From positions 1-64,000 of the forward strand of contig JAAXXS010000001.1 in the NCBI GenBank assembly GCA_013334395.1: a stretch of 64,000 bases of DNA. The letters run 5' to 3'. This document shows positions 1 to 64,000 of the stretch, one piece after another. Both the position numbers and the translations under genes were made by a program. Position 1 is the first letter of the stretch; the number at the start of each line of letters is the position of its first letter. The stretch comes from Holophagaceae bacterium. GTDB taxonomy: Bacteria; Acidobacteriota; Holophagae; Holophagales; Holophagaceae. The notes beneath the pieces were generated by a model, which was not told where the DNA came from, made no database searches, and saw only the letters and a list, made by a program, of their open reading frames with translations.

Positions 1-159
1 GTCGCCCAGGGACTGGCCATGTTGGAGTCCGGGCAGACCGAAGGTCGCCAAACCTGCCTGGTCGAGGACTATGTCTCCCCCCAGGTCAGCCAGACGGTTG
101 CGCGCCTGATCCTGAGTTACACGGACTTCGTCAATCGCGTCGTCTGGCGACGTTCTTGA
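1..159 (+). CDS. C-terminal fragment, probable UDP-N-acetylglucosamine 2-epimerase (truncated by window start)
   Basis: Frame 1 reads ...RQTCLVEDYVSPQVSQTVARLILSYTDFVNRVVWRRS*, resembling the C-terminus of CapG/FnlC-type epimerases; next to an FnlA/CapE-like gene. Confidence 0.5.
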   Translation, partial: VAQGLAMLESGQTEGRQTCLVEDYVSPQVSQTVARLILSYTDFVNRVVWRRS

Positions 160-234
160 CCCCAGCACCATCTGCTTGAAGGAAGGTGTGAGCCACCGTT
201 TGCGACTTGGACTACAGCACAATCGGGAGCATCC

Positions 235-1296
235 ATGGAACTCCTAGCCAGCCTTTCCAAGAAAAAACTCCTCATCTCCGGCGGAACAGGCTCCTTCGGC
301 AATGCGGTGCTTCGCCGCTACCTGGCCTCGGACATCAGCGAAATCCGCATCTTCAGCCGGGATGAGAAAAAGCAGGATGACATGCGGCACGAATACCGAG
401 ACGACCGGGTGAAGTATTACATCGGGGATGTCCGGAACCTTGCCAGCATCGCGTCCGCCCTGCGGGGTGTGGATTATGTCTTTCATGCGGCGGCCCTGAA
501 GCAGGTGCCATCCTGCGAGTTCTATCCCGTCGAGTCCGTGCTCACCAATGTGCTCGGCACTCACAACATGCTGACCGCCTGCATCCAGGAGGGTGTGCGC
601 AAGGTGGTCGTCCTCAGCACGGACAAGGCGGTCTATCCGATCAACGCCATGGGCATCTCCAAGGCGCTGATGGAGAAGGTGGCCATCTCCGAGTCGCGCA
701 ACCTGTCGGAATCCCAGACCCGAATCCTGGTGACCCGGTATGGCAATGTGATGGCCTCCAGGGGTTCGGTCATCCCTCTGTTCATGGAGCAGATCCGCAC
801 CGGGAAGGCATTGACGGTTACCGATCCAGACATGACCCGGTTCCTGATGCACCTGGACGTGGCAGTGGAACTGGTCGAGTTCGCCTTTGAACACGGTCAC
901 CAGGGCGACACCTTCATCCGGAAGTCTCCCGCAGCCACCATCGGGAACCTGGCCATGGCCCTCAAGGAACTGCTTGAAGCCGACAATCCCATCCACGTCA
1001 TCGGAAGCAGGCATGGTGAGAAGCTCTACGAGTCCCTGCTGTCCAAGGAGGAGATGGCGAGGGCCGAGGACATGGGGGCCTTCTACCGAGTCCCCGCGGA
1101 CTCGAGAGAGCTGAACTATGACAAGTACTTCACGGATGGGAATCCCCACTCGCCCCAGCTCGAGGAGTACAACTCGAACAACACCGAGCGACTGGATGTC
1201 CAGGCCATCAAGAAGCTGTTGATGACCATGGACTGCATTCAGGAAGCCATGCTGCTCAGGCCGGCCAGAGCGCTCGGTCTGGCCGCCTCGCAATAA
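235..1296 (+). CDS. UDP-GlcNAc 4,6-dehydratase/5-epimerase, FnlA/CapE/WbjB-like
   Basis: Rossmann GGTGSFGNAVL, IRIFSRDEKKQDDMR, HAAALKQVPSCE, STDKAVYPINAMG motifs. Confidence 0.85.
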   Translation: MELLASLSKKKLLISGGTGSFGNAVLRRYLASDISEIRIFSRDEKKQDDMRHEYRDDRVKYYIGDVRNLASIASALRGVDYVFHAAALKQVPSCEFYPVESVLTNVLGTHNMLTACIQEGVRKVVVLSTDKAVYPINAMGISKALMEKVAISESRNLSESQTRILVTRYGNVMASRGSVIPLFMEQIRTGKALTVTDPDMTRFLMHLDVAVELVEFAFEHGHQGDTFIRKSPAATIGNLAMALKELLEADNPIHVIGSRHGEKLYESLLSKEEMARAEDMGAFYRVPADSRELNYDKYFTDGNPHSPQLEEYNSNNTERLDVQAIKKLLMTMDCIQEAMLLRPARALGLAASQ

Positions 1297-1299
1297 GGC

Positions 1300-3372
1300 T
1301 CAGGAGGGATGGTGGGCATAGGTCGAGGCTGACAGGAGGCCAACCCTTCTCGCGTCCACCCCCACCCGCTGCGGGCTGGGTTCGAGTTCCGGCCTCGGCC
1401 ACTCGGCATAGGCTCCTAGTCCCGTGGGGGAGGGAGAGTAGGTCGGGAGGAGTTCCAGGAAGCCCTGGAGGATGGCCTTCTGGCGGCTGCCCTGAGGCAG
1501 CATCAGGGCTGATCGCAGGGCGCGGAGCTGGCTCTCCAGCACGGCCGGGTTCCTCGGTTCCAGTGAGGTTTCGAAGACCTTGGCATGCACATCGGAGCGG
1601 CTCCGCTCCTGATCGGTGAAGAGCTCCTCATAGAGCTTTTCGCCTGGGCGGACCCCCGTGCACTCGATCTCGATGTCATAGCCTGGCGTCAGTCCAGAGA
1701 GGCGGGCCATGTCCGTGGCCAGCTCGAGGATCCGCACGGGTTCGCCCATATCAAGCACGAAGACCTTCCCCGTTTTGCCGAGCATCCCGGCTTGAAGCAC
1801 CAGCTGGCTGGCCTCTGGAATGGTCATGAAATACCGCGTCATGTTTGGGTCGGTGATGGTGATGGGCCCCCCCAGACGGATCTGATCCTTGAAGATGGGA
1901 ATCACACTGCCACGGCTGCCGAGCACATTCCCGAACCGGACGCTCACGTATTGGCCGTCCAGGGGATTCTCCTCAGCGGCCTGGAGCACAAGGTATTCGC
2001 CGATGCGCTTGGTCACTCCCAGGACACTGGTGGGATTCACCGCCTTGTCGGTGGAGATGTTGACGAATCTCCTGGTGTGGATGGACCGGGCCGCCCTGAG
2101 GACGTTGAGGGTTCCGAAGATGTTGTTCTCGATGCCCTCTTCCGGATGCCGCTCCAGGAAGGGAACGTGCTTGTGCGCCGCGGCGTGGAACACAAAGTCC
2201 GGTCGCCAGGCTTCGAAGGCCTGCTTCAGCCGGATGGGGTTGCGGATGTCGCACAGCTCCAGCTCGAGGGGCAGCAGGGGGAAGAGACGATGGAGCTCTC
2301 GCTCGATTTCCCATAGGCTGTTCTCGCCGCAGCCGAGGAGGACGAGCCTGGAGGGCTGGAAGGTGGCCACCTGCCGCGCCAGCTCGCTGCCAATGGAGCC
2401 CCCCGCGCCCGTGATGAGGACCACCGACCCCTCCAGGTTCTGGCGGATGGACTCCTGGTCCAGCTGGACCGGGGCGCGCCGGAGGAGGTCCTCGATGGCG
2501 ATGTCGCGGAGTTGGGGCTTCCAGGCGTTATTGCCAAGGAAACTCTCCATGCTGGGCAAGGTCTTTACCTGGACGCCTTCGGCATGAAGCACCCTGGCCA
2601 ATTCCCGGATCCGGGTGCCTGGCGCGCTGGGCATGGCGAGGATCACCTGCGCGGCATGGGTCTCCCGGATTAGGGTGGGCAGCAGCATCGAGTGCCCCAG
2701 CACGGGAATGCCCTGAATCCTGGCCCCCTGTTTCTCAAGGGAATCATCCACGAAACCGACCACCCGGCTCTTCAGGTCAGGATTGGCCCTCAGCTCGCTG
2801 CAGAGCAGCGCCCCGGCCTGGCCCGCCCCCATGATGAGCGTCCTGAGTGCCAACCCATTGGCCGCAACCGTGCCCATCCGTGGCTGTTTCCGACGCTCCA
2901 CGGTGGGGCGGTCAGGGTGGTTCTTGGTGAAGCGATGACGGTAGAAATCGACTGCACCTGCGCGGACCAAGACCCACAGTGAAGACGTGATCAGGCTCGC
3001 AGTCAGGGTGATTTCAGGGTCTTCGATGCCCAGCTTCAGGGGGCTGTCCACCGCGAACCCCACGACGGCGATCACGCCCATGGCCACCATGCTCAGCAGG
3101 AGCGAGCGGACCTCGTCGAAGCCTGTGAATCGGTAGAGCTGGCGGGTGTGCTGGAACGCGACATTCATCGCCATGACAAAGGCGACCCAGGACAGGGTGG
3201 AGACGGGCGAGGGGAGGATGCCACGGACCAAGCTGTAGGCAGCCATCCAGGCAATACCGGCGGCCCCGGCATCGAGCATCAATTTGACGGCCTGACGCAC
3301 CCCCGAGCGGGTGCAGGCCACCCTGAACTGGGCTCCTACACGGAGGTAGAGGGATTCAGGTTCATGCGCCAC
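1300..3372 (-). CDS. Membrane-anchored nucleoside-diphosphate sugar epimerase/dehydratase (PglF/WbpM/CapD-like)
   Basis: N-terminal hydrophobic segments, then GAGGSIGSELARQ, HAAAHKHVPFLE, STDKAVNPTSVLGVTKR, RFGNVLGSRGSVIP. Confidence 0.9.
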   Translation of the reverse strand: MAHEPESLYLRVGAQFRVACTRSGVRQAVKLMLDAGAAGIAWMAAYSLVRGILPSPVSTLSWVAFVMAMNVAFQHTRQLYRFTGFDEVRSLLLSMVAMGVIAVVGFAVDSPLKLGIEDPEITLTASLITSSLWVLVRAGAVDFYRHRFTKNHPDRPTVERRKQPRMGTVAANGLALRTLIMGAGQAGALLCSELRANPDLKSRVVGFVDDSLEKQGARIQGIPVLGHSMLLPTLIRETHAAQVILAMPSAPGTRIRELARVLHAEGVQVKTLPSMESFLGNNAWKPQLRDIAIEDLLRRAPVQLDQESIRQNLEGSVVLITGAGGSIGSELARQVATFQPSRLVLLGCGENSLWEIERELHRLFPLLPLELELCDIRNPIRLKQAFEAWRPDFVFHAAAHKHVPFLERHPEEGIENNIFGTLNVLRAARSIHTRRFVNISTDKAVNPTSVLGVTKRIGEYLVLQAAEENPLDGQYVSVRFGNVLGSRGSVIPIFKDQIRLGGPITITDPNMTRYFMTIPEASQLVLQAGMLGKTGKVFVLDMGEPVRILELATDMARLSGLTPGYDIEIECTGVRPGEKLYEELFTDQERSRSDVHAKVFETSLEPRNPAVLESQLRALRSALMLPQGSRQKAILQGFLELLPTYSPSPTGLGAYAEWPRPELEPSPQRVGVDARRVGLLSASTYAHHPS

Positions 3373-3868
3373 GACGGGCTCCCCGCTCGAACAGCAGCGT
3401 TCTGGGTGCCTAAGCCTTGAAGGACCGATTGCAATAAATCAATTTTGACGTCCCGATATACTCCGAAAAAAACGGATGTTGGCAGAGATGTTTAGGGTGA
3501 CCCAAGGCATACAACCAAACACCAAAGGGTGGAAATAAAACATGTACTCACGGCGAAGAAAAGCAAGGACAACGACATGAGAAAATCAATTAATTCGCAG
3601 ATGGATAGACCACGAATATGGTCAAATCACAAACATGTCATTTGAAAGAGTGGGACAAGGGTAGGGCTCCTTGTTGCTGGGACGCTCGAACCAAAGCGAT
3701 TCTCACGATCCCCGGTCTTGGGCCCCTCCAGACCAACCGGGCAAGCAAACTCTGGTTCCCGCTCCGCGCAGAGTTGAGATCGATGGGAGCGCCCCCCCCG
3801 CCGGAGTCAGCAATACGCCGACCATCCTTGGGGGCCTCTTCCTTCAAGGCCGAGCCTGCCCCGGATGA

Positions 3869-3895
3869 CGAAGGCTGAGCGGCCTCAGGGCTTCG
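3869..3895. terminator. Terminator-like hairpin at the 3' end of the small ORF
   Basis: CGAAG-g-CTGAG-cggc-CTCAG-gg-CTTCG; on + strand a TTTTT tract follows about 6 nt later. Confidence 0.4.
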
Positions 3896-3992
3896 GCGGG
3901 GTTTTTACGCCCTTCGCCCGATTCACGAGAAGGCTGATTACCACAACGATGAAGCAAAGGCCAGCGGCGTAGAGCTTCCAGTCGGGGTTCAT
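3885..3992 (-). CDS. 35-aa predicted single-pass membrane protein, not in the supplied ORF track
   Basis: MNPDWKLYAAGLCFIVVVISLLVNRAKGVKTPPKP*; upstream AGAGGAG ribosome-binding site; directly downstream of the OPA transporter on the same strand. Confidence 0.6.
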   Translation of the reverse strand: MNPDWKLYAAGLCFIVVVISLLVNRAKGVKTPPKP

Positions 3993-4016
3993 CTCGCGCT
4001 CCTCTGTGGTGTTGGC

Positions 4017-5330
4017 CTACTTTGATAGACGTGGCTCGTCATACATTGCCCCGCGTCGCCGCTGCATGCGCCAGGCCAGGAGGGTGAGGGCGACGCTGGC
4101 GAGGGCGGCGGCGAGCCAGCAGGCGCGCACGCTGGTGAAGTCGTAGGCGGGGAGGCCGGCGCCAGGCATGCGGTCGCGGCCGATGAGCCAGCCGCTGAGC
4201 ACGTCCTGGGTGCCGGCGCCGATGTAGCTGGCCACGCCCACGAGGCCCAGGGCGGTGCCCGCGGCAGCCCGGGGCACCGAGTCCACGGCCATGAGCCCGC
4301 CCATGAGACAGACCAGAGAGCCGATGGAGAGGCCGAAGCCCACCATGCTGAGGGCATCCAGGATGCGGGGGCCGTGGGGTACCAGGAGCATCAGCGCCAG
4401 CGAGGCGCAGTTCAGCAGGCCGAAGAGCATGGAGGGCTTGACCCGGTCCCCATGGAAGACCACGTCCGAGAGCCACCCGGAGGCGATGGTGCCGAGGACC
4501 CCGCACACGGAGCTGATGGCCACCAGGCTGCCCGCTTCCACCAACGTGTAGCCCTTGGCGTGGTGGAAGTAGAAGACGCCCCAGCTGTTCACGGCGTAGC
4601 GGGTGACGTAGACGCCGGCGCTGGCCGAGGCGATGCACCACACCAGCGGGTTGCGCAGCACGCGCACCTGGTCGGGGGTGAGGAGGCCCGAGGTCTTCAC
4701 CGGAGCGGCCTCGGCGGGGACGGTGGTGCTCGCCTCCACGGGCCTGTGTCGGAAGAGCACCCAGATGAGCAGGACCCCGAAGGCCCCGGCAGCGGCGCTG
4801 GCGAGGAAGCCCGCCTGCCAGCCCCAGGTGGCCACGACGAGAGATGTGAGGAGAAAGGTGAGGCCCTCGCCGAGGTTGTGGCTGGCGCTCCAGAGACCGT
4901 AGCAGGTACCCCGCTGGCGCGGCTCGAACCAGCGGGTGATGCCCACGACACAGGCGCTGGCGCCCATGGACTGCAGCCAGCCGTTCAGACCCCAGAGGGC
5001 GGCGAAGCCCGCGAAGACCAGCCAGCCACCGGCCCAGCCCAGGGCCAGGTTCACCAGCGCCGAACCCAGCAGCCCCAGGGCCAGCAGCTGGCGGAGGTTT
5101 ACGCGGTCCGCGAGGACGCCGTTGGCGAACTTGCCGGCGGCGTAGGCGAAGAAGAGGGCCGAGCCGGCGAGGCCCACCTGGGCTTCCGTCAGCACCCCGG
5201 CGGACACCATCGGCGCCTTCACCACGGCGAGGCTGAGGCGGCAGACGTAGTAAAACCCATAGCCAAGGGTGGCTCCCGCCAGCACCGCCCACTGGCGGCC
5301 CGTGACCTCGCCCCAGCCGAAACGGCTCAC
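4017..5330 (-). CDS. MFS transporter, organophosphate:phosphate antiporter (UhpC/GlpT-like) family
   Basis: 12-TM pattern; GYGFYYVCRLSLAVVKAPM, AYAAGKFANGVLADRVN. Confidence 0.8.
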   Translation of the reverse strand: MSRFGWGEVTGRQWAVLAGATLGYGFYYVCRLSLAVVKAPMVSAGVLTEAQVGLAGSALFFAYAAGKFANGVLADRVNLRQLLALGLLGSALVNLALGWAGGWLVFAGFAALWGLNGWLQSMGASACVVGITRWFEPRQRGTCYGLWSASHNLGEGLTFLLTSLVVATWGWQAGFLASAAAGAFGVLLIWVLFRHRPVEASTTVPAEAAPVKTSGLLTPDQVRVLRNPLVWCIASASAGVYVTRYAVNSWGVFYFHHAKGYTLVEAGSLVAISSVCGVLGTIASGWLSDVVFHGDRVKPSMLFGLLNCASLALMLLVPHGPRILDALSMVGFGLSIGSLVCLMGGLMAVDSVPRAAAGTALGLVGVASYIGAGTQDVLSGWLIGRDRMPGAGLPAYDFTSVRACWLAAALASVALTLLAWRMQRRRGAMYDEPRLSK

Positions 5331-5500
5331 CGTCGCGCCCCGAGCTCAGGGCGAGGTGGCCGCGGGGGCAGGGTGGGGGCGGGAACCGGCATGCCCCATC
5401 GAACCATGCCCCTGCAGCGGTGGGACAGGGGTTTTCGGGCGTCCGTGCCGGTAGGCTGGTTCTACTCTTCCCCTCAGTTGTTTCTTGCCCCGGAGCGCTC

Positions 5501-5962
5501 ATGACCCTGCCGACTCGCCTCTCCCTCGTGGCCGCGCTGCTGTTTCATGGCTGTGGTTCGGCGCTCCTCGCCCAGGCCCCCAAGGCAGCACCGGTGGTGA
5601 CCTCGACCCCGCTGCTCAAGACCACCACCACCTGGAACGGGGCGCCCATCGTGTATTCGAAGTCCGGCAGCCCCGAGATCCAGTCCGTCCTCGTCGAGAT
5701 TCCCCCGGGTTCAGCCACGGCCTGGCACCTCCACCCGGTCAACAACATCGCCTATGTGCTCGAAGGAAGGGTGCGCCTCGAGCTGGACAACGGCACGACG
5801 AAGGTCTTCAACGCAGGGGAGTCCTTCGCGGAGGTGGTGAACACCTGGCACCGCGGGACCAACCTCGGCGAGGGCCCGCTCAGGATCCTGGTCATCTACC
5901 TGGGCGAGGTCGGCACACCCCTCTCCGCCGCCAAGGGCGGCCGGGCTCCGGACAAGCACTGA
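5501..5962 (+). CDS. Secreted cupin-domain protein
   Basis: Signal peptide; cupin motifs TAWHLHPVNNIAYVLEGRVRLE and GESFAEVVNTWHRG. Confidence 0.8.
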   Translation: MTLPTRLSLVAALLFHGCGSALLAQAPKAAPVVTSTPLLKTTTTWNGAPIVYSKSGSPEIQSVLVEIPPGSATAWHLHPVNNIAYVLEGRVRLELDNGTTKVFNAGESFAEVVNTWHRGTNLGEGPLRILVIYLGEVGTPLSAAKGGRAPDKH

Positions 5963-6030
5963 GCCCGGCCCGAGTCGCCTGCCGCGCCTATCATGGTCAA
6001 GGCGCTCCTTGCCAGGGAGGGGCCGGAACC

Positions 6031-6174
6031 ATGGGCCGTCGAGTATACGGGTGGGCCGGGGGGATCCTCCTGGCGGTGCTGTCCCTGGTGGGCTGCGGTG
6101 AGGTCTCTCCCATCGGGGCGCGGGCGGCAGAGGCTCCCGGGCTGCCTAGAGCCTCGCCCGCTCAGCCCGGATGA
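6031..6174 (+). CDS. 47-aa predicted small lipoprotein
   Basis: MGRRVYGWAGGILLAVLSLVGCGEVSP...; LVGC lipobox; GGGAGG about 10 nt upstream. Confidence 0.45.
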   Translation: MGRRVYGWAGGILLAVLSLVGCGEVSPIGARAAEAPGLPRASPAQPG

Positions 6175-6406
6175 GCTCCCAGAGATCCTGCAGGACGACC
6201 CCGGAGGCGACCCGTTCCCGCTCCAGCATGGCCTCTGCCAGGTCCTTGGGATCGGTGTAGGTCACCCCCTGGTACTCCCATTCCCAGTAGTCTTTGGCGA
6301 GCCGCACCGAGAAGGTGTGCTTGCCAAGCTTGAAGGTGCCACCGGTGGGCGTGTTCATGGTCAGGACGAGGATCCTGCTCTCGAGCGAACCATGGTCGGT
6401 GCCCAT
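6146..6406 (-). CDS. Hypothetical small protein (WEW-motif paralog A)
   Basis: GGGAGG-CACCG-ATG start; resembles the 8055..8303 product. Confidence 0.65.
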   Translation of the reverse strand: MGTDHGSLESRILVLTMNTPTGGTFKLGKHTFSVRLAKDYWEWEYQGVTYTDPKDLAEAMLERERVASGVVLQDLWELIRAERARL

Positions 6407-6441
6407 CGGTGCCTCCCGTGAAATCAGTCAACAATCGGGTC

Positions 6442-6672
6442 TTATCGCGAACCGCTGGGGCGCCTGGCCGGGGAACCCGAGTGGTGCAGAGCGCCCTCGT
6501 TGTAGGCCATCAGAAAGTGGTTCTTCAGGCATTTCTCGCAGATGCCGTGGGAGATGAGGGCGTTGGGCCGCACTTTGATGACGAACTTCTCCAGTGCCTT
6601 CGGCAACCAGACACTGTGCATGCTGACGGCGTCACACCAGGCGCACTTGGTCAGGAACTCCTTGCTCTTCAT
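6442..6672 (-). CDS. Small CxxC...SHGICxxCL protein, putative zinc-binding
   Basis: KCAWCDAVS...ALISHGICEKCLKNHF. Confidence 0.65.
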   Translation of the reverse strand: MKSKEFLTKCAWCDAVSMHSVWLPKALEKFVIKVRPNALISHGICEKCLKNHFLMAYNEGALHHSGSPARRPSGSR

Positions 6673-6898
6673 GGCTTCCCCTGGGGCTCATAGTCCGGTT
6701 TCGGTGATGGAACCCAAAGGTAGGGGTTCCTACTGGGCTGGCCATCCTGGGAATCCGGTAGTCGGGATAGCGGGAAACAGGTAGCTCCGGGGCGGCATGG
6801 TACGATGGGCAGGCTTTCCTGCTGCCTGGCGCAGGGAATGAACCTGCTGGCCTCGCCGCCCGCGGCCCGTCGCTCTCCACCCTTTGACTGAAGTGACC

Positions 6899-7972
6899 AT
6901 GAGCCGATTCTGGAGTCCCGTCGTCCACGCCCTGACCCCGTATGTGCCCGGCGAGCAGCCGAAGCAGGAACGCATCGTCAAGCTCAACACGAACGAGAAC
7001 CCCTACGGCCCCTCGCCGCGGGCTCTGGAGGCCATCCGGGCCGCCACGGGCGACGCTCTGCGGCTCTACCCGGATCCGAACAGCGAGGCCCTGAAGGGCG
7101 CCCTGGCTGCGCAGCTGGAGGTCAGGCCGGACCAGGTCTTCGTCGGCAACGGCTCCGACGAGGTGCTGGCCCACGTCTTCCAGGCGCTGCTCAAGCAGGA
7201 GCGGCCGCTGTGGTTCCCGGACATCACCTACAGCTTCTACCCCGTCTACTGCGGCCTCTATGGCATCGCCTCGCGGACCCGCCCCCTGGCGGAGGACTTC
7301 TCCATGCGCGTGGAGGACTACCTGCCCACGCCGGATGGGCAGGCGGGTGGGATCATCTTTCCCAACCCCAACGCGCCCACGGGCTGCCCCGTGCCACTGG
7401 CGGGCGTCGAGCGCATCGCCGCCGGAAACCCCGACGCCGCGGTGGTGGTGGACGAGGCCTACGTGGACTTCGGCGGCGAGAGCGCCGTCAGCCTGGTGGA
7501 CCGCCACCCGAACCTGCTGGTGGTGCAGACCTTCTCCAAGAGCCGCTCGCTGGCCGGGTTGCGCGTGGGCTTCGCCGTGGGCCATCCGGAGCTCATCGAG
7601 GCGCTGGAGCGGGTGAAGAACAGCTTCAACTCCTACCCGCTCGACCGCCTGGCCCTGGCGGGCGCCGTGGCCTCCGTGCAGGATGTGGACTACTTCCAGG
7701 CCTGCTGCCAGAAGGTGATCGCCACCCGCCAGCGTCTGGTTGCGCAGCTGAGCGCCCTGGGCTTCGAGGTGCTGCCCTCGGCCGCCAACTTCATCTTCGC
7801 CCGCCACCCCGGTCGGGATGCCGCCGCCCTCGCCGCGGAGCTGCGCCAGCGGGCCATCATCGTCCGGCACTTCCGTCTGCCCCGCATTGACCAGCACCTC
7901 CGGATCACCGTCGGCACGGACGAGCAGTGCCAGCTCCTGGTCGAAGCGCTGGCGGAGTTCCTGGGCCGCTGA
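6899..7972 (+). CDS. hisC: Histidinol-phosphate aminotransferase
   Basis: [41 protein letters not shown]; upstream in-frame TTG at 6884 also possible. Confidence 0.92.
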
Positions 7973-8054
7973 GCGCACCCGGACGGGCCAGACCTAAGAT
8001 CGCTTCGCATCCCAACCCGCGCGCCGGCACCCGGCCTGGGTTCTTTGGAAAAGC

Positions 8055-8303
8055 CTAGATTGTCCGCTCCTGACCGCGTCTCTGATGGGCCAGGGTCTGG
8101 GGGCGGCTCCGCCGGAAGCCGGCAGTCTTCCTTCGGGCGAGGGCTTCGACAAGGTCATAGGGGTCGAAGAAGACCTTGCCCCAGGCCTTCCACTCCCACC
8201 AGTCAGGGCCATACCGGACGACGATGAAGTTGCCGCTCAGCCAGAACCCTCCACCACTGGGGGTGCTTGCCGTCAGTTCCATGATGAGCTCTTCAGAGAC
8301 CAC
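8055..8303 (-). CDS. Hypothetical small protein (WEW-motif paralog B)
   Basis: LTASTPSGGGFWL...DWWEWKAWGKVFFDPYDLVEAL aligns with paralog A; GTG start or internal ATG. Confidence 0.6.
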   Translation of the reverse strand: MVSEELIMELTASTPSGGGFWLSGNFIVVRYGPDWWEWKAWGKVFFDPYDLVEALARRKTAGFRRSRPQTLAHQRRGQERTI

Positions 8304-8525
8304 AACCCACCTCCCAGGAGGCGTTCACGCCAAAGCCTCCGGTGGCAGACGGACGGTAGCTTGCGCTTGCCCGCCTCGATAGGCCAACCAGGGACCCGAC
8401 CTCAGGTGCCCTCAAGATACGTCAGGGGCCGCTGATCGCAAGCCGTAATGGATACAAAAGCAATTTATCATTGATATAAATCATTCGATTTAGACTCGCA
8501 TGGCCCCTTGGGATGACGTCTCCGC

Positions 8526-10937
8526 CTAGGCCGGGCGGGGCTGGATCTCATGGATGAGTGCCTGGAGGGCGGGCAGTTCGAAGGGTTTCTGGAGGAACCC
8601 CGAGGGGATCTGGTCGCCAAACTGCCAGGTGGCGTCCTGATGGCTGTAGCCGCTGATGAGCACCACCCGGACCCCGGGGTTGAGGTCGCGCAGGGCCCGG
8701 AAGGTATCCGCGCCGCTCAGCTCCGGCATGGTCAGGTCCAGCAGCACCCAGTCGATCTCCTCGGCATGCTCCAGGTAGAGGGCGATGGCCTCGGTGCCGT
8801 CGGCGGCCAGCAGGGTGCGGAACCCCAGAAAGGCCAGCATGGCCGCGGCAGCCTCCCGGACCAGATCATCGTCATCCACGATCAGGACAAGACAGGGCTC
8901 CCCGGGCGTGTGCCCGAGGCCGCCGGCACCTGCCAGGGCCTGGGGGGGCGCAGCCACAATCGAGGGGGGGGTGCTGCTGACCGGGAAGAGGATCCGGATG
9001 ATGGTCCCCTGGCCGGGATGGCTGTCGATCCTCAGGGCGCCATGGTGGCCCCGGACGATGCCAAGCACGGCGGACATGCCCAGGCCACGACCGGTGAACT
9101 TGGTCGTGAAGAAGGGATCGAAGAGCCGACTCAGGGTGTCCTGGTCCATGCCGGAGCCCGTGTCTTCCACCTCGATGAAGACGTAGCGGCCCGGGGCCGG
9201 CTTCTCGTCGAGGCGGCTGCCCGCGAGGTAGGCCTCGTCCGCATCCAGGACGCCCGTGGCGATCGATACCGTGCCGGGCTGCTGCCCGATGGCCTCGGAG
9301 GCGTTGGTGATGAGGTTCATCACCACCTGCTGGATCTGTCCCGGATCCGCGTGAGTGTGCGGCAGGCCTGCCGCCAGGTTGAGGTTCAGCGTGATGTTCC
9401 GGGAGAGTCCCACCCGGAACAGGTGCACGTTCTCCTCGACCACCGCGTTCAGGTCCAGGTCCTTCACGTCGAAGGTGCCCCGGCCCGAGAAGGCCAGCAT
9501 CTGGCGCACCAGGTCCGAAGCCCGGCGGTTCGCCTGCAGGCTCCGCTCCAGGAAGGGGCGGGCGGGCGAGTCACCGCCCTGGGTGTGCATGGCCAGCTCC
9601 AGGTTCGCCAGCATCGCCATGAGGAGGTTGTTGAAGTCATGGGCGATGCCCCCGGCCATGACGCCCAGGCTCTCCAGCTTCTGGGCGTGGAGCAGCCGTC
9701 GCTCGAGCTCCAGGCGGGTGGTCTCCCACTCCCGGTGATCGGTGATGTCGAGACAGGAGCCGATGTAGCCCACGAAGGCGCCCGTGGAGTCATGGCGGGG
9801 ATGGCCCTCGTCGATGACCCAGCGATACTCCGCGTCCTGGCGGCGAAGCCGATACTCCATCCGGAAGGTCTGGCGAGCCTCCCAGGCTGCGAGGTAGGTT
9901 CGCGCGCACCGCAGCAGATCCTCAGGGTGCACGACTGCCTGCAACCCGGACCGCAGCAGGTGATTGCTGCTGAGCCCCACAAAGGCCAGGAAGCGGTCGT
10001 TGAACCAGCTGAGGCGCTTGTCCGGCCCGGTGAGCCAGATCATGGCTGGCGAGCTGTTGGCCACGGACTCGAAGAGCATCTGGCTTTCCCGGAGGGCGGC
10101 CTTGGCCTGCTCGCGCTCGGTCTCGTCCTCCAGGCAGAGCAGGAACATGGTCCGGCCAGCGGCCTGGATCAGGGCCAGGGAGGCCCGGAAGGAGACGATG
10201 CGGAGCGTGCCTCGCTGGTGGACGGTGGTTCGGTAGCTCAGGCCGGTCTCGGGCTGCCCGGTCTCCAGGACGCGCCGGGCGGCCTGCTGCACCGCGCACT
10301 GGCTGCAGGTCAGCCCGCTGCCGCAGCCCTGGGGCTCAGCCATGGCCTGGACACAGCCGAGGGCATTGCCGAAGCCCAGGGATCTCAGCAGCGCCTCGGA
10401 GCGTCCGGTGTAGGCCTCGAAGGCCCGGTTGGTGTCGATGATCTGGAATCCGGTGTCCAGGCGGCACATCATCACCGGGGCGTTCTGGTAGATGGCCTCC
10501 ATCTCGAGCCGGTTGTGCTCAAGGGACTCCTGGGCGCGGCGATGGTCCTGCCGGGTCCGCCACTCGCGGAGTGCCCGATCCACGGAGTGGCGCAGCTCCT
10601 GGAAGGCCGCCTTGGACTTGACCAGGTAGTCCACGGCCCCGGCCCGCAGGACATCCACGGCCATCTGCTCGCTGCCGAAGCTGGTCATGACCAGGAAGGG
10701 GATCGGCACTCCCCCCGCCCAGCCCTGCAGCAGCTCCAGGGCCTGACCATCCGGGAGGTTCATGTCCACCAGCGCGAGATCGGGAAGCCCGGCGGCCAGC
10801 GCCACCCGGCAGGCAGCCAGGGTCTCCACGACCTCCACCTTGTAGACCGGGGAACTTCCCTCCAGAGCCCTGCTGATCGCCTCTGCATGGGCGGGATCGT
10901 CCTCGACCACGAGGACCCGGAGAGGGAGGGCGTCCAT
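8526..10937 (-). CDS. Hybrid sensor histidine kinase: REC-PAS-PAS-HisKA-HATPase-REC
   Basis: LRVLVVEDDPAHAEAI; VMAGGIAHDFNNLLMAMLANLELA; GMDQDTLSRLFDPFFTTK; C-terminal LVLIVDDDDLVREAAA. Supplied ORF extends upstream out of homology. Confidence 0.9.
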   Translation of the reverse strand: MDALPLRVLVVEDDPAHAEAISRALEGSSPVYKVEVVETLAACRVALAAGLPDLALVDMNLPDGQALELLQGWAGGVPIPFLVMTSFGSEQMAVDVLRAGAVDYLVKSKAAFQELRHSVDRALREWRTRQDHRRAQESLEHNRLEMEAIYQNAPVMMCRLDTGFQIIDTNRAFEAYTGRSEALLRSLGFGNALGCVQAMAEPQGCGSGLTCSQCAVQQAARRVLETGQPETGLSYRTTVHQRGTLRIVSFRASLALIQAAGRTMFLLCLEDETEREQAKAALRESQMLFESVANSSPAMIWLTGPDKRLSWFNDRFLAFVGLSSNHLLRSGLQAVVHPEDLLRCARTYLAAWEARQTFRMEYRLRRQDAEYRWVIDEGHPRHDSTGAFVGYIGSCLDITDHREWETTRLELERRLLHAQKLESLGVMAGGIAHDFNNLLMAMLANLELAMHTQGGDSPARPFLERSLQANRRASDLVRQMLAFSGRGTFDVKDLDLNAVVEENVHLFRVGLSRNITLNLNLAAGLPHTHADPGQIQQVVMNLITNASEAIGQQPGTVSIATGVLDADEAYLAGSRLDEKPAPGRYVFIEVEDTGSGMDQDTLSRLFDPFFTTKFTGRGLGMSAVLGIVRGHHGALRIDSHPGQGTIIRILFPVSSTPPSIVAAPPQALAGAGGLGHTPGEPCLVLIVDDDDLVREAAAAMLAFLGFRTLLAADGTEAIALYLEHAEEIDWVLLDLTMPELSGADTFRALRDLNPGVRVVLISGYSHQDATWQFGDQIPSGFLQKPFELPALQALIHEIQPRPA

Positions 10938-10954
10938 GGGCGGGGCTCTTCTCC

Positions 10955-11395
10955 TCAGTAGGGGTACTTGTTCCAGGCCAGCCAGTAGTAGCCGCAGGTA
11001 TCCATCAGTGAAAGGAACTGCGGGAAGTCGACGGGCTTGACCAGGTAGCTGTTGGCGTGGAACTCGTAGGCCTTGGCCATGTCCGCCTCGGCGGCAGAGG
11101 TGGTCAGGATCACCACCGGGATCGCGGCCAGGGCCGGATCCTGCTTGATGGCCTTCAGCACCTCGAGGCCGTCGACTTTTGGGAGGCGGAGATCCAGCAG
11201 GATGAGGCCGGGGCGGGGACTGGCCGCGGGATCGGTGTAGTCTCCCCGCTGGTAGAGGTAGTCGAGTGCTTCCTGCCCATCGGGCACGTGGATGAGCCGG
11301 TTGGCGAGCCGGAAGCCCTCGAAGTTCCGCCGGACGATCTCCGCGTGGGCGGGCTCGTCCTCCACCAGCAGGATCACAAAGGCATCGCCCCTCAT
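10955..11395 (-). CDS. Response regulator, Rcp1-like single REC domain
   Basis: VILLVEDEPAHAEIVRR, LILLDLRLPKVDGLEVL, SYLVKPVDFPQF. Confidence 0.9.
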   Translation of the reverse strand: MRGDAFVILLVEDEPAHAEIVRRNFEGFRLANRLIHVPDGQEALDYLYQRGDYTDPAASPRPGLILLDLRLPKVDGLEVLKAIKQDPALAAIPVVILTTSAAEADMAKAYEFHANSYLVKPVDFPQFLSLMDTCGYYWLAWNKYPY

Positions 11396-13872
11396 CGCGC
11401 CTCCCCCGGTGCTTGTATCGCTTTCGGCAGGGTGAACAGGAAGCATGAACCCTGGCCCGCCCCATCGGACTCCACCCGGATGGTGCCCCCATGGACCTCC
11501 ACGATGCGCTTGATCAGGGCCAGGCCGAGGCCGGTGCCTTCGGTGCGCGCGTCGAGCTTCTCGAAGAGGCCGAAGACTTTCCCGTGGTAGCGGGGATCGA
11601 TGCCCTGGCCATTGTCCCTGATGAAGAACTGGGGAAGGTCGCAGGTCTGATCCACGCCGAGGTGGACCTTGGGGCTGGGCTGGTCGCCCATGTACTTCAC
11701 GGCGTTCTCCAGCAGGTTCTGCCAGACCTCCACCAGGCGGGGCCGATCGCCCAACAGCGGCAGGTCCACCGGGTCCACCGTCACCTCCACGCCGCGCAGG
11801 GTCAGGCTGCCCGCCACGGCCTCCAGCGCCTCCTTGACGAGGGCCTGGAAGCTTGTCCGGACCGGGGGGTTCACCACGCGGCCAACGCGGGAGACCTCCA
11901 GCAGGTCCCCCAGCAGCCGACTCATCTTCTCGGTCGCCCCGTGCATGTAGAGCAGGTCCTTCTTCACCCGCTCGGTTTCCTGCTTGGCCAGGTCGTCTTC
12001 CAGGTAGCCCAGGAAGGTCTTGACCGTGACCAGGGGGCTCTTCAGGTCGTGGGACACCAGGTAGGTGAAGCGCTCCATCTCTTCGTTCTTCTGGCGCAGC
12101 TCATCCTCCCGGGTCTTCCGCTCGGTGATGTCTTCGAACACGGTGGCGAACTGGCCCGGCCGGGGGGAGATCACCGAGATGCGGAAGTATCGCTCCAGGG
12201 GCGGGTAGTAGGTCTCGAAGGCATAGGGTTCGCCCCCCTGGGCCACCCGGGCGAATTCGTCCAGGTAGGGCGGGGGCTCCAGGCCATAGAGCTGGGAGCC
12301 CAGGCGGTTCCGGGTGGCGTCCAGGTCAAGTCCTGTGTGGCGCCGGTAGGCGGGATTGACGTCGAGCACCAGGTAGTCCAGCGGGCTGCCGATCTCATCC
12401 AGAACCAGCTCATGGAGGGCAACCCCTTCCGCGAGGTTTTCGAAGAGGGTCCGGAACTTCCGCTCGCTGAACTGGAGGTTGTCCAGGATCTTGTGGTGCT
12501 CGGTGAGGTCGTTGATGATGGCGAGTCCCACCCGAAGCCCCTGGCCCCGGTCCACGAGCTGCAGGTGGGTCTCCACCGGATAATCGGTGCCGTCCTTGCG
12601 GCGGTGGGTGAGCTCGATGACCAGGGTCTCCTGGTCACCCGCGGCGAGGGGGGCGAGGAGCTCCTTGAAGGTGGTGGGCGACTGCGTGGGCTTGACGTCG
12701 GTCATGCTCATGGTGAGCAGTTCCTCGCTGGAGTAGCCGAGGTTCCGCACGGCCCCGTCGTTGGCAAAGAGGATCCGCAGGGTGTCCGGATCGAAGAGGC
12801 AGATCTCACTCAGGCTCCGGGCCATGGCCTGGCGCAGCCAGGCCAGCTCCTGCTCCTGGGCGTAGCGCCCCTGGAAGTAGCGTGCCCGCTGGTGCCGCCA
12901 GAGCCCGGCGATCGTCACCCCGGTGCACAGCATCAACAGGGCCGCCAGCAGGAGCGTGCCAAGCAGCTGCTGCCGGAAGGGCTCATGGGCTTCGTCCTGG
13001 TCCATGCGGGACACCAGGAACCAGGGGGAGTCGGGCACGGGCCGAACATCCGCCAGGACCCGGTTGCCCCGGTAGTCCCGGCCCTCCACAACCCCGACCT
13101 TGCCCTTCACGGCCATGGCTGCGGGCAGGTCCTGCTGGTCCAGCGGAAACCGGAGCTTGAGCGCCGTATCCGCCTGGAACTTCAGCTGGTTCAGGTAGAG
13201 CACCTCCTGGCCATCCTGCTTGACCAGCAGGGTCTCGGCAGTCCGGGCTGGGGTCGGCCAGCGGCTGATGAAGGGGTAGAAATCCTGCGCGGGATCAATG
13301 CGCAGGGCGGCGATGCCGATCATCCGTTTCGGATCGCGGGGGTCGGGCACCGGAATGCGGATCGACAGGTAGACCCGCTGGTCCTCCTCATTTCGGTAGA
13401 AGTCTTGGAATAGTGGCCGCCCCTCGGCCATGGCGGCCCGGAAACCCCGGAGGACACCGGCATTGGTCGTGGGCAGGTCCGAGGGGATGCTCAGGAGTTG
13501 CCTCCCATCTCGATCCAGCAGCCGGATCCGGTCATAGACGCGCTGCTGCCAGATGGACTCGAGCCAGCTCTGCAAGAGCGCCCTGGCCTCCGGTTCTCCC
13601 TTCCCGGTCTGGGCGCGCTGGAAGAGCTCCGCGAAGGCCCGGTTCCGGCCCAGGGCCCAGGCATCGGCGATGCGCTCTTGTCGCCACTGGGCGATCTGGC
13701 GGGCCTTCAGCTCGCCGATCGAGGAGAGCTGCGCCTGGATCTTGGCCTGTTCCTGCCGTTGCTGGCGGCGAAGCGTCTCGAAGGTCGCCCCGGCGATGGC
13801 CAGCACGAGAAAGCCAGCCAGGACCAGCAGGCCGATGGGTTTCCGCCACTCGGGCCCGGGTTGCTCAGCCAT
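11392..13872 (-). CDS. Membrane PAS-domain sensor histidine kinase
   Basis: Extracytoplasmic sensor between TMs, PAS repeats, FTYLVSHDLKSPLVTV, GTGLGLALIKRIVEVHGG; ATGA overlap with the response regulator. Confidence 0.9.
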   Translation of the reverse strand: MAEQPGPEWRKPIGLLVLAGFLVLAIAGATFETLRRQQRQEQAKIQAQLSSIGELKARQIAQWRQERIADAWALGRNRAFAELFQRAQTGKGEPEARALLQSWLESIWQQRVYDRIRLLDRDGRQLLSIPSDLPTTNAGVLRGFRAAMAEGRPLFQDFYRNEEDQRVYLSIRIPVPDPRDPKRMIGIAALRIDPAQDFYPFISRWPTPARTAETLLVKQDGQEVLYLNQLKFQADTALKLRFPLDQQDLPAAMAVKGKVGVVEGRDYRGNRVLADVRPVPDSPWFLVSRMDQDEAHEPFRQQLLGTLLLAALLMLCTGVTIAGLWRHQRARYFQGRYAQEQELAWLRQAMARSLSEICLFDPDTLRILFANDGAVRNLGYSSEELLTMSMTDVKPTQSPTTFKELLAPLAAGDQETLVIELTHRRKDGTDYPVETHLQLVDRGQGLRVGLAIINDLTEHHKILDNLQFSERKFRTLFENLAEGVALHELVLDEIGSPLDYLVLDVNPAYRRHTGLDLDATRNRLGSQLYGLEPPPYLDEFARVAQGGEPYAFETYYPPLERYFRISVISPRPGQFATVFEDITERKTREDELRQKNEEMERFTYLVSHDLKSPLVTVKTFLGYLEDDLAKQETERVKKDLLYMHGATEKMSRLLGDLLEVSRVGRVVNPPVRTSFQALVKEALEAVAGSLTLRGVEVTVDPVDLPLLGDRPRLVEVWQNLLENAVKYMGDQPSPKVHLGVDQTCDLPQFFIRDNGQGIDPRYHGKVFGLFEKLDARTEGTGLGLALIKRIVEVHGGTIRVESDGAGQGSCFLFTLPKAIQAPGEAR

Positions 13873-14199
13873 GGGGCTGCGCCTGTCTGCGAGCAGGAAG
13901 CGGCCCGGCCCTCCCTGTGGGCAACGCACGGCCAGGCTTGGAAAAGGAAAAGCTGAACATCTAGGGTTCCTATCGAACCCTCGGGAAAAAGCATGAATTT
14001 TCCAAACCCAATGGGTCCTGGGCCGGTCCTGCCAGCGGCCAGGCGCTCCGATGGCTGAGACCGTGCTGCTGCTGAGGGCTGACGCCAGGAGTGGCACAGG
14101 GCTCGTTCCGGCGGCCAGTTGGACCTTGCCGTTGACCTTGCCGGCCCTATGTTTTCAGCAGAGGCAATGCTGTCTGGCTCTATTCGCACTGGAGCTGCC

Positions 14200-14925
14200 A
14201 TGACCAAGACCTTTGACGCCCTCATCCCCAGCATTGAGCACCGCGAGTCCGGCTGGATTCAGATCCGGGAGCGCCTCGCCCGGGACGCCCGGGAGGTCGT
14301 CCACCCCACCATCACCATCTCCCGCGAGTTCGGGTGCGAGGGGCACCCCCTGGCTCAGCGGCTGAAGGGACTGCTCGACGCGGCCTCGACGGAGCCCTGG
14401 CATGTCTTCGACAAGGCGCTCGTGGAGAAGGTAGGGGAGGATGAGAAGCTCTCGCGGCATATCCTCAGTCGCCTGGGCGACGAAAGCCATGCCGGAGACG
14501 TGCTCAAGACCCAGTTCGGCTTCCTCACCCATGACGAGGTCTATGCCAGCGTGGTCAAGCACCTGGTCGGCATCGCCCGGACCGGCTGCGCCATCATCGT
14601 CGGCCGCGGCGGCGCCGTGGCCTGCCAGGGGCTGTCGAACTGCTTCCACTTCCGCCTGGTGGGCAGCCCCGCCTTCCGGGCCGAGAACATCGCCCGGCGC
14701 CGGGGCCTGCCCCTGGCCGAGGCGGAGGAGCTGGTGCGGGTCCAGTCGAGGCTGCGGGAGAAGTTCATCAGCGATCACCTCCACGCGGACATCACGCTGC
14801 CCCGGTGGTATGACGCCGTCTTCAACAACGAACGCCAGGACGTGGACACCATCGCCCAGGCCTGCCTGCTCCTGGTGATGACCAGGTGGCCCGAGAAGAG
14901 CTTCTTCAAGCACCCGAAGGGCTAG
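14200..14925 (+). CDS. Cytidylate kinase-like family protein
   Basis: TITISREFGCEGHPLAQRL, WHVFDKALVEKV, GCAIIVGRGGAV. Confidence 0.8.
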   Translation: MTKTFDALIPSIEHRESGWIQIRERLARDAREVVHPTITISREFGCEGHPLAQRLKGLLDAASTEPWHVFDKALVEKVGEDEKLSRHILSRLGDESHAGDVLKTQFGFLTHDEVYASVVKHLVGIARTGCAIIVGRGGAVACQGLSNCFHFRLVGSPAFRAENIARRRGLPLAEAEELVRVQSRLREKFISDHLHADITLPRWYDAVFNNERQDVDTIAQACLLLVMTRWPEKSFFKHPKG

Positions 14926-15686
14926 AGCTTCTGTAGGAAGGGGCGGAACAGCTCGCTGGGCAGCGGGATGAAGCTGGTGGTGTTGTGCTCGCTGGAGATC
15001 TCCACCATGGTCTGCAGGAAGCGTAGCTGCAGGGCGATGGGCTGCTCGGCGATCATGGCGGCGGCCTGCACCATCTTGGCCGCAGCCTGGAACTCGCCTT
15101 CGGCGTTGACGATCTTGGCGCGGCGCTCGCGCTCGGCCTCGGCCTGCTTGGCCATGGCGCGTTTCATGGAGTCCGGCAGCACCACATCACGGACTTCCAC
15201 CGAGGTCACCTTGATGCCCCATGGCTCCGTCTGGCGGTCGATGATCTCCTGCAGCTTCAGGTTGATGGTCTCCCGGTGGGACAGCAGCTCATCGAGCTCG
15301 GACTGCCCCAGCACACTGCGCAGGGTGGTCTGGGCGATCATGGCGGAGGCCTTCAGGAAGTTCTCGACCTTCACCACCGCGGCCTGGGGGTCCACCACGC
15401 GGAAATAGAGCACGGCGTCCACCGTGGCGGGCACGTTGTCGCGGGTCATGACCTCCTGCTTGGGCACGTCGATGGTGATGACGCGGAGATCCATCTTCAC
15501 CATGCGGTCGATGAAGGGGATCAGGAAGATCAGGCCCGGTCCCTTGGCGCCCTTGAGCTTGCCCCAGCGGAAGATCACGCCCCGCTCGTATTCGCGGAGG
15601 ATGCGCGCCATCTGGGGCAGGAGGATCAGGGCCAGCGCCAGGAGGATGATGAACCAGGGGCCGAGATGAAGCAGGAGTTCGTTCAT
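14922..15686 (-). CDS. Slipin/stomatin-like SPFH-domain membrane protein
   Basis: EYERGVIFRWGKLKGAKGPGLIFLIPFID, PKQEVMTRDNVPATVDAVLYFRV, SVLGQSELDELLSHRE. Confidence 0.92.
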   Translation of the reverse strand: MNELLLHLGPWFIILLALALILLPQMARILREYERGVIFRWGKLKGAKGPGLIFLIPFIDRMVKMDLRVITIDVPKQEVMTRDNVPATVDAVLYFRVVDPQAAVVKVENFLKASAMIAQTTLRSVLGQSELDELLSHRETINLKLQEIIDRQTEPWGIKVTSVEVRDVVLPDSMKRAMAKQAEAERERRAKIVNAEGEFQAAAKMVQAAAMIAEQPIALQLRFLQTMVEISSEHNTTSFIPLPSELFRPFLQKL

Positions 15687-17035
15687 GGCGTTTTCTCCTC
15701 AGAATCCGGGCAGGGCTGCACCTTCAGGGTCAGGCCTTCCCTGGCAACGATCAGCACCAGCTGCCCGGCCTGGATGGGGCTGGCGCTCACGGCCTTCCAG
15801 TATTCGCCCTCGAGAAACACCCGGCCGCCGCTGGCGTCAATGGCTTCGAGGGCGGGGACCTGTCGGCCCAGCAGGGTATCTGCGCCGGCCACGGATGGCA
15901 GCCGCTGGGCCCGGATGCCCGCTCCGGCCACGAAGATGAAGAACAGGGCCGTCACCACCGTGGCGGGCAGTACCCAGAGCAGCGACAGCCGCAGGAAGGG
16001 ATCGGTGCGGTCGAAGAGCATGAGGGTGCCCAGGAAGAACGCGACAATGCCCCCGGTGGTGAGCACCCCGTGGGTCGGCGCGAAGGCGTCGAAGATGAAC
16101 AGCGCGATGGCCACGCCGATGAGGGCCAGGCCCGTCACGTTCATGGGCAGCACCGAGGCCAGGTAGAGCAGCACCAGCAGGGAGATCACGCCCGCGACCC
16201 CGGGCAGGATGGCGCCGGGGCTGGTCATCTCGCCGATGACGCCATACATCACGATGAGCATCAGGATCAACATCACCTGGGGGTGGGCGATCACCTGGAA
16301 GACCTGCTCCCGGGTGGTCATGGGGATGACCGTCACTGTCGCCCCGGCGGTGGCCAGCTTCCGGCCGCCGACCTCCCGGCCATCGAGCTTCCGGAGCAGG
16401 TCCTCCCGGTTCTCGGCGATGAGATCCACCACATTGAGCTCCAGGGCCTTGTCGGCGGTGATGGCGGCGCTGTCCCGCACGGAGGCCCGGGCCCACTCCA
16501 GGTTGCGGTGGCGCTTGGCGGCGATGGCCTCGATGTAGCTGGAGGCGAAGTTCTCCAACTTCTGTTTCATGGTCTCGTCCAGCTTCTCCCCGCCGCCGCC
16601 TAGGGAGACGGGATGGGCCGCGCCGATGCTGGTGGAAGGCGCCATGGCCGCCACGTCCGCGGCCAGGGTGATGAAGCAGCCCGCGCTGCCCGCCCAGGCG
16701 CCCTGGGGTGCCACATAGACCACCGTGGGCACGGGCGAACGCAGGAAGCTCTGGATGATCTCCTTGGTGGAATCCAGGAGCCCACCCGGCGTGTCGAGTT
16801 CGATGATCAGGCACTGGGCGTTCTGACCCGCGGCCTCTCCGATGGCTCGGGCGAGGTAGCTGGCGGAGGCCGGGCCGATCGTGCCCTGGAGCCGGGCCAG
16901 GCAGACCTTGGGGCCGGGAGCGGGAGTGCCCCAGGCCGCCAGCAGGCAGAGCGCCAGGAGGGTGAGGCGGAGGAGCCATCGGATCAGACTCACCGAGGGT
17001 GCGGTGTGCCAGGCTCCTTCGCACCCAGTCCGCAT
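15683..17035 (-). CDS. NfeD family membrane serine protease (ClpP-class)
   Basis: IIELDTPGGLLDSTKEI, VAPQGAWAGSAGCFITLAADVAAMAPSTSIGAAHPV; overlaps slipin start. Confidence 0.92.
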   Translation of the reverse strand: MRTGCEGAWHTAPSVSLIRWLLRLTLLALCLLAAWGTPAPGPKVCLARLQGTIGPASASYLARAIGEAAGQNAQCLIIELDTPGGLLDSTKEIIQSFLRSPVPTVVYVAPQGAWAGSAGCFITLAADVAAMAPSTSIGAAHPVSLGGGGEKLDETMKQKLENFASSYIEAIAAKRHRNLEWARASVRDSAAITADKALELNVVDLIAENREDLLRKLDGREVGGRKLATAGATVTVIPMTTREQVFQVIAHPQVMLILMLIVMYGVIGEMTSPGAILPGVAGVISLLVLLYLASVLPMNVTGLALIGVAIALFIFDAFAPTHGVLTTGGIVAFFLGTLMLFDRTDPFLRLSLLWVLPATVVTALFFIFVAGAGIRAQRLPSVAGADTLLGRQVPALEAIDASGGRVFLEGEYWKAVSASPIQAGQLVLIVAREGLTLKVQPCPDSEEKTP

Positions 17036-17086
17036 GGGGACCTCGCGGGGACAGCTTCAACGGATCAAGGTAATCCTGCCCCGGCT

Positions 17087-17392
17087 TCAGTCCAGGGCCT
17101 CCAGCCGCTGGGGCGGCAGCAGCAGGTAGCCGTTGTCCCAGAGGTGCATCTCAAGAAAGCCTATGACGGCGGAGGGACAGAAGAACTCGCCCAGGATGCC
17201 CAGCACCCGCACCACGGGCAGCCCGTAGGCGCGCAGCCAGCTCAGGGGGTCGAGCAGCTCGTCCTCGCTCACACAGAAATCCGCCGCATACAGCCGGGAG
17301 CTCATGTCCTTGGCCACGACCAGTTCGCCCAGAGCGAACAGGCGGATGGCTTCCTCGGAGTCGATGCAGGCCTCAGTCTCAGAGGAATTCAT
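17087..17392 (-). CDS. Hypothetical protein, 101 aa
   Basis: MNSSETEACIDSEEAIRLF...; supplied ORF extends upstream into the next gene. Confidence 0.55.
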   Translation of the reverse strand: MNSSETEACIDSEEAIRLFALGELVVAKDMSSRLYAADFCVSEDELLDPLSWLRAYGLPVVRVLGILGEFFCPSAVIGFLEMHLWDNGYLLLPPQRLEALD

Positions 17393-17412
17393 GGTTTCTC
17401 CAGCGAGGGGCT

Positions 17413-18318
17413 TCAGGAGTGGCGGGGGTTGAACTCGGACCGACGGCGCTCGATCAGGGGCGGCAATCTGAGCGAGCCCGGGTTCTTCCGGCGCGTCGGT
17501 GCGGGGAGGTCTGCGGCGCCTGGCCTCTGCCAGGGACCCGGGCCCCCGGAGTCCAGGCCCGGCGGCCCGGGGTGGATCGACTCCTCGGCGTCGAGGAGTT
17601 CTGGGATCAGGGCCAGGAGTGCTTCGGCAGCGGGGCCCTGGGCCAGCCACGGGTTGAGGGCCGCATCCCGCCTGCTGCTGAATACATGGGTCGTACCTCC
17701 GTGCAGGGTCCGGGGGCAGCAGAGGTCCGGTGACAGGAAGTGGAGGGCTGCCGGCACCTTCAGGAGGGCCCTCAGCCGCCCTTCCGCTTCCCCCGGGCCC
17801 TCGCTGGTGGTGCCGAGCCAGACGTTGGGCGGCGGATATCCTTCCTGCCAGTCCTGGAGCCAGCGGAGGAACGGCTGCCCGGCGCCCCCCGTGGTCGCGA
17901 ACTGCTCGATTCGGGCCTGGTCCAGCACCGTCTGCAGCATGCCCATGATCAAGTCCGGTCGCCGGGTGAGGATCATCCAGGAGAGGTGGGGCGTCTCCCG
18001 CATGGTGTCGAGGGCGATGCGGCGGGCCCAGTCCAGCTCCCAGGCGTCCTCCCAGAACTCATTGAGCGAGTTCGTGAAGATTCGGATGCTGGAACCCTCC
18101 GCGATCCCCTGGTGCTCAAGGCAGAGGGCTTCGTAGCGCGCGGTCCCCAGGCGGAGCTGGTGCAGGGGCGGGGTGGCCCAGGAGGGCAGGGCCTCGCCTC
18201 CGTCGGGCTGCTGCAGGGCGCCGCCCAGGCTGGCCCCATACGGCTCGCTCAGGCTGGGGCGGCTGCGCCAGAAATCGATCCCATGTCCCTGCTGTTGGGA
18301 GGCGGAGGCGTCAGGCAT
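17413..18318 (-). CDS. DUF5131 (phage Gp37/Gp68)-like protein lacking the N-terminal Cys motif
   Basis: SIRIFTNSLNEFWEDAW, LSWMILTRRPDLIMGML, PPNVWLGTTSE, VPAALHFLSPDL. Confidence 0.6.
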   Translation of the reverse strand: MPDASASQQQGHGIDFWRSRPSLSEPYGASLGGALQQPDGGEALPSWATPPLHQLRLGTARYEALCLEHQGIAEGSSIRIFTNSLNEFWEDAWELDWARRIALDTMRETPHLSWMILTRRPDLIMGMLQTVLDQARIEQFATTGGAGQPFLRWLQDWQEGYPPPNVWLGTTSEGPGEAEGRLRALLKVPAALHFLSPDLCCPRTLHGGTTHVFSSRRDAALNPWLAQGPAAEALLALIPELLDAEESIHPGPPGLDSGGPGPWQRPGAADLPAPTRRKNPGSLRLPPLIERRRSEFNPRHS

Positions 18319-18925
18319 GGCGGCCTCGAGGCGCCTCGTGGCCCGGCGCTTCCGGACCGGGCCGCCGGACCCCGGCGCGGGGCGCCGGGGCCGGCCTTGC
18401 AGGCAGGACGGAGGGGCTGTAGCGCCAGAGGCCTTGGCCCTGGGAGATCCCTCCTCCGGCGCTGTCCCCCCCCCAGCGCTCGGGCGCCAGCGGGAACATG
18501 CAGGACAGATGGTGAGCCTGCTCCACCGAGGAGAAGGCCAGCACCTGGGCGGCGGTCGGGGCGATGCGGCGGATCCGGTAGCCGGCGAGGACGGCGTCAT
18601 CCACCAGGGCCGGGAAGGCCAGGGCCACGAAGGAGGCCCGCGCACTGATCAGCCCCGCCAGCTCCTGGCGGAAGCGGAAGAGCGCGCCCTCCTTCTGGAA
18701 CTGCTGGATGAGGCAGCGGGAGGTCTGGTCCAGCCCGATCCAGGGCTCCTGGATGACGGCCCAGAGCGCGTGCTCGAGCTGCAGCCGGCCGGTGGTCTCA
18801 AGCTCGATCCCCTCGGCCAGGCACCACTCGGCAGTGGCCCTTCCGGGCTGGAGCTCCTGCCGGGCGTTGGCCTTGGTGGCCGGGGTCAGGTCTCTGAGCA
18901 CATAGAGGACGGGTGCGCTGCTCAT
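18311..18925 (-). CDS. Hypothetical protein, 204 aa
   Basis: Overlaps the next gene by a few nt; same strand; no family recognised. Confidence 0.55.
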   Translation of the reverse strand: MSSAPVLYVLRDLTPATKANARQELQPGRATAEWCLAEGIELETTGRLQLEHALWAVIQEPWIGLDQTSRCLIQQFQKEGALFRFRQELAGLISARASFVALAFPALVDDAVLAGYRIRRIAPTAAQVLAFSSVEQAHHLSCMFPLAPERWGGDSAGGGISQGQGLWRYSPSVLPARPAPAPRAGVRRPGPEAPGHEAPRGRHA

Positions 18926-19014
18926 CTGCTGCCTCGCTGTCGCCGAGTGGGGGCGGGAAGCAGAAGGTAGATGCTCAGGCCCGGGACGGCCATTCCCAGA
19001 AAGGCGTACTGGGA

Positions 19015-20025
19015 CTAATCAAAAACGTGTAGCTTCCGCTCGAGTTCCTTGCCCAGGGTGTTGTCCACCACCGTGGAGAGGGAGTGGAGGAACCTGCCCT
19101 CGCCGTCCAGCTTGGCGTCGGCGCTGACCAGGGCCGGGAACTCGGAGCCGTCCTTGCGCCTGAAGTCCGCCTCCACATGCCGGAGATGGCCGGTCCGCAG
19201 GAACTCGGGATGGAGCTCCTGGAACAAGGCCCAGCTTGTTTCGGTGAGCAGGTCCCGGATGCGCAGGCGGCCGACCACCTCCTCCCGGGTGTAGCCCAGC
19301 ATCTGCAACTCGGTGTCGTTCATGGCGATCACGTTGCCTTCGCGGTCCAGGCAGTCGTAGCCGCAGGGGGCCTGATTCCAGAGGTCGGCGTATTCAGCGG
19401 TTCGGACCGCCAGCTCCCCTGTGCGCTCGCGGATGAGCTCTTCGAGGTGGACCCGCTGGTCCTCCTGCAGCCGCTGGGCCTGGTGGCGCTCGGTGATGTC
19501 GGTCAGGGCGATCAGGCGCTCATGGTTCGCTCCCGGGATGATCTCCTCCACGCGGATCCAGGTCACAGCGCCATTGGTGGGCAGCAGCGCCAGCTCACAG
19601 GCCCTGGGGGCGCTTTCGGAGGCAGGCTCGGCCAGGTGCTCCAGGAAGCGGACGCGGCTCGGTGCGTCCAGCAGGCGGGGGAACGAGCGGCCCTGCAGCC
19701 GGCCTCGGTAGACGCCCAGGAGTGACCCGGCCATGAGGTTGGCCCGGCGGATGAGGCCGCTCCCATCCAGCGTGAGGAGGCCGACGGGCGCGAAGTCGTA
19801 GAGGTTCGTGTATTCCTCAAGGACGGTGATCAGCTCTTCGCGCGTCTCGATCAGCTCCTCGTTCTGCAGCTCCAGCTCGATCTGGTGGACTTGCAGTTCA
19901 TGGACCAGACGCAACGCCGACAGCTCGGCCAGTGTCCCCGGGGGGCGCTGCTGCTCGGTCAGCAGCGCCTCCGCCTTCTTCCTGCAGAGCCTCGGACGCC
20001 AGGGTTTGCGTGCGGGTGGGCACAT
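19015..20025 (-). CDS. Double-PAS protein without kinase domain; paralog of the 20843..22597 sensor N-terminus
   Basis: Colinear with the sensor from HELQVHQIELELQNEEL through LSTVVDNTLGKE, then stops at ERKLHVFD*. Confidence 0.85.
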   Translation of the reverse strand: MCPPARKPWRPRLCRKKAEALLTEQQRPPGTLAELSALRLVHELQVHQIELELQNEELIETREELITVLEEYTNLYDFAPVGLLTLDGSGLIRRANLMAGSLLGVYRGRLQGRSFPRLLDAPSRVRFLEHLAEPASESAPRACELALLPTNGAVTWIRVEEIIPGANHERLIALTDITERHQAQRLQEDQRVHLEELIRERTGELAVRTAEYADLWNQAPCGYDCLDREGNVIAMNDTELQMLGYTREEVVGRLRIRDLLTETSWALFQELHPEFLRTGHLRHVEADFRRKDGSEFPALVSADAKLDGEGRFLHSLSTVVDNTLGKELERKLHVFD

Positions 20026-20201
20026 CCTCAGATTCTCCAGGCACTTTGGGGATGATCACGGGGCGAGAATCACAGGACAGGCTGATTTCCAACAGGATAG
20101 GCACGAATCCGTTGCCCTGCGGGCAAATTCTCAATCTCGACCGAAAGCCATGGTGATCTTTCCTGGCCGTCCCCCGCCTGGCGGCAGGGGCTCCTCGCTG
20201 C

Positions 20202-20846
20202 TCAGATCGAGGCCAATCCCTCGCGGATGGCATAGCGGGTCAGCTCAGCGGTGGTGTGGAGATCGAGCTTCGCCTTGATCTTCCGGCGATAGACCTCCAC
20301 GGTGGCGGCGGAGATCCCCAGCTCCTCGGCGATCTGGAGCGAGCGCTGGCCTTCCGCCAGGAGCCTCAGGACTTGCTGCTCCCGGTTTGTGAGGACCGTC
20401 ACGGGCGGGCTGGGGGTGCCGCCGCCGGAAGGGGCCTTGCCCAGCAGCGCCTGGGTGGACTCGGCGCAGAGGTAGTTGCGTCCGCTGACCACGGCGTGGA
20501 TGCCCCGGATGAGGTCCTCCGAGCCGGCGGACTTCACGATGTAGCCCTTGGCGCCGGTCTTGAGCATCTCCCCGATGAAGACCTTGTCCGCATAGCCGGT
20601 CAGAGCGATGATCTGCAGCGCGGGGTAGAGGCGGTGGAGCCTGCTCGCCACCTCGATGCCGTTGGAGTCCGGCAGGGCGATGTCGAGCAGGAGCACCTCG
20701 GGCTGCACCTGCGCCACCATGGCCATGGTCTCGTGTCCGCTGCTGGCTTCTCCGACGATCTCCAGATCGGGTTCCTTGGCCAGGGCCATCCGGAGGGACT
20801 CCCGGAACATGCGGTGGTCATCGGCCAGCGCCAGGCGGATGGTCAT
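20202..20846 (-). CDS. NarL/LuxR-family response regulator
   Basis: LALADDHRMFRESL, LLLDIALPDSNGIEV, LTNREQQVLRLLAEGQRSLQIAEELGISAATVEVYRRKI. Confidence 0.93.
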   Translation of the reverse strand: MTIRLALADDHRMFRESLRMALAKEPDLEIVGEASSGHETMAMVAQVQPEVLLLDIALPDSNGIEVASRLHRLYPALQIIALTGYADKVFIGEMLKTGAKGYIVKSAGSEDLIRGIHAVVSGRNYLCAESTQALLGKAPSGGGTPSPPVTVLTNREQQVLRLLAEGQRSLQIAEELGISAATVEVYRRKIKAKLDLHTTAELTRYAIREGLASI

Positions 20847-22597
20847 GGGGCCTCCCTGGCGTCTTCCGCTTCCACGGGCAGGCTCAGGGTGACGGTCCAG
20901 CCGTCCCCGGGGTTCCGGCGGGCGCTCAGCTCGCCCCCCAGCTGCAGGAGGCGCTCCCGGATGCTCCGGAGGCCGAAGCCCTTGGTCCTCCGCAGGATCA
21001 GGTCCAGATCCTCGATGCCCTGGCCCTTGTCGTCCACCTGGATGACCAGGCGCCGCTCCTTGATGGCTGCGCTCAGCACGGCGGTCTTGCCGCCCGAGTG
21101 CTTGGCCACGTTGATCAGCAGCTCCCGCGCGGCCCGGAACAGGAAGGTCGAGAGGTTGGGACTCAGCGGCTTGGGCGAGCCATCATCCACGATCTCCACG
21201 CGGAGTCCGTAGGTCTGCTCCATCTCTTCGCCGAGCCAGAGCAGCGCGCTGACCAGACCGAGGGTCTCCAGCACCGGCGGGCTCAGCTGGGTCGTGAGCG
21301 ACCGCACGCTGCGGCTGGCCTTGGCCAGGGTCGCCTTCATCTGGGCCAGCAGGGGCTGGCGCTCGGTGGAGGTCTCGGTCCTCCCCAGCATGTCCAGCTG
21401 GTGGGAGATCATGTGCAGCAGCTGGCCCAGGTCGTCATGCAGGTCATGGGCAATGGCCCGCCGCTCCCGCTCTTCCGCCACCGTGGTCTCCACCGCGAGG
21501 CGCCGCACCAGCCGGGTGCGCTCGAGGACCTGACGCTCCAGCTCCTCATGGGAGGCCCGTCGCTTCAGCTCCGCCTCCTTCCGGAGGGTGTTGTCCACCA
21601 CCGTGGAGAGGGTGCAGAGGAGCTTCCCGGTGGCATCCAGCTTGGCGTCGGCGCTGACCAGGGCTGGAAACACCGAGCCGTCCCGGCGCTTGAGATTGGT
21701 CTCGACGTCACGGACGAAACCGGCCTCCAGGAAGGCGGGGAACTCCACGCGGAACCTCTCGCAGGACACCTCATCGAGCAGATCGCGGATGTTCATCCGG
21801 CCGACGACCTCCTCGCGGGTGTAGCCCACCATCCTGAGCATGGTGTCGTTGATTGCGAGGATGGTGCCCAGGGCGTCCAGGGAGTGGTAGCCACAGGGGG
21901 CGCGGTTGTAGAGGTCCGCATACTCCGTGTTGCGGACTTCTAGATCCCGCGTACGCTCGGAGACGAGCCGCTCCAGCTGCTCCTGGTGGTTCTTCAGGAA
22001 GGCATGGGCCTCCCGGGTCTCGCTGATATCGATCAGGGCCACCTGGCCTTCCTGGTCCGAGGCGGAGAAGGTGGCCTCCAGGCGGATCCATGCGGCGCCG
22101 GCGCCCGGGGCCAGGGCCAGCTCGCAGGTGCCGGGTCCCTTTCCGCTGAAGTGCGCGGCCAGGAACTCCGAGAACTGCTTGCGGCTGCCGGGGTCCAGCA
22201 GCCGGGGCAGAGAGCGGCCCGAAAGGCGGCCCCGGTCCACCCTGAGGAGAGTGGCGGCCATGAGGTTGGCCCGCCGGATGATGCCGCCCGCATCCAGCGT
22301 GAGGTAGCCCACCGGCGCGAAGTTGTAGAGGTCCGTGAACTCCGTGAGCAGCGTCGCCAGCCGCTCCCGGGTCTCCATGAGCTCGGTATTCTGCATCTCC
22401 AGCTCGATCTGATGGATCTGCAACTCGTGGAGCAGCCGCAGGGCCTGGACCTCCGTGACAGGACCCCCGCCCCGGTCTTGGGTGGTCAACAGCTTTTCCG
22501 CCCGTTTCCTGAAGGGGGCCGAATCCCGAGGGAATCGCGCTACCGAGGACATGGACGGACCTTCCGGGAGATGGGACAGCTGCTGATGGAAACCCAA
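20843..22597 (-). CDS. PAS-domain sensor kinase, NarX/DegS type (HisKA_3)
   Basis: EERERRAIAHDLHDDLGQLLHMISHQLD; overlaps response regulator start; start codon not certain (internal ATG at MSSVARF). Confidence 0.92.
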   Translation of the reverse strand: MGFHQQLSHLPEGPSMSSVARFPRDSAPFRKRAEKLLTTQDRGGGPVTEVQALRLLHELQIHQIELEMQNTELMETRERLATLLTEFTDLYNFAPVGYLTLDAGGIIRRANLMAATLLRVDRGRLSGRSLPRLLDPGSRKQFSEFLAAHFSGKGPGTCELALAPGAGAAWIRLEATFSASDQEGQVALIDISETREAHAFLKNHQEQLERLVSERTRDLEVRNTEYADLYNRAPCGYHSLDALGTILAINDTMLRMVGYTREEVVGRMNIRDLLDEVSCERFRVEFPAFLEAGFVRDVETNLKRRDGSVFPALVSADAKLDATGKLLCTLSTVVDNTLRKEAELKRRASHEELERQVLERTRLVRRLAVETTVAEERERRAIAHDLHDDLGQLLHMISHQLDMLGRTETSTERQPLLAQMKATLAKASRSVRSLTTQLSPPVLETLGLVSALLWLGEEMEQTYGLRVEIVDDGSPKPLSPNLSTFLFRAARELLINVAKHSGGKTAVLSAAIKERRLVIQVDDKGQGIEDLDLILRRTKGFGLRSIRERLLQLGGELSARRNPGDGWTVTLSLPVEAEDAREAP

Positions 22598-22773
22598 TTA
22601 GCCTTGGTGAGCATCAGGATAAGCCAAAAAACACACGGGATAAGGTGCTGGTCAGAATAAATTACTAGTACATACGGTATGCCATTTTTTGCCTATGGGG
22701 AGAGACCTCCCCACCAGCCCTGGAGGTCCCAGCCTTGGCCAACGGTGGCACTCGGCCGGTCAGGGGCCCTCGG

Positions 22774-23910
22774 TCAGCCCCAGATGGGCGCCAGGGTGTC
22801 CAGCAGGCGGGCGACGATGTCCCGGTTGCGGCGGGTCCGGGCTTCGCGGCCCGAGAGCAGGGGAAAGGCGGGATCGGGATCGTGCAGATGTTGACCGAGC
22901 TCGGGCCCCAGGGTGTCCTTCCAGCGCGCCACCCAGTCGGGCGGCAGGTCCTGGGGCAGGGGGAGGTCCATGACGATGTGGGTGAGGATGGTCCAGACCC
23001 GGGCCACCACCTGGGCCTCGTAGCCGCCCCCGAGAGTGAGCAGCAGCCGGTCCTCGGCGTGGGTTTCAGCCAGCTGCAGGATACGGCGGAACAGGGTCTC
23101 GAAGGTCTGGGTGGTCAGGGCCAGGTCGCCGAGGGGGTCGGAGAAGTGGGCGTCCGCACCGGCCTGCACCACCAGCACCTGGGGCTTGAACCAGGCCAGG
23201 GCCCTGGGCACCACGGCCTCGAAGGCTTCCAGGTAGTCCTCGGCGCCAGTGAAAGGCTCGAAGGGGATATTCACGGAGGTGCCGGGCGCGCGGGGGCTGC
23301 CCGTCTCCTGGATGTGGCCGGTGCCGGGGTAGAGGTAGTGGCCGGACTCGTGGAGGCTGATGGTCAGGACCTGGTCGTGGTTGTAGAAGAGGTTCTGGAC
23401 GCCATCCCCGTGGTGGAGATCGATGTCCAGGTAGGCCACCCGGAGGCCACGATCGACCAGGGCCTGGATGGCCACGGCCAGGTCGTTGTAAAGGCAGAAG
23501 CCCTCCGCACGGTCCCGCTGGGCGTGGTGCAGCCCACCGCCCAGCTGCAGCACGCGGCACTCTGGGCCGTCCAGGAGCAGGCGCGCCCCGTGGAGGGTGC
23601 CGCCCACCAGCCACCGGGCGGCCTGGTCCATGCCCGGGAAGATGGGGTTGTCCGGCGTGCCCAGGCCATAGGGTTCCCCCTGGGCTGCGTTGGCCTCGCC
23701 CCGGTCCAGGGCTTCAACCATGGCCACGTAGTCCTCGGCATGGACCGAGAGGATCTCCTCCCGGGTGGCGGAAGGCGGCGCGATGGGGTCCACCGGGCAG
23801 CCCAGGCTGCGCAGCAGGTCCAGCAGCATCCCCAGCCGCGACGGCGTGAAGGGGTGCTCGGGCCCGAAGTCGTACCCGGCGTAGTCCGGGCGGTGGATCA
23901 GTGTGGCCAT
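22774..23910 (-). CDS. acuC: AcuC/HDAC-family deacetylase
   Basis: GGGLHHAQRDRAEGFCLYNDLAVAI, VAYLDIDLHHGDGVQ, QAGADAHFSDPLGDLALT. Confidence 0.9.
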   Translation of the reverse strand: MATLIHRPDYAGYDFGPEHPFTPSRLGMLLDLLRSLGCPVDPIAPPSATREEILSVHAEDYVAMVEALDRGEANAAQGEPYGLGTPDNPIFPGMDQAARWLVGGTLHGARLLLDGPECRVLQLGGGLHHAQRDRAEGFCLYNDLAVAIQALVDRGLRVAYLDIDLHHGDGVQNLFYNHDQVLTISLHESGHYLYPGTGHIQETGSPRAPGTSVNIPFEPFTGAEDYLEAFEAVVPRALAWFKPQVLVVQAGADAHFSDPLGDLALTTQTFETLFRRILQLAETHAEDRLLLTLGGGYEAQVVARVWTILTHIVMDLPLPQDLPPDWVARWKDTLGPELGQHLHDPDPAFPLLSGREARTRRNRDIVARLLDTLAPIWG

Positions 23911-24527
23911 GGCTTCGGCAGGGGCCAGAGGACCTCGAAGTGGGCGGCGCGCATGGCTTCGGCCAGGGGCCGGGACTGGTTCGAGCCCACCCGCAGCACC
24001 GTGTGGACCGTGCCGTCCGGCGCGGGGGACGTCAGCAGGGAGTGGATGTTGACGTTGCGGTCCGCCATGAAGACCGTCAGTCGGGCCAGTTCGCCGGGGC
24101 GGTCCGCCAGGGCCACCTCCAGCCGCGAAGTGGGCTTGGTGAGGCCCGTGAGGTTGATGAGGGCGTCCAGCAGGTCCATGCCCGTGAGGATGCCCACCAG
24201 CTCGCTGCCATCCACCACGGGCAGGCAGCCGATCTTGTGCTCCCGCATGATCTTGGCGGCGTCCTCCACGGGATCCAGGGGATCGGCGGTGAGGACGTGG
24301 GTGCTCATGGCCAGGGTCACGGGGTCGCTGGCGGTGTGGGGGGTGGCGCAGAAGGAGCTGGTGGCGAAGCGGAGATCGCGGTCCGTGAGGATGCCCACCA
24401 CCCGGCCCCCGTCCACCACGGGCAGGTGCCGGTAGCCGTGGGCCTCGAAGAGGGCATAGGCCTCACCGAGCGTGGAGGTGAGGGAGAGCACGGTCACGGG
24501 ACTGTGCATCCTGTCTTTGACGAACAA
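23898..24527 (-). CDS. acuB: CBS-pair plus ACT-like domain protein (AcuB-like)
   Basis: Two CBS repeats (VTVLSLTSTLGEAYALFEAHGYRHLPVVDGGRVVGILTDRDLR...), C-terminal ACT-like segment; TTG start likely. Confidence 0.85.
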   Translation of the reverse strand: MFVKDRMHSPVTVLSLTSTLGEAYALFEAHGYRHLPVVDGGRVVGILTDRDLRFATSSFCATPHTASDPVTLAMSTHVLTADPLDPVEDAAKIMREHKIGCLPVVDGSELVGILTGMDLLDALINLTGLTKPTSRLEVALADRPGELARLTVFMADRNVNIHSLLTSPAPDGTVHTVLRVGSNQSRPLAEAMRAAHFEVLWPLPKPWPH

Positions 24528-24542
24528 GGTGCCCTCCTCTGC

Positions 24543-27023
24543 TTATTGGGTGCGGAAACCGACCTGGGTGAAGGCGAGGCGCGGGCTGGGCTGGAGTGCC
24601 AGCCCCGCTGCGGTGGACTCGGCGGGCACCAGCACCTGGGCCTCGATGCTGGAGAGCCAGGGCAGCTCTTCCACCAGATGAGTAAGGCGGCCCAGGGTCT
24701 CGGCCAGGCCGCAGTCGGGGCTGAGGTGCAGCCGCTGGATCACATCGGCGACATCGAGGTTGGTGAGCGGCGTGATGCGCAGGATGGAGCCCACGCCGGT
24801 GCGGCGGAAGCGCCAGATGGGCCCGAAGTCCGGGTCCGCCGAGAGGCCCAGGGTGATGGCGGTGGGCTTGGGCAGGGAGAGGCTGGGGGCGGCCTCGGCG
24901 ACGGCCACGCCGAAGCAGGCCAGGAGCTCCCGGGCCTGGGTGGCGTTGAGTACCCGAGGGGCCGAGCCCTCGGCGGCGCCCTCGAGCAGGTGCTCCACCC
25001 GGCGCCGGGCCTCACCGGCGTCCAGGTCGTCGTAGCTCAGGATCCGGCCCGGCGGCTGCATCCGGAAGTGGGCATAGTCCACGACCTTGGAGAGGGCCAG
25101 GGCGGCAGACTCGGGGAAGCGGTAGGAGGGGAAGGTCCGGTGCACGCCGCCGCCGTCGCCCAGGGCCCCGGCGGCCCCCACGGCCACGGCGCCGCTGACG
25201 CCCATGAGGGACAGCAGCGTGGGCTTGGCGATGCCGGTGGCGCGCTCGGCCCGCACGGCCGCGCGGCGGATGGCCCGGGCCACCAGGTTGGGGTCGCAGT
25301 CCCCGATGCAGGCGAAGGTGGCGATGAGGGCATCGACCTCAGGGTGCTCCAGGGCCGCCAGGCAGGCCCGCTCGTAGTGCTCGGCGGTGGCCATGGTGTG
25401 CAGGTCAACCACGCCGGGGCCGGAGAGCTGCATGCCGTTGGACTCGCAGGCGTCCGCGCAGATGGTGGCCACCCCGCCGGAGTTGCTCACCACCGCCACC
25501 CGGTTGCCCCGGGGCAGGGGCTGGTGGGACAGCAGCAGGGCGATGTCGAAGAGCTCTTCCAGGGTGTCCGCCCGGATCACGCCGGCCTGGTGGAACAAGG
25601 CCTCCACTTCCGCGTCGTCCCGGGGGCTGGCACCGATGTGGGCCTGGGCCATGCGGCGGCCCGCGTGGCTGCGGGCGCTCTTCACGCAGAGCACCGGCTT
25701 GCGGTGGGAGATGCGGCGGGCCAGGCGGGCGAAGCGGCGGGGGTTGCCGAAGGTCTCCAGGTAGAGCAGGGCCACGTCCGTGTCCGGGTCCTCTTCCCAG
25801 TATTGGAGGAGGTCATTGCCGGAGACGTCCGCCCGGTTGCCCGCGGAGACGAAGGTGGAGAAGCCCAGGCCGCGCTCGGCGGCGTATTTCAGGATCACCA
25901 CGCCCAGGGCGGCGGAGTGGCTGAAGAACCCGACGCGGCCCCGGGGGGGCATGGCCGAGGCGAGGCTGGCGTTGAGCTGCACGGCGGGATTGGTGTTCAG
26001 GAGGCCCAGGCAGTTGGGACCCACCAGCCGCGCCCCCCGGCTACGGGCCAGGTGCAGGAGGCGCTCCTGGCGCCGGGCGCCCTCGGGGCCAGACTCCGCG
26101 AAGCCCGCGGCCAGGGCCAGGAGGCCCCGGGCGCCCTTGTCGAGGGCGGCCTTGGCCATGGGGACCACCTTGGTGGCCGGGACAGCCAGGACCACCAGGT
26201 CCGGCGCCTCCGGCAGGGAGTCCAGGGAGGGATAGGCCCGCACGCCCTCGATGGCCCGGGCATGGGGGTTGACGGGATAGACCACGCCCTTGAAGTGGCC
26301 CTGGAGAATGTGGCGGAAGATGGCGTTGCCCACGGAGCCGGGATCCCGCGAGGCCCCCACCACGGCCACGGTCTCCGGGCGCAGCAGGGGCACCAGCGAG
26401 TTGGCGGCTGCCACACGCTCGCGGATTTCGGCCCGCTCCCGCTGGGCCTGCGGGGCGCTGAGGGGGAAGTGCACATGAATGATCCCGCCCTCCATGGCTC
26501 GGCGGGTCTCGAAGCCGGAGTCCCGGAAGACATTGCTCATCTTCTCGTTCTCGTAGAGCACATCCGCTTCGAAGCCCAGGTAGCCGGCTCCGGCCGCTAG
26601 GCCCGCCAGGCGCTCGAGGATCAGGCTGCTGATGCCCCGACCCTGGTGCTCGTCCGCGACCATGAAGCTGACCTCGGCGTTGGCGCCGCCTTCGCCGACG
26701 TAGTTGCCCAGGCCCAGGACCCGCTCCACCGCGCCCTCGCCTTCCACGGCCAAAAGGCAGGCCCGCAGGTGGGGATTTTCCACGCAGAGCTCTTCCACGA
26801 ACTTGCGTGCGATGCGGGAGATGCCCCCCATGAAGCGCATGGAGAGGGCTTCCTGGGAGAGGCCCCGGATGAACGTTTCGACCCGGTCCACGTCCTCGGG
26901 GGTGGCGATCCGAAGATAGATCCCCTGACCGTCTTTTAGGAGGACGAACTCCCGGTATCCGGCGCCGTCAGGAATGATGCTGAACAAAGGGGAGCCCCAT
27001 GAAATCGGTCGCGACGCGACCAC
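24543..27023 (-). CDS. GNAT plus NDP-forming acyl-CoA synthetase-like protein acetyltransferase (Pat/AcuA functional type)
   Basis: N-terminal GNAT (VADEHQGRGISSLILERL), then CoA-binding VAVVGASRDPGSVGNAIFRHIL and VGPNCLGLLN. Confidence 0.85.
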   Translation of the reverse strand: MVASRPISWGSPLFSIIPDGAGYREFVLLKDGQGIYLRIATPEDVDRVETFIRGLSQEALSMRFMGGISRIARKFVEELCVENPHLRACLLAVEGEGAVERVLGLGNYVGEGGANAEVSFMVADEHQGRGISSLILERLAGLAAGAGYLGFEADVLYENEKMSNVFRDSGFETRRAMEGGIIHVHFPLSAPQAQRERAEIRERVAAANSLVPLLRPETVAVVGASRDPGSVGNAIFRHILQGHFKGVVYPVNPHARAIEGVRAYPSLDSLPEAPDLVVLAVPATKVVPMAKAALDKGARGLLALAAGFAESGPEGARRQERLLHLARSRGARLVGPNCLGLLNTNPAVQLNASLASAMPPRGRVGFFSHSAALGVVILKYAAERGLGFSTFVSAGNRADVSGNDLLQYWEEDPDTDVALLYLETFGNPRRFARLARRISHRKPVLCVKSARSHAGRRMAQAHIGASPRDDAEVEALFHQAGVIRADTLEELFDIALLLSHQPLPRGNRVAVVSNSGGVATICADACESNGMQLSGPGVVDLHTMATAEHYERACLAALEHPEVDALIATFACIGDCDPNLVARAIRRAAVRAERATGIAKPTLLSLMGVSGAVAVGAAGALGDGGGVHRTFPSYRFPESAALALSKVVDYAHFRMQPPGRILSYDDLDAGEARRRVEHLLEGAAEGSAPRVLNATQARELLACFGVAVAEAAPSLSLPKPTAITLGLSADPDFGPIWRFRRTGVGSILRITPLTNLDVADVIQRLHLSPDCGLAETLGRLTHLVEELPWLSSIEAQVLVPAESTAAGLALQPSPRLAFTQVGFRTQ

Positions 27024-27151
27024 CCTATCACGCCTTCCAGTCGACTGTTCTCATTCAGGGTGCTTTCTTATCCATAGTGTCATCTTTCGTTCTAGACGGT
27101 GGCACCTCCTCGTCATAAATTGGATGAATCACCCCTTTCCAGGAGAGCTGT

Positions 27152-28828
27152 ATGAACGAACGAGAGGCCTTTCTCAGTGCCCGGCAGTTCATGTTCGACA
27201 ACAGCGGGGACCGCGTCGCGGCCTGCAAGGGGTTCAAGTGGCCCGTGCTGGAGAACTTCAACTGGGCCCTGGATCACTTCGATGTGATGGCGGCCGGAAA
27301 CGAGAAGCCCGCGCTCTGGATCGTGGAGGAGGGCGGCAGCGAGACCAAGGTCTCCTTCCAGGAGATGAGCCAGCGCAGCAACCAGGTGGCGAACGCCCTC
27401 CGCGGCCTGGGCGTCAAGCGCGGCGACGGCGTGCTCATCATGCTGGACAACGTGCGCCCCCTCTGGGAGGTGCTGCTGGCCTGCATCAAGCTCGGTGCCG
27501 TGATGGTGCCCTCCACGCTGCTTCTGAGCCCGGCGGACCTGACCGACCGTCTCGAGCGCGGCGGCATCCGCCATCTGGTGGTGGACTCTGCCCAGACCGC
27601 CAAGTTCGACGGCATGGACGCCTCCCTCACGCGCATCTGCGTGGGCGATGCCGTTCCGGGCTGGCATGACGTGTCCACCCTGTACAGCGGCTCCACCACC
27701 TACGTGCCGGATGCCGTCACCAAGGCCACGGATCCCCTGCTGCTCTACTTCACCAGCGGCACCACCGCCAAGCCCAAGCTGGTGCTGCACACCCACCAGT
27801 CCTACCCCGTGGGCCATCTATCCACCATGTTCTGGGTGGGATTGCGCGAAGGCGACATCCACTTCAACATCAGCTCCCCGGGCTGGGCCAAGCACGCCTG
27901 GAGCAACTTCTTCGCCCCGTGGATTGCCGGCGCCTGCATCTTCATCTACCGGTCCACCCGGTTCAGCGCCGCAGCCGCCCTCAAGGTGATCGCCGACAAG
28001 GGCGTCACCAACCTGTGCGCCCCGCCCACGGTGTGGCGCCTGTTCATCCAGGAGGACCTGGCCGCCTACAAGGTGAAGCTGCGCGGCGTCATCGGCGCCG
28101 GCGAGCCCCTCAACCCCGAGGTCATCAGCCAGGTGGAGAAGGCCTGGGGCCTCACCATCCGCGACGGCTTCGGCCAGACCGAGACCACCTGCGTGGTGGG
28201 CAACTCCCCCGGGGTTCCCGTGAAGCCGGGCTCCATGGGCCTGCCCATGCCGGGCTACGACGTGGTCTTGCTGGATCTGGACGGCAAGGAGACGGACGAG
28301 GGCGAGATCGCCCTTCGTCTCAATCCGCGCCCCCTGGGCCTCATGGAAGGCTACAAGGACGATCCCTCCAAGATGGAGAAGGCCCTCAAGGAGGGCTACT
28401 ACCGCACCGGCGACGTGGCCACCCGCGACGCCGAGGGCTACCTCTTCTTCGTGGGCCGCGCGGACGACGTGTTCAAGAGCAGCGACTACCGCATCAGCCC
28501 CTTCGAGCTGGAGTCCTTCCTCATCGAGCACGACTTCGTGGCCGAGGCCGCCGTGGTGCCGAGCCCCGATCCCGTGAAGCTGGCCGTGCCCAAGGCCTAC
28601 GTCATCCTCCGCGCGGGCGTCGAGCCCAGCCGCGAGACCGCCCTGGCCCTGTTCAAGTTCATCCGGGAGCGACTCAGCGCCTACAAGCGCATCCGCATCA
28701 TTGAGTTCAGCGAGCTGCCCAAGACCATCTCCGGGAAGATCCGACGGGTGGAGCTCCGCAAGCGTGCCGCCGACCAGGGCGCCTCGGCCACCGAGTGGCG
28801 CGAGGACCAGTTCCCTGAGCTGAAGTAG
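27152..28828 (+). CDS. AMP-forming acyl-CoA synthetase
   Basis: LLYFTSGTTAKPKLVLHTH, RDGFGQTETT, YYRTGDVATRDAEGY, LPKTISGKIRR; RBS AGGAGAG. Confidence 0.92.
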   Translation: MNEREAFLSARQFMFDNSGDRVAACKGFKWPVLENFNWALDHFDVMAAGNEKPALWIVEEGGSETKVSFQEMSQRSNQVANALRGLGVKRGDGVLIMLDNVRPLWEVLLACIKLGAVMVPSTLLLSPADLTDRLERGGIRHLVVDSAQTAKFDGMDASLTRICVGDAVPGWHDVSTLYSGSTTYVPDAVTKATDPLLLYFTSGTTAKPKLVLHTHQSYPVGHLSTMFWVGLREGDIHFNISSPGWAKHAWSNFFAPWIAGACIFIYRSTRFSAAAALKVIADKGVTNLCAPPTVWRLFIQEDLAAYKVKLRGVIGAGEPLNPEVISQVEKAWGLTIRDGFGQTETTCVVGNSPGVPVKPGSMGLPMPGYDVVLLDLDGKETDEGEIALRLNPRPLGLMEGYKDDPSKMEKALKEGYYRTGDVATRDAEGYLFFVGRADDVFKSSDYRISPFELESFLIEHDFVAEAAVVPSPDPVKLAVPKAYVILRAGVEPSRETALALFKFIRERLSAYKRIRIIEFSELPKTISGKIRRVELRKRAADQGASATEWREDQFPELK

Positions 28829-28879
28829 CCCCCTCTCAGACCCCAGAGTCCCTTCACACCACCCCCAGCCGGAGGTCCC

Positions 28880-30706
28880 ATGCTCTTCCTCGACGACCAT
28901 CGTGATATCCACTTCAACCTCCTCGAGTGGCTGGACCTGGATGCGGTTCTGAAAGGCGAGCCCTACCAGGAAGTGGACCGGGAACAGCTGGGCATGGTGC
29001 TGGACGAGGCCCTGAAGGTCTCGAAGGGCAGCGTGGCAGCCTGCAACGAGGTGGGCGACCGCGTCGGTGCGAAGTTCGCAAACGGCAAGGTGGAGCTGCC
29101 CGAGGGTTTCGCCGAGGCCTTCGAGGACCTGGCCTCCGGCGGCTGGATCAGCGCCACCATGAACCCCGAGTTTGGCGGCATGGGCCTGCCCGAGGTCGTG
29201 GGCACGGGCATCAGCGAATACCTCATGGGGGCCAACACGGCCCTGGCCCTCAAGACCATGCTCACCCGCGGCTCGGCCCACCTCATCGAGACCTTTGGCA
29301 GCGATGACCTCAAGGCCACCTACGTCGAGAAGATGTACAGCGGCGAGTGGTGCGGCACCATGTGCCTCACCGAAGCCGGCGCCGGCAGCGACCTGGGCGC
29401 ACTCACCACCAAGGCCACCAAGCAGGCCGATGGCACCTACCTGGTCACCGGCGAGAAGATCTTCATCACCAGCGGCGACCACGAGTTGGTGCCGAACATC
29501 ATCCACGCGGTGCTGGCCCGCACGCCGGACGCCCCGGCGGGGCCGAAGGGCCTCAGCCTCTTCGTGGTGCCCAAGTTCCGGGTCAACGCCGATGGCAGCC
29601 TCGGCGCGCGCAACGATGTCACCTGCGCGGGCATCGAGCACAAGCTGGGCATCCACGGCTCGCCCACCTGCACCCTGGTGTTCGGCATGGACAACGCCTG
29701 TCAGGGCTTCCTCTTGGGCCAGGAAGGGCATGGGCTGGTCTACATGTTCCAGATGATGAACGCCGCGCGCTACGAGGTCGGCGTCCAGGGCCTGGGCAAC
29801 GCCTCCGCCGCCCACCAGGCCGCCATCGCCTTCGCCAAGGAGCGGCTGCAGGGCCGCGCGGGCAGGGGGGTCGGCCAGTCGCCCATCATCCAGCACCCGG
29901 ATGTCCGGCGCATGCTGCTCATGCAGTCCTCCTACGTGCAGGCCATGCGGGCCCTCGTGTCCTACACCGCCTGGTGCATGGACATGGCCCATGTCTCCGC
30001 CGGTGACGACAAGAACCGCTGGCAGGGGCTCGTCGAGCTGTTCACCCCCATCTGCAAGGCCTGGTGCTCGGACTGGGGCTTCCGGGTGACCGAATGGGCG
30101 CTGCAGACCTACGGCGGCTACGGCTACACCATGGAGTATCCGGCCGAGCAGTACCTGCGGGACTGCAAGATCGCCTCGATCTACGAAGGCACCAACGGCA
30201 TCCAGGCCCTGGATTTGGTGGGCCGCAAGTTCCGCATGCAGGACGGCCGGCCCATGCAGGACCTGCTCCATTTGGTCGGCGCCACGGTCCAGTCCCTGGC
30301 CGCGGATCCGGTCCTGGGCCCCTCGGCCCAGCAGCTGGGTTCGGCCCTGAAGACCCTCACCGCGGTGCTCCAGGAGGTCCCCGCCAAGCCCAATGGCGGC
30401 CAGTTGACGGTGCTCAACGCCGTGCCGGTGCTCGACATGCTGGGCCACGTGGTGTCCGGCCACCTGCTCCTCCAGCAGGCGACCCTGGCCCTCAAGAAGG
30501 GCGAGGAACTGCAGCGGGCCCGGGGCGTGGACCCCGCCGACCGTGGTGCCGTCCAGGCCCTGCTCCAGGACAGCCCCGAGGCCGCCTTCTACCACAACAA
30601 GGTGCAGGCCACGATCCACTTCGCCCACCGCGGCCTGCCCCTGGTGGCGGCCCTGGCCGTGGCCCTGCAGGCGGGCGAGATCGCGCCCATCGAGGCGGTC
30701 TTCTAG
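28880..30706 (+). CDS. Acyl-CoA dehydrogenase, long form
   Basis: CGTMCLTEAGAGSDLGALTTKA, YGGYGYTMEYPAEQYLRDCKIASIYEGTNGIQALDLVGRK. Confidence 0.92.
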   Translation: MLFLDDHRDIHFNLLEWLDLDAVLKGEPYQEVDREQLGMVLDEALKVSKGSVAACNEVGDRVGAKFANGKVELPEGFAEAFEDLASGGWISATMNPEFGGMGLPEVVGTGISEYLMGANTALALKTMLTRGSAHLIETFGSDDLKATYVEKMYSGEWCGTMCLTEAGAGSDLGALTTKATKQADGTYLVTGEKIFITSGDHELVPNIIHAVLARTPDAPAGPKGLSLFVVPKFRVNADGSLGARNDVTCAGIEHKLGIHGSPTCTLVFGMDNACQGFLLGQEGHGLVYMFQMMNAARYEVGVQGLGNASAAHQAAIAFAKERLQGRAGRGVGQSPIIQHPDVRRMLLMQSSYVQAMRALVSYTAWCMDMAHVSAGDDKNRWQGLVELFTPICKAWCSDWGFRVTEWALQTYGGYGYTMEYPAEQYLRDCKIASIYEGTNGIQALDLVGRKFRMQDGRPMQDLLHLVGATVQSLAADPVLGPSAQQLGSALKTLTAVLQEVPAKPNGGQLTVLNAVPVLDMLGHVVSGHLLLQQATLALKKGEELQRARGVDPADRGAVQALLQDSPEAAFYHNKVQATIHFAHRGLPLVAALAVALQAGEIAPIEAVF

Positions 30707-30754
30707 GCCAGCGATCCGCCCCAGGGAGGTTCACACCGCCAACCGGCCAGGGCA

Positions 30755-30840
30755 GGCCGAGGCAATCCTCTTCTCCAAGTGGGCTTCCGGGTATGAAAAA
30801 ACGCCTGTTCGAGGCGCGCCGAAGTCGGATTGCCTGGGCC
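30755..30840. repeat. Imperfect inverted repeat (14-nt arms, 13 matching)
   Basis: GGCCGAGGCAATCC (30755-30768) ... GGATTGCCTGGGCC (30827-30840). Confidence 0.6.
30796..30816 (-). terminator. Intrinsic terminator on the minus strand with no annotated minus-strand gene upstream
   Basis: Minus strand reads CGCCT-CGAAC-AGGCG-TTTTTT. Confidence 0.65.
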
Positions 30841-31283
30841 GAGCCAATTCCTTTACATGAAGCCCCTTGTCCGGGAGTAGGCGGCCTCTGGTGAAGGAGG
30901 TGTCCTTATACCCCATTCATGTCAAAAAAGAAGGTTCTTCCTCTCGGCGTCCAGCGGGTCAGATGAATCGTCATCACGCGGGTATTTGCCTAGTCGAAGC
31001 ATCGTAAAAACTAGCCATGGACCAACCAACCCGCTAGTCGGTTTTACCTCTGGGCGATACGCCCTAACGCTATTGTTCCCAAAAATTCACATAATTGTAG
31101 ATACGTCGATGTGCCGATTGTCACATCCTGGGGAACTTTCCTAGGATTTTGATGGACTCGCTCTCGGGGCGCGCTTAGCTTGAATCGAGCCATTTACCCG
31201 CCAGGGCCTGACTCTGCGCTCTTCAGAGCTTTGGCGGACCCCCTGCCGCACTTCCCCCCACCCTCCCTTTTAGGAGAAAGAAC

Positions 31284-32519
31284 ATGAAGATCTCTCGCCT
31301 CGCTGGTGTCGCCGCGCTGCTCGCAGCCGGGATCGCCCAGGCCCAGGACGTCAAGGTCAACGCTCTGATCGAGCTCTGGTATACCCAAATGGCGGATAAC
31401 AACCTGCGGCTTGACTCTGCTGTCAAGCCTGGTGGGGCCTCTGCCTATTACGACGGTATGAGTTCGGGCCGCTTCGCCGAGAATGGCTTCACGGTTAAGC
31501 GCTCGGAAGTCTACCTCAGCCAGACGATCTCGGATTCCATCAGCTGGAACCTGATGTTCGATCCGAACAACAGCACCTCCTCGGTTGGCAACAACGTCCT
31601 GCATGACGCGGTCATCACCTGGAACCTCGGCAAGGGCTTCGTCCTCAAGGCTGGCCAGTTCAAGATGCCCACCAGCTATGAAGCCACCATTGTGTCCGCC
31701 AAGGATCTCTACTTCTTCGACCGCAACCAGCTCAACCGCGTCTTCGGCGACAAGCGCGACCGCGGTGCGTGGCTAAGCTATGCCTACGGCAATGCCAAGG
31801 GCTTGAATGGCAAGCTGAGCGTCGCGATCTCCAACGGCAGCACCGATGACGGCAGCGGCGGCAAGACGGCCGTTGACGCCAACTCCCAGAAGGACTTCAC
31901 CGTCCGCTACGAGGGTGGATTCGGCAGTGCGCACAAGTTCGGTGCCTACTACCGTGAGGGCGTCACGAACCTTAAGAATTCAACCTTTGTCACCCCCACC
32001 ACCATACCGGCGGGCACGACTGCGCAGCAGATCAAGGACAACAAGGACAAGACCACCCTCCAGGGGCTCTTCTATGCCTATGACACGGCGAAGCTGCACT
32101 TCGACTTCGAATATGCGACGGGCCTGCTGGGACGCCGCTACCCCAGCCTCTTCGCAGCCACCACGGCCGCCATGTCCCGAGAGCACCTCGACCAGAAGTT
32201 CGCTGGCTATAGCGGTACCCTGATCTACAAGATGGGTCAGCACCAGGTGGCGCTGCGCTATGACTCCCTGCACTACAACTCTGGGAACAACTGGTACTCC
32301 GCCGCCAACCCCTACAAGCTCACCACGGGCGACTACACACCTAAGTACACGGAGACCACGGTGGGCTACAACTACCTCTTCGTCCCCGGCAAGTACAGCG
32401 TCGCGAAGCTGAAGCTGGACTACATCATGCGCAGCAAGAACTTCCTGTCCCCCCGCGCTGGCCAGACCGGCGAGCAGGGCGGCAACAGCTTCGTCGCCTC
32501 CCTCGGCATCGGCTTCTGA
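31284..32519 (+). CDS. Outer-membrane porin (OprO/P-like beta-barrel)
   Basis: Signal peptide ending AQAQ; repeated amphipathic strands; C-terminal ...FVASLGIGF with terminal Phe. Confidence 0.8.
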   Translation: MKISRLAGVAALLAAGIAQAQDVKVNALIELWYTQMADNNLRLDSAVKPGGASAYYDGMSSGRFAENGFTVKRSEVYLSQTISDSISWNLMFDPNNSTSSVGNNVLHDAVITWNLGKGFVLKAGQFKMPTSYEATIVSAKDLYFFDRNQLNRVFGDKRDRGAWLSYAYGNAKGLNGKLSVAISNGSTDDGSGGKTAVDANSQKDFTVRYEGGFGSAHKFGAYYREGVTNLKNSTFVTPTTIPAGTTAQQIKDNKDKTTLQGLFYAYDTAKLHFDFEYATGLLGRRYPSLFAATTAAMSREHLDQKFAGYSGTLIYKMGQHQVALRYDSLHYNSGNNWYSAANPYKLTTGDYTPKYTETTVGYNYLFVPGKYSVAKLKLDYIMRSKNFLSPRAGQTGEQGGNSFVASLGIGF

Positions 32520-32554
32520 TTCAAGGTCAGATCACAGCTCTTTCTGTCACAACT

Positions 32555-32598
32555 CCACGGGACTGCTGAGAAAACCTCAGTAGTCCCGTGGTTTTTTT
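32555..32598 (+). terminator. Strong rho-independent terminator after porin
   Basis: CCACGGGACT-g-CTGAG-aaaac-CTCAG-t-AGTCCCGTGG followed by TTTTTTT. Confidence 0.93.
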
Positions 32599-32659
32599 AC
32601 TCGGATTCCGGCTAGAATCACTTAAGCCACCCCACCATCTCATTTCAATCGGAGCAGAC

Positions 32660-33805
32660 ATGCGCAAGCACCTCCTAGCCTTGGGCGCCACACTAGCCCT
32701 TGCCCCCTGCCTCATGGCGCAGAAGATCGGCGTCATCAACTCCATGAGCGGCCCGGAAGCCCCCATCGGCGAGAACATCACCAATGGCATCAAACTCGCC
32801 GAGGAGGACCTCAAGAAGAAGGGGGTCAACGTTCAGCTGGTGTGGGAGGACGACACGGGTAAGCCCCAGATCTCCATGAGCGCCATGGAGAAGCTGGCGA
32901 CCCGCGAGAACGTGGTGGGCGTGGTGGGTCCCTACACCTCGGCCTGCTCCAACGCCGTTGCCAAGCTGGCGGAGAAGTACCACGTGCCGCTGCTGATTCC
33001 CGCCGCGGCCAAGGAGGAGATCACGCGCCAGGGGCTTACCCACGTCTTCCGCATGAATGCCCCCGCCGACAAGTACGCCTCCAGCCTCATCGATGCCGCC
33101 GCCTCGCTCGGCAAGCCCAAGACCATCGCCTTCATATACGAGAACACGGACTTCGGCACCTCCACCTCGAAGACAGCCAAGGACTATGTGGCGACCAAGG
33201 GCATCCAGGTGGTGGCCGACGTCTCCTATCCCAAGGGCTCTGCCGACTACCGTTCGACCCTCGCCCAGATCAAGTCGAAGAACCCGGATCTGGTGTTCAT
33301 GGTCTCCTACGTGGCCGACGCCATCCTGCTCATGCGGCAGTCCCGCGAGGTGGGCCTCCAGCCCCAGGCTTTCCTCGGCGCCGGCGCCGGCTTCACCACG
33401 GTCGAGTTCGCCAAGGAGCGCGCGATCTCTGACAACGTCATCTCCTGCACCCAGTGGACGGATGATGTGAGCTGGCCCGGCGCGAAGGACTTCGGCGCCC
33501 GCTACAAGGCCAAGTTTGGCAAGGAACCCACCTACCACGCCGCCTGCGCCTACGCCTCGATGATCATCATGGCCGAGACCGCCAAGGCCGCCGGTGGCGA
33601 CCGCGCCAAGACTCGGGCTGCGCTGAAGGCAGGCAAGTGGAACGGCATCATGGGCGAAGTGAAATTCGCCGACTACGACGGTTTCACCAACCAGAACAAC
33701 CACCAGATGCTCGTCCAGCAGATCATCGCCGGCAAGTATGAGACGGTGCTCCCCGCCCAGTTCGCAAGCAAGAAGGCGGTCTATCCCTTCCCCAAGTGGA
33801 AGTGA
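32660..33805 (+). CDS. livK: Branched-chain amino acid-type ABC transporter substrate-binding protein
   Basis: Signal peptide MRKHLLALGATLALAPCLMAQ; GVVGPYTSACSNAVAKLAEKYHVPLLIPAA. Confidence 0.9.
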   Translation: MRKHLLALGATLALAPCLMAQKIGVINSMSGPEAPIGENITNGIKLAEEDLKKKGVNVQLVWEDDTGKPQISMSAMEKLATRENVVGVVGPYTSACSNAVAKLAEKYHVPLLIPAAAKEEITRQGLTHVFRMNAPADKYASSLIDAAASLGKPKTIAFIYENTDFGTSTSKTAKDYVATKGIQVVADVSYPKGSADYRSTLAQIKSKNPDLVFMVSYVADAILLMRQSREVGLQPQAFLGAGAGFTTVEFAKERAISDNVISCTQWTDDVSWPGAKDFGARYKAKFGKEPTYHAACAYASMIIMAETAKAAGGDRAKTRAALKAGKWNGIMGEVKFADYDGFTNQNNHQMLVQQIIAGKYETVLPAQFASKKAVYPFPKWK

Positions 33806-33817
33806 GCTAACCCTGTC

Positions 33818-33841
33818 CGGGGGCGCCTGCGGGCGCCCCCG
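33818..33841 (+). promoter_or_regulatory. Perfect 10-bp stem, 4-nt loop hairpin between livK and livH
   Basis: CGGGGGCGCC-TGCG-GGCGCCCCCG. Confidence 0.8.
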
Positions 33842-33868
33842 TCTGAATCCCTGGAGGGTCAAGCGCCC

Positions 33869-34738
33869 ATGGCTGTCTTTCTGCAATCTCTTATCAGCGG
33901 CATCCTCATCGGGGGGGTCTACGCGCTCATTGGCATCGGCCTGACGCTGATCTTCGGCGTGATGCGGGTCATCAACTTCGCCCACGGCGACATCCTGATG
34001 GTGGGGATGTATCTCACCTACATGATCTTCACGCTCCTCGGGATCGATCCCTTTGTCTCCGTGCTGATCACGTTCCCGCTGATGTTCCTCTTCGGGGGGG
34101 CCCTCCAGAAGGTGTTCATCAACCGGGTGCTGGACGCTTTGGCGCAGAACCAGATCCTGCTGACCATCGGCCTGGGGCTCATCATGAGCAACACGGTGAT
34201 GCTCATCTTCACCTCCGACTACAAGATCCTGACCACCAGCTACTCCTCGGCCACCATCAAGGTGGGGGGCGGGGTCTCGGTCTCAACGCCCCTCCTGATC
34301 TCCTTCCTGATCACCGCAGCGATCACGGCGGCCCTTTACTGGTTCCTGCTGAAGACGGATACCGGCCAGGCCATCCGCGCCACGGCCCAGGATCGCGACG
34401 CGGCCCAGCTCATGGGCATCAACGTCAAGCGCATGTCGATCATCGCCTTCGGCCTCGGCTCGGCCCTGGCGGGCACCGCTGGCGCGCTGATCTCACCGAC
34501 CTACTACATCTTCCCCCAGGTGGGCAGCGTCTTCACGCTGAAGGCCTTCGTCATCACGGTGCTGGGCGGCATGGGCAGTGTGGTGGGCGCCACGCTCGGC
34601 GGGGTGCTCATTGGCATCACCGAGTCCATGAGCGCGGTCTACATCTCCTCCGGCTGGAAGGACGTGGTGGTCTTCGTGCTCTTCCTGCTGGTGTTGCTCT
34701 TCAAGCCCTCGGGCCTGATGGGCAAGTCGCGGACCTGA
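33869..34738 (+). CDS. livH: Branched-chain amino acid ABC transporter permease LivH
   Basis: LISGILIGGVYALIGIGLTLIFGVMRVINFAHGD. Confidence 0.95.
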   Translation: MAVFLQSLISGILIGGVYALIGIGLTLIFGVMRVINFAHGDILMVGMYLTYMIFTLLGIDPFVSVLITFPLMFLFGGALQKVFINRVLDALAQNQILLTIGLGLIMSNTVMLIFTSDYKILTTSYSSATIKVGGGVSVSTPLLISFLITAAITAALYWFLLKTDTGQAIRATAQDRDAAQLMGINVKRMSIIAFGLGSALAGTAGALISPTYYIFPQVGSVFTLKAFVITVLGGMGSVVGATLGGVLIGITESMSAVYISSGWKDVVVFVLFLLVLLFKPSGLMGKSRT

Positions 34739-34748
34739 GGAGAACATC

Positions 34749-35798
34749 ATGAACAATTCCATCCTCAAGAGCGCCCTCATCGCCCTCCTCCTGGCCGGCC
34801 TGCTGATCGTCCCCCGCTTCGTGGAGAGCCCCTACGCCCTCCACATGATGATCCTGCTCTTCATGAGCGTGGCCCAGGGCCAGAGCTGGAACATCCTCGG
34901 CGGGTACGCGGGGCAGCACTCCGTGGGCCACGCAGCCTACTTTGGGGTGGGCGCCTACACCACCATGATGCTCATGCACAGCAAGGGGGTCGTTCCCTGG
35001 GTGGGCGTCTGGGCGGGCGTGGCTGCGGTGATCGTGGTCGCGCTCATCATTGGCAGCATCTGCTTCCGCCTCCGGGGCCCCTACTTCGTCCTCGCCTCCA
35101 TCGCCGTGGCCGAGATCATGCGCCTGTCGGCCATCAACCTCACCCCCCTGACCAACGGGGCTGAGGGCATCCTGGCCACGGAAATCCCGGCCTTCAAGAT
35201 CGGGGCCACGGTGATCACGGACTTCGTGACCAAGGTTCCCTTCTACTACATCGGGCTCTTCCTGGTCCTGCTCACCCTCGGCGTTACCTACTGGGTGCAG
35301 CACTCCAAGCTCGGTTACTTCTTCCAGGCCATCCGTGAGGACCAGGACGCGGCCCACTCCCTGGGCATCAACATCGCGCTCTACAAGAACATCGGCCTGG
35401 TCATCTCCGCAGTCCTGACCTCCCTGGCCGGCAGCTTCTACGGCATCTATGTGGGCTTCGTGGATCCCCCCACGGTGCTGGGCCTGGATGTCTCCGTCCA
35501 GATCATGCTCATCTGCATCATCGGTGGCATGGGCACCATCTGGGGTCCCGTGCTGGGTTCCCTGATCCTGGTGCCGCTGTCCGAGGCCCTGCGCAGCAAC
35601 ATGATCACGGACCTGCTGGTTAAGATCGGCATGGTCAACGCCGACTCGAAGATCGGGCTCTTCCTCAAGGAGAACCTCTCCCACGCCCACGTGCTGCTCT
35701 ACGGCATCCTCGTGGTTCTGGTCATCCTGTTCATGCCGGACGGCCTCATGGGGTTCGTCAAGAAGCTGGCCTTGCGCCGGAAGCGGGAGGCGGTCTGA
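34749..35798 (+). CDS. livM: Branched-chain amino acid ABC transporter permease LivM
   Basis: SWNILGGYAGQHSVGHAAYFGVGAY; order in operon. Confidence 0.95.
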   Translation: MNNSILKSALIALLLAGLLIVPRFVESPYALHMMILLFMSVAQGQSWNILGGYAGQHSVGHAAYFGVGAYTTMMLMHSKGVVPWVGVWAGVAAVIVVALIIGSICFRLRGPYFVLASIAVAEIMRLSAINLTPLTNGAEGILATEIPAFKIGATVITDFVTKVPFYYIGLFLVLLTLGVTYWVQHSKLGYFFQAIREDQDAAHSLGINIALYKNIGLVISAVLTSLAGSFYGIYVGFVDPPTVLGLDVSVQIMLICIIGGMGTIWGPVLGSLILVPLSEALRSNMITDLLVKIGMVNADSKIGLFLKENLSHAHVLLYGILVVLVILFMPDGLMGFVKKLALRRKREAV

Positions 35799-36517
35799 TG
35801 GCCATCCTGGAAATCAAGAACGTCAGCAAGTTCTTCGGCGGTCTCGCGGCCAACTCGGATGTCAGCTTCGACGTCCATGAGGGCATGATCATGGGCCTCA
35901 TCGGCCCCAATGGTGCCGGAAAGACCACGCTGTTCAACTGCATCACCGGCTACTATCCGCCCTCCAAGGGCGAAGTCATCTTCAACGGCCGGAAGATGAA
36001 CGGGCTGGATCCCGACAAGGTCTGCATGCTCGGCATGGTGCGCACCTGGCAGAAGGTCCGGCCCCTGGCCAAGCTCTCGGTGGTGGACAACGTGATGGTG
36101 GGCGCCCTGGCGCGCACCGGTTCGCTGAAGGTCGCCCGTGAGATGGCCATGGAACAGCTCAAGGTGGTCCGCATGGAACACCGAACCAACTTCCTGGCGG
36201 GGGGACTGCCCATTGGCGAGCGCAAGAAGCTCGAAGTGGCGCGGGCCCTGGCCACGCAGCCCAAGATCCTGCTGCTGGACGAGGTCATGGGTGGCCTCAA
36301 CCCCGCCGAGAGCGAGGAGATCATTCAGCTCATCCTCGACATCAAGCAGCGTGGCCTCACGCAGATGGTCATCGAGCACGACATGAAGGCGATCATGCGG
36401 ATCTCCGACCGCATCGTGGTCCTGACCTCGGGCGAGAAGCTCACCGAGGGCTCACCCCAGGAAGTCGTCAGCAACCCCGATGTGATCAGCGCCTACCTCG
36501 GTGAACCCCATGCTTAA
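35798..36517 (+). CDS. livG: Branched-chain amino acid ABC transporter ATPase LivG
   Basis: Walker A GPNGAGKTTLFNCITG, FLAGGLPIGERKKLEVARAL, LLLDEVMGGLNP. Confidence 0.95.
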   Translation: MAILEIKNVSKFFGGLAANSDVSFDVHEGMIMGLIGPNGAGKTTLFNCITGYYPPSKGEVIFNGRKMNGLDPDKVCMLGMVRTWQKVRPLAKLSVVDNVMVGALARTGSLKVAREMAMEQLKVVRMEHRTNFLAGGLPIGERKKLEVARALATQPKILLLDEVMGGLNPAESEEIIQLILDIKQRGLTQMVIEHDMKAIMRISDRIVVLTSGEKLTEGSPQEVVSNPDVISAYLGEPHA

Positions 36518-37214
36518 AATCGACAAGCTCAACTTCGCCTACGGCGACCTCAAGGTGCTCTGGGACGTCGATCTGGAAGTCCACAAGGGCGAGATCGTGA
36601 CCGTGGTGGGCGCCAACGGGGCCGGAAAGTCCACGACCCTCAAGAACATCTCCCGGCTGGTCAAGCCCGTCTCCGGCACCATCACGTTTGACGGGCAGGA
36701 CCTCAGCAAGATGCAGTCCCACCACGTGGTGGAAGCGGGGCTCATCCAGGTTCCCGAAGGCCGACGGATCTTTCCCGAGATGACGGTCATGGAGAACCTC
36801 CGCATGGGCTCCTACGTCAAGTCCACCCGGGGCGACCGCCAGAAGAACACCGACTGGGTCTTCGAGCTGTTCCCCCGGCTCAAGGAGCGCGAGAAGCAGC
36901 TGGGCGGCACCATGTCCGGCGGCGAGCAGCAGATGCTGGCCATCGCCCGGGGCCTCATGGCCAACCCCAAGGTGTTGCTGCTGGACGAGCCCTCCCTCGG
37001 CCTTTCGCCACTGCTGGTGAAGAACATCTTCGACATCATCACCGGCATTAACAAGGAAGGCGTTACCATCCTGCTGGTGGAGCAGAACGTCTACCAGTCC
37101 CTCCGCATTTCCCACCGGGCCTACGTCATGGAAACCGGACGGGTTGTGCTCACGGGCAAGGGTGACGAGCTGCTGAACAATGACCACATCAAGAAAGCCT
37201 TCCTGGGCATGTGA
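36510..37214 (+). CDS. livF: Branched-chain amino acid ABC transporter ATPase LivF
   Basis: GANGAGKSTTLKNISRL, MSGGEQQMLAIARGL, LLLDEPSLGLSPLLV. Confidence 0.95.
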   Translation: MLKIDKLNFAYGDLKVLWDVDLEVHKGEIVTVVGANGAGKSTTLKNISRLVKPVSGTITFDGQDLSKMQSHHVVEAGLIQVPEGRRIFPEMTVMENLRMGSYVKSTRGDRQKNTDWVFELFPRLKEREKQLGGTMSGGEQQMLAIARGLMANPKVLLLDEPSLGLSPLLVKNIFDIITGINKEGVTILLVEQNVYQSLRISHRAYVMETGRVVLTGKGDELLNNDHIKKAFLGM

Positions 37215-37224
37215 GGAGAAGCCA

Positions 37225-37644
37225 ATGACCAACGTTGAAAAGTGGATGACCAAGAATCCCTACACCATCGATCAGGATGCCTCGATCATCGAGGCCATCC
37301 ACTTGATGAAGGAGAAGGGTGTCCGGCGGCTGCCCGTCACGACCGGCGGCCGCTTCGTGGGCCTCATCACGGACCGCATGATCAAGGACTACAGCCCCGG
37401 CAAGGCCACCAGCCTCGACACCTGGGAAGTCCACTACCTGCTGTCCAAGACGCCGGTGAAGGACCTGATGAACGCGGCCCCCATGACGGTGTCGCCTGAG
37501 ACGGACCTCAGCACTGCCGCCCAGGCCATCCTGGACCACAAGCTCTACGGCCTGTGCGTGGTGGATGCCAAGGGCGACCTGGTGGGCATCATGTCCGTGG
37601 GCGACATGCTCAAGGCCGTGGTGGAGTTCACCAAGCCTGCCTAG
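37225..37644 (+). CDS. CBS-pair domain protein
   Basis: MTNVEKWMTKNPYTIDQDASIIEAIHLMKEKGVRRLPVTTGGRFVGLITDR plus second repeat; about 10 nt after livF. Confidence 0.9.
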   Translation: MTNVEKWMTKNPYTIDQDASIIEAIHLMKEKGVRRLPVTTGGRFVGLITDRMIKDYSPGKATSLDTWEVHYLLSKTPVKDLMNAAPMTVSPETDLSTAAQAILDHKLYGLCVVDAKGDLVGIMSVGDMLKAVVEFTKPA

Positions 37645-37741
37645 CCGTCGGCCCTAGGCCGGCAGCCAGGGATCGGGTTGACCCCACCGCCGGATCCCCG
37701 GGATGATGCAAGGGCCGTAGCCCACAGGAGCCCCCTTGCCC

Positions 37742-39007
37742 ATGACAGACCGCCTGCAGGCGTTGCGTACCGGCTTTGCCCGGACCTTCTGGGTGGCCAA
37801 CACCCTGGAGCTCTTCGAGCGCCTGGCCTTCTACGGCTCCAAGGCCGTGCTGGCCGTCTACCTGGTGGAGAAGGTCGGCCTGGGCCGGACCGGCAGCACC
37901 CTGGTGGGCCTCTATGGCTTCGCAGTGTTCTTCCTGCCCACCCTGGCCGGGCCGCTGGTGGACCGCTACGGCTTCCGGCGTAGCCTGATTGCGTGCTTCA
38001 GCATCTTCAGCCTGGGCTACTTCGCCATCGGCTTGGCGGGCCTCTCCCTGGGCAAGGGCCTGGTGGCGGCCGTGGGGACGACGCCCTACGTGATCGGCGC
38101 CCTGCTCCTGACCGCCATCGGGGGCTCCCTCATCAAGCCCTGCGTGGTCGGCACCGTGGCTCGGACGACCACCCCCGAGACCAAGTCCCTGGGCTACTCG
38201 ATCTACTACACCCTCGTGAACCTGGGGGGCGCCATGGGACCCCTGCTCGGTCTCCAGGTGCGGGAAGGACTGGGCATCGAATATGTGCTGGTGATGTCGG
38301 CGGCCACCTCCCTGTTCAATCTGGTCGGTACCCTGGTGTTCTTCAAGGAACCTGAGGGCGGGGTGCCTGAGGGCGATCGTCGCAGCCTGGGGCGGACGCT
38401 GGGGGACATGGGCCGGGTCTTCACGGACCTGCGCTTCATGAGCTTCCTCGTGATCTTCTCCGGCTTCTGGATCATGTTCTGGCAGATCTTCTACGGCCTG
38501 CCGTTCTACGTGCGGGATGCCCTCCACTTCTCGCGCTTCGAGCTCATCGAGACGGTGGACTCCTGGGCCATCATCCTGCTCACGGTGCCCGTGACGGCCC
38601 TCATGCGGAAGGTGCGGCCCATCCTGGCCATGTCCTCAGGTTTCGCCATCGCCAGCCTGGGCTGGGTGCTCATCGGCGCCATTCCCACCTTGAGCGCCAC
38701 CATCGCCGGCATCGTGATCTTCGCCGTGGGCGAGGCCATGCAGGCCCCCCGCTTCTACGAGTACGTCGCGGACCTGGCACCCCCGGACCAAGTGGGCACC
38801 TACATGGGCTTCGCCTTCCTGCCCGTGGCCATCGGGGCCCTGGTGGCGGGCTACCTGAGCGGCTTCCTGGTGGAGCACTTCATGAAGCAGACCTACCGGC
38901 CGGGGATGATGTGGTTCGTGCTGGCGGGCATCGGAGGCGTGTCCACGGTTCTCATGTTGCTCTACGACCGCTTCGTGGCCCCGCACAAGCGGGTGGCCGA
39001 AGCCTAG
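37742..39007 (+). CDS. MFS transporter, POT/PTR (peptide)-like
   Basis: ELFERLAFYGSKAVLAVYL, hydrophobic TM pattern; upstream in-frame TTG at 37736 possible. Confidence 0.75.
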   Translation: MTDRLQALRTGFARTFWVANTLELFERLAFYGSKAVLAVYLVEKVGLGRTGSTLVGLYGFAVFFLPTLAGPLVDRYGFRRSLIACFSIFSLGYFAIGLAGLSLGKGLVAAVGTTPYVIGALLLTAIGGSLIKPCVVGTVARTTTPETKSLGYSIYYTLVNLGGAMGPLLGLQVREGLGIEYVLVMSAATSLFNLVGTLVFFKEPEGGVPEGDRRSLGRTLGDMGRVFTDLRFMSFLVIFSGFWIMFWQIFYGLPFYVRDALHFSRFELIETVDSWAIILLTVPVTALMRKVRPILAMSSGFAIASLGWVLIGAIPTLSATIAGIVIFAVGEAMQAPRFYEYVADLAPPDQVGTYMGFAFLPVAIGALVAGYLSGFLVEHFMKQTYRPGMMWFVLAGIGGVSTVLMLLYDRFVAPHKRVAEA

Positions 39008-41166
39008 AGGTTCCGCGACAGGAACTCCCACATGGCCTGATAGCGCGCCCAGCGGTGCTGGGGCGCGCGGGGGCTGTGGTCGGAGCCCGGCAGCAGCACC
39101 AGCTGGACGGAGTGTCCGGCCTTCTGCAGCGCGTCGATGAGCATGACGCTGTTCTGGGGATGCACGTTGTCATCCAGGGTGCCGTGCAGCAGCAGCAGCT
39201 TGCCCGAGAGGCTCGCCGCAGCCTTCAGCACCGAGCTGGACTCGTAGCCGGCCTTGTTGTCGGCGGGCAGGCCCATGTAGCGCTCGGTGTAGATGCTGTC
39301 GTAGAGGCTCCAGTCCACCACCGGGGCGCCGGCGATGCCCAGCTTCCAGGCCTTGCTGTGGGTGAGGCCGAAGGTGACCATGAAGCCGCCGAAGCTCCAG
39401 CCGTCCAGGCAGAGCCGGTCCAGGTCGGCCCAGCCCTGGGCCTTCAGCCAGGCGTGGCCGTCCAGCTGGTCCTGCAGCTCCTGGGCTCCCAGGTTCCGGT
39501 GGATGCCGTGGGCGCTGGCGATGCCCTTGGCGGAAGCGCTGCGGTTGTCGCAGATCCAGGTGGCGATGCCTTGCTGGGCCAGGAACTGGAACCAGCTCAT
39601 GGAGCGGCTCCAGGCATTCCCGACCGTGGGCGCGGCGGGGCCGCCGTAGATGTACTGGTAGACCGGATACTTCTTGGCGGGATCGAAGTCCACGGGGCGC
39701 ACCAGCATGGTCTCCATGAGGAACCCGTCCCGGGTCTTGACCTGCTGGAAGCTCACCTGGCCGAGCTTCAGGGTCTTCCAGTCATCGCCGGGGTTGGCGT
39801 CGATGAGGCGGAGCCGCTGGCCGGAGCCGTCGTGGAGGGCCTGCTGGGGCGGAGTGTGGACATCGCTCCAGGTGTCCAGGAAAGCCGTGAAGGTGGCATT
39901 GAACTTCACGCGGTGGGTGCCGGGCCGCTCTGTGAGCCGGATGAAGCCCTTGCCGTCGAGCCCGATGCGGCAGGCGTCCAGCGTGACCGGGCTGCGCTCG
40001 GTGGCGTCGAAGTAGACCTGCTGGGCCTTGGCGTCCACCCCGTGGACCTTCCGCACATCCCAGGCGCCGGTGGTGACCGCGCCGACCAGGCCACCCTCCT
40101 TGTCGTAGCGGTAGAGGTGCTGGTGGCCCGTGCGGCTCGACTCCCAGAGGAAGCCGCCATCCGCCAGGAACCAGGGCAGGGGCAGGCGCTCCTGCCAGGC
40201 GTGGCTGCGCTCGCGGATGAGCACCCGCGAGGTGGTGCCCAGGTGGCGGCGCAGGTCCAGCCAGGACTGGACCCGGTCCTGGTAGGCCGCCAGCAGCCGC
40301 CCCTCGGGATCCCAGCCAACCTGCACGATCAGGGTCTCCTGACCCGGGTAGGGGTTCTCCATCCAGGTGGTCTGGCCCTGGAGGTCCGCCACGCCCAGGC
40401 GGGCGATGGGGTTGGGGTCACCGGCCTTGGGGTAGCGGGCGGAGAGGGCCTTATGGGGCTGGGTGCGGTCGTCCATCAGGGTGAAGACTGGGACCCTGGT
40501 CTCGTCCAGGCTCAGGTAGGCCACGCGCCGGGAGTCCGGGGCCCACCAGAAGGCGCTGAAGCCACCCCGACCATAGAGCTCCTCCTGGTAGACCCAGTCC
40601 AGGCGGCCGTTGAAGACCGTGGCGCCGCCGCCCGTGGTGAGGCGGGTCTCCTGGCCCGTGGCGACCTCGGTCCGGTAGAGGTCATTGCCGCGCAGGTAGG
40701 CCACCTGGAGGCCGTCGGGGCTGAAGGTGGGCTCGTCGGCCTTGCCGCCGATCAACCGCCGCACCGAGGCCCCTTTCAGCTCCACCAGGAAATACTCCCC
40801 GGCGACGGCCAGCAAGAAGGCACTGCGGTCCGGGTTCCAGAGCAGGGTGCCCCGGTCCAGGGCGGCCTTCGCTGCGGCCTCCGGGACCCCGGCCCCGGCC
40901 AGGGCCTTCTCGATGGGGCTGGCGTCCAGCAGGGGCTTGGCTTCCCAGGTGGCGGGATCCACGCGCAGCAGGGCCACGCGGTTGCCGTCCCGGCTGGTCC
41001 GCAGGAGCCCCCCGTCCGGAAGCCAGTCCAGCCGGGTGGCGGCGGGACCTTCGTAGGCTTTCCGCAGGGTCGGATGGCCCACCGCCTCGAGGGTGAGGGT
41101 GCCGGTGCCCTGAGCGAGCAGGCTGGAGGCGAGGAGCAGGCAGGCCAGGGCGGTGCGCAGCGACAT
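39004..41166 (-). CDS. S9 family peptidase, dipeptidyl-peptidase IV-like
   Basis: Signal peptide; YQYIYGGPAAPTVGNAW, catalytic DGWSFGGFMVT, HGTLDDNVHPQNSV. Confidence 0.92.
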   Translation of the reverse strand: MSLRTALACLLLASSLLAQGTGTLTLEAVGHPTLRKAYEGPAATRLDWLPDGGLLRTSRDGNRVALLRVDPATWEAKPLLDASPIEKALAGAGVPEAAAKAALDRGTLLWNPDRSAFLLAVAGEYFLVELKGASVRRLIGGKADEPTFSPDGLQVAYLRGNDLYRTEVATGQETRLTTGGGATVFNGRLDWVYQEELYGRGGFSAFWWAPDSRRVAYLSLDETRVPVFTLMDDRTQPHKALSARYPKAGDPNPIARLGVADLQGQTTWMENPYPGQETLIVQVGWDPEGRLLAAYQDRVQSWLDLRRHLGTTSRVLIRERSHAWQERLPLPWFLADGGFLWESSRTGHQHLYRYDKEGGLVGAVTTGAWDVRKVHGVDAKAQQVYFDATERSPVTLDACRIGLDGKGFIRLTERPGTHRVKFNATFTAFLDTWSDVHTPPQQALHDGSGQRLRLIDANPGDDWKTLKLGQVSFQQVKTRDGFLMETMLVRPVDFDPAKKYPVYQYIYGGPAAPTVGNAWSRSMSWFQFLAQQGIATWICDNRSASAKGIASAHGIHRNLGAQELQDQLDGHAWLKAQGWADLDRLCLDGWSFGGFMVTFGLTHSKAWKLGIAGAPVVDWSLYDSIYTERYMGLPADNKAGYESSSVLKAAASLSGKLLLLHGTLDDNVHPQNSVMLIDALQKAGHSVQLVLLPGSDHSPRAPQHRWARYQAMWEFLSRNL

Positions 41167-41232
41167 GGGAACTCCGGGGGGATGGCGGATGGGCATCCCG
41201 GGGGCAGGGCAGGGTCAGGGTGGCGTGGGGCC

Positions 41233-42543
41233 TCAGGCGGGCAGGTGCGGCCGGGTCAGGTTGCGGTGCCCCTCGGCCGTGACCAGCAGGTTGTCCTCGA
41301 TCCGGATGCCGCCGCAGGGGGTGAGCTCGTCGATGAGCTTCCAGTTGAAGCGGTCCCGGTATTCGTTGTCACGGAAGGGCCGCAGCAGCATGGGGATGAA
41401 GTAGAGCCCGGGCTCCACCGTGAACACCTGGCCCGCGTCGATGGTGCGGGTGGTGCGGAGGAAGGGATGCTGGGGCGGCGGGGGGGCGGGGGTGCCGTCG
41501 GGGGCGCCCTGGCGGCCCGCCACGTCGTGCACCTGGATGCCCAAGTGGTGGCCCAGCCCGTGGGGGAAGAAGGGGCGGCTGAGGCCATCGGCCACAGCCT
41601 CCTCGGGGCTGACCTTCAGGATGCCCTGTTCCTGCAGCAAGCCGGCGATGAGCAGGTGCCCCTGGTGGTGAAGGTCCCCGTAGGGCAGCTGGGGCTTCAC
41701 CATGGCGCAGAGGTCCAGCTCGATCTGGACCATGCCATCGATGAGGGCTGCGAACCGGGGGTCGCAGTGGGGCGCCGCCAGGGTCCGGGTGATGTCGGCG
41801 GCGTAGCCGCGCACCTGGGCGCCGGCGTCGATGAGCAGGACCGCGCCGTGCTTGAGCCCGCGCTTGCCCTCGTAGTGGAGGGTGGCGCCCTTCTCGTTGA
41901 GGGCCACGATGCTGCCGTAGGGCATCTCGTGATCCACGATGCCCGCGGCCTGCACGTAGGCGTGGTGGATCTCCAATTCGCTGGCCCCGGCCAGGAAGGC
42001 GGCCCGGGCGGCCCGGTGGCCCCGGGCGGCGATGACTGTGGCCTCATCGATGCACTCGACTTCGTAGGCGCTCTTGGTGGTGCGGTGCCAGTCGAGGTGG
42101 GCCGTCAGCAGGGCGGGGTTCAGCTCCAAGCCCGCGGCCTCGGCCCGGTCGGTCTCGTTGCCAATGTAGGCGGCCCGGGTCAGGGTGCCCAGGCGCTTCC
42201 AGACGTCCTCCACGGTGCCGACTTCCTCGAGGTCGAAGGCGGCGGCCCAGAAGGGATCGCCGAGGGGCGACTGCTCGTACCAGAAGTCCTCGGGGGCGTA
42301 GCGGATAAGGCGGGGGCGCTGGCCCGGGCGGATCACCACCACGTGGTGGGGCCCCGCCATGGGGCACCAGTGGGCGAAGTGGGGCGTGGGGTGGAAGGGG
42401 GCGTCCTGGTCGTCGGCGAAGTGGGTGTAGACCTTGCCGCTGGAGATCACCAGGGCGTCGTAGCCCGTCTCGGCGAGGGCCTCAGCGGTGGTGCGCTGGC
42501 GCTCGGCGAGGTGGCTTTGGAAGAGGGCGGAGAGATCGGTCAT
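41233..42543 (-). CDS. pepQ: Xaa-Pro dipeptidase (M24B)
   Basis: AVLLIDAGAQVRGYAADITRTL, FFPHGLGHHLGIQVHDV, VFTVEPGLYFIP. Confidence 0.9.
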   Translation of the reverse strand: MTDLSALFQSHLAERQRTTAEALAETGYDALVISSGKVYTHFADDQDAPFHPTPHFAHWCPMAGPHHVVVIRPGQRPRLIRYAPEDFWYEQSPLGDPFWAAAFDLEEVGTVEDVWKRLGTLTRAAYIGNETDRAEAAGLELNPALLTAHLDWHRTTKSAYEVECIDEATVIAARGHRAARAAFLAGASELEIHHAYVQAAGIVDHEMPYGSIVALNEKGATLHYEGKRGLKHGAVLLIDAGAQVRGYAADITRTLAAPHCDPRFAALIDGMVQIELDLCAMVKPQLPYGDLHHQGHLLIAGLLQEQGILKVSPEEAVADGLSRPFFPHGLGHHLGIQVHDVAGRQGAPDGTPAPPPPQHPFLRTTRTIDAGQVFTVEPGLYFIPMLLRPFRDNEYRDRFNWKLIDELTPCGGIRIEDNLLVTAEGHRNLTRPHLPA

Positions 42544-42595
42544 GGGGTCATCCAGGTGAGGATCCAGGTTGTCAGAGGATCGGGGGTTCGGAAAG

Positions 42596-43405
42596 TCAGA
42601 GGAAGCGGAGCGGCTTCTCCTCGGGGGCGAACCCGTGGCGGACCGCCTTCTCGAAGAACAGGGCCAGGCTCTCCCGTTCGGCCTCGCCCAGGGTGTAGCT
42701 GATGTTCTCCGTGAGGTACTCGTGGAGCTCGATCTTGGTCCAGCCGATGGTCCGCCGGGCCTCTTCAACGATATCGGGCAGCTGGGCCAGGCCGATCTCC
42801 AGGCTCTTGTGGAAGAAGGGCCCCACGCCGCCGGGCACCTTCAGGACTGGGGCATCCTTCCGCACCAGCCAGAGGGCGAAGACGAAGGGGAGGCCGGTCC
42901 AGGCATGCCACTCCTCGGCGAGGTCCAGCACGAAGAGGCCCTGCCGGGGCGCGCGCATGGCTGCGTCACCGATCATCAGGGCCGCGTCGTGGCCTTCCAG
43001 CATCGCAGGCAGGTCCGGGCCCATGTCCGCCACCACCGGGCTCACGCCGTAGCGCTCGCGGAGCAGCAGCTGGGCCAGGACCACGCTGGTGCGGCTGGAG
43101 GTGTCGAGGGCCAGGCTGCGGATCTGCTCGGGCGGGACCTTCGACAGGATCACCACGCTGCGCACCCGCTTGGGCGAGGCGATGCAGAGCCCCGGTACGA
43201 TGAGCAGGTCCGGGATCCGCAGGTACTCGATGGAGCTGACGATGCCCGCGTCCACCTCGCCCGCCCGCAGGCGGTCGGCGCAGACCGAGGGGTAGTGGAA
43301 CTTCAGGTGGAAGTGCTCCCAGCCCAGCCCGTGCTTGAACCCCTGGTTCAGGGGGGCGGCGTTGAGGTAGTCGATGATGGAGAGGCGGAAGGGAGACTCT
43401 GGCAT
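42596..43405 (-). CDS. mqnA: Chorismate dehydratase, futalosine menaquinone pathway
   Basis: LSIIDYLNAAPLNQGF, GEVDAGIVSSIEYLRIPDLLIVPGLCIAS, LIGDAAMRA. Confidence 0.9.
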   Translation of the reverse strand: MPESPFRLSIIDYLNAAPLNQGFKHGLGWEHFHLKFHYPSVCADRLRAGEVDAGIVSSIEYLRIPDLLIVPGLCIASPKRVRSVVILSKVPPEQIRSLALDTSSRTSVVLAQLLLRERYGVSPVVADMGPDLPAMLEGHDAALMIGDAAMRAPRQGLFVLDLAEEWHAWTGLPFVFALWLVRKDAPVLKVPGGVGPFFHKSLEIGLAQLPDIVEEARRTIGWTKIELHEYLTENISYTLGEAERESLALFFEKAVRHGFAPEEKPLRFL

Positions 43406-43491
43406 GGCTTGAGTCTAGGAGCCCCGCCGGCTCGCGTGAAACCCTTCTGCGATTCCCTTGCAGGTCGCGGTGGCCCTGGCATGATGACTCC

Positions 43492-43956
43492 ATGCTCCTC
43501 TGGCACTACGAGCTGACCACTCCCATGGGACCGATGCGCGCCGCCTTCGACGGCCGTGGCAGGCTCCAGCAGCTGGTGCTGGAGGGCCATGATCCCCGCA
43601 AGACCAGCCCGCTGCCCCCCCGGGAGCAGCGGGAGGCGAAGCGCTTTCTGGACCGTCAGATCGAGGCCTATCTCGCGGGTACCCTGCGCACCTTCACCGT
43701 GCCCCTGGACCCCCAGGGGACGGCCATCGAGCTGCGGGTCTGGGACACCATCCTTACCATCCCCTTCGGGCAGAACCGGCAGCCGGCAGACCTGGCCGCC
43801 TGGCTGGGCATTGATGAGGACGTGGTCGTCATGGCCTGCGTCGCCAACCCCATCGTCCTGCTGATCCCCGCCCACCGGGTGATCCTGCCGGGCGATGGTC
43901 CCCTCCCGAAAGCACTGCGTCACCTTGAGACTGGGACGGGATGGCAGAAGCCCTGA
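43492..43956 (+). CDS. MGMT/Ogt-like protein with PAHR in place of PCHR (predicted catalytically dead)
   Basis: ELRVWDTILTIPFGQ...VANPIVLLIPAHRVI; GCC (Ala) at 43870-43872. Confidence 0.8.
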   Translation: MLLWHYELTTPMGPMRAAFDGRGRLQQLVLEGHDPRKTSPLPPREQREAKRFLDRQIEAYLAGTLRTFTVPLDPQGTAIELRVWDTILTIPFGQNRQPADLAAWLGIDEDVVVMACVANPIVLLIPAHRVILPGDGPLPKALRHLETGTGWQKP

Positions 43957-43979
43957 TAACAAAAAACCGCGATTCTGCC

Positions 43980-44504
43980 ATGCTGGAGCCCATGCCAGAG
44001 ACCTTTCATATGCTCAGCACACCCTTCGGGGAGCTGGGCGCAGCCTTCGACGGCGATGGGCGTCTGGCGCAGCTGGTCCGGGTCTACAAGATGCCTCCGG
44101 CACCGCCCGAAGGGCCGCTGCCGCGGAGCCTGCCCTACCTGAGGCGGCAGCTGGAGGCCTATTTCTCGGGCAACCTCCGCGACTTCAACATTCCCATGAT
44201 CGTGGAAGGCACTGACTTTCAGCGACGGGTCTGGAAGGAGCTGCAGAAGATCCCCTATGGCCAGGCCGTCACCTACCTGGAGCTGGCGCGGCGCCTGGGC
44301 GACGAAAAGTGCATCCGGGCCGCGGCTCGCGCCAACGCGGCGAACCCCATCGCCATCCTGATCCCCTGCCACCGCGTCATCGGCTCGGATGGGTCCCTGG
44401 TGGGCTACGCCGGCGGGCTGGACATGAAGGAGTTCCTGCTGCGCCTGGAGGGCGTCCTGCCCAAGGCGCCGCCCCAGCCAAGGCTGCCGCTGAGCTGGGA
44501 CTGA
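43980..44504 (+). CDS. Methylated-DNA-[protein]-cysteine S-methyltransferase
   Basis: RRVWKELQKIPYGQAVTYLELARRLG, NAANPIAILIPCHRVIGSDGSLVGYAGGLDMKEFLLRLE; start may be 43941, 43980 or 43992. Confidence 0.9.
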   Translation: MLEPMPETFHMLSTPFGELGAAFDGDGRLAQLVRVYKMPPAPPEGPLPRSLPYLRRQLEAYFSGNLRDFNIPMIVEGTDFQRRVWKELQKIPYGQAVTYLELARRLGDEKCIRAAARANAANPIAILIPCHRVIGSDGSLVGYAGGLDMKEFLLRLEGVLPKAPPQPRLPLSWD

Positions 44505-44864
44505 TCAGCCGGGGAGGACCCGCAGGGGGCCGCGCTCCAGCTCGAGCCGGGTCTCGCCGGTGGCGCCGAAGGCCGCTTTCAGGTGGGCCACGCCCCGCTC
44601 CATGTCCACGGCCCCGCAGCTGAAGAAGTCCACGGCCGCGAAGCCGTGCTCAGGCCAGGTGTGGATGGCGAGGTGGCTCTCGGCGATGATGACGGCGCCG
44701 CTGACCCCGTGGGGGCTGAAGTGATGGAAGCTGTGGGTCACGATGGTGGCGCCGGAGGCCGTGGCGGCTTCGAGCATGGCCCGGGTCACCCCTTCCAGAT
44801 CAGCCAGGGCGGGGGCCTCGCAGCCCGTGAACTCGGCGAGCAGGTGGCGGCCCAGGGCGCTCAT
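44505..44864 (-). CDS. speD: S-adenosylmethionine decarboxylase proenzyme
   Basis: FHHFSPHGVSGAVIIAESHLAIHTWPEHGFAAVDFFSCG. Confidence 0.92.
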   Translation of the reverse strand: MSALGRHLLAEFTGCEAPALADLEGVTRAMLEAATASGATIVTHSFHHFSPHGVSGAVIIAESHLAIHTWPEHGFAAVDFFSCGAVDMERGVAHLKAAFGATGETRLELERGPLRVLPG

Positions 44865-46090
44865 GGGATTCGGGTCAGCAGGGCCACGCACTCCACATGG
44901 CTGGTGAGGGGGAAGAGGTCCAGCACCGCCAGCTGCTCCAGGCGCCAGGCGCTGGAGAGCCGCTTCACGTCCCGGCAGAAGGCGGCGCCGTCGCAGCCCA
45001 CCAGCACCAGGGTGCCCACGCCCGCGGTGGCCAGCCGGTCACAGAGGGCGGGCTCCAGGCCTGCCCGGGGTGGGTCCAGCAGGATCACATCCTCGGGCTG
45101 GCCGAGGCCTTCGGGCACCCACTCCGCCACGTCGGCCACCAGGCACTCGGCGGGCAGGCCCGCGGCCTCCAGGTTGCGCCGGGCCCAGGCCACGGCCGCG
45201 GTGCCGGACTCCACGAGCACCCGGTGCTGGAAGCGGTCGCCCAGCAGCACGGAGAAGAGACCCACGCCGCCATAGAGGTCGAACAGGGTGCTGCCCTGGA
45301 CCTTCCAGTCCCGCAGCAGGCTCCCGAAGGCCTCGGCGGCCCAGGGCGGACTCACCTGGAAGAAGGCGCCGGGCTCGTGGCACAGCACGGCCTCGCCCAG
45401 CCGATGGCGGATGGGCTGGGTGGCGCGGTGCCAGCCATCGGGTTCCAGAGTCCAGGTCCGGCTCCGCTCATCGGTGGCCCACACCTGGTCTGCGGGACTG
45501 CCCGTGGACAGCTCCCAGCGTCCAGGACGGGTCGTGAGCGCCTGGCCGCGGATGCCCTCCAGCAGCCGGGGGATGGCGTTCGACAGGGGGTCCGCCGCGG
45601 CGGGGCAGGTGGTGATCGGCACCAGCGCGTGGCTGTGCCGCCGGAAGTAGCCGAGGGAGGCGCCGTCCCAGTGCAGCTGGATCCGGTGGCGGCGGGCCTC
45701 GTCCGGGGCGGGGTGCCAGGTCCAGGGCTGGTCCTCGCCCAGCTGGCGCCGCAGCAGGTCCGCGACCATCTGGCGCTTGAGCTCGGGACCATGCCGGCCG
45801 GCCTCCCAGAGCTCACAGCCCCCGCAGAGGTCGGCCACGGCACAGGCAGCCTCTGTCCTCCGCGGGTCCCGGGTGACCCAGCGGGTGACCCGGCCTTCAC
45901 CGTGGCGGGCCTTCCAGATGACATTGGCCTCGATGACCTCGCCGGGGAAGAGGGCGAGGGGCGCCTCCAGCAGGAGCAGGCGGCCATCCTCGGCCCGACC
46001 CACGCCCTTGCCACCCCAGGCGAGTCGCTCGATGGAGCCTCGCCAACCTTCAGTGTGTGCAGGGGAATTCCGATATGCTGGCGGAACCCC
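44861..46090 (-). CDS. TrmA/RlmD-family RNA (uracil-5-)-methyltransferase; start codon uncertain
   Basis: Cys cluster CAVADLCGGC, FQVSPPWAAEAFGSLL, LFDLYGGVGLFSVLLG, VILLDPPRAGLEPALCDRL; start end approximate. Confidence 0.8.
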   Translation of the reverse strand, partial: GVPPAYRNSPAHTEGWRGSIERLAWGGKGVGRAEDGRLLLLEAPLALFPGEVIEANVIWKARHGEGRVTRWVTRDPRRTEAACAVADLCGGCELWEAGRHGPELKRQMVADLLRRQLGEDQPWTWHPAPDEARRHRIQLHWDGASLGYFRRHSHALVPITTCPAAADPLSNAIPRLLEGIRGQALTTRPGRWELSTGSPADQVWATDERSRTWTLEPDGWHRATQPIRHRLGEAVLCHEPGAFFQVSPPWAAEAFGSLLRDWKVQGSTLFDLYGGVGLFSVLLGDRFQHRVLVESGTAAVAWARRNLEAAGLPAECLVADVAEWVPEGLGQPEDVILLDPPRAGLEPALCDRLATAGVGTLVLVGCDGAAFCRDVKRLSSAWRLEQLAVLDLFPLTSHVECVALLTRIP

Positions 46091-46115
46091 TCTCTTTTTG
46101 GAGCCTGTTTCCGCC

Positions 46116-47828
46116 TTGCGATTCACGGTAGCCGTACCCCCAAAGCACCGTAACACCCTCCTGGACTGCGTTGCAGGGGAGATGCGCGGGGCCCTGGTCT
46201 TCCAGGAGGGCGCCCCGGCGGACGTGGTGATCGGCATGGTCGGGGAGGGCGCCTTCGTCTCCTGCCACGTCTGGCCCGGCCCGGAGGCGGCGGTGGCCCT
46301 GCTGAAGGCCGGCTGGGAGCGGGCCAAGGACCGGCGGTCCATGGAACGGCTCCATGAGGTGGGCCGGGCGCTCGCCTCCGAGCAGAACCTGGACCGGCTG
46401 CTGGACCTGATCCTCACCAAAGCCCGGGAGCTGGTGAAGGCCGAGGCCGGCTCCATCTACCTGCTGTCCGGGGAGGCGGATCGGCGAGAGCTGCTCTTCG
46501 CGCACACCCAGAATGCCCGGGTGAGCCTCCCCTTTCACCGCATCGTGATGCCCGTGTCCCGCCAGACCCTGGCCGGGTTTGTGGCCCTCAGCGCGGAGAC
46601 CCTCAACATCCCGGACGTCTACCGCATTCCGGAGGAGGCCCCCTACCGCTTCAATGACGCCTTCGACCGGCAGGCGGGCTACCGCACGGCGTCCATGCTG
46701 GTGGTGCCCATGCAGGACACCGAGGGCCAGGTGCTGGGCGTGCTGCAGCTGCTGAATCGGCTGGACGAGGACTCCGGGGACGGGGGCCGCTTCACGGCGG
46801 AGGATCAGGCCCTGGCCCAGAGCCTCGCGGGGCAGGCGGCGGTCTCCGTGAAGAACGCCCAGCTGCGCCTGGAGATCGAGCTCCTGTTCGAAGGCTTCGT
46901 CGCGGCGTCGGTGCAGGCCATCGAGTCCCGGGATCCGGTGACCAGTGGCCACTCCGGGCGGGTGGCGGACCTGACCGTGGGCCTGGCCGAGGCCGTGAAC
47001 GCCACGCCCAATGGCACCTACGGCGAGCTGCGCTTCACGGACCGCCAGCTGCGGGAGCTCCGCTACGCCAGCCTGCTCCACGACTTCGGCAAGGTGGGCG
47101 TCCGGGAGCAGGTGCTGATCAAGGCGAAGAAGCTGGAGCCCAGCCAGCTGGAGGTCATCCTCCAGCGCCTCCGCCAGCGGGAGATGGAAGAGAGCCTCGA
47201 GCTGCTGGCCCTGGCCTGGAAGGGGGGCCAGGCCTTCGATCCCGCCCGCTGGGAGCGGACGCTGCGGGACCGTCAGGCCGAGAGCGAGCGCCTCATGCGC
47301 CTCGTCAGCCAGAGCAATGAGCCCACGGTCCTGGCCCAGGAAGTGGTCGAGGGACTGGGGCTGCTCGAAGACCTCTCCTTCACGCACTGGAGCGGCGAGC
47401 GCCGGGGCCTGGTCGAGCCCGCTGACCTCGCCAGCCTGAGGATCCGCCGCGGGAGCCTCTCGGAGGCCGAGCGCCTCGAGATCGAGAGCCATGTGACCCA
47501 CACCTTCCGCTTCCTGGAGCGCATCCCGTGGACGCGGGACCTGGCCGGTGTGCCCGCGATCGCCTATGCCCACCACGAGCGGCTCAGCGGCCACGGCTAT
47601 CCCCGGCAGCTCGGAGCTGCGGAGATCCCCATCCAGAGCCGGGCCATGGCCATCGCCGACATCTTCGACGCCCTCACGGCCCGGGACCGGCCCTACAAGA
47701 GCGCCGTGCCCCTGGAGCGCAGCCTCGCCATCCTTGACGAGGAGGCCCAGAGCGGGGCCATCGACCGCCCCCTGCTGGACCTCTTCATCGAGGCGCGGGT
47801 GTTCGAGCGCACGACGGCCCAGAGCTGA
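46116..47828 (+). CDS. GAF domain plus HD-GYP-type phosphodiesterase-like protein
   Basis: GAF region VGRALASEQNLDRLLDLILTKARELVKAEAGSIYLL; HD region HSGRVADLTVGLAEA, LLHDFGKVGVREQVLIK, HHERLSGHGYPRQL; TTG start inferred. Confidence 0.85.
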   Translation: MRFTVAVPPKHRNTLLDCVAGEMRGALVFQEGAPADVVIGMVGEGAFVSCHVWPGPEAAVALLKAGWERAKDRRSMERLHEVGRALASEQNLDRLLDLILTKARELVKAEAGSIYLLSGEADRRELLFAHTQNARVSLPFHRIVMPVSRQTLAGFVALSAETLNIPDVYRIPEEAPYRFNDAFDRQAGYRTASMLVVPMQDTEGQVLGVLQLLNRLDEDSGDGGRFTAEDQALAQSLAGQAAVSVKNAQLRLEIELLFEGFVAASVQAIESRDPVTSGHSGRVADLTVGLAEAVNATPNGTYGELRFTDRQLRELRYASLLHDFGKVGVREQVLIKAKKLEPSQLEVILQRLRQREMEESLELLALAWKGGQAFDPARWERTLRDRQAESERLMRLVSQSNEPTVLAQEVVEGLGLLEDLSFTHWSGERRGLVEPADLASLRIRRGSLSEAERLEIESHVTHTFRFLERIPWTRDLAGVPAIAYAHHERLSGHGYPRQLGAAEIPIQSRAMAIADIFDALTARDRPYKSAVPLERSLAILDEEAQSGAIDRPLLDLFIEARVFERTTAQS

Positions 47829-47877
47829 GGCTGGAGGCGGAGCGCTTAAGCCGGTAAGCTAAACGATTGGAGTCGTC

Positions 47878-48348
47878 ATGTCCGAACGCGAACCGCGCAC
47901 CATCGATCTGCAGGGGATCATGGATCTGCTGCCCCACCGCTACCCGCTGCTGTTGGTGGACCGGATCCTGGATTTCGAGCCCAAGGCGTGGATCCGCGGG
48001 CTGAAGAATGTCAGCTACAACGAGGAGATCTTCCAGGGGCACTTCCCCAGTCGGCCCGTGTTTCCGGGCGTCTACATCGTGGAGGCCATGGCCCAGACCG
48101 GCGGCTGCCTCCTGCTGCGGGAGTTCGAGGACCGGGCCAACAAGGTCATCTACTTCATGGGCATCGACAAGGTCAAGTTCCGCAAGCCGGTGCAGCCCGG
48201 GGACCAGATGGTCATGGAAGTGAAGGTGCTGCAGTTCAAGGGCCGCATCTGCAAGATGCGCGGAGAGGCCTTCGTGGGTGGCCAGAAGGTCGCCGAGGCC
48301 GAGTTCATGTCCATGCTGATGGACCTGGCGGAGGGAGAGTCGAAATGA
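47878..48348 (+). CDS. fabZ: 3-hydroxyacyl-[ACP] dehydratase FabZ
   Basis: IMDLLPHRYPLLLVDRILD, FQGHFPSRPVFPGVYIVEAMAQTGG. Confidence 0.96.
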   Translation: MSEREPRTIDLQGIMDLLPHRYPLLLVDRILDFEPKAWIRGLKNVSYNEEIFQGHFPSRPVFPGVYIVEAMAQTGGCLLLREFEDRANKVIYFMGIDKVKFRKPVQPGDQMVMEVKVLQFKGRICKMRGEAFVGGQKVAEAEFMSMLMDLAEGESK

Positions 48349-49130
48349 GCGCACAAGTCCACCCGAGCAGTGTGATCAGTCCCGAAGCGAGCCTTGGTGA
48401 AGGCGTGGTGGTGGGGCCCTTCTGCGTCATCGAGGGCAACGCCGTCATCGGCGCCCGCACCCTGCTCCGCAGCCACATCGTCATCGGCCCCCACACGGAG
48501 CTGGGCGAAGACAACGACATCTACCCCCACGCCACCCTCGGCATGGGTCCCCAGGACCTCAAGTTCAAGGGGGCGCCCACCCGCCTGCAGATTGGCAACC
48601 GCAACGTCCTCCGCGAGGGCTGCACCCTGCACCGGGGCACCGAAGGCGGCGGCGGGCTCACCACCCTGGCCGACGACAACTTCCTGATGACCGGCTCCCA
48701 CATCGCCCATGACTGCCACGTGGGCAGCAAGAACATCTTCGCCAACTCCGCCACCCTCGCGGGGCACGTGGAGGTGGGCGACGGCTGCAACATCGGCGCC
48801 TTCTCGGCCGTCCACCAGTTCTGCCGGGTGGGCCACCACGCCTTCATGGGCGGGTTCACCGTGGCCACCCAGGACGTGCTGCCCTTCATGAAGACCGCGG
48901 GCGCCAGGGACACCAAGAGCTATGGCGTGAACACCATCGGCCTCCAGCGCAAGGGCTTCCCGGCCGAGACGGTCGAGGGGCTAAAGCGGGCCTACCGGCT
49001 GCTCTTCCACGCGGGACTGTTGCGCGACGAAGCGCTGGCCCAGGCCGAAAAGGAAGTGGGGCATATCGCCGAGGTCGCCTACCTCCTGCAGTTCATCCGC
49101 GAAGCCAAGCGGGGCGTGCATCGTGGCTGA
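48345..49130 (+). CDS. lpxA: UDP-N-acetylglucosamine acyltransferase LpxA
   Basis: Hexapeptide repeats; NVLREGCTLHRGTEGGGGLTTLADDNFLMTGSHIAHDC; GAFSAVHQFCRVGHHAFMGG. Confidence 0.95.
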   Translation: MSAQVHPSSVISPEASLGEGVVVGPFCVIEGNAVIGARTLLRSHIVIGPHTELGEDNDIYPHATLGMGPQDLKFKGAPTRLQIGNRNVLREGCTLHRGTEGGGGLTTLADDNFLMTGSHIAHDCHVGSKNIFANSATLAGHVEVGDGCNIGAFSAVHQFCRVGHHAFMGGFTVATQDVLPFMKTAGARDTKSYGVNTIGLQRKGFPAETVEGLKRAYRLLFHAGLLRDEALAQAEKEVGHIAEVAYLLQFIREAKRGVHRG

Positions 49131-50034
49131 CCGCCACCACGCCACCCTCGCCATCATCGGTCTTCCCAACGCCGGCAAGTCCACCCTGCTGAACGCCCTG
49201 CTGGGCCAGAAGCTGGCGGCCACCAGTCAGATCCCCCAGACCACCCGGACCCGGGTGCTGGGCGTCATCGACCGGGGCGACACGCAGCTGGCCTTCCTGG
49301 ACACGCCGGGCATCCACCTGCCCAAGCACGCCCTCAACGAGCGCATGATGGCCCACGTGGAGCAGGCCCTCGAGGAGGCCGACATCGTCCTCTGGGTGGT
49401 GGATGCCGACGCCTACCTGGGCACTGGCGAGCACGCGCTCGCCAAGCGCCTGCGCCGGCTGGAGCGACCCACCTACCTGCTGCTGAACAAGGTTGACCTG
49501 CTCTCCAAGGGCCGGCTCCTAGAGAAGATCGCCACCTACAAGGACCTGCTCCCCTTCAAGGAGATCGTGCCCATCGGCGCCAAGACCGGCCTGAACCTGG
49601 AGCCCCTTTGGGCGCTGCTGGAGCGGGACGCCACCCAGCCCGGCTGGCCCTACGCGGAGGAGGTCTTCACGGACCAGACCGAGCGGTCCCTGGCGGCGGA
49701 GTTCATCCGCGAGAAGGTGCTGCGCAAGACCCGCGAGGAAGTGCCCCACGGAGTGGCAGTGCTCATCGAGCAGTGGCTGGAACCCGGCGAGGCCGACTAC
49801 CCGGAGGACATGGGTCCCGACGGCGTGTTCATCGCCGCGCGGATCGTGGTGGACCGCGACGGCCACCGGAAGATCCTGCTGGGCAGTGGCGGCGCCATGA
49901 TCAAGGACATCCGCCAGAGCGCCCAGCGCGAGCTGAAGAAGCTGCTTCAGCGGCCTGTGCGGCTGGAGCTCTTCGTGAAGGCCGATGAGGGCTGGCGCGA
50001 CCGGCCGGACCGCCTGGACCGCCTGCAGCTCTGA
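49123..50034 (+). CDS. era: GTPase Era
   Basis: GLPNAGKSTLLNALLGQKLAATSQIPQTTR, DTPGIH, C-terminal KH region GSGGAMIKDIRQSAQRELKKLLQRPVRLELFVK. Confidence 0.96.
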   Translation: MADRHHATLAIIGLPNAGKSTLLNALLGQKLAATSQIPQTTRTRVLGVIDRGDTQLAFLDTPGIHLPKHALNERMMAHVEQALEEADIVLWVVDADAYLGTGEHALAKRLRRLERPTYLLLNKVDLLSKGRLLEKIATYKDLLPFKEIVPIGAKTGLNLEPLWALLERDATQPGWPYAEEVFTDQTERSLAAEFIREKVLRKTREEVPHGVAVLIEQWLEPGEADYPEDMGPDGVFIAARIVVDRDGHRKILLGSGGAMIKDIRQSAQRELKKLLQRPVRLELFVKADEGWRDRPDRLDRLQL

Positions 50035-50041
50035 GCGTGCT

Positions 50042-50713
50042 CTAAATCGTGAGGTCCGTGCCCCGGTGGTCGGAGTCGAGGGGATCCAGCCCCTGGGTGC
50101 CGGTGATCGGGGCGTACTGCCCTCGGGCGGGATCGAAGGCGAAGACCTCGCCGGTCTCGATCTTGTAGACCCAGGCGTGCAGGTGGAGCATGCCGTTGGC
50201 CACGGCCTTCGCCACCGAGGGGTGCTTGCGCAGGTTGTCCACCTGGACGAGCACGTTCTCCTCCACGGTGGCATGGAGCAGGTCGCTGCCCTTCAGGTGG
50301 CCGTAGCTCTCCCACATGATCCGCTCCGTGGTGCGGCAGTGGGTCAGCCAGGCGCGGGTGGCCGGCAGCTCGCCCAGCTCGTCCGGGTTCAGCAGCGCTC
50401 GCATGGCGCCGCAGTTGGAGTGGCCGCAGATGATGATGTGCTTCACCTTCAGGGCGGCGACGGCAAACTCGATACCCGCGGCCATGCCGCCCATGCTCTC
50501 GTACGGCGGGATGAGGTTGCCGACGTTGCGCAGAATGAAGAGTTCGCCGGGCTGCGTCTGCGTGATCAGGTTGGGACTGATGCGCGAGTCCGAGCAGGTG
50601 ACGAAGAGCGTCTCCGGCGTCTGCTCGTTCTGGTCCAGCCGCTCGAACAGCTCCCGATGGGTGCTGAAGATCTGGGTCTGGAACTGGTGAATGCCTTGGA
50701 CGAGCTTCTGCAT
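50042..50713 (-). CDS. Beta-class carbonic anhydrase
   Basis: LFVTCSDSRISPNLI, IICGHSNCGAMRALL. Confidence 0.93.
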   Translation of the reverse strand: MQKLVQGIHQFQTQIFSTHRELFERLDQNEQTPETLFVTCSDSRISPNLITQTQPGELFILRNVGNLIPPYESMGGMAAGIEFAVAALKVKHIIICGHSNCGAMRALLNPDELGELPATRAWLTHCRTTERIMWESYGHLKGSDLLHATVEENVLVQVDNLRKHPSVAKAVANGMLHLHAWVYKIETGEVFAFDPARGQYAPITGTQGLDPLDSDHRGTDLTI

Positions 50714-50744
50714 CCGAGCATCTTACCCCGGGTAGGCCCCTGTG

Positions 50745-51476
50745 TCAGAGACTCAGGCGGGCCATGTGCTCTTCGGGCGTGATGGGGGTGTTGGGCTCGT
50801 CGTGGATGATCTTGCCGTCCCGGAGCTTCACGATGCGATGGGCATGCCGGGCGATGTCCTCCTCGTGGGTCACGAGGATGATGGTGTTGCCCTTCTGGTA
50901 GAGGTCCTCGAAGAGGGCCATGATCTCGATGCTGGTCTTGGAGTCCAGGGCGCCCGTGGGCTCGTCCGCCAGCAGGATGGAGGGCTCGTTCACCAGGGCC
51001 CGGGCGATGGCCACGCGCTGACGCTGGCCGCCGGAGAGCTGGTTGGGCATGTGGTCGCTGCGGGTGCCGAGGCCGACGTTTTCCAGGGCTCGCTGAGCCA
51101 TCTCATGGCGCTCATGGGGTGTCTTCCCTGCGTAGATGAGGGGCAGCTCAACGTTCTGTAGCGAGGTGGTGCGGGCCAGCAGGTTGAAGGTCTGGAAGAC
51201 GAAGCCGATCTCTTCGTTCCGGATCTGGGCGAGGTTGTCATCGCTCATGGCCGAAGCCAGCTTGCCGTTCAGCTCGTAGGTGCCGGCCGTCGGCGTGTCG
51301 AGGCACCCGATGATGTTCATCATGGTCGATTTCCCGGAGCCGGAAGGGCCCATGATCGCCACGTACTCGCCCCGCTGGATGCCCATGGAGACACCATCCA
51401 GAGCCCGCACCTCCATGTCGCCCATCTGGTAGACCTTGGTGATGTCGGTGAGTTGGATCAGGGGCGAATCGGCCAT
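50745..51476 (-). CDS. MacB/LolD-type ABC transporter ATP-binding protein
   Basis: [53 protein letters not shown]. Confidence 0.93.
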
Positions 51477-51606
51477 CGGAACCTCGAAGGACCCCGCTGG
51501 GTCCTGCTTCATCTTCGCAGAACTCCCGGGACAGGTTTAGGAGCGGGCTGTGTTTCCCGTTACAATTCCCGCTCACCCGTCCTCAGCCTATAGGTAACGA
51601 TTCCCG

Positions 51607-54237
51607 ATGATTGCCTCCCTGTTTCTCGCCCTGGGTCGTCCTCTGCTGCGCCTGCGCTACCGGCTGCGCGCCGAGGGCCTCGAGGAACAGTCCCCCCGGT
51701 CGGGGGCGGGCACGCTGTTCGTGGCAAACCACCCGACCCTGGTGGATCCGTTCCTGCTGCTCACCACCCTTGCGCCGCGCTTTGCGCCGATCCTGGTGGC
51801 TGGGCGGGATCATGCCGCTTCACTGCCGCTCCGCTTGCTCGCCCGGCTGCTGGGCGCCCGGGCCCTGCCGGATCCTTCGGACCTCGGCGACCGCTGCCGA
51901 CCCGCGCTGGAGGTCGAGCTGGCTACGCTCGCCGCCCAGCTGGCCGCGGGCCGCAACCTGTTGCTCTTCCCCGGCGGGCGGCTGGCCCGCCAGCGCACCG
52001 AGGACTACGCCGACAACAGTGTCGTGGAGGCCATCCTCCGCCAGGCCCCCGGCGCCAGGGTCGTGACGGTGCGGCTGCAGGGCCTGTGGGGCAGTCGCTT
52101 CAGCGCTGCGGCAGGGACTCGGCCGAGGCTGGGGCTCCAGCTGCTGAAGAGCGTGTTCTACCTCTGCGCGAACGGCCTGTTCTTCATGCCGCGGCGGGAC
52201 GTCCGTCTGGTGCTGGAGGAGGCCCGGGACCTGCCCCTGGAGCAGGGGCGGTCCGCCCTCAATCGGGCTCTGGAAGGGGCGCTCAACCGGGAGGCCACGG
52301 CCCGCACCTTTGTTCCCTACCGGTTCTGGCGGAACCATGCTCCCCGCACCCTGCCGGAGCCGCCCCGACCCCGGGTCGAAGGGAACACCCGCTCGGTGCC
52401 CACCCAGGTGCGCGACGCAGTCCGCCACCACCTGCAGGCGGTCACGGGCCACGCCGAGATCCAGGACACCCAGACCCTGGTGGGCGATCTGGGCCTGGAC
52501 GCCCTGGGCCACCGCGAGCTCGAGCTCTGGATCCAGCGGGCCTACGGCTACACCTGCGGCGACCCAGCCTCCCTGCAGACCGTGGGGGATGTGCTCCTGG
52601 CCGCCACGGGTGCCGCAGTCTCCCTGCGCCAGGGTGAGCTGAAGGCCGTGCCCCACGCCTGGTTCCACACCCGGACGGACCTGCCCATTGAGATGCCCGA
52701 GGGCGACACCATTCTCGAGGTCTTCCTCAAGCAGGCCCGGCGGGATCCCCGCCGCGTCGTGATGGCGGACCAGGCGGGCGGCGTCAAGACCTACCGGGAC
52801 GTGATCACGGCGATCATGGTGCTGAAGCCTCTCTTCGAGCGCCTGGAGGGCACCCACGTGGGGCTGATGCTGCCGGCCTCGGGTGGCGCCAGCATCATCT
52901 ACCTGGCCCTGCTCTTCGCGGGCAAGACGCCGGTGCTGGTGAACTGGACCGCAGGCGCGCGCAGCATGGCCTTCGGACTCGATCTGGTGGGGGTGCGGCA
53001 CGTCATCACCGTGTCCACGCTCGTGAACCGGCTGGATGCGCAGGGCGTGGACCTGTCCGCCGTGAAGGATCGCCTGCTGCTGCTGGACGAGGCCGGCAAG
53101 AAGATCTCCCTGCCGACCAAGCTGGCAGCGGCCTTCCGGGCCCGCTTCAACTGGGCCTCCCTGGTGCCGGAGAAGGCGCCCGCCACCGCGGCGGTGCTGT
53201 TCACCAGCGGCAGCGAGAGCTACCCCAAGGCCGTGCCCCTGAGCCACGGCAACATCCTGGCGAACATCCGCGACGCGGCCCTGGCCCTCCACTTCCGGGA
53301 GGACGAGCGGGTCATGGGCTGCCTGCCGCCCTTCCACGCCTTCGGCCTGACCACCACCACCATCCTGCCGCTCCTGCTGGGCCTGCGGGTGGTCTACCAC
53401 CCCAACCCCACCGAGGGGCGCATGCTGGCCCGGATCATCGAGGCCTACCACGCCACCATGCTCGTGGGCACGCCCACCTTCCTCGGGGGCATCCTGCGCA
53501 TGGCGGAAGACCGCCACCTGGAATCGCTCCGCGTCGTCGTGTCGGGCGCCGAGAAGTGTCCCGACTCGATCTATGCGACCCTCGCCCGGCGCTGGCCAAG
53601 CTGCACGGTCCTCGAGGGCTACGGCATCACCGAGTGTTCTCCGGTGGTCTCCGTCAACCGCGAGGAGGATCCCCGCCATGGCACCATCGGAAAGCCGCTG
53701 CTCTCGGTGACGTGGTGCATCGTGGACCTGGACACTGGCCTCCGCGTGGAGCCCGGTCAGCCCGGCATGCTCCTGGTCAAGGGGCCCAGCATCTTCGGGG
53801 GCTACCTCAACCCGGACGTGGACTCTCCCTTTGAGACCTTTGAGGGCAGCTCCTGGTATCGCACCGGCGACCTGGTGCGGCAGGACCGGGGCGTGCTCGT
53901 GTTCGCCGGCCGCCTCAAGCGCTTCGTGAAGCTGGGAGGCGAGATGGTGTCCCTTCCCGCCATCGAGGAAGCCCTGTCCCGCCGCTTCCAGGGCGAGGAC
54001 GAGACCGAGCCCGTCCTGGCGGTGGAGGCCTCGCCCGAGGAACTCAACCCGGACCTGATCCTGTTCTCGGTGGCCGGCATCGGCCGCGATGATGCCAATG
54101 CCGTCATCCGCGCGGCGGGCCTGTCGTCCCTGCACAACATCCGCGTGGTGCGCCACATCGACCAGATCCCCACCCTGGGCACGGGCAAGACCAACTACCG
54201 GGCGCTGAAGGAGCTGCTGGGCGAGGCGCCGTCCTAG
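51607..54237 (+). CDS. PlsC acyltransferase - carrier-like domain - AMP-dependent acyl ligase fusion (Aas-like)
   Basis: PlsC NHPTLVDPFLL; carrier-like DLGLDALGHRELELWI; ligase LFTSGSESYPKAVPLSHGNI, GYGITECSPVVSVN, YRTGDLVRQDRG. Confidence 0.88.
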   Translation: MIASLFLALGRPLLRLRYRLRAEGLEEQSPRSGAGTLFVANHPTLVDPFLLLTTLAPRFAPILVAGRDHAASLPLRLLARLLGARALPDPSDLGDRCRPALEVELATLAAQLAAGRNLLLFPGGRLARQRTEDYADNSVVEAILRQAPGARVVTVRLQGLWGSRFSAAAGTRPRLGLQLLKSVFYLCANGLFFMPRRDVRLVLEEARDLPLEQGRSALNRALEGALNREATARTFVPYRFWRNHAPRTLPEPPRPRVEGNTRSVPTQVRDAVRHHLQAVTGHAEIQDTQTLVGDLGLDALGHRELELWIQRAYGYTCGDPASLQTVGDVLLAATGAAVSLRQGELKAVPHAWFHTRTDLPIEMPEGDTILEVFLKQARRDPRRVVMADQAGGVKTYRDVITAIMVLKPLFERLEGTHVGLMLPASGGASIIYLALLFAGKTPVLVNWTAGARSMAFGLDLVGVRHVITVSTLVNRLDAQGVDLSAVKDRLLLLDEAGKKISLPTKLAAAFRARFNWASLVPEKAPATAAVLFTSGSESYPKAVPLSHGNILANIRDAALALHFREDERVMGCLPPFHAFGLTTTTILPLLLGLRVVYHPNPTEGRMLARIIEAYHATMLVGTPTFLGGILRMAEDRHLESLRVVVSGAEKCPDSIYATLARRWPSCTVLEGYGITECSPVVSVNREEDPRHGTIGKPLLSVTWCIVDLDTGLRVEPGQPGMLLVKGPSIFGGYLNPDVDSPFETFEGSSWYRTGDLVRQDRGVLVFAGRLKRFVKLGGEMVSLPAIEEALSRRFQGEDETEPVLAVEASPEELNPDLILFSVAGIGRDDANAVIRAAGLSSLHNIRVVRHIDQIPTLGTGKTNYRALKELLGEAPS

Positions 54238-54242
54238 GGCAG

Positions 54243-55385
54243 CTAGGGCAGGGTCTCGATCAGCAGGGCCAGGCCCAGGCCTCCGCCGATCCCGAGGGTG
54301 GCCACGCCCAGGCCGCCGCCGCGCCGCCGCAGCTGATGGATCAGGGTGCAGAGGATGCGGGCGCCCGTGGCGCCGATGGGGTGCCCCAGTGCCACCCCGC
54401 CCCCGGCCACGTTCAGGCGGTCCAGCGGCAGCCCCAGCGCTCGCTGGCAGACAAGCAGCTGGGTCGAGAAGGCCTCGTTCAGCTCCCAGAGGTCGATGTC
54501 GGCCACGGTCATCCCGTGGGCGGCCAGCAGGCGCTGCACCGCCGGCACGGGGGCCTCCCCCATGTCCAGGGGATCCACGCCCGCCTCGCTCCAACCCCGA
54601 ATCCGCGCCAGGGGCCTCGCGTCGCCGGCGTGTTCGTGGCGACCCAGCAGCAAGGCGGCGGCGCCGTCCGAGAGGGCCGAGGCATTGCCAGCGGTGATCT
54701 GGCCCTCAGGGTCGAAGACCGGAGCCAGGCGGGCCAGGCGCTCCGGCGTGACCTCGGGCCGGACGCACTCGTCATGGTCCAGGGCCGGATGGGCGACCAG
54801 CTCGGCCTCAAAGCTCCCCTGGGCCGCGCGTCGGTGGCTCTCGGCGGCCCAGGCATCGGCCTCCAGTCGCGTGATCCCGCGTTTTTTCGCCAGTTGCTCG
54901 ATGGTCTCGCCCATGAGCAGTCCCGTCACCGGGCAGCGCAGGCCATCCTGGTGCATGACGTCCGGCAGCTGGCGGTGCCCCATGCGGAAGCCCCAGCGCA
55001 GCCCCGGCACCAGGTGGGGGGTGTCCGACATGGCCTCGCTGCCGCCAGCCAGGACCGGACCCGAGCTGGGCTCCGCCAGCTGCTGGGCGGCGAGGATGAC
55101 GGTCTGGAGGCTCGAGCCGCAGGCCATGTTGACCGTGAAGGCGGCGGTGTCCTGGGACAGCCCGGCCCGGAGCGCCAGGGTGCGGGCAGGGTTCATTCCC
55201 TGGGTGTGGCTGCGGGCCATGCCCCAGAGCAGGCGGCCGGGGCGGGGCAGGGAAGGGTCCACGGTGAGGGCGTCCACCACGGCCTGGCCAAGCGGGACGG
55301 CGCCCTGTCCCGCCAGGCTGCCGCCATAGCTGCCCTGGGGCAGCCGGCGGGCGGCCAGGATGAGCACGTCACCCCGGGTCTTCAT
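54243..55385 (-). CDS. Thiolase / acetyl-CoA acetyltransferase family
   Basis: VNMACGSSLQTVILAAQQL, NVAGGGVALGHPIGATGARI, LGIGGGLGLALLIE. Confidence 0.92.
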   Translation of the reverse strand: MKTRGDVLILAARRLPQGSYGGSLAGQGAVPLGQAVVDALTVDPSLPRPGRLLWGMARSHTQGMNPARTLALRAGLSQDTAAFTVNMACGSSLQTVILAAQQLAEPSSGPVLAGGSEAMSDTPHLVPGLRWGFRMGHRQLPDVMHQDGLRCPVTGLLMGETIEQLAKKRGITRLEADAWAAESHRRAAQGSFEAELVAHPALDHDECVRPEVTPERLARLAPVFDPEGQITAGNASALSDGAAALLLGRHEHAGDARPLARIRGWSEAGVDPLDMGEAPVPAVQRLLAAHGMTVADIDLWELNEAFSTQLLVCQRALGLPLDRLNVAGGGVALGHPIGATGARILCTLIHQLRRRGGGLGVATLGIGGGLGLALLIETLP

Positions 55386-56065
55386 GGGGCGGGATCCCAG
55401 TCATCGGGGGTCGGTTCCCGGGGGCCGAGGCGGGCATCCGGGGGGAACCAGGCATTCCAGCGGGCCAGATGCCGGGCGACGTATTCTCGCCCCCAGAACC
55501 TCATTCGGCTCGTCCAGGGCCAGTCGTCAGTCCGGGCCGGGACGCCCCAGGCCTGAAGGCCGATCTGGTCCGCCAGGTAGAGGGCCCGGGGAAGATGGAA
55601 GTCCGAGGTCACAATCACCGCCTGACGCTGACCGAACACGACCTGGGCGCGCCGGAGGCTGTCCCAGGTGCGCAGGCCGGCGTAATCGCTGACGATGCGG
55701 GTGGGCGGCACCCCCTGCCGGATCAGCCAGCGGCGCATGGCCTGGGGCTCGTTGTAGGTGGGATGGCGGTTGTCTCCGGACACCAGGAACCAGCGCACCT
55801 TGCCAGTCCGGTAGAGGCCATGAGCGGTGCGCAGCCGTCCCTCCAGGATCGACGTGGGCTCACCATCCCCATAGACACCGGCTCCGAGCACCAGCACCGG
55901 CCCACCCACCACGGGCAACTGGTCGGCGGGATAGACCTGCAAATGGTGCATGGCGGGGAACCTAACCAGGGTCCAGAGCAGATCTCCGAGGAGGGCCAGC
56001 GCTGGGACCAGGATCAGGGGCCACCGGTGCTGCCGGCAGCGATGAAGGAAGGCGGAGATGGACAT
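55382..56065 (-). CDS. YdcF/SanA/ElyC (DUF218) family membrane protein
   Basis: VLVLGAGVYGDGEPTSILEGRLRTAHGLYRTGKVRWFLVSGDN, VTSDFHLPRAL. Confidence 0.85.
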   Translation of the reverse strand: MSISAFLHRCRQHRWPLILVPALALLGDLLWTLVRFPAMHHLQVYPADQLPVVGGPVLVLGAGVYGDGEPTSILEGRLRTAHGLYRTGKVRWFLVSGDNRHPTYNEPQAMRRWLIRQGVPPTRIVSDYAGLRTWDSLRRAQVVFGQRQAVIVTSDFHLPRALYLADQIGLQAWGVPARTDDWPWTSRMRFWGREYVARHLARWNAWFPPDARLGPREPTPDDWDPAP

Positions 56066-56141
56066 CGTGAGTTAGCATAGACCTTTCGTCCGCCAAGACC
56101 CACGGACCTCCGTTCCCTTTCGAGACTTCCATCGAGACCCG

Positions 56142-59100
56142 TTGATGATCATGCGCCTCCGTTCCGCCGTCGTCCTCTCCCGGACCCCCCTTGCCGGCAC
56201 CCTCCAGGTACTGGCGCCGCTGGCGCTTGTCCTCGCCGCTGGCAGCACGGGCTGCTTCCGGGCCACGGGGATCTCCCGGCCCGACGTGGTGGTGGAGGAG
56301 ATTGCGGCGACCGGAGGCGACCGGGTCTCGGGCCTGAAGGCCACCGCCGGCCCTGGGGACTATTATCTGGGCAATGATAGCGTCCACCTCGCCGTGGATG
56401 GCGCGGTCTACGGGGACCGCGAAGGCCAGCTGGGTTCGCCCTCGGGGGGCGCCATCCTGGATGTGGGCTCCATCGCTCTGGACCAGAGCTTCCACCGGGT
56501 TTCCATGCCCACCGACCTGGTGGAGCGGCTGGGTCTGGTGGCCAATCAGGATCCAGACCTGCCCGTGATCATCGATCGGTTCATTCCCTCCTCCAACAGC
56601 GCCTCGGTCTACCTTGAGATGCAGGGGGGATTGCTGGACACGAAGGGCAAGCTGGGCGCGGCCAAGGATGCCCAGGGCCGGGTCACGGGGGTCTCGCTGG
56701 TGCACCGGATCACCCTGAACAAGGCCGATGGCTTCTTCCTGCTGGAGACCACGCTGACCAATGGGAGCGGGGCGACCCTCCCGCTGCGCAATGTCGGGGA
56801 CTACCTCTCCCAGCGGGGAGGCGGCCTCCGCTTCGTGGTGCCTGCTGTCTCTACCTTCGCGGGCGCACCGCTCAGCACGTGGGGGGTCGAAATCCCGGGT
56901 TCGGACTTCTCCGCCCCGCTGACCACCAGCGTGGTCGCCCCCATGGTCGGCCTCATGGGCGCCGAGTCGGCCGACAACACCAGCGACTACCACGCTTCCC
57001 TGGGCATTCTCCCGCTGGATGTCGATGGCGTCCTGGTCGCCTCGGATCCGCAACAGGCTCTCACGGAAAACCGCCCTAAGTTCCCTGCTCGGCTCGTGGT
57101 GGGCAGCCCCGCGGTGGCCAACCTTGCGGCGGGCCAGTCGGTCAGCTACCGTCGCCGGCTCTACGTCGTCGGCGGGTCCAGCTACGTCGGCTCCCTGCCG
57201 GCCCAGACCACCACGGTCTTCACCCTGATGACCCAGGCCAGGGCCGGGTTCCGGACCGAGGATGTGGGGTATCTGGCCTACACCAGCTTCGGGACCGCGG
57301 TCCGTGGCGGCCCGCGCCAGGCGGAGTTCAAGTTCGAGCGCTACACCTACACCGGTAGCCAGGCCTTCAACCTGGCCGATCCGGCCAACCCGGCCAACCA
57401 GCCCGCCAACTGGCGCCTGGAGCGGGTGGAGTGGCGGGAACCTACCGACATCTCCGCCGGCATCTCCAGCATCGGGATGTTCCTTCCCGTCATCCCCGAT
57501 GGCACCAGTGGGCTTTCGCAGCGCTACCGGATCACGGCCCGAAACAGCCTCCAGCAGAGCAGCCCGCTCTATCTGGGAACGAACGCCCTGGATACCACCC
57601 GTCCCGCCCTGGCCACGCCGGTGACTCCATCCAAGACCCAGAACTGGTCGGTGCTTGAGCCCCTCAGCCCCGAGCGGGACGAGGTCCTGGACGCTTCGGG
57701 GAACATCCTCCGGCAGACCCAGACCGCCCACACCTTCTCGGCCCGGCAGTCCGGCACGCTGGAATTCGGGGGCATCAACCCGCTGCGGATCACCCTCCAG
57801 GGCGTGGGTGTCGCTGACCCAAGTTCCCAGCGCATCCGTCGGCTCGCCAGTGCCTACAACGAGATCTACAAGGGCAAGTTGCCCGTTGGAACGAACTACG
57901 GTTCCTACCAGTACACCGCAGGGAATCAGGTCTTTGGCACGGCCTTCGGGTCCACGGCAGCCTCCACGGTGATGTCCTTCCCTGCCGGGGACTACGTTGC
58001 CTATGCCACCCGGGGCCCCCTCTCCCACCTGGACTCCCTGCCGGTGAAGGCCTTCGACGGCCAGACCAACAACGTCCACGGCTTCGTGGTGACTCCGCCC
58101 ACCCTTCCCACGGGCTGGACCAGCTTCGATGTGCCGGGACCCACCCAGGTCACCACGGGCGGCTTCAACCCTGGTGAGTTGCTCAGCTCTGCTGTGGCCG
58201 AGGGCATTCAGGTCGTCACCCGCACCGAAGAAGACGCCCTGACCGATCCCACCGCCCTCCAGGTGGAGTTCCGTTCGGAGATCGACAACACGCTCCTGGT
58301 CAGCGATGTCCAGCGGGTGCCCATCGGCAGCGATCCCTTCGTGATCGGCGCCCGCAGCGCCTCCCTCAGCGATGGCTTCACCACCGCCCTCTTCACGCCC
58401 GCCCCCACCACCGATCGCAATGGCGGCGCGCGCCCCTCCAAGGGGTGGAACCTGGCCGACTTCATCACCCAGGCCGAAGGTGGCTACACCATCATCCACC
58501 GGCCGCGCGGCCCCGTCGGCCTGTTCACAGCTCGCGGCTTCAGCCGCACCGTGGCCCTGGGCACCGGGGTCAACGCCTGGTGGAACGCGACGGGTCCGGC
58601 CTCGCTCGGCAAGCGACTCGGGGACTTCGACGCCCTGGAGCTCCTGCGTGCCGAGGGCTTCGATCCCACCAACCCCACGGCCTGGGCGACTGAGTTCAAC
58701 GCGGTTCGCGATGACTGGTATGCCCTCCTCAACCAGCAGACGCCGACGGCCTTCACCAAGGGCCTGGGGCTCTCCTCGGCCCGCTACAGCCTGGACACGC
58801 CGGTGGGTCTCGCCAGGACCTACCTGAAGATCGGGACATCGACGCTCAGCCAAGGCTCCCTCACCCCGGTGCTCACGGCCCTCCGCAGCGGTGCTGCGGT
58901 GGCCTCCACGGGTCCCATGCTCGAGGTCTCGGTGAGCGGGGTTGGACCGGGTGGTCTGGTGGCGGGTCCCGTGGCCAGCGTGTCTGTGACGATCGCCCTC
59001 TACGCGCCAGACTGGGTGCCCGTGGACGAGGTCCGCGTGGTGGTGAATGGCTCGAGCACGCCCATCCCGGTGCCCCTTGGCAGCTTCACGGCCTCCGCGA

Positions 59101-59318
59101 CCGACTTCCGGCTCCGGACGGCCACGGTGACCGTCCCTCTGCCCGCGGGCAAGGATGCGTGGCTGGTGGTGGAAGCTGGCGTCCCTCGGAGCACCACGGG
59201 CGTCTACCGGGCCGGAACGCCCTGGAACAAGATCATGAAGGGCCTCTATCCCATCGCCGTGACCAACCCGATCTTCGTGGATGTCAGCGGTGGCGGCTAC
59301 ACCCCTCCAGGACTCTGA
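56142..59318 (+). CDS. Large lipoprotein resembling CehA/McbA PHP-domain metallohydrolases but without metal ligands
   Basis: Lipobox-like STGC; C-terminal architecture FDALELL...RTYLKIG...AALRSGAAVASTGP...TNPIFVDVSGGGYTPPG. Confidence 0.65.
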   Translation: MMIMRLRSAVVLSRTPLAGTLQVLAPLALVLAAGSTGCFRATGISRPDVVVEEIAATGGDRVSGLKATAGPGDYYLGNDSVHLAVDGAVYGDREGQLGSPSGGAILDVGSIALDQSFHRVSMPTDLVERLGLVANQDPDLPVIIDRFIPSSNSASVYLEMQGGLLDTKGKLGAAKDAQGRVTGVSLVHRITLNKADGFFLLETTLTNGSGATLPLRNVGDYLSQRGGGLRFVVPAVSTFAGAPLSTWGVEIPGSDFSAPLTTSVVAPMVGLMGAESADNTSDYHASLGILPLDVDGVLVASDPQQALTENRPKFPARLVVGSPAVANLAAGQSVSYRRRLYVVGGSSYVGSLPAQTTTVFTLMTQARAGFRTEDVGYLAYTSFGTAVRGGPRQAEFKFERYTYTGSQAFNLADPANPANQPANWRLERVEWREPTDISAGISSIGMFLPVIPDGTSGLSQRYRITARNSLQQSSPLYLGTNALDTTRPALATPVTPSKTQNWSVLEPLSPERDEVLDASGNILRQTQTAHTFSARQSGTLEFGGINPLRITLQGVGVADPSSQRIRRLASAYNEIYKGKLPVGTNYGSYQYTAGNQVFGTAFGSTAASTVMSFPAGDYVAYATRGPLSHLDSLPVKAFDGQTNNVHGFVVTPPTLPTGWTSFDVPGPTQVTTGGFNPGELLSSAVAEGIQVVTRTEEDALTDPTALQVEFRSEIDNTLLVSDVQRVPIGSDPFVIGARSASLSDGFTTALFTPAPTTDRNGGARPSKGWNLADFITQAEGGYTIIHRPRGPVGLFTARGFSRTVALGTGVNAWWNATGPASLGKRLGDFDALELLRAEGFDPTNPTAWATEFNAVRDDWYALLNQQTPTAFTKGLGLSSARYSLDTPVGLARTYLKIGTSTLSQGSLTPVLTALRSGAAVASTGPMLEVSVSGVGPGGLVAGPVASVSVTIALYAPDWVPVDEVRVVVNGSSTPIPVPLGSFTASATDFRLRTATVTVPLPAGKDAWLVVEAGVPRSTTGVYRAGTPWNKIMKGLYPIAVTNPIFVDVSGGGYTPPGL

Positions 59319-59334
59319 CCGGCAGGAGTGGCAC

Positions 59335-60696
59335 ATGGCGGACTGGCTTCCGGAACGACTCCCGGAAGATATCGATGCTGAGCGGTCGTTCCTGGCGACC
59401 TGCTGTGCCCCCGGTGCAGGCTTCATCGCCAGCGAGGCCGTATTCACTCTGACGGAAGAGGACTTCGTCCACCCTGCCCACCGGGCGGTCTTCCGGGCGC
59501 TGAAGACCCTGATCGAGGCCCAGGTCGAGGTGAACTCCCTCACCCTGAAGGACGCCCTGGATCAGGACGACAGCCTGAACAAGGTGGGCGGCTTCACGGG
59601 ACTCACCGACATCCTGATGGCCGAGGACGTGGAGCGGCCCCAGGTGCTGGCCGACGTGATCCGCCGCAAGGCCAAACTGCGCCGCCTGGTCCACCTCGGC
59701 GCCCAGCTGGTCAGGCAGGCCGCCGAGGAGGAGGAGGCGCCGGAAGTGCTCGTGGACCTCACGGCCCAGAGCCTGTTCCAGCTCGCGCAAGGGGACGCCA
59801 AGACCAAGGGCCTGCTGTCCATCCAGTCCGTCGCCGACGATGCCATGGTGCGCCTGGCCGACCGCATGGAAGGCCGCCTCTCCTCGGGCATCCGGGTGGG
59901 CTTCAGCCGCTTCGACGACCTGACCCAGGGCTTCCAGCCGGGCAACCTCATCGTCCTCGCGGCGCGGCCCGGCATCGGCAAGACCGCCCTGGCCCTGAAC
60001 TGGGTCCTCAACGCGGCCCGGGTGGGCGGCCACTGCGGAGCCTTCTTCAGCCTTGAGATGAGCCATGAGGAGGTCTTCATGCGCCTGCTAGCGGCGCAGA
60101 GCCAGACCAACATGAAGGACCTCCAGTCCGGCCGGGCCTCGGGTCAGATGGAGAAGGTCCTGGAGAGCCGCGATGCGCTGGTCCAGATGCCGCTCTACAT
60201 CTGCGACCAGGCCTCCATCACCGTGCCGCTCATCCAGAACATGATCGTGAAGCAGGGCAGCCAGAACAACCGCCGTGTGGAGTTCGTGATCGTGGACTAC
60301 CTGCAGCTCATCAGCAGCCCCGAGGGCAGCCGCGGGGCCAAGCAGAACGAGGCCGTCCGCATCGGCGAGATCAGCCGCGGTCTGAAGATCATGGCCAAGG
60401 ACTTCGGCATCCCCGTGGTGGTGCTCTCCCAGCTCAACCGCGAGGTGGAGCACCGCACCGGCGGCCGGCCCCAGCTGAGCGACCTGCGGGACTCGGGCGC
60501 CATCGAACAGGACGCGGACATGGTGGCCTTCATCCACCGGAAGATGATGCCGTCCGCCAACGAAGAGCCCGACAACACCGCCGAGCTGATCGTGGCCAAG
60601 CACCGCAACGGGCCAACTGGCCTCATCCAGCTGCACTTCACGGGTGAGCATGCGCTGTATCGCGAGCTGATCCGGGAGACCAGCAGCTTCGGGTGA
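59335..60696 (+). CDS. dnaB: Replicative DNA helicase DnaB
   Basis: LPEDIDAERSFLATCC, AARPGIGKTALALNWV, FFSLEMSHEEVFMRLLA, VDYLQLISSP, DLRDSGAIEQDADMVAFIHR. Confidence 0.96.
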   Translation: MADWLPERLPEDIDAERSFLATCCAPGAGFIASEAVFTLTEEDFVHPAHRAVFRALKTLIEAQVEVNSLTLKDALDQDDSLNKVGGFTGLTDILMAEDVERPQVLADVIRRKAKLRRLVHLGAQLVRQAAEEEEAPEVLVDLTAQSLFQLAQGDAKTKGLLSIQSVADDAMVRLADRMEGRLSSGIRVGFSRFDDLTQGFQPGNLIVLAARPGIGKTALALNWVLNAARVGGHCGAFFSLEMSHEEVFMRLLAAQSQTNMKDLQSGRASGQMEKVLESRDALVQMPLYICDQASITVPLIQNMIVKQGSQNNRRVEFVIVDYLQLISSPEGSRGAKQNEAVRIGEISRGLKIMAKDFGIPVVVLSQLNREVEHRTGGRPQLSDLRDSGAIEQDADMVAFIHRKMMPSANEEPDNTAELIVAKHRNGPTGLIQLHFTGEHALYRELIRETSSFG

Positions 60697-60708
60697 TGCG
60701 GCAGGAGC

Positions 60709-62034
60709 CTACTCCAGCCCGAAGGTGGAGTTCTCCAGCTCCTTTTTGACGAAGGCCATGAACAGGTCGCCGGTGGCGCCGTCGATGATGCGGTGGTCGA
60801 AGCCCAGGCTGCTGAACATCATCTGCCGGATGGCGATGAAGTCCGTGCCGTCGGGGCCGGTGACCACCACGGGGCGCTTCACGATGGCGCCCACGCCCTG
60901 GATGGCCACCTGGGGCTGGTTGATGATGGGCAGGCCGAAGGTGTCCCCGTAGACCCCGGGATTCGTGATGGTGAAGGTGCCGCCGCTGATCTCGTCGGGC
61001 TTGAGCTGCTTGGCGCGAGCGCGCTCGGCCAGGTCGTTGAGGCTGCGGGCCAGCCCGCCGAGGTTCATCATGTCCGCGTTGCGCACCACGGGCACGATGA
61101 GGCCCCAGTCCAGGCTCACGGCGATGCCGAGGTTGATGTCCTGCTTGTAGACGATGCTGTCGCCGTCCACGGAGGCGTTGACGACGGGATAGGCCCGCAG
61201 GGCCTTGCAGGCCGCCATCATCACGAAGGGCAGGAAGCTGAGCTTGGTGCCGAACTGGGCTTCGAAGGCCTGCTTGTGCTTGTTGCGCAGCTGCGCGACC
61301 CGGGTCATGTCGATCTCAAAGACCGTGTAGACATGAGCCGAGGTCCGGCGGCTGGCGACCATGCCGTCGGCGATGACCTTCCGCATGCGGCTCATGGGTT
61401 CCACCTTCACGCGCTCGCCGGGGGCGAAGGCGGGCAGGGCGGGGGCCGGTGGCACAGCCAAAGCGGGCAGCAGGCCCATGGTGGGTGCCGAGGGATCATG
61501 GACCGCCGGCAGGACCGGCGCGATGCCGGCCGGGGCTGGCGCCGCGGCGGGCGGATGGGCCAGGTGGGCCTCCAGGTCCTCCCGCGTAACGCGACCGGCC
61601 TGGCCAGTGCCCTGGAGCCGGCTGAGGTCGATACCGTGCTGGCGGGCCATCTCCCGCACCAGCGGGCTGCTCTTGGTGCGGAGCCGGTCCTCCAGGCTGT
61701 TCGCGTCCTCGATCCCCCCTGTCTGGGGAGCCGCGGCGGCAGCTGGGGCCACCGCTGGCGCGGTGGCCGGGGCGACGGCGCCCGCGGGCTTCTCGGAGGC
61801 GTCCCCGATGCGCGCCACCACGGTGCCCACGGGCACCGTGAGGTTTACGTCCACCAGGATCTCCAGCAGCGTGCCCGTGGCCGGGGCGGGGATCTCCGCG
61901 TCCACCTTGTCCGTGCTGATCTCGTAGAGGGTCTCGTCCTTCACGATCGCATCACCCGCCCGCTTGTGCCACTTGAGCACCGTGGCTTCAGCAATGCTCT
62001 CGCCCATCTGGGGCATGACGACGTCAAAGGCCAT
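60709..62034 (-). CDS. 2-oxo acid dehydrogenase E2 (dihydrolipoamide acyltransferase)
   Basis: Lipoyl domain ISTDKVDAEIPAPATG, Ala/Pro linker, PSBD, catalytic GFDHRIIDGATGDLFM. Confidence 0.94.
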   Translation of the reverse strand: MAFDVVMPQMGESIAEATVLKWHKRAGDAIVKDETLYEISTDKVDAEIPAPATGTLLEILVDVNLTVPVGTVVARIGDASEKPAGAVAPATAPAVAPAAAAAPQTGGIEDANSLEDRLRTKSSPLVREMARQHGIDLSRLQGTGQAGRVTREDLEAHLAHPPAAAPAPAGIAPVLPAVHDPSAPTMGLLPALAVPPAPALPAFAPGERVKVEPMSRMRKVIADGMVASRRTSAHVYTVFEIDMTRVAQLRNKHKQAFEAQFGTKLSFLPFVMMAACKALRAYPVVNASVDGDSIVYKQDINLGIAVSLDWGLIVPVVRNADMMNLGGLARSLNDLAERARAKQLKPDEISGGTFTITNPGVYGDTFGLPIINQPQVAIQGVGAIVKRPVVVTGPDGTDFIAIRQMMFSSLGFDHRIIDGATGDLFMAFVKKELENSTFGLE

Positions 62035-62043
62035 GGGGTGCTC

Positions 62044-63504
62044 CTAGGCAGGCAGGGGAGGGGTCTGGAGGTGGTGGGGGGTGAGGGACTGGAAGGCATG
62101 GGCCACCTCCAGCAGCTTGACATCCGAAAGGGCCGGCCCGATGAGTTGGATGCCGACGGGCAGCCCCGCGGTGAGGCCCGCGGGCATGGAAAGGCACGGC
62201 AACCCCGCCAGGGAGGCTGGGACGGTGTAGGCGTCCGCCAGATACATGGCCAGGGGATCGGTCGTGCAGGCCCCGAAGGGGAAGGCCACGCCGGGGCTGA
62301 CGGGGGTGGCGAGCAGGTCCACGGAGGCGAAGGCCTCGTCGAAGTCCCGGGCGATGAGGGTGCGGGCCTTGAGGGCCTTCAGGTAGAAAGCGTCGTAGTA
62401 GCCCTTGGACAGACAGAAGGTGCCAAGCAGGATCCGGCGCTTCACCTCGTCGCCCAGTCCGGCGTCCCGGGTTTCAGAGATCATGCCGGGCAGCGTCCCG
62501 GCCTGGACCCGGTGACCGAAGCGGACGCCGTCGAAGCGGCTCAGGTTGCTGGAGACCTCGCTGGTGCAGAGCAGGTAGTAGGTGTCGATGGCGTAGCGGG
62601 TGTGGGGCAGCCGGACCTCGCGGAGCTCGGCGCCCTGGTCGGCGAAGACCTGGAGGGCGGCCTCCAGGAGCCGCCGGGAGCCCGCCTCCAGGCCCTCGCC
62701 GAAGTAATCGGTGGGCACGCCGATGCGGAGGCCCTTGAGCGGCGCAGGACCGAGCGGAAACAGGCGCTCCCGGCCGGGGAGCTCCACCGAGGTGCTGTCG
62801 AGGGGGTCCCGACCGGCCATGGGCTGGAGGGCCAGAGCGATGTCGGCGGCGCTGGCGGCCACGGGGCCCACCTGGTCCAGGCTGGAGGCCATGGCCGTGA
62901 GCCCATAGCGGCTGAGGACGCCATAGGTGGGCTTGAGGGCGGTCACATTGCAGAAAGAGGCGGGCAGCCGGACGGAGCCGCCGGTGTCGCTGCCCAGGGC
63001 GAGGGGCGCGTAGCCCGCCGCCACCGCCACGATGGAGCCGCTGCTGCTGCCGCCGGGCACCCGGCGGGTGTCCCAGGGGTTGCGTGTCGGCCCAAAGGCG
63101 CTGTATTCGCCGCTGGAGCCCATGGCGAACTCGTCCATGTTCGCCTTGGCCACGGGCACCGCCCCGGCTGCCAGCAGGCGGCGCACCACCGTGGCGTCAT
63201 AGGGGGCTAGGTAGCCCTGGAGCACCCGGGAGCCGCAGGACATGGGCAGCCCGGTCCAGTTCAGGTTGTCCTTGAGGACCATGGGCAGGCCGAGGACCGG
63301 GGATCGCTCCCCGGCTCGCAGCCGACGATCCGCCTGACGGGCGAGCTCGAGGCTCAGGCCTTCCTGCCTGGAGAGGACGGCGTTCAGCTGGCCGTCCAGG
63401 CGGTCCATGCGCTCGAAGGAGGCCCGGACCAGGGCTTCGGAGGAGAGGTCGCCGGCATCCAGGCCTTCGCGCCAGTCCACCGCCATGCCCAACCCCATGC
63501 GCAC
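62044..63504 (-). CDS. gatA: Aspartyl/glutamyl-tRNA(Asn/Gln) amidotransferase subunit A
   Basis: Amidase signature GSSSGSIVAVAAGYAPLALGSDTGGSVRLPASF, VLKDNLNW; start may be a few codons internal. Confidence 0.92.
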   Translation of the reverse strand: MRMGLGMAVDWREGLDAGDLSSEALVRASFERMDRLDGQLNAVLSRQEGLSLELARQADRRLRAGERSPVLGLPMVLKDNLNWTGLPMSCGSRVLQGYLAPYDATVVRRLLAAGAVPVAKANMDEFAMGSSGEYSAFGPTRNPWDTRRVPGGSSSGSIVAVAAGYAPLALGSDTGGSVRLPASFCNVTALKPTYGVLSRYGLTAMASSLDQVGPVAASAADIALALQPMAGRDPLDSTSVELPGRERLFPLGPAPLKGLRIGVPTDYFGEGLEAGSRRLLEAALQVFADQGAELREVRLPHTRYAIDTYYLLCTSEVSSNLSRFDGVRFGHRVQAGTLPGMISETRDAGLGDEVKRRILLGTFCLSKGYYDAFYLKALKARTLIARDFDEAFASVDLLATPVSPGVAFPFGACTTDPLAMYLADAYTVPASLAGLPCLSMPAGLTAGLPVGIQLIGPALSDVKLLEVAHAFQSLTPHHLQTPPLPA

Positions 63505-63701
63505 TCCTCCAGCGCTTTCTACTGTGCCACTTCGACGGGATCCCTTCCAGCCCGGGGCCCGGGTTTCCCGGGGGGAGAGAAGGCCTACCCAAGGATGCGG
63601 CTCTACCCAGGGACTGAAAATGAGCTAAGATCCTCTGCTCAAGCCCCCTAATTTCCGTCTCCTGCCTAGAGCCGGTCTATTGGGGCGCATCATGGAATCC
63701 A

Positions 63702-64000
63702 ATGAACCCATTCAACGTCCTGGAAATCTCAGCTGATGCTTCGCCCGAGGACATCAAGGCCGCCTACCATCGGCTGGCCAAGCGGTGGCACCCGGACCGG
63801 TTCATGGGCGAGGAGAAGGCCGAGGCGGAGGCGCGGTTCCGGGAGCTGGCAGAGGCCTTCAGCATCCTGAAGGATCCGGCCCGGCGCCTCCTGCTCCAGC
63901 ATCAGCTGCCCAAGGCCCCGTCCAGCGGGGCCCCGGAACAGGAGTTGGCGCAGGAACGGACCCCGGAGGACTGGGCGGCCATGGCCAAAACGGCTTTCGA
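63702..64000 (+). CDS. J-domain (DnaJ-like) protein, truncated by window end
   Basis: MNPFNVLEISADASPEDIKAAYHRLAKRWHPDRF: HPD motif in J-domain context. Confidence 0.9.
   Translation, partial: MNPFNVLEISADASPEDIKAAYHRLAKRWHPDRFMGEEKAEAEARFRELAEAFSILKDPARRLLLQHQLPKAPSSGAPEQELAQERTPEDWAAMAKTAF

Follow-up and report, generated by a model that had tools for sequence, protein, structure and literature searches.

Within the window (the whole 64,000-nucleotide stretch of Holophagaceae DNA that was analysed), the plus-strand reading frame 56142-59318 encodes a predicted lipoprotein of 1058 aa that retains the domain frame of a CehA/McbA-type hydrolase while all metal ligands of its PHP domain have been replaced. 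We consider it likely that the protein is a lipid-anchored, extracytoplasmic pseudoenzyme, descended from such a hydrolase and now binding or scaffolding at the envelope. It represents an entire branch of secreted CehA/McbA-like proteins that are inactive by sequence and belong, in single copy, to the core gene set of a bacterial class, and the intact sister proteins allow direct comparison, providing a clean case for the role of a dead hydrolase in the envelope. We found no description of this protein in the open-access literature. Loss of PHP ligands was already known from DNA polymerase III (PMC3666897), and what is new here, as judged from alignments, is that the CehA/McbA relatives include a clade without the ligands. 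Automated annotation as a 'metallohydrolase' would mislabel the Holophagae clade.

The reading frame reported in the earlier note is real and conserved within the genus (64-89% identity in 36 other genomes), but its TTG start at 56142 is probably not the one used. Because this TTG sits immediately before an ATG, translation probably begins at ATG 56145 or ATG 56151, giving a coding sequence of 56145-59318 (residue numbers here count from 56142). An antisense open frame of 1193 aa (55962-59543, minus strand) spans the entire gene, and several relatives (L002, L019, L030) also have antisense frames, some shorter and some longer; the antisense frame is probably a high-GC artefact.

The signal peptide (56145-56255) ends at Cys38 (codon 56253-56255), which is preceded by a hydrophobic stretch, is invariant in the class alignment and is followed by F or Y, in agreement with the earlier assignment as a lipoprotein. 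Both hallmarks of bacterial lipoproteins, an N-terminal hydrophobic segment and a lipobox Cys, are thus present, and with F after Cys38 the window protein is predicted to be lipidated with a residue other than Asp at +2. It presumably resides at the membrane and may be exposed at the surface. The lipobox pattern (regex) was found in just 2 of 27 metal-intact relatives, so that lipidation of the class protein looks like a change that accompanied ligand loss; the same regex passed over 11 class members in which the Cys is visible at the same place.

Homology to CehA/McbA proteins and domain architecture

The CehA/McbA layout that had been recognised in the C-terminal half is borne out by profile comparisons. 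The NCBIfam model NF038032 (CehA/McbA metallohydrolase) matches residues 849-1047 (E 3.1e-15, 56.4 bits) over profile positions 150-315 only, and the score lies below the family cut-off of 80 bits. Other class members reach 59-79 bits in a protein scan and several members of family f2 reach 81-100 bits in a genome scan, with class proteins matching only from profile position ~120 on, whereas the six metal-intact relatives scanned score above the cut-off and match from profile position 1-4 to 315. Alignment of the window's family with the metal-intact set by hhalign (probability 100%, E 2.5e-64, 826 columns) spans the N-terminal as well as the C-terminal half, which shows that homology extends beyond the PHP domain, and the two E values together exclude chance likeness. 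The motifs quoted in the earlier note all lie in the claimed register: the profile-profile alignment pairs SFDVPGPT with SADLHVHA and RTEED with STDHEN, and the multiple alignment pairs RPR with NHPR and LSSAR with NSDSH. A Pfam search with the window protein gave no match, and phmmer against the PDB gave chance matches only.

The AlphaFold2 model of the window protein (pLDDT 91, pTM 0.89, 77-row alignment) predicts a supersandwich, Ig-like modules, a PHP-type barrel and a C-terminal Ig domain, all on the plus strand. Residues ~45-350 (56274-57191, boundary approximate) form a galactose-mutarotase-like supersandwich (pLDDT mostly >90, Foldseek), while residues ~351-653 (57192-58100, boundary approximate), which show β structure in the model, are assigned as Ig-like/carboxypeptidase-regulatory-like linker modules on the basis of the CarboxypepD_reg module present in the metal-intact relatives. 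The earlier note had recognised no family in this N-terminal half; structure comparison now supplies one. The PHP-type barrel without a metal site (residues ~654-922; 58101-58907) is supported by NF038032, AlphaFold2, Foldseek, hhalign and motif counts, and the C-terminal Ig-like domain of CehA/McbA type (58908-59315), which carries TNPIFVD, by NF038032, the model and an identity comparison; this last domain is the best-kept part across the class. The PHP-region strands of the model (658-662, 690-696, 732-741, 744-749, 781-785, 830-835 and 872-876, where model numbering is the 56142-based residue number minus one) fall as the motifs predict, and the former ligand positions lie at or near their C-terminal ends, in line with the PHP fold that had been expected from a structure-based check.

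Foldseek searches of the PDB with the window model returned galactose mutarotase-like sandwiches, YidC P1, GH36-GH38 sandwich domains and the PHP protein 3e38, with whole-chain TM-scores that are low because the protein is multidomain. 3e38 (BVU_3505, a Bacteroides PHP-like two-domain protein) offers a solved PHP plus second domain matched by the window model, but is annotated as a predicted metal-dependent phosphoesterase, and the solved construct has neither supersandwich nor lipid anchor. Matches to the model of L116, an intact Myxococcales relative (pLDDT 83), include rhamnogalacturonan lyase, mutarotases and the RNase AM PHP domain. Relatives of similar layout were found by profile searches in Myxococcota, Poribacteria and other Acidobacteriota classes. 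The metal-intact ones (among them L112, L113, L116, L124, L130, L155 and L162) share the supersandwich, the Ig/CarboxypepD_reg-like module, the PHP domain and the C-terminal Ig domain, but keep nine invariant PHP ligands (alignment A5), score above the NF038032 cut-off and mostly have no lipobox. With CehA/McbA proteins proper the window protein has in common the PHP-type barrel followed by a C-terminal Ig-like domain (hhalign, the model, 3e38) and the FDAxE, RTY, STGP and TNPIFVD landmarks, whereas the ligand motifs of that family (D-x-H-x-H, S-x-D, T-D-H-N, G-x-E, G-H-x-N, N-H-P and S-D-S-H) are all replaced, the first half of the profile is unmatched, and a supersandwich and lipid anchor are extra. 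By these comparisons the protein falls outside the CehA/McbA metallohydrolases, yet it is plainly derived from one.

Loss of the metal site

The nine ligands invariant in the intact set are H550, H552, D558, H583, E609, H625, H670, D761 and H763 (L116 numbering). In the window the alignments, supported by hhalign at the first motif, place D663-V-P665-G-P667 (58128-58142) at the former D-x-H-x-H, G673 (58158-58160) at the S-x-D ligand, E696-E697-D698 (58227-58235) at T-D-H-N, R747 (58380-58382) at the Glu of G-x-E-[VI]-T, T756 (58407-58409) at the His of G-H-x-N, R787 (58500-58502) at the His of N-H-P-R, with P788 and R789 kept, and S879-A880-R881 (58776-58784) at S-D-S-H, with S878 kept. R747 and T756 add two lost ligands to those listed in the earlier note, which was right that the metal ligands are substituted, in the window at every PHP position and throughout the class at the six that align best. 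One correction applies: the His of IIHRPRG (H786) is not a ligand position, and the ligand column of NHPR is R787.

Tabulated across homologues, as had been proposed, the ligand positions are invariant in intact relatives and replaced in all 78 Holophagae sequences. The six best-aligned columns read H, H, H, H, D, H in 26-28 of 28 intact relatives and mostly P/A/D, P/R/K/L, E/Q/I/T, R/Q/N, S/A/G and R/K/L/G in the class, where a single stray His at 787 is the only ligand residue, while W859, R892, G924, P925, W958, N1042 and P1043 are scaffold columns common to both sets. Misalignment of the ligands was considered and rejected, as motif counts made without column matching agree with the alignment: HxH and [DE]H[NDE] occur in 26/26 intact sequences and 0/78 class sequences, and a stray NH[PA] or [ST]D[SAT]H string occurs once each in three class sequences and twice in none. 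The 269-aa PHP region of the window protein contains one His and no Cys, and a search of this region for a replacement His/Cys site found none, nor any conserved His or Cys in the window's family. With every ligand lost and none replaced, hydrolysis by the PHP mechanism would be impossible by known chemistry. The residues now at the old site differ by family (P/P in the window's family, where P665, P667 and G673 are fixed or nearly so; A or V / K or L in f2; D or E / R in f3), while acidic residues remain beside it, D663 being invariant and positions 696 (E/D) and 698 (D/N) acidic or amide across the class. These could hold a weakly bound cation.

Retention across Holophagae and possible roles

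Among 60 related genomes searched, the gene occurs in all 37 of the window's genus (Geothrix/Holophagaceae) and in each of the 16 that represent two other class families (~30% identity over the matched parts); at the sensitivity of this search, seven further families of the phylum lacked it. Sulfidibacter and Acanthopleuribacter are included in the remaining families of the class. In a profile census of the class Holophagae the gene was present as a single copy in 90 of 93 genomes, including 60/60 of good quality and two of only 1.2 Mb (G222, G281), and the three class genomes that gave no match are incomplete (84%, 71% and 89%). Holophagaceae genomes without a match are G307 and G308 (both of genus g149) and G282; the absence from g149 could reflect a real lineage loss or incompleteness. 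A maximum-likelihood tree, calculated with the ligand columns left out and drawn with a midpoint root, separates the ligand-less set from the other sequences by a branch supported at 96/90, for which a single loss of ligands in the Holophagae ancestor is the simplest reading. Comparison with close relatives gives a dN/dS of 0.13-0.17 for the whole gene and 0.09-0.16 for the PHP half, and within the window's family the PHP domain is conserved to the same degree as the supersandwich, with a mean identity of 0.55 for the former and 0.51 for the latter. Catalytic residues have thus disappeared, yet strong purifying selection still acts on gene and scaffold, which is the signature of a lineage-fixed pseudoenzyme and not of a decaying gene. 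Takeover by a paralogue was rejected, as no full-length intact paralogue was found in the class. With one intact copy in nearly every member of Holophagae, the dead enzyme frame has evidently acquired a use of its own.

We propose that the Holophagae ancestor possessed a secreted CehA/McbA-type metallohydrolase (supersandwich, Ig modules, PHP barrel and C-terminal Ig domain) that would have lost all metal ligands, and with them hydrolysis by the PHP mechanism, and would have acquired a lipobox and so a membrane anchor, probably at the outer membrane (inner leaflet or surface). The PHP barrel would have been retained as a folded module, either as structural core or as an altered pocket, and binding or scaffolding at the envelope would most likely occur through the sugar-binding-type supersandwich and the Ig domains. 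As the supersandwich is common in carbohydrate-active enzymes, contact with glycans is plausible. The window protein itself is presumably without hydrolase activity and presumably serves in binding or as a scaffold, although the variation between families at the old site, which indicates no class-wide re-used pocket, is a point against this reading. More tentatively, one ancient loss may have produced a lipid-anchored receptor or scaffold, by now a core component of the Holophagae envelope that might even be essential, and a new D-V/L-P-G/A-P ligand pocket may have become fixed in Holophagaceae. By analogy the closest parallel is E. coli DnaE (DNA polymerase III alpha), whose degenerate PHP domain lost ligands and serves structure, with barrel fold and structural role kept (PMC3666897). 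That domain belongs to a cytoplasmic replicase and to another PHP branch, has lost only several ligands and is not part of a lipoprotein.

The DnaE case, in which a ligand-less PHP domain persists as a structural element (PMC3666897), would equally suit a protein whose barrel is purely structural and whose supersandwich is itself catalytic in a mutarotase- or lyase-like manner, so that it would be a different sort of enzyme. Mutarotases and polysaccharide-active enzymes are among the matches to the supersandwich, which is conserved within the family at the identity given above and contains H284, the sole conserved His of the window's family. We nevertheless judge this improbable: the metal-intact relatives have this supersandwich too, and their catalyst is evidently the PHP domain; H284 is conserved within the window's family, but the class-invariant columns include no His; and YidC P1, an equally good supersandwich match, is no enzyme. 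A residual or altered metal enzyme, in which D663, E696, D698 and others form a new catalytic cation site, appears less probable still. The conservation of these acidic or amide positions speaks in its favour, but they are non-ligand positions of the PHP motifs, the old ligand columns carry Pro, Arg, Lys, Gly or Leu, and the region has the dearth of His and Cys described above. That the gene is a decaying pseudogene or an assembly artefact has almost no probability; loss of all ligands by itself could reflect decay, but the reading frame is intact in essentially all class genomes, dN/dS is low and even the 1.2-Mb genomes keep the gene, and decay was rejected on these grounds.

Genomic context and other PHP genes

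The replicative helicase gene dnaB (59335-60696, plus strand) starts 16 bp past the lipoprotein stop, and the two genes stay together in several genera of the family, one of the genomes concerned being 1.2 Mb in size (L172); this suggests co-transcription. The window gene is divergent from a DUF218/SanA-like gene. The dnaB pair was not seen in f2, where the neighbours are GH57/glgC, or in f3, where they are a MutS-like gene or saccharopine dehydrogenase; as neighbours differ between families and the dnaB pair is confined to the window's family, the context gives no functional hint, and an operon-based assignment of function was rejected. Neighbours of the intact relatives are likewise diverse (diacylglycerol kinase, metallo-β-lactamase, HD, CoA-transferase) and suggest no pathway, with the YegS-type diacylglycerol kinase beside the L179 relative a possible hint of a lipid-related ancestral role. 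The metal-intact relatives L179, L183 and L184, from three other Acidobacteriota genomes, have flanking genes in common.

Other PHP genes of the class encode ~290-aa PHP proteins, a two-LTD/PKD/PHP protein (f3) and β-propeller CehA-like proteins, and no supersandwich was found in those checked. The f3 protein (~990 aa; L045:1280-4246, L046:824-3811) surrounds a PHP domain, in which HxH and DHNH are intact, with LTD-like and PKD-like parts that are apparently repeated, and is unrelated to the supersandwich layout.
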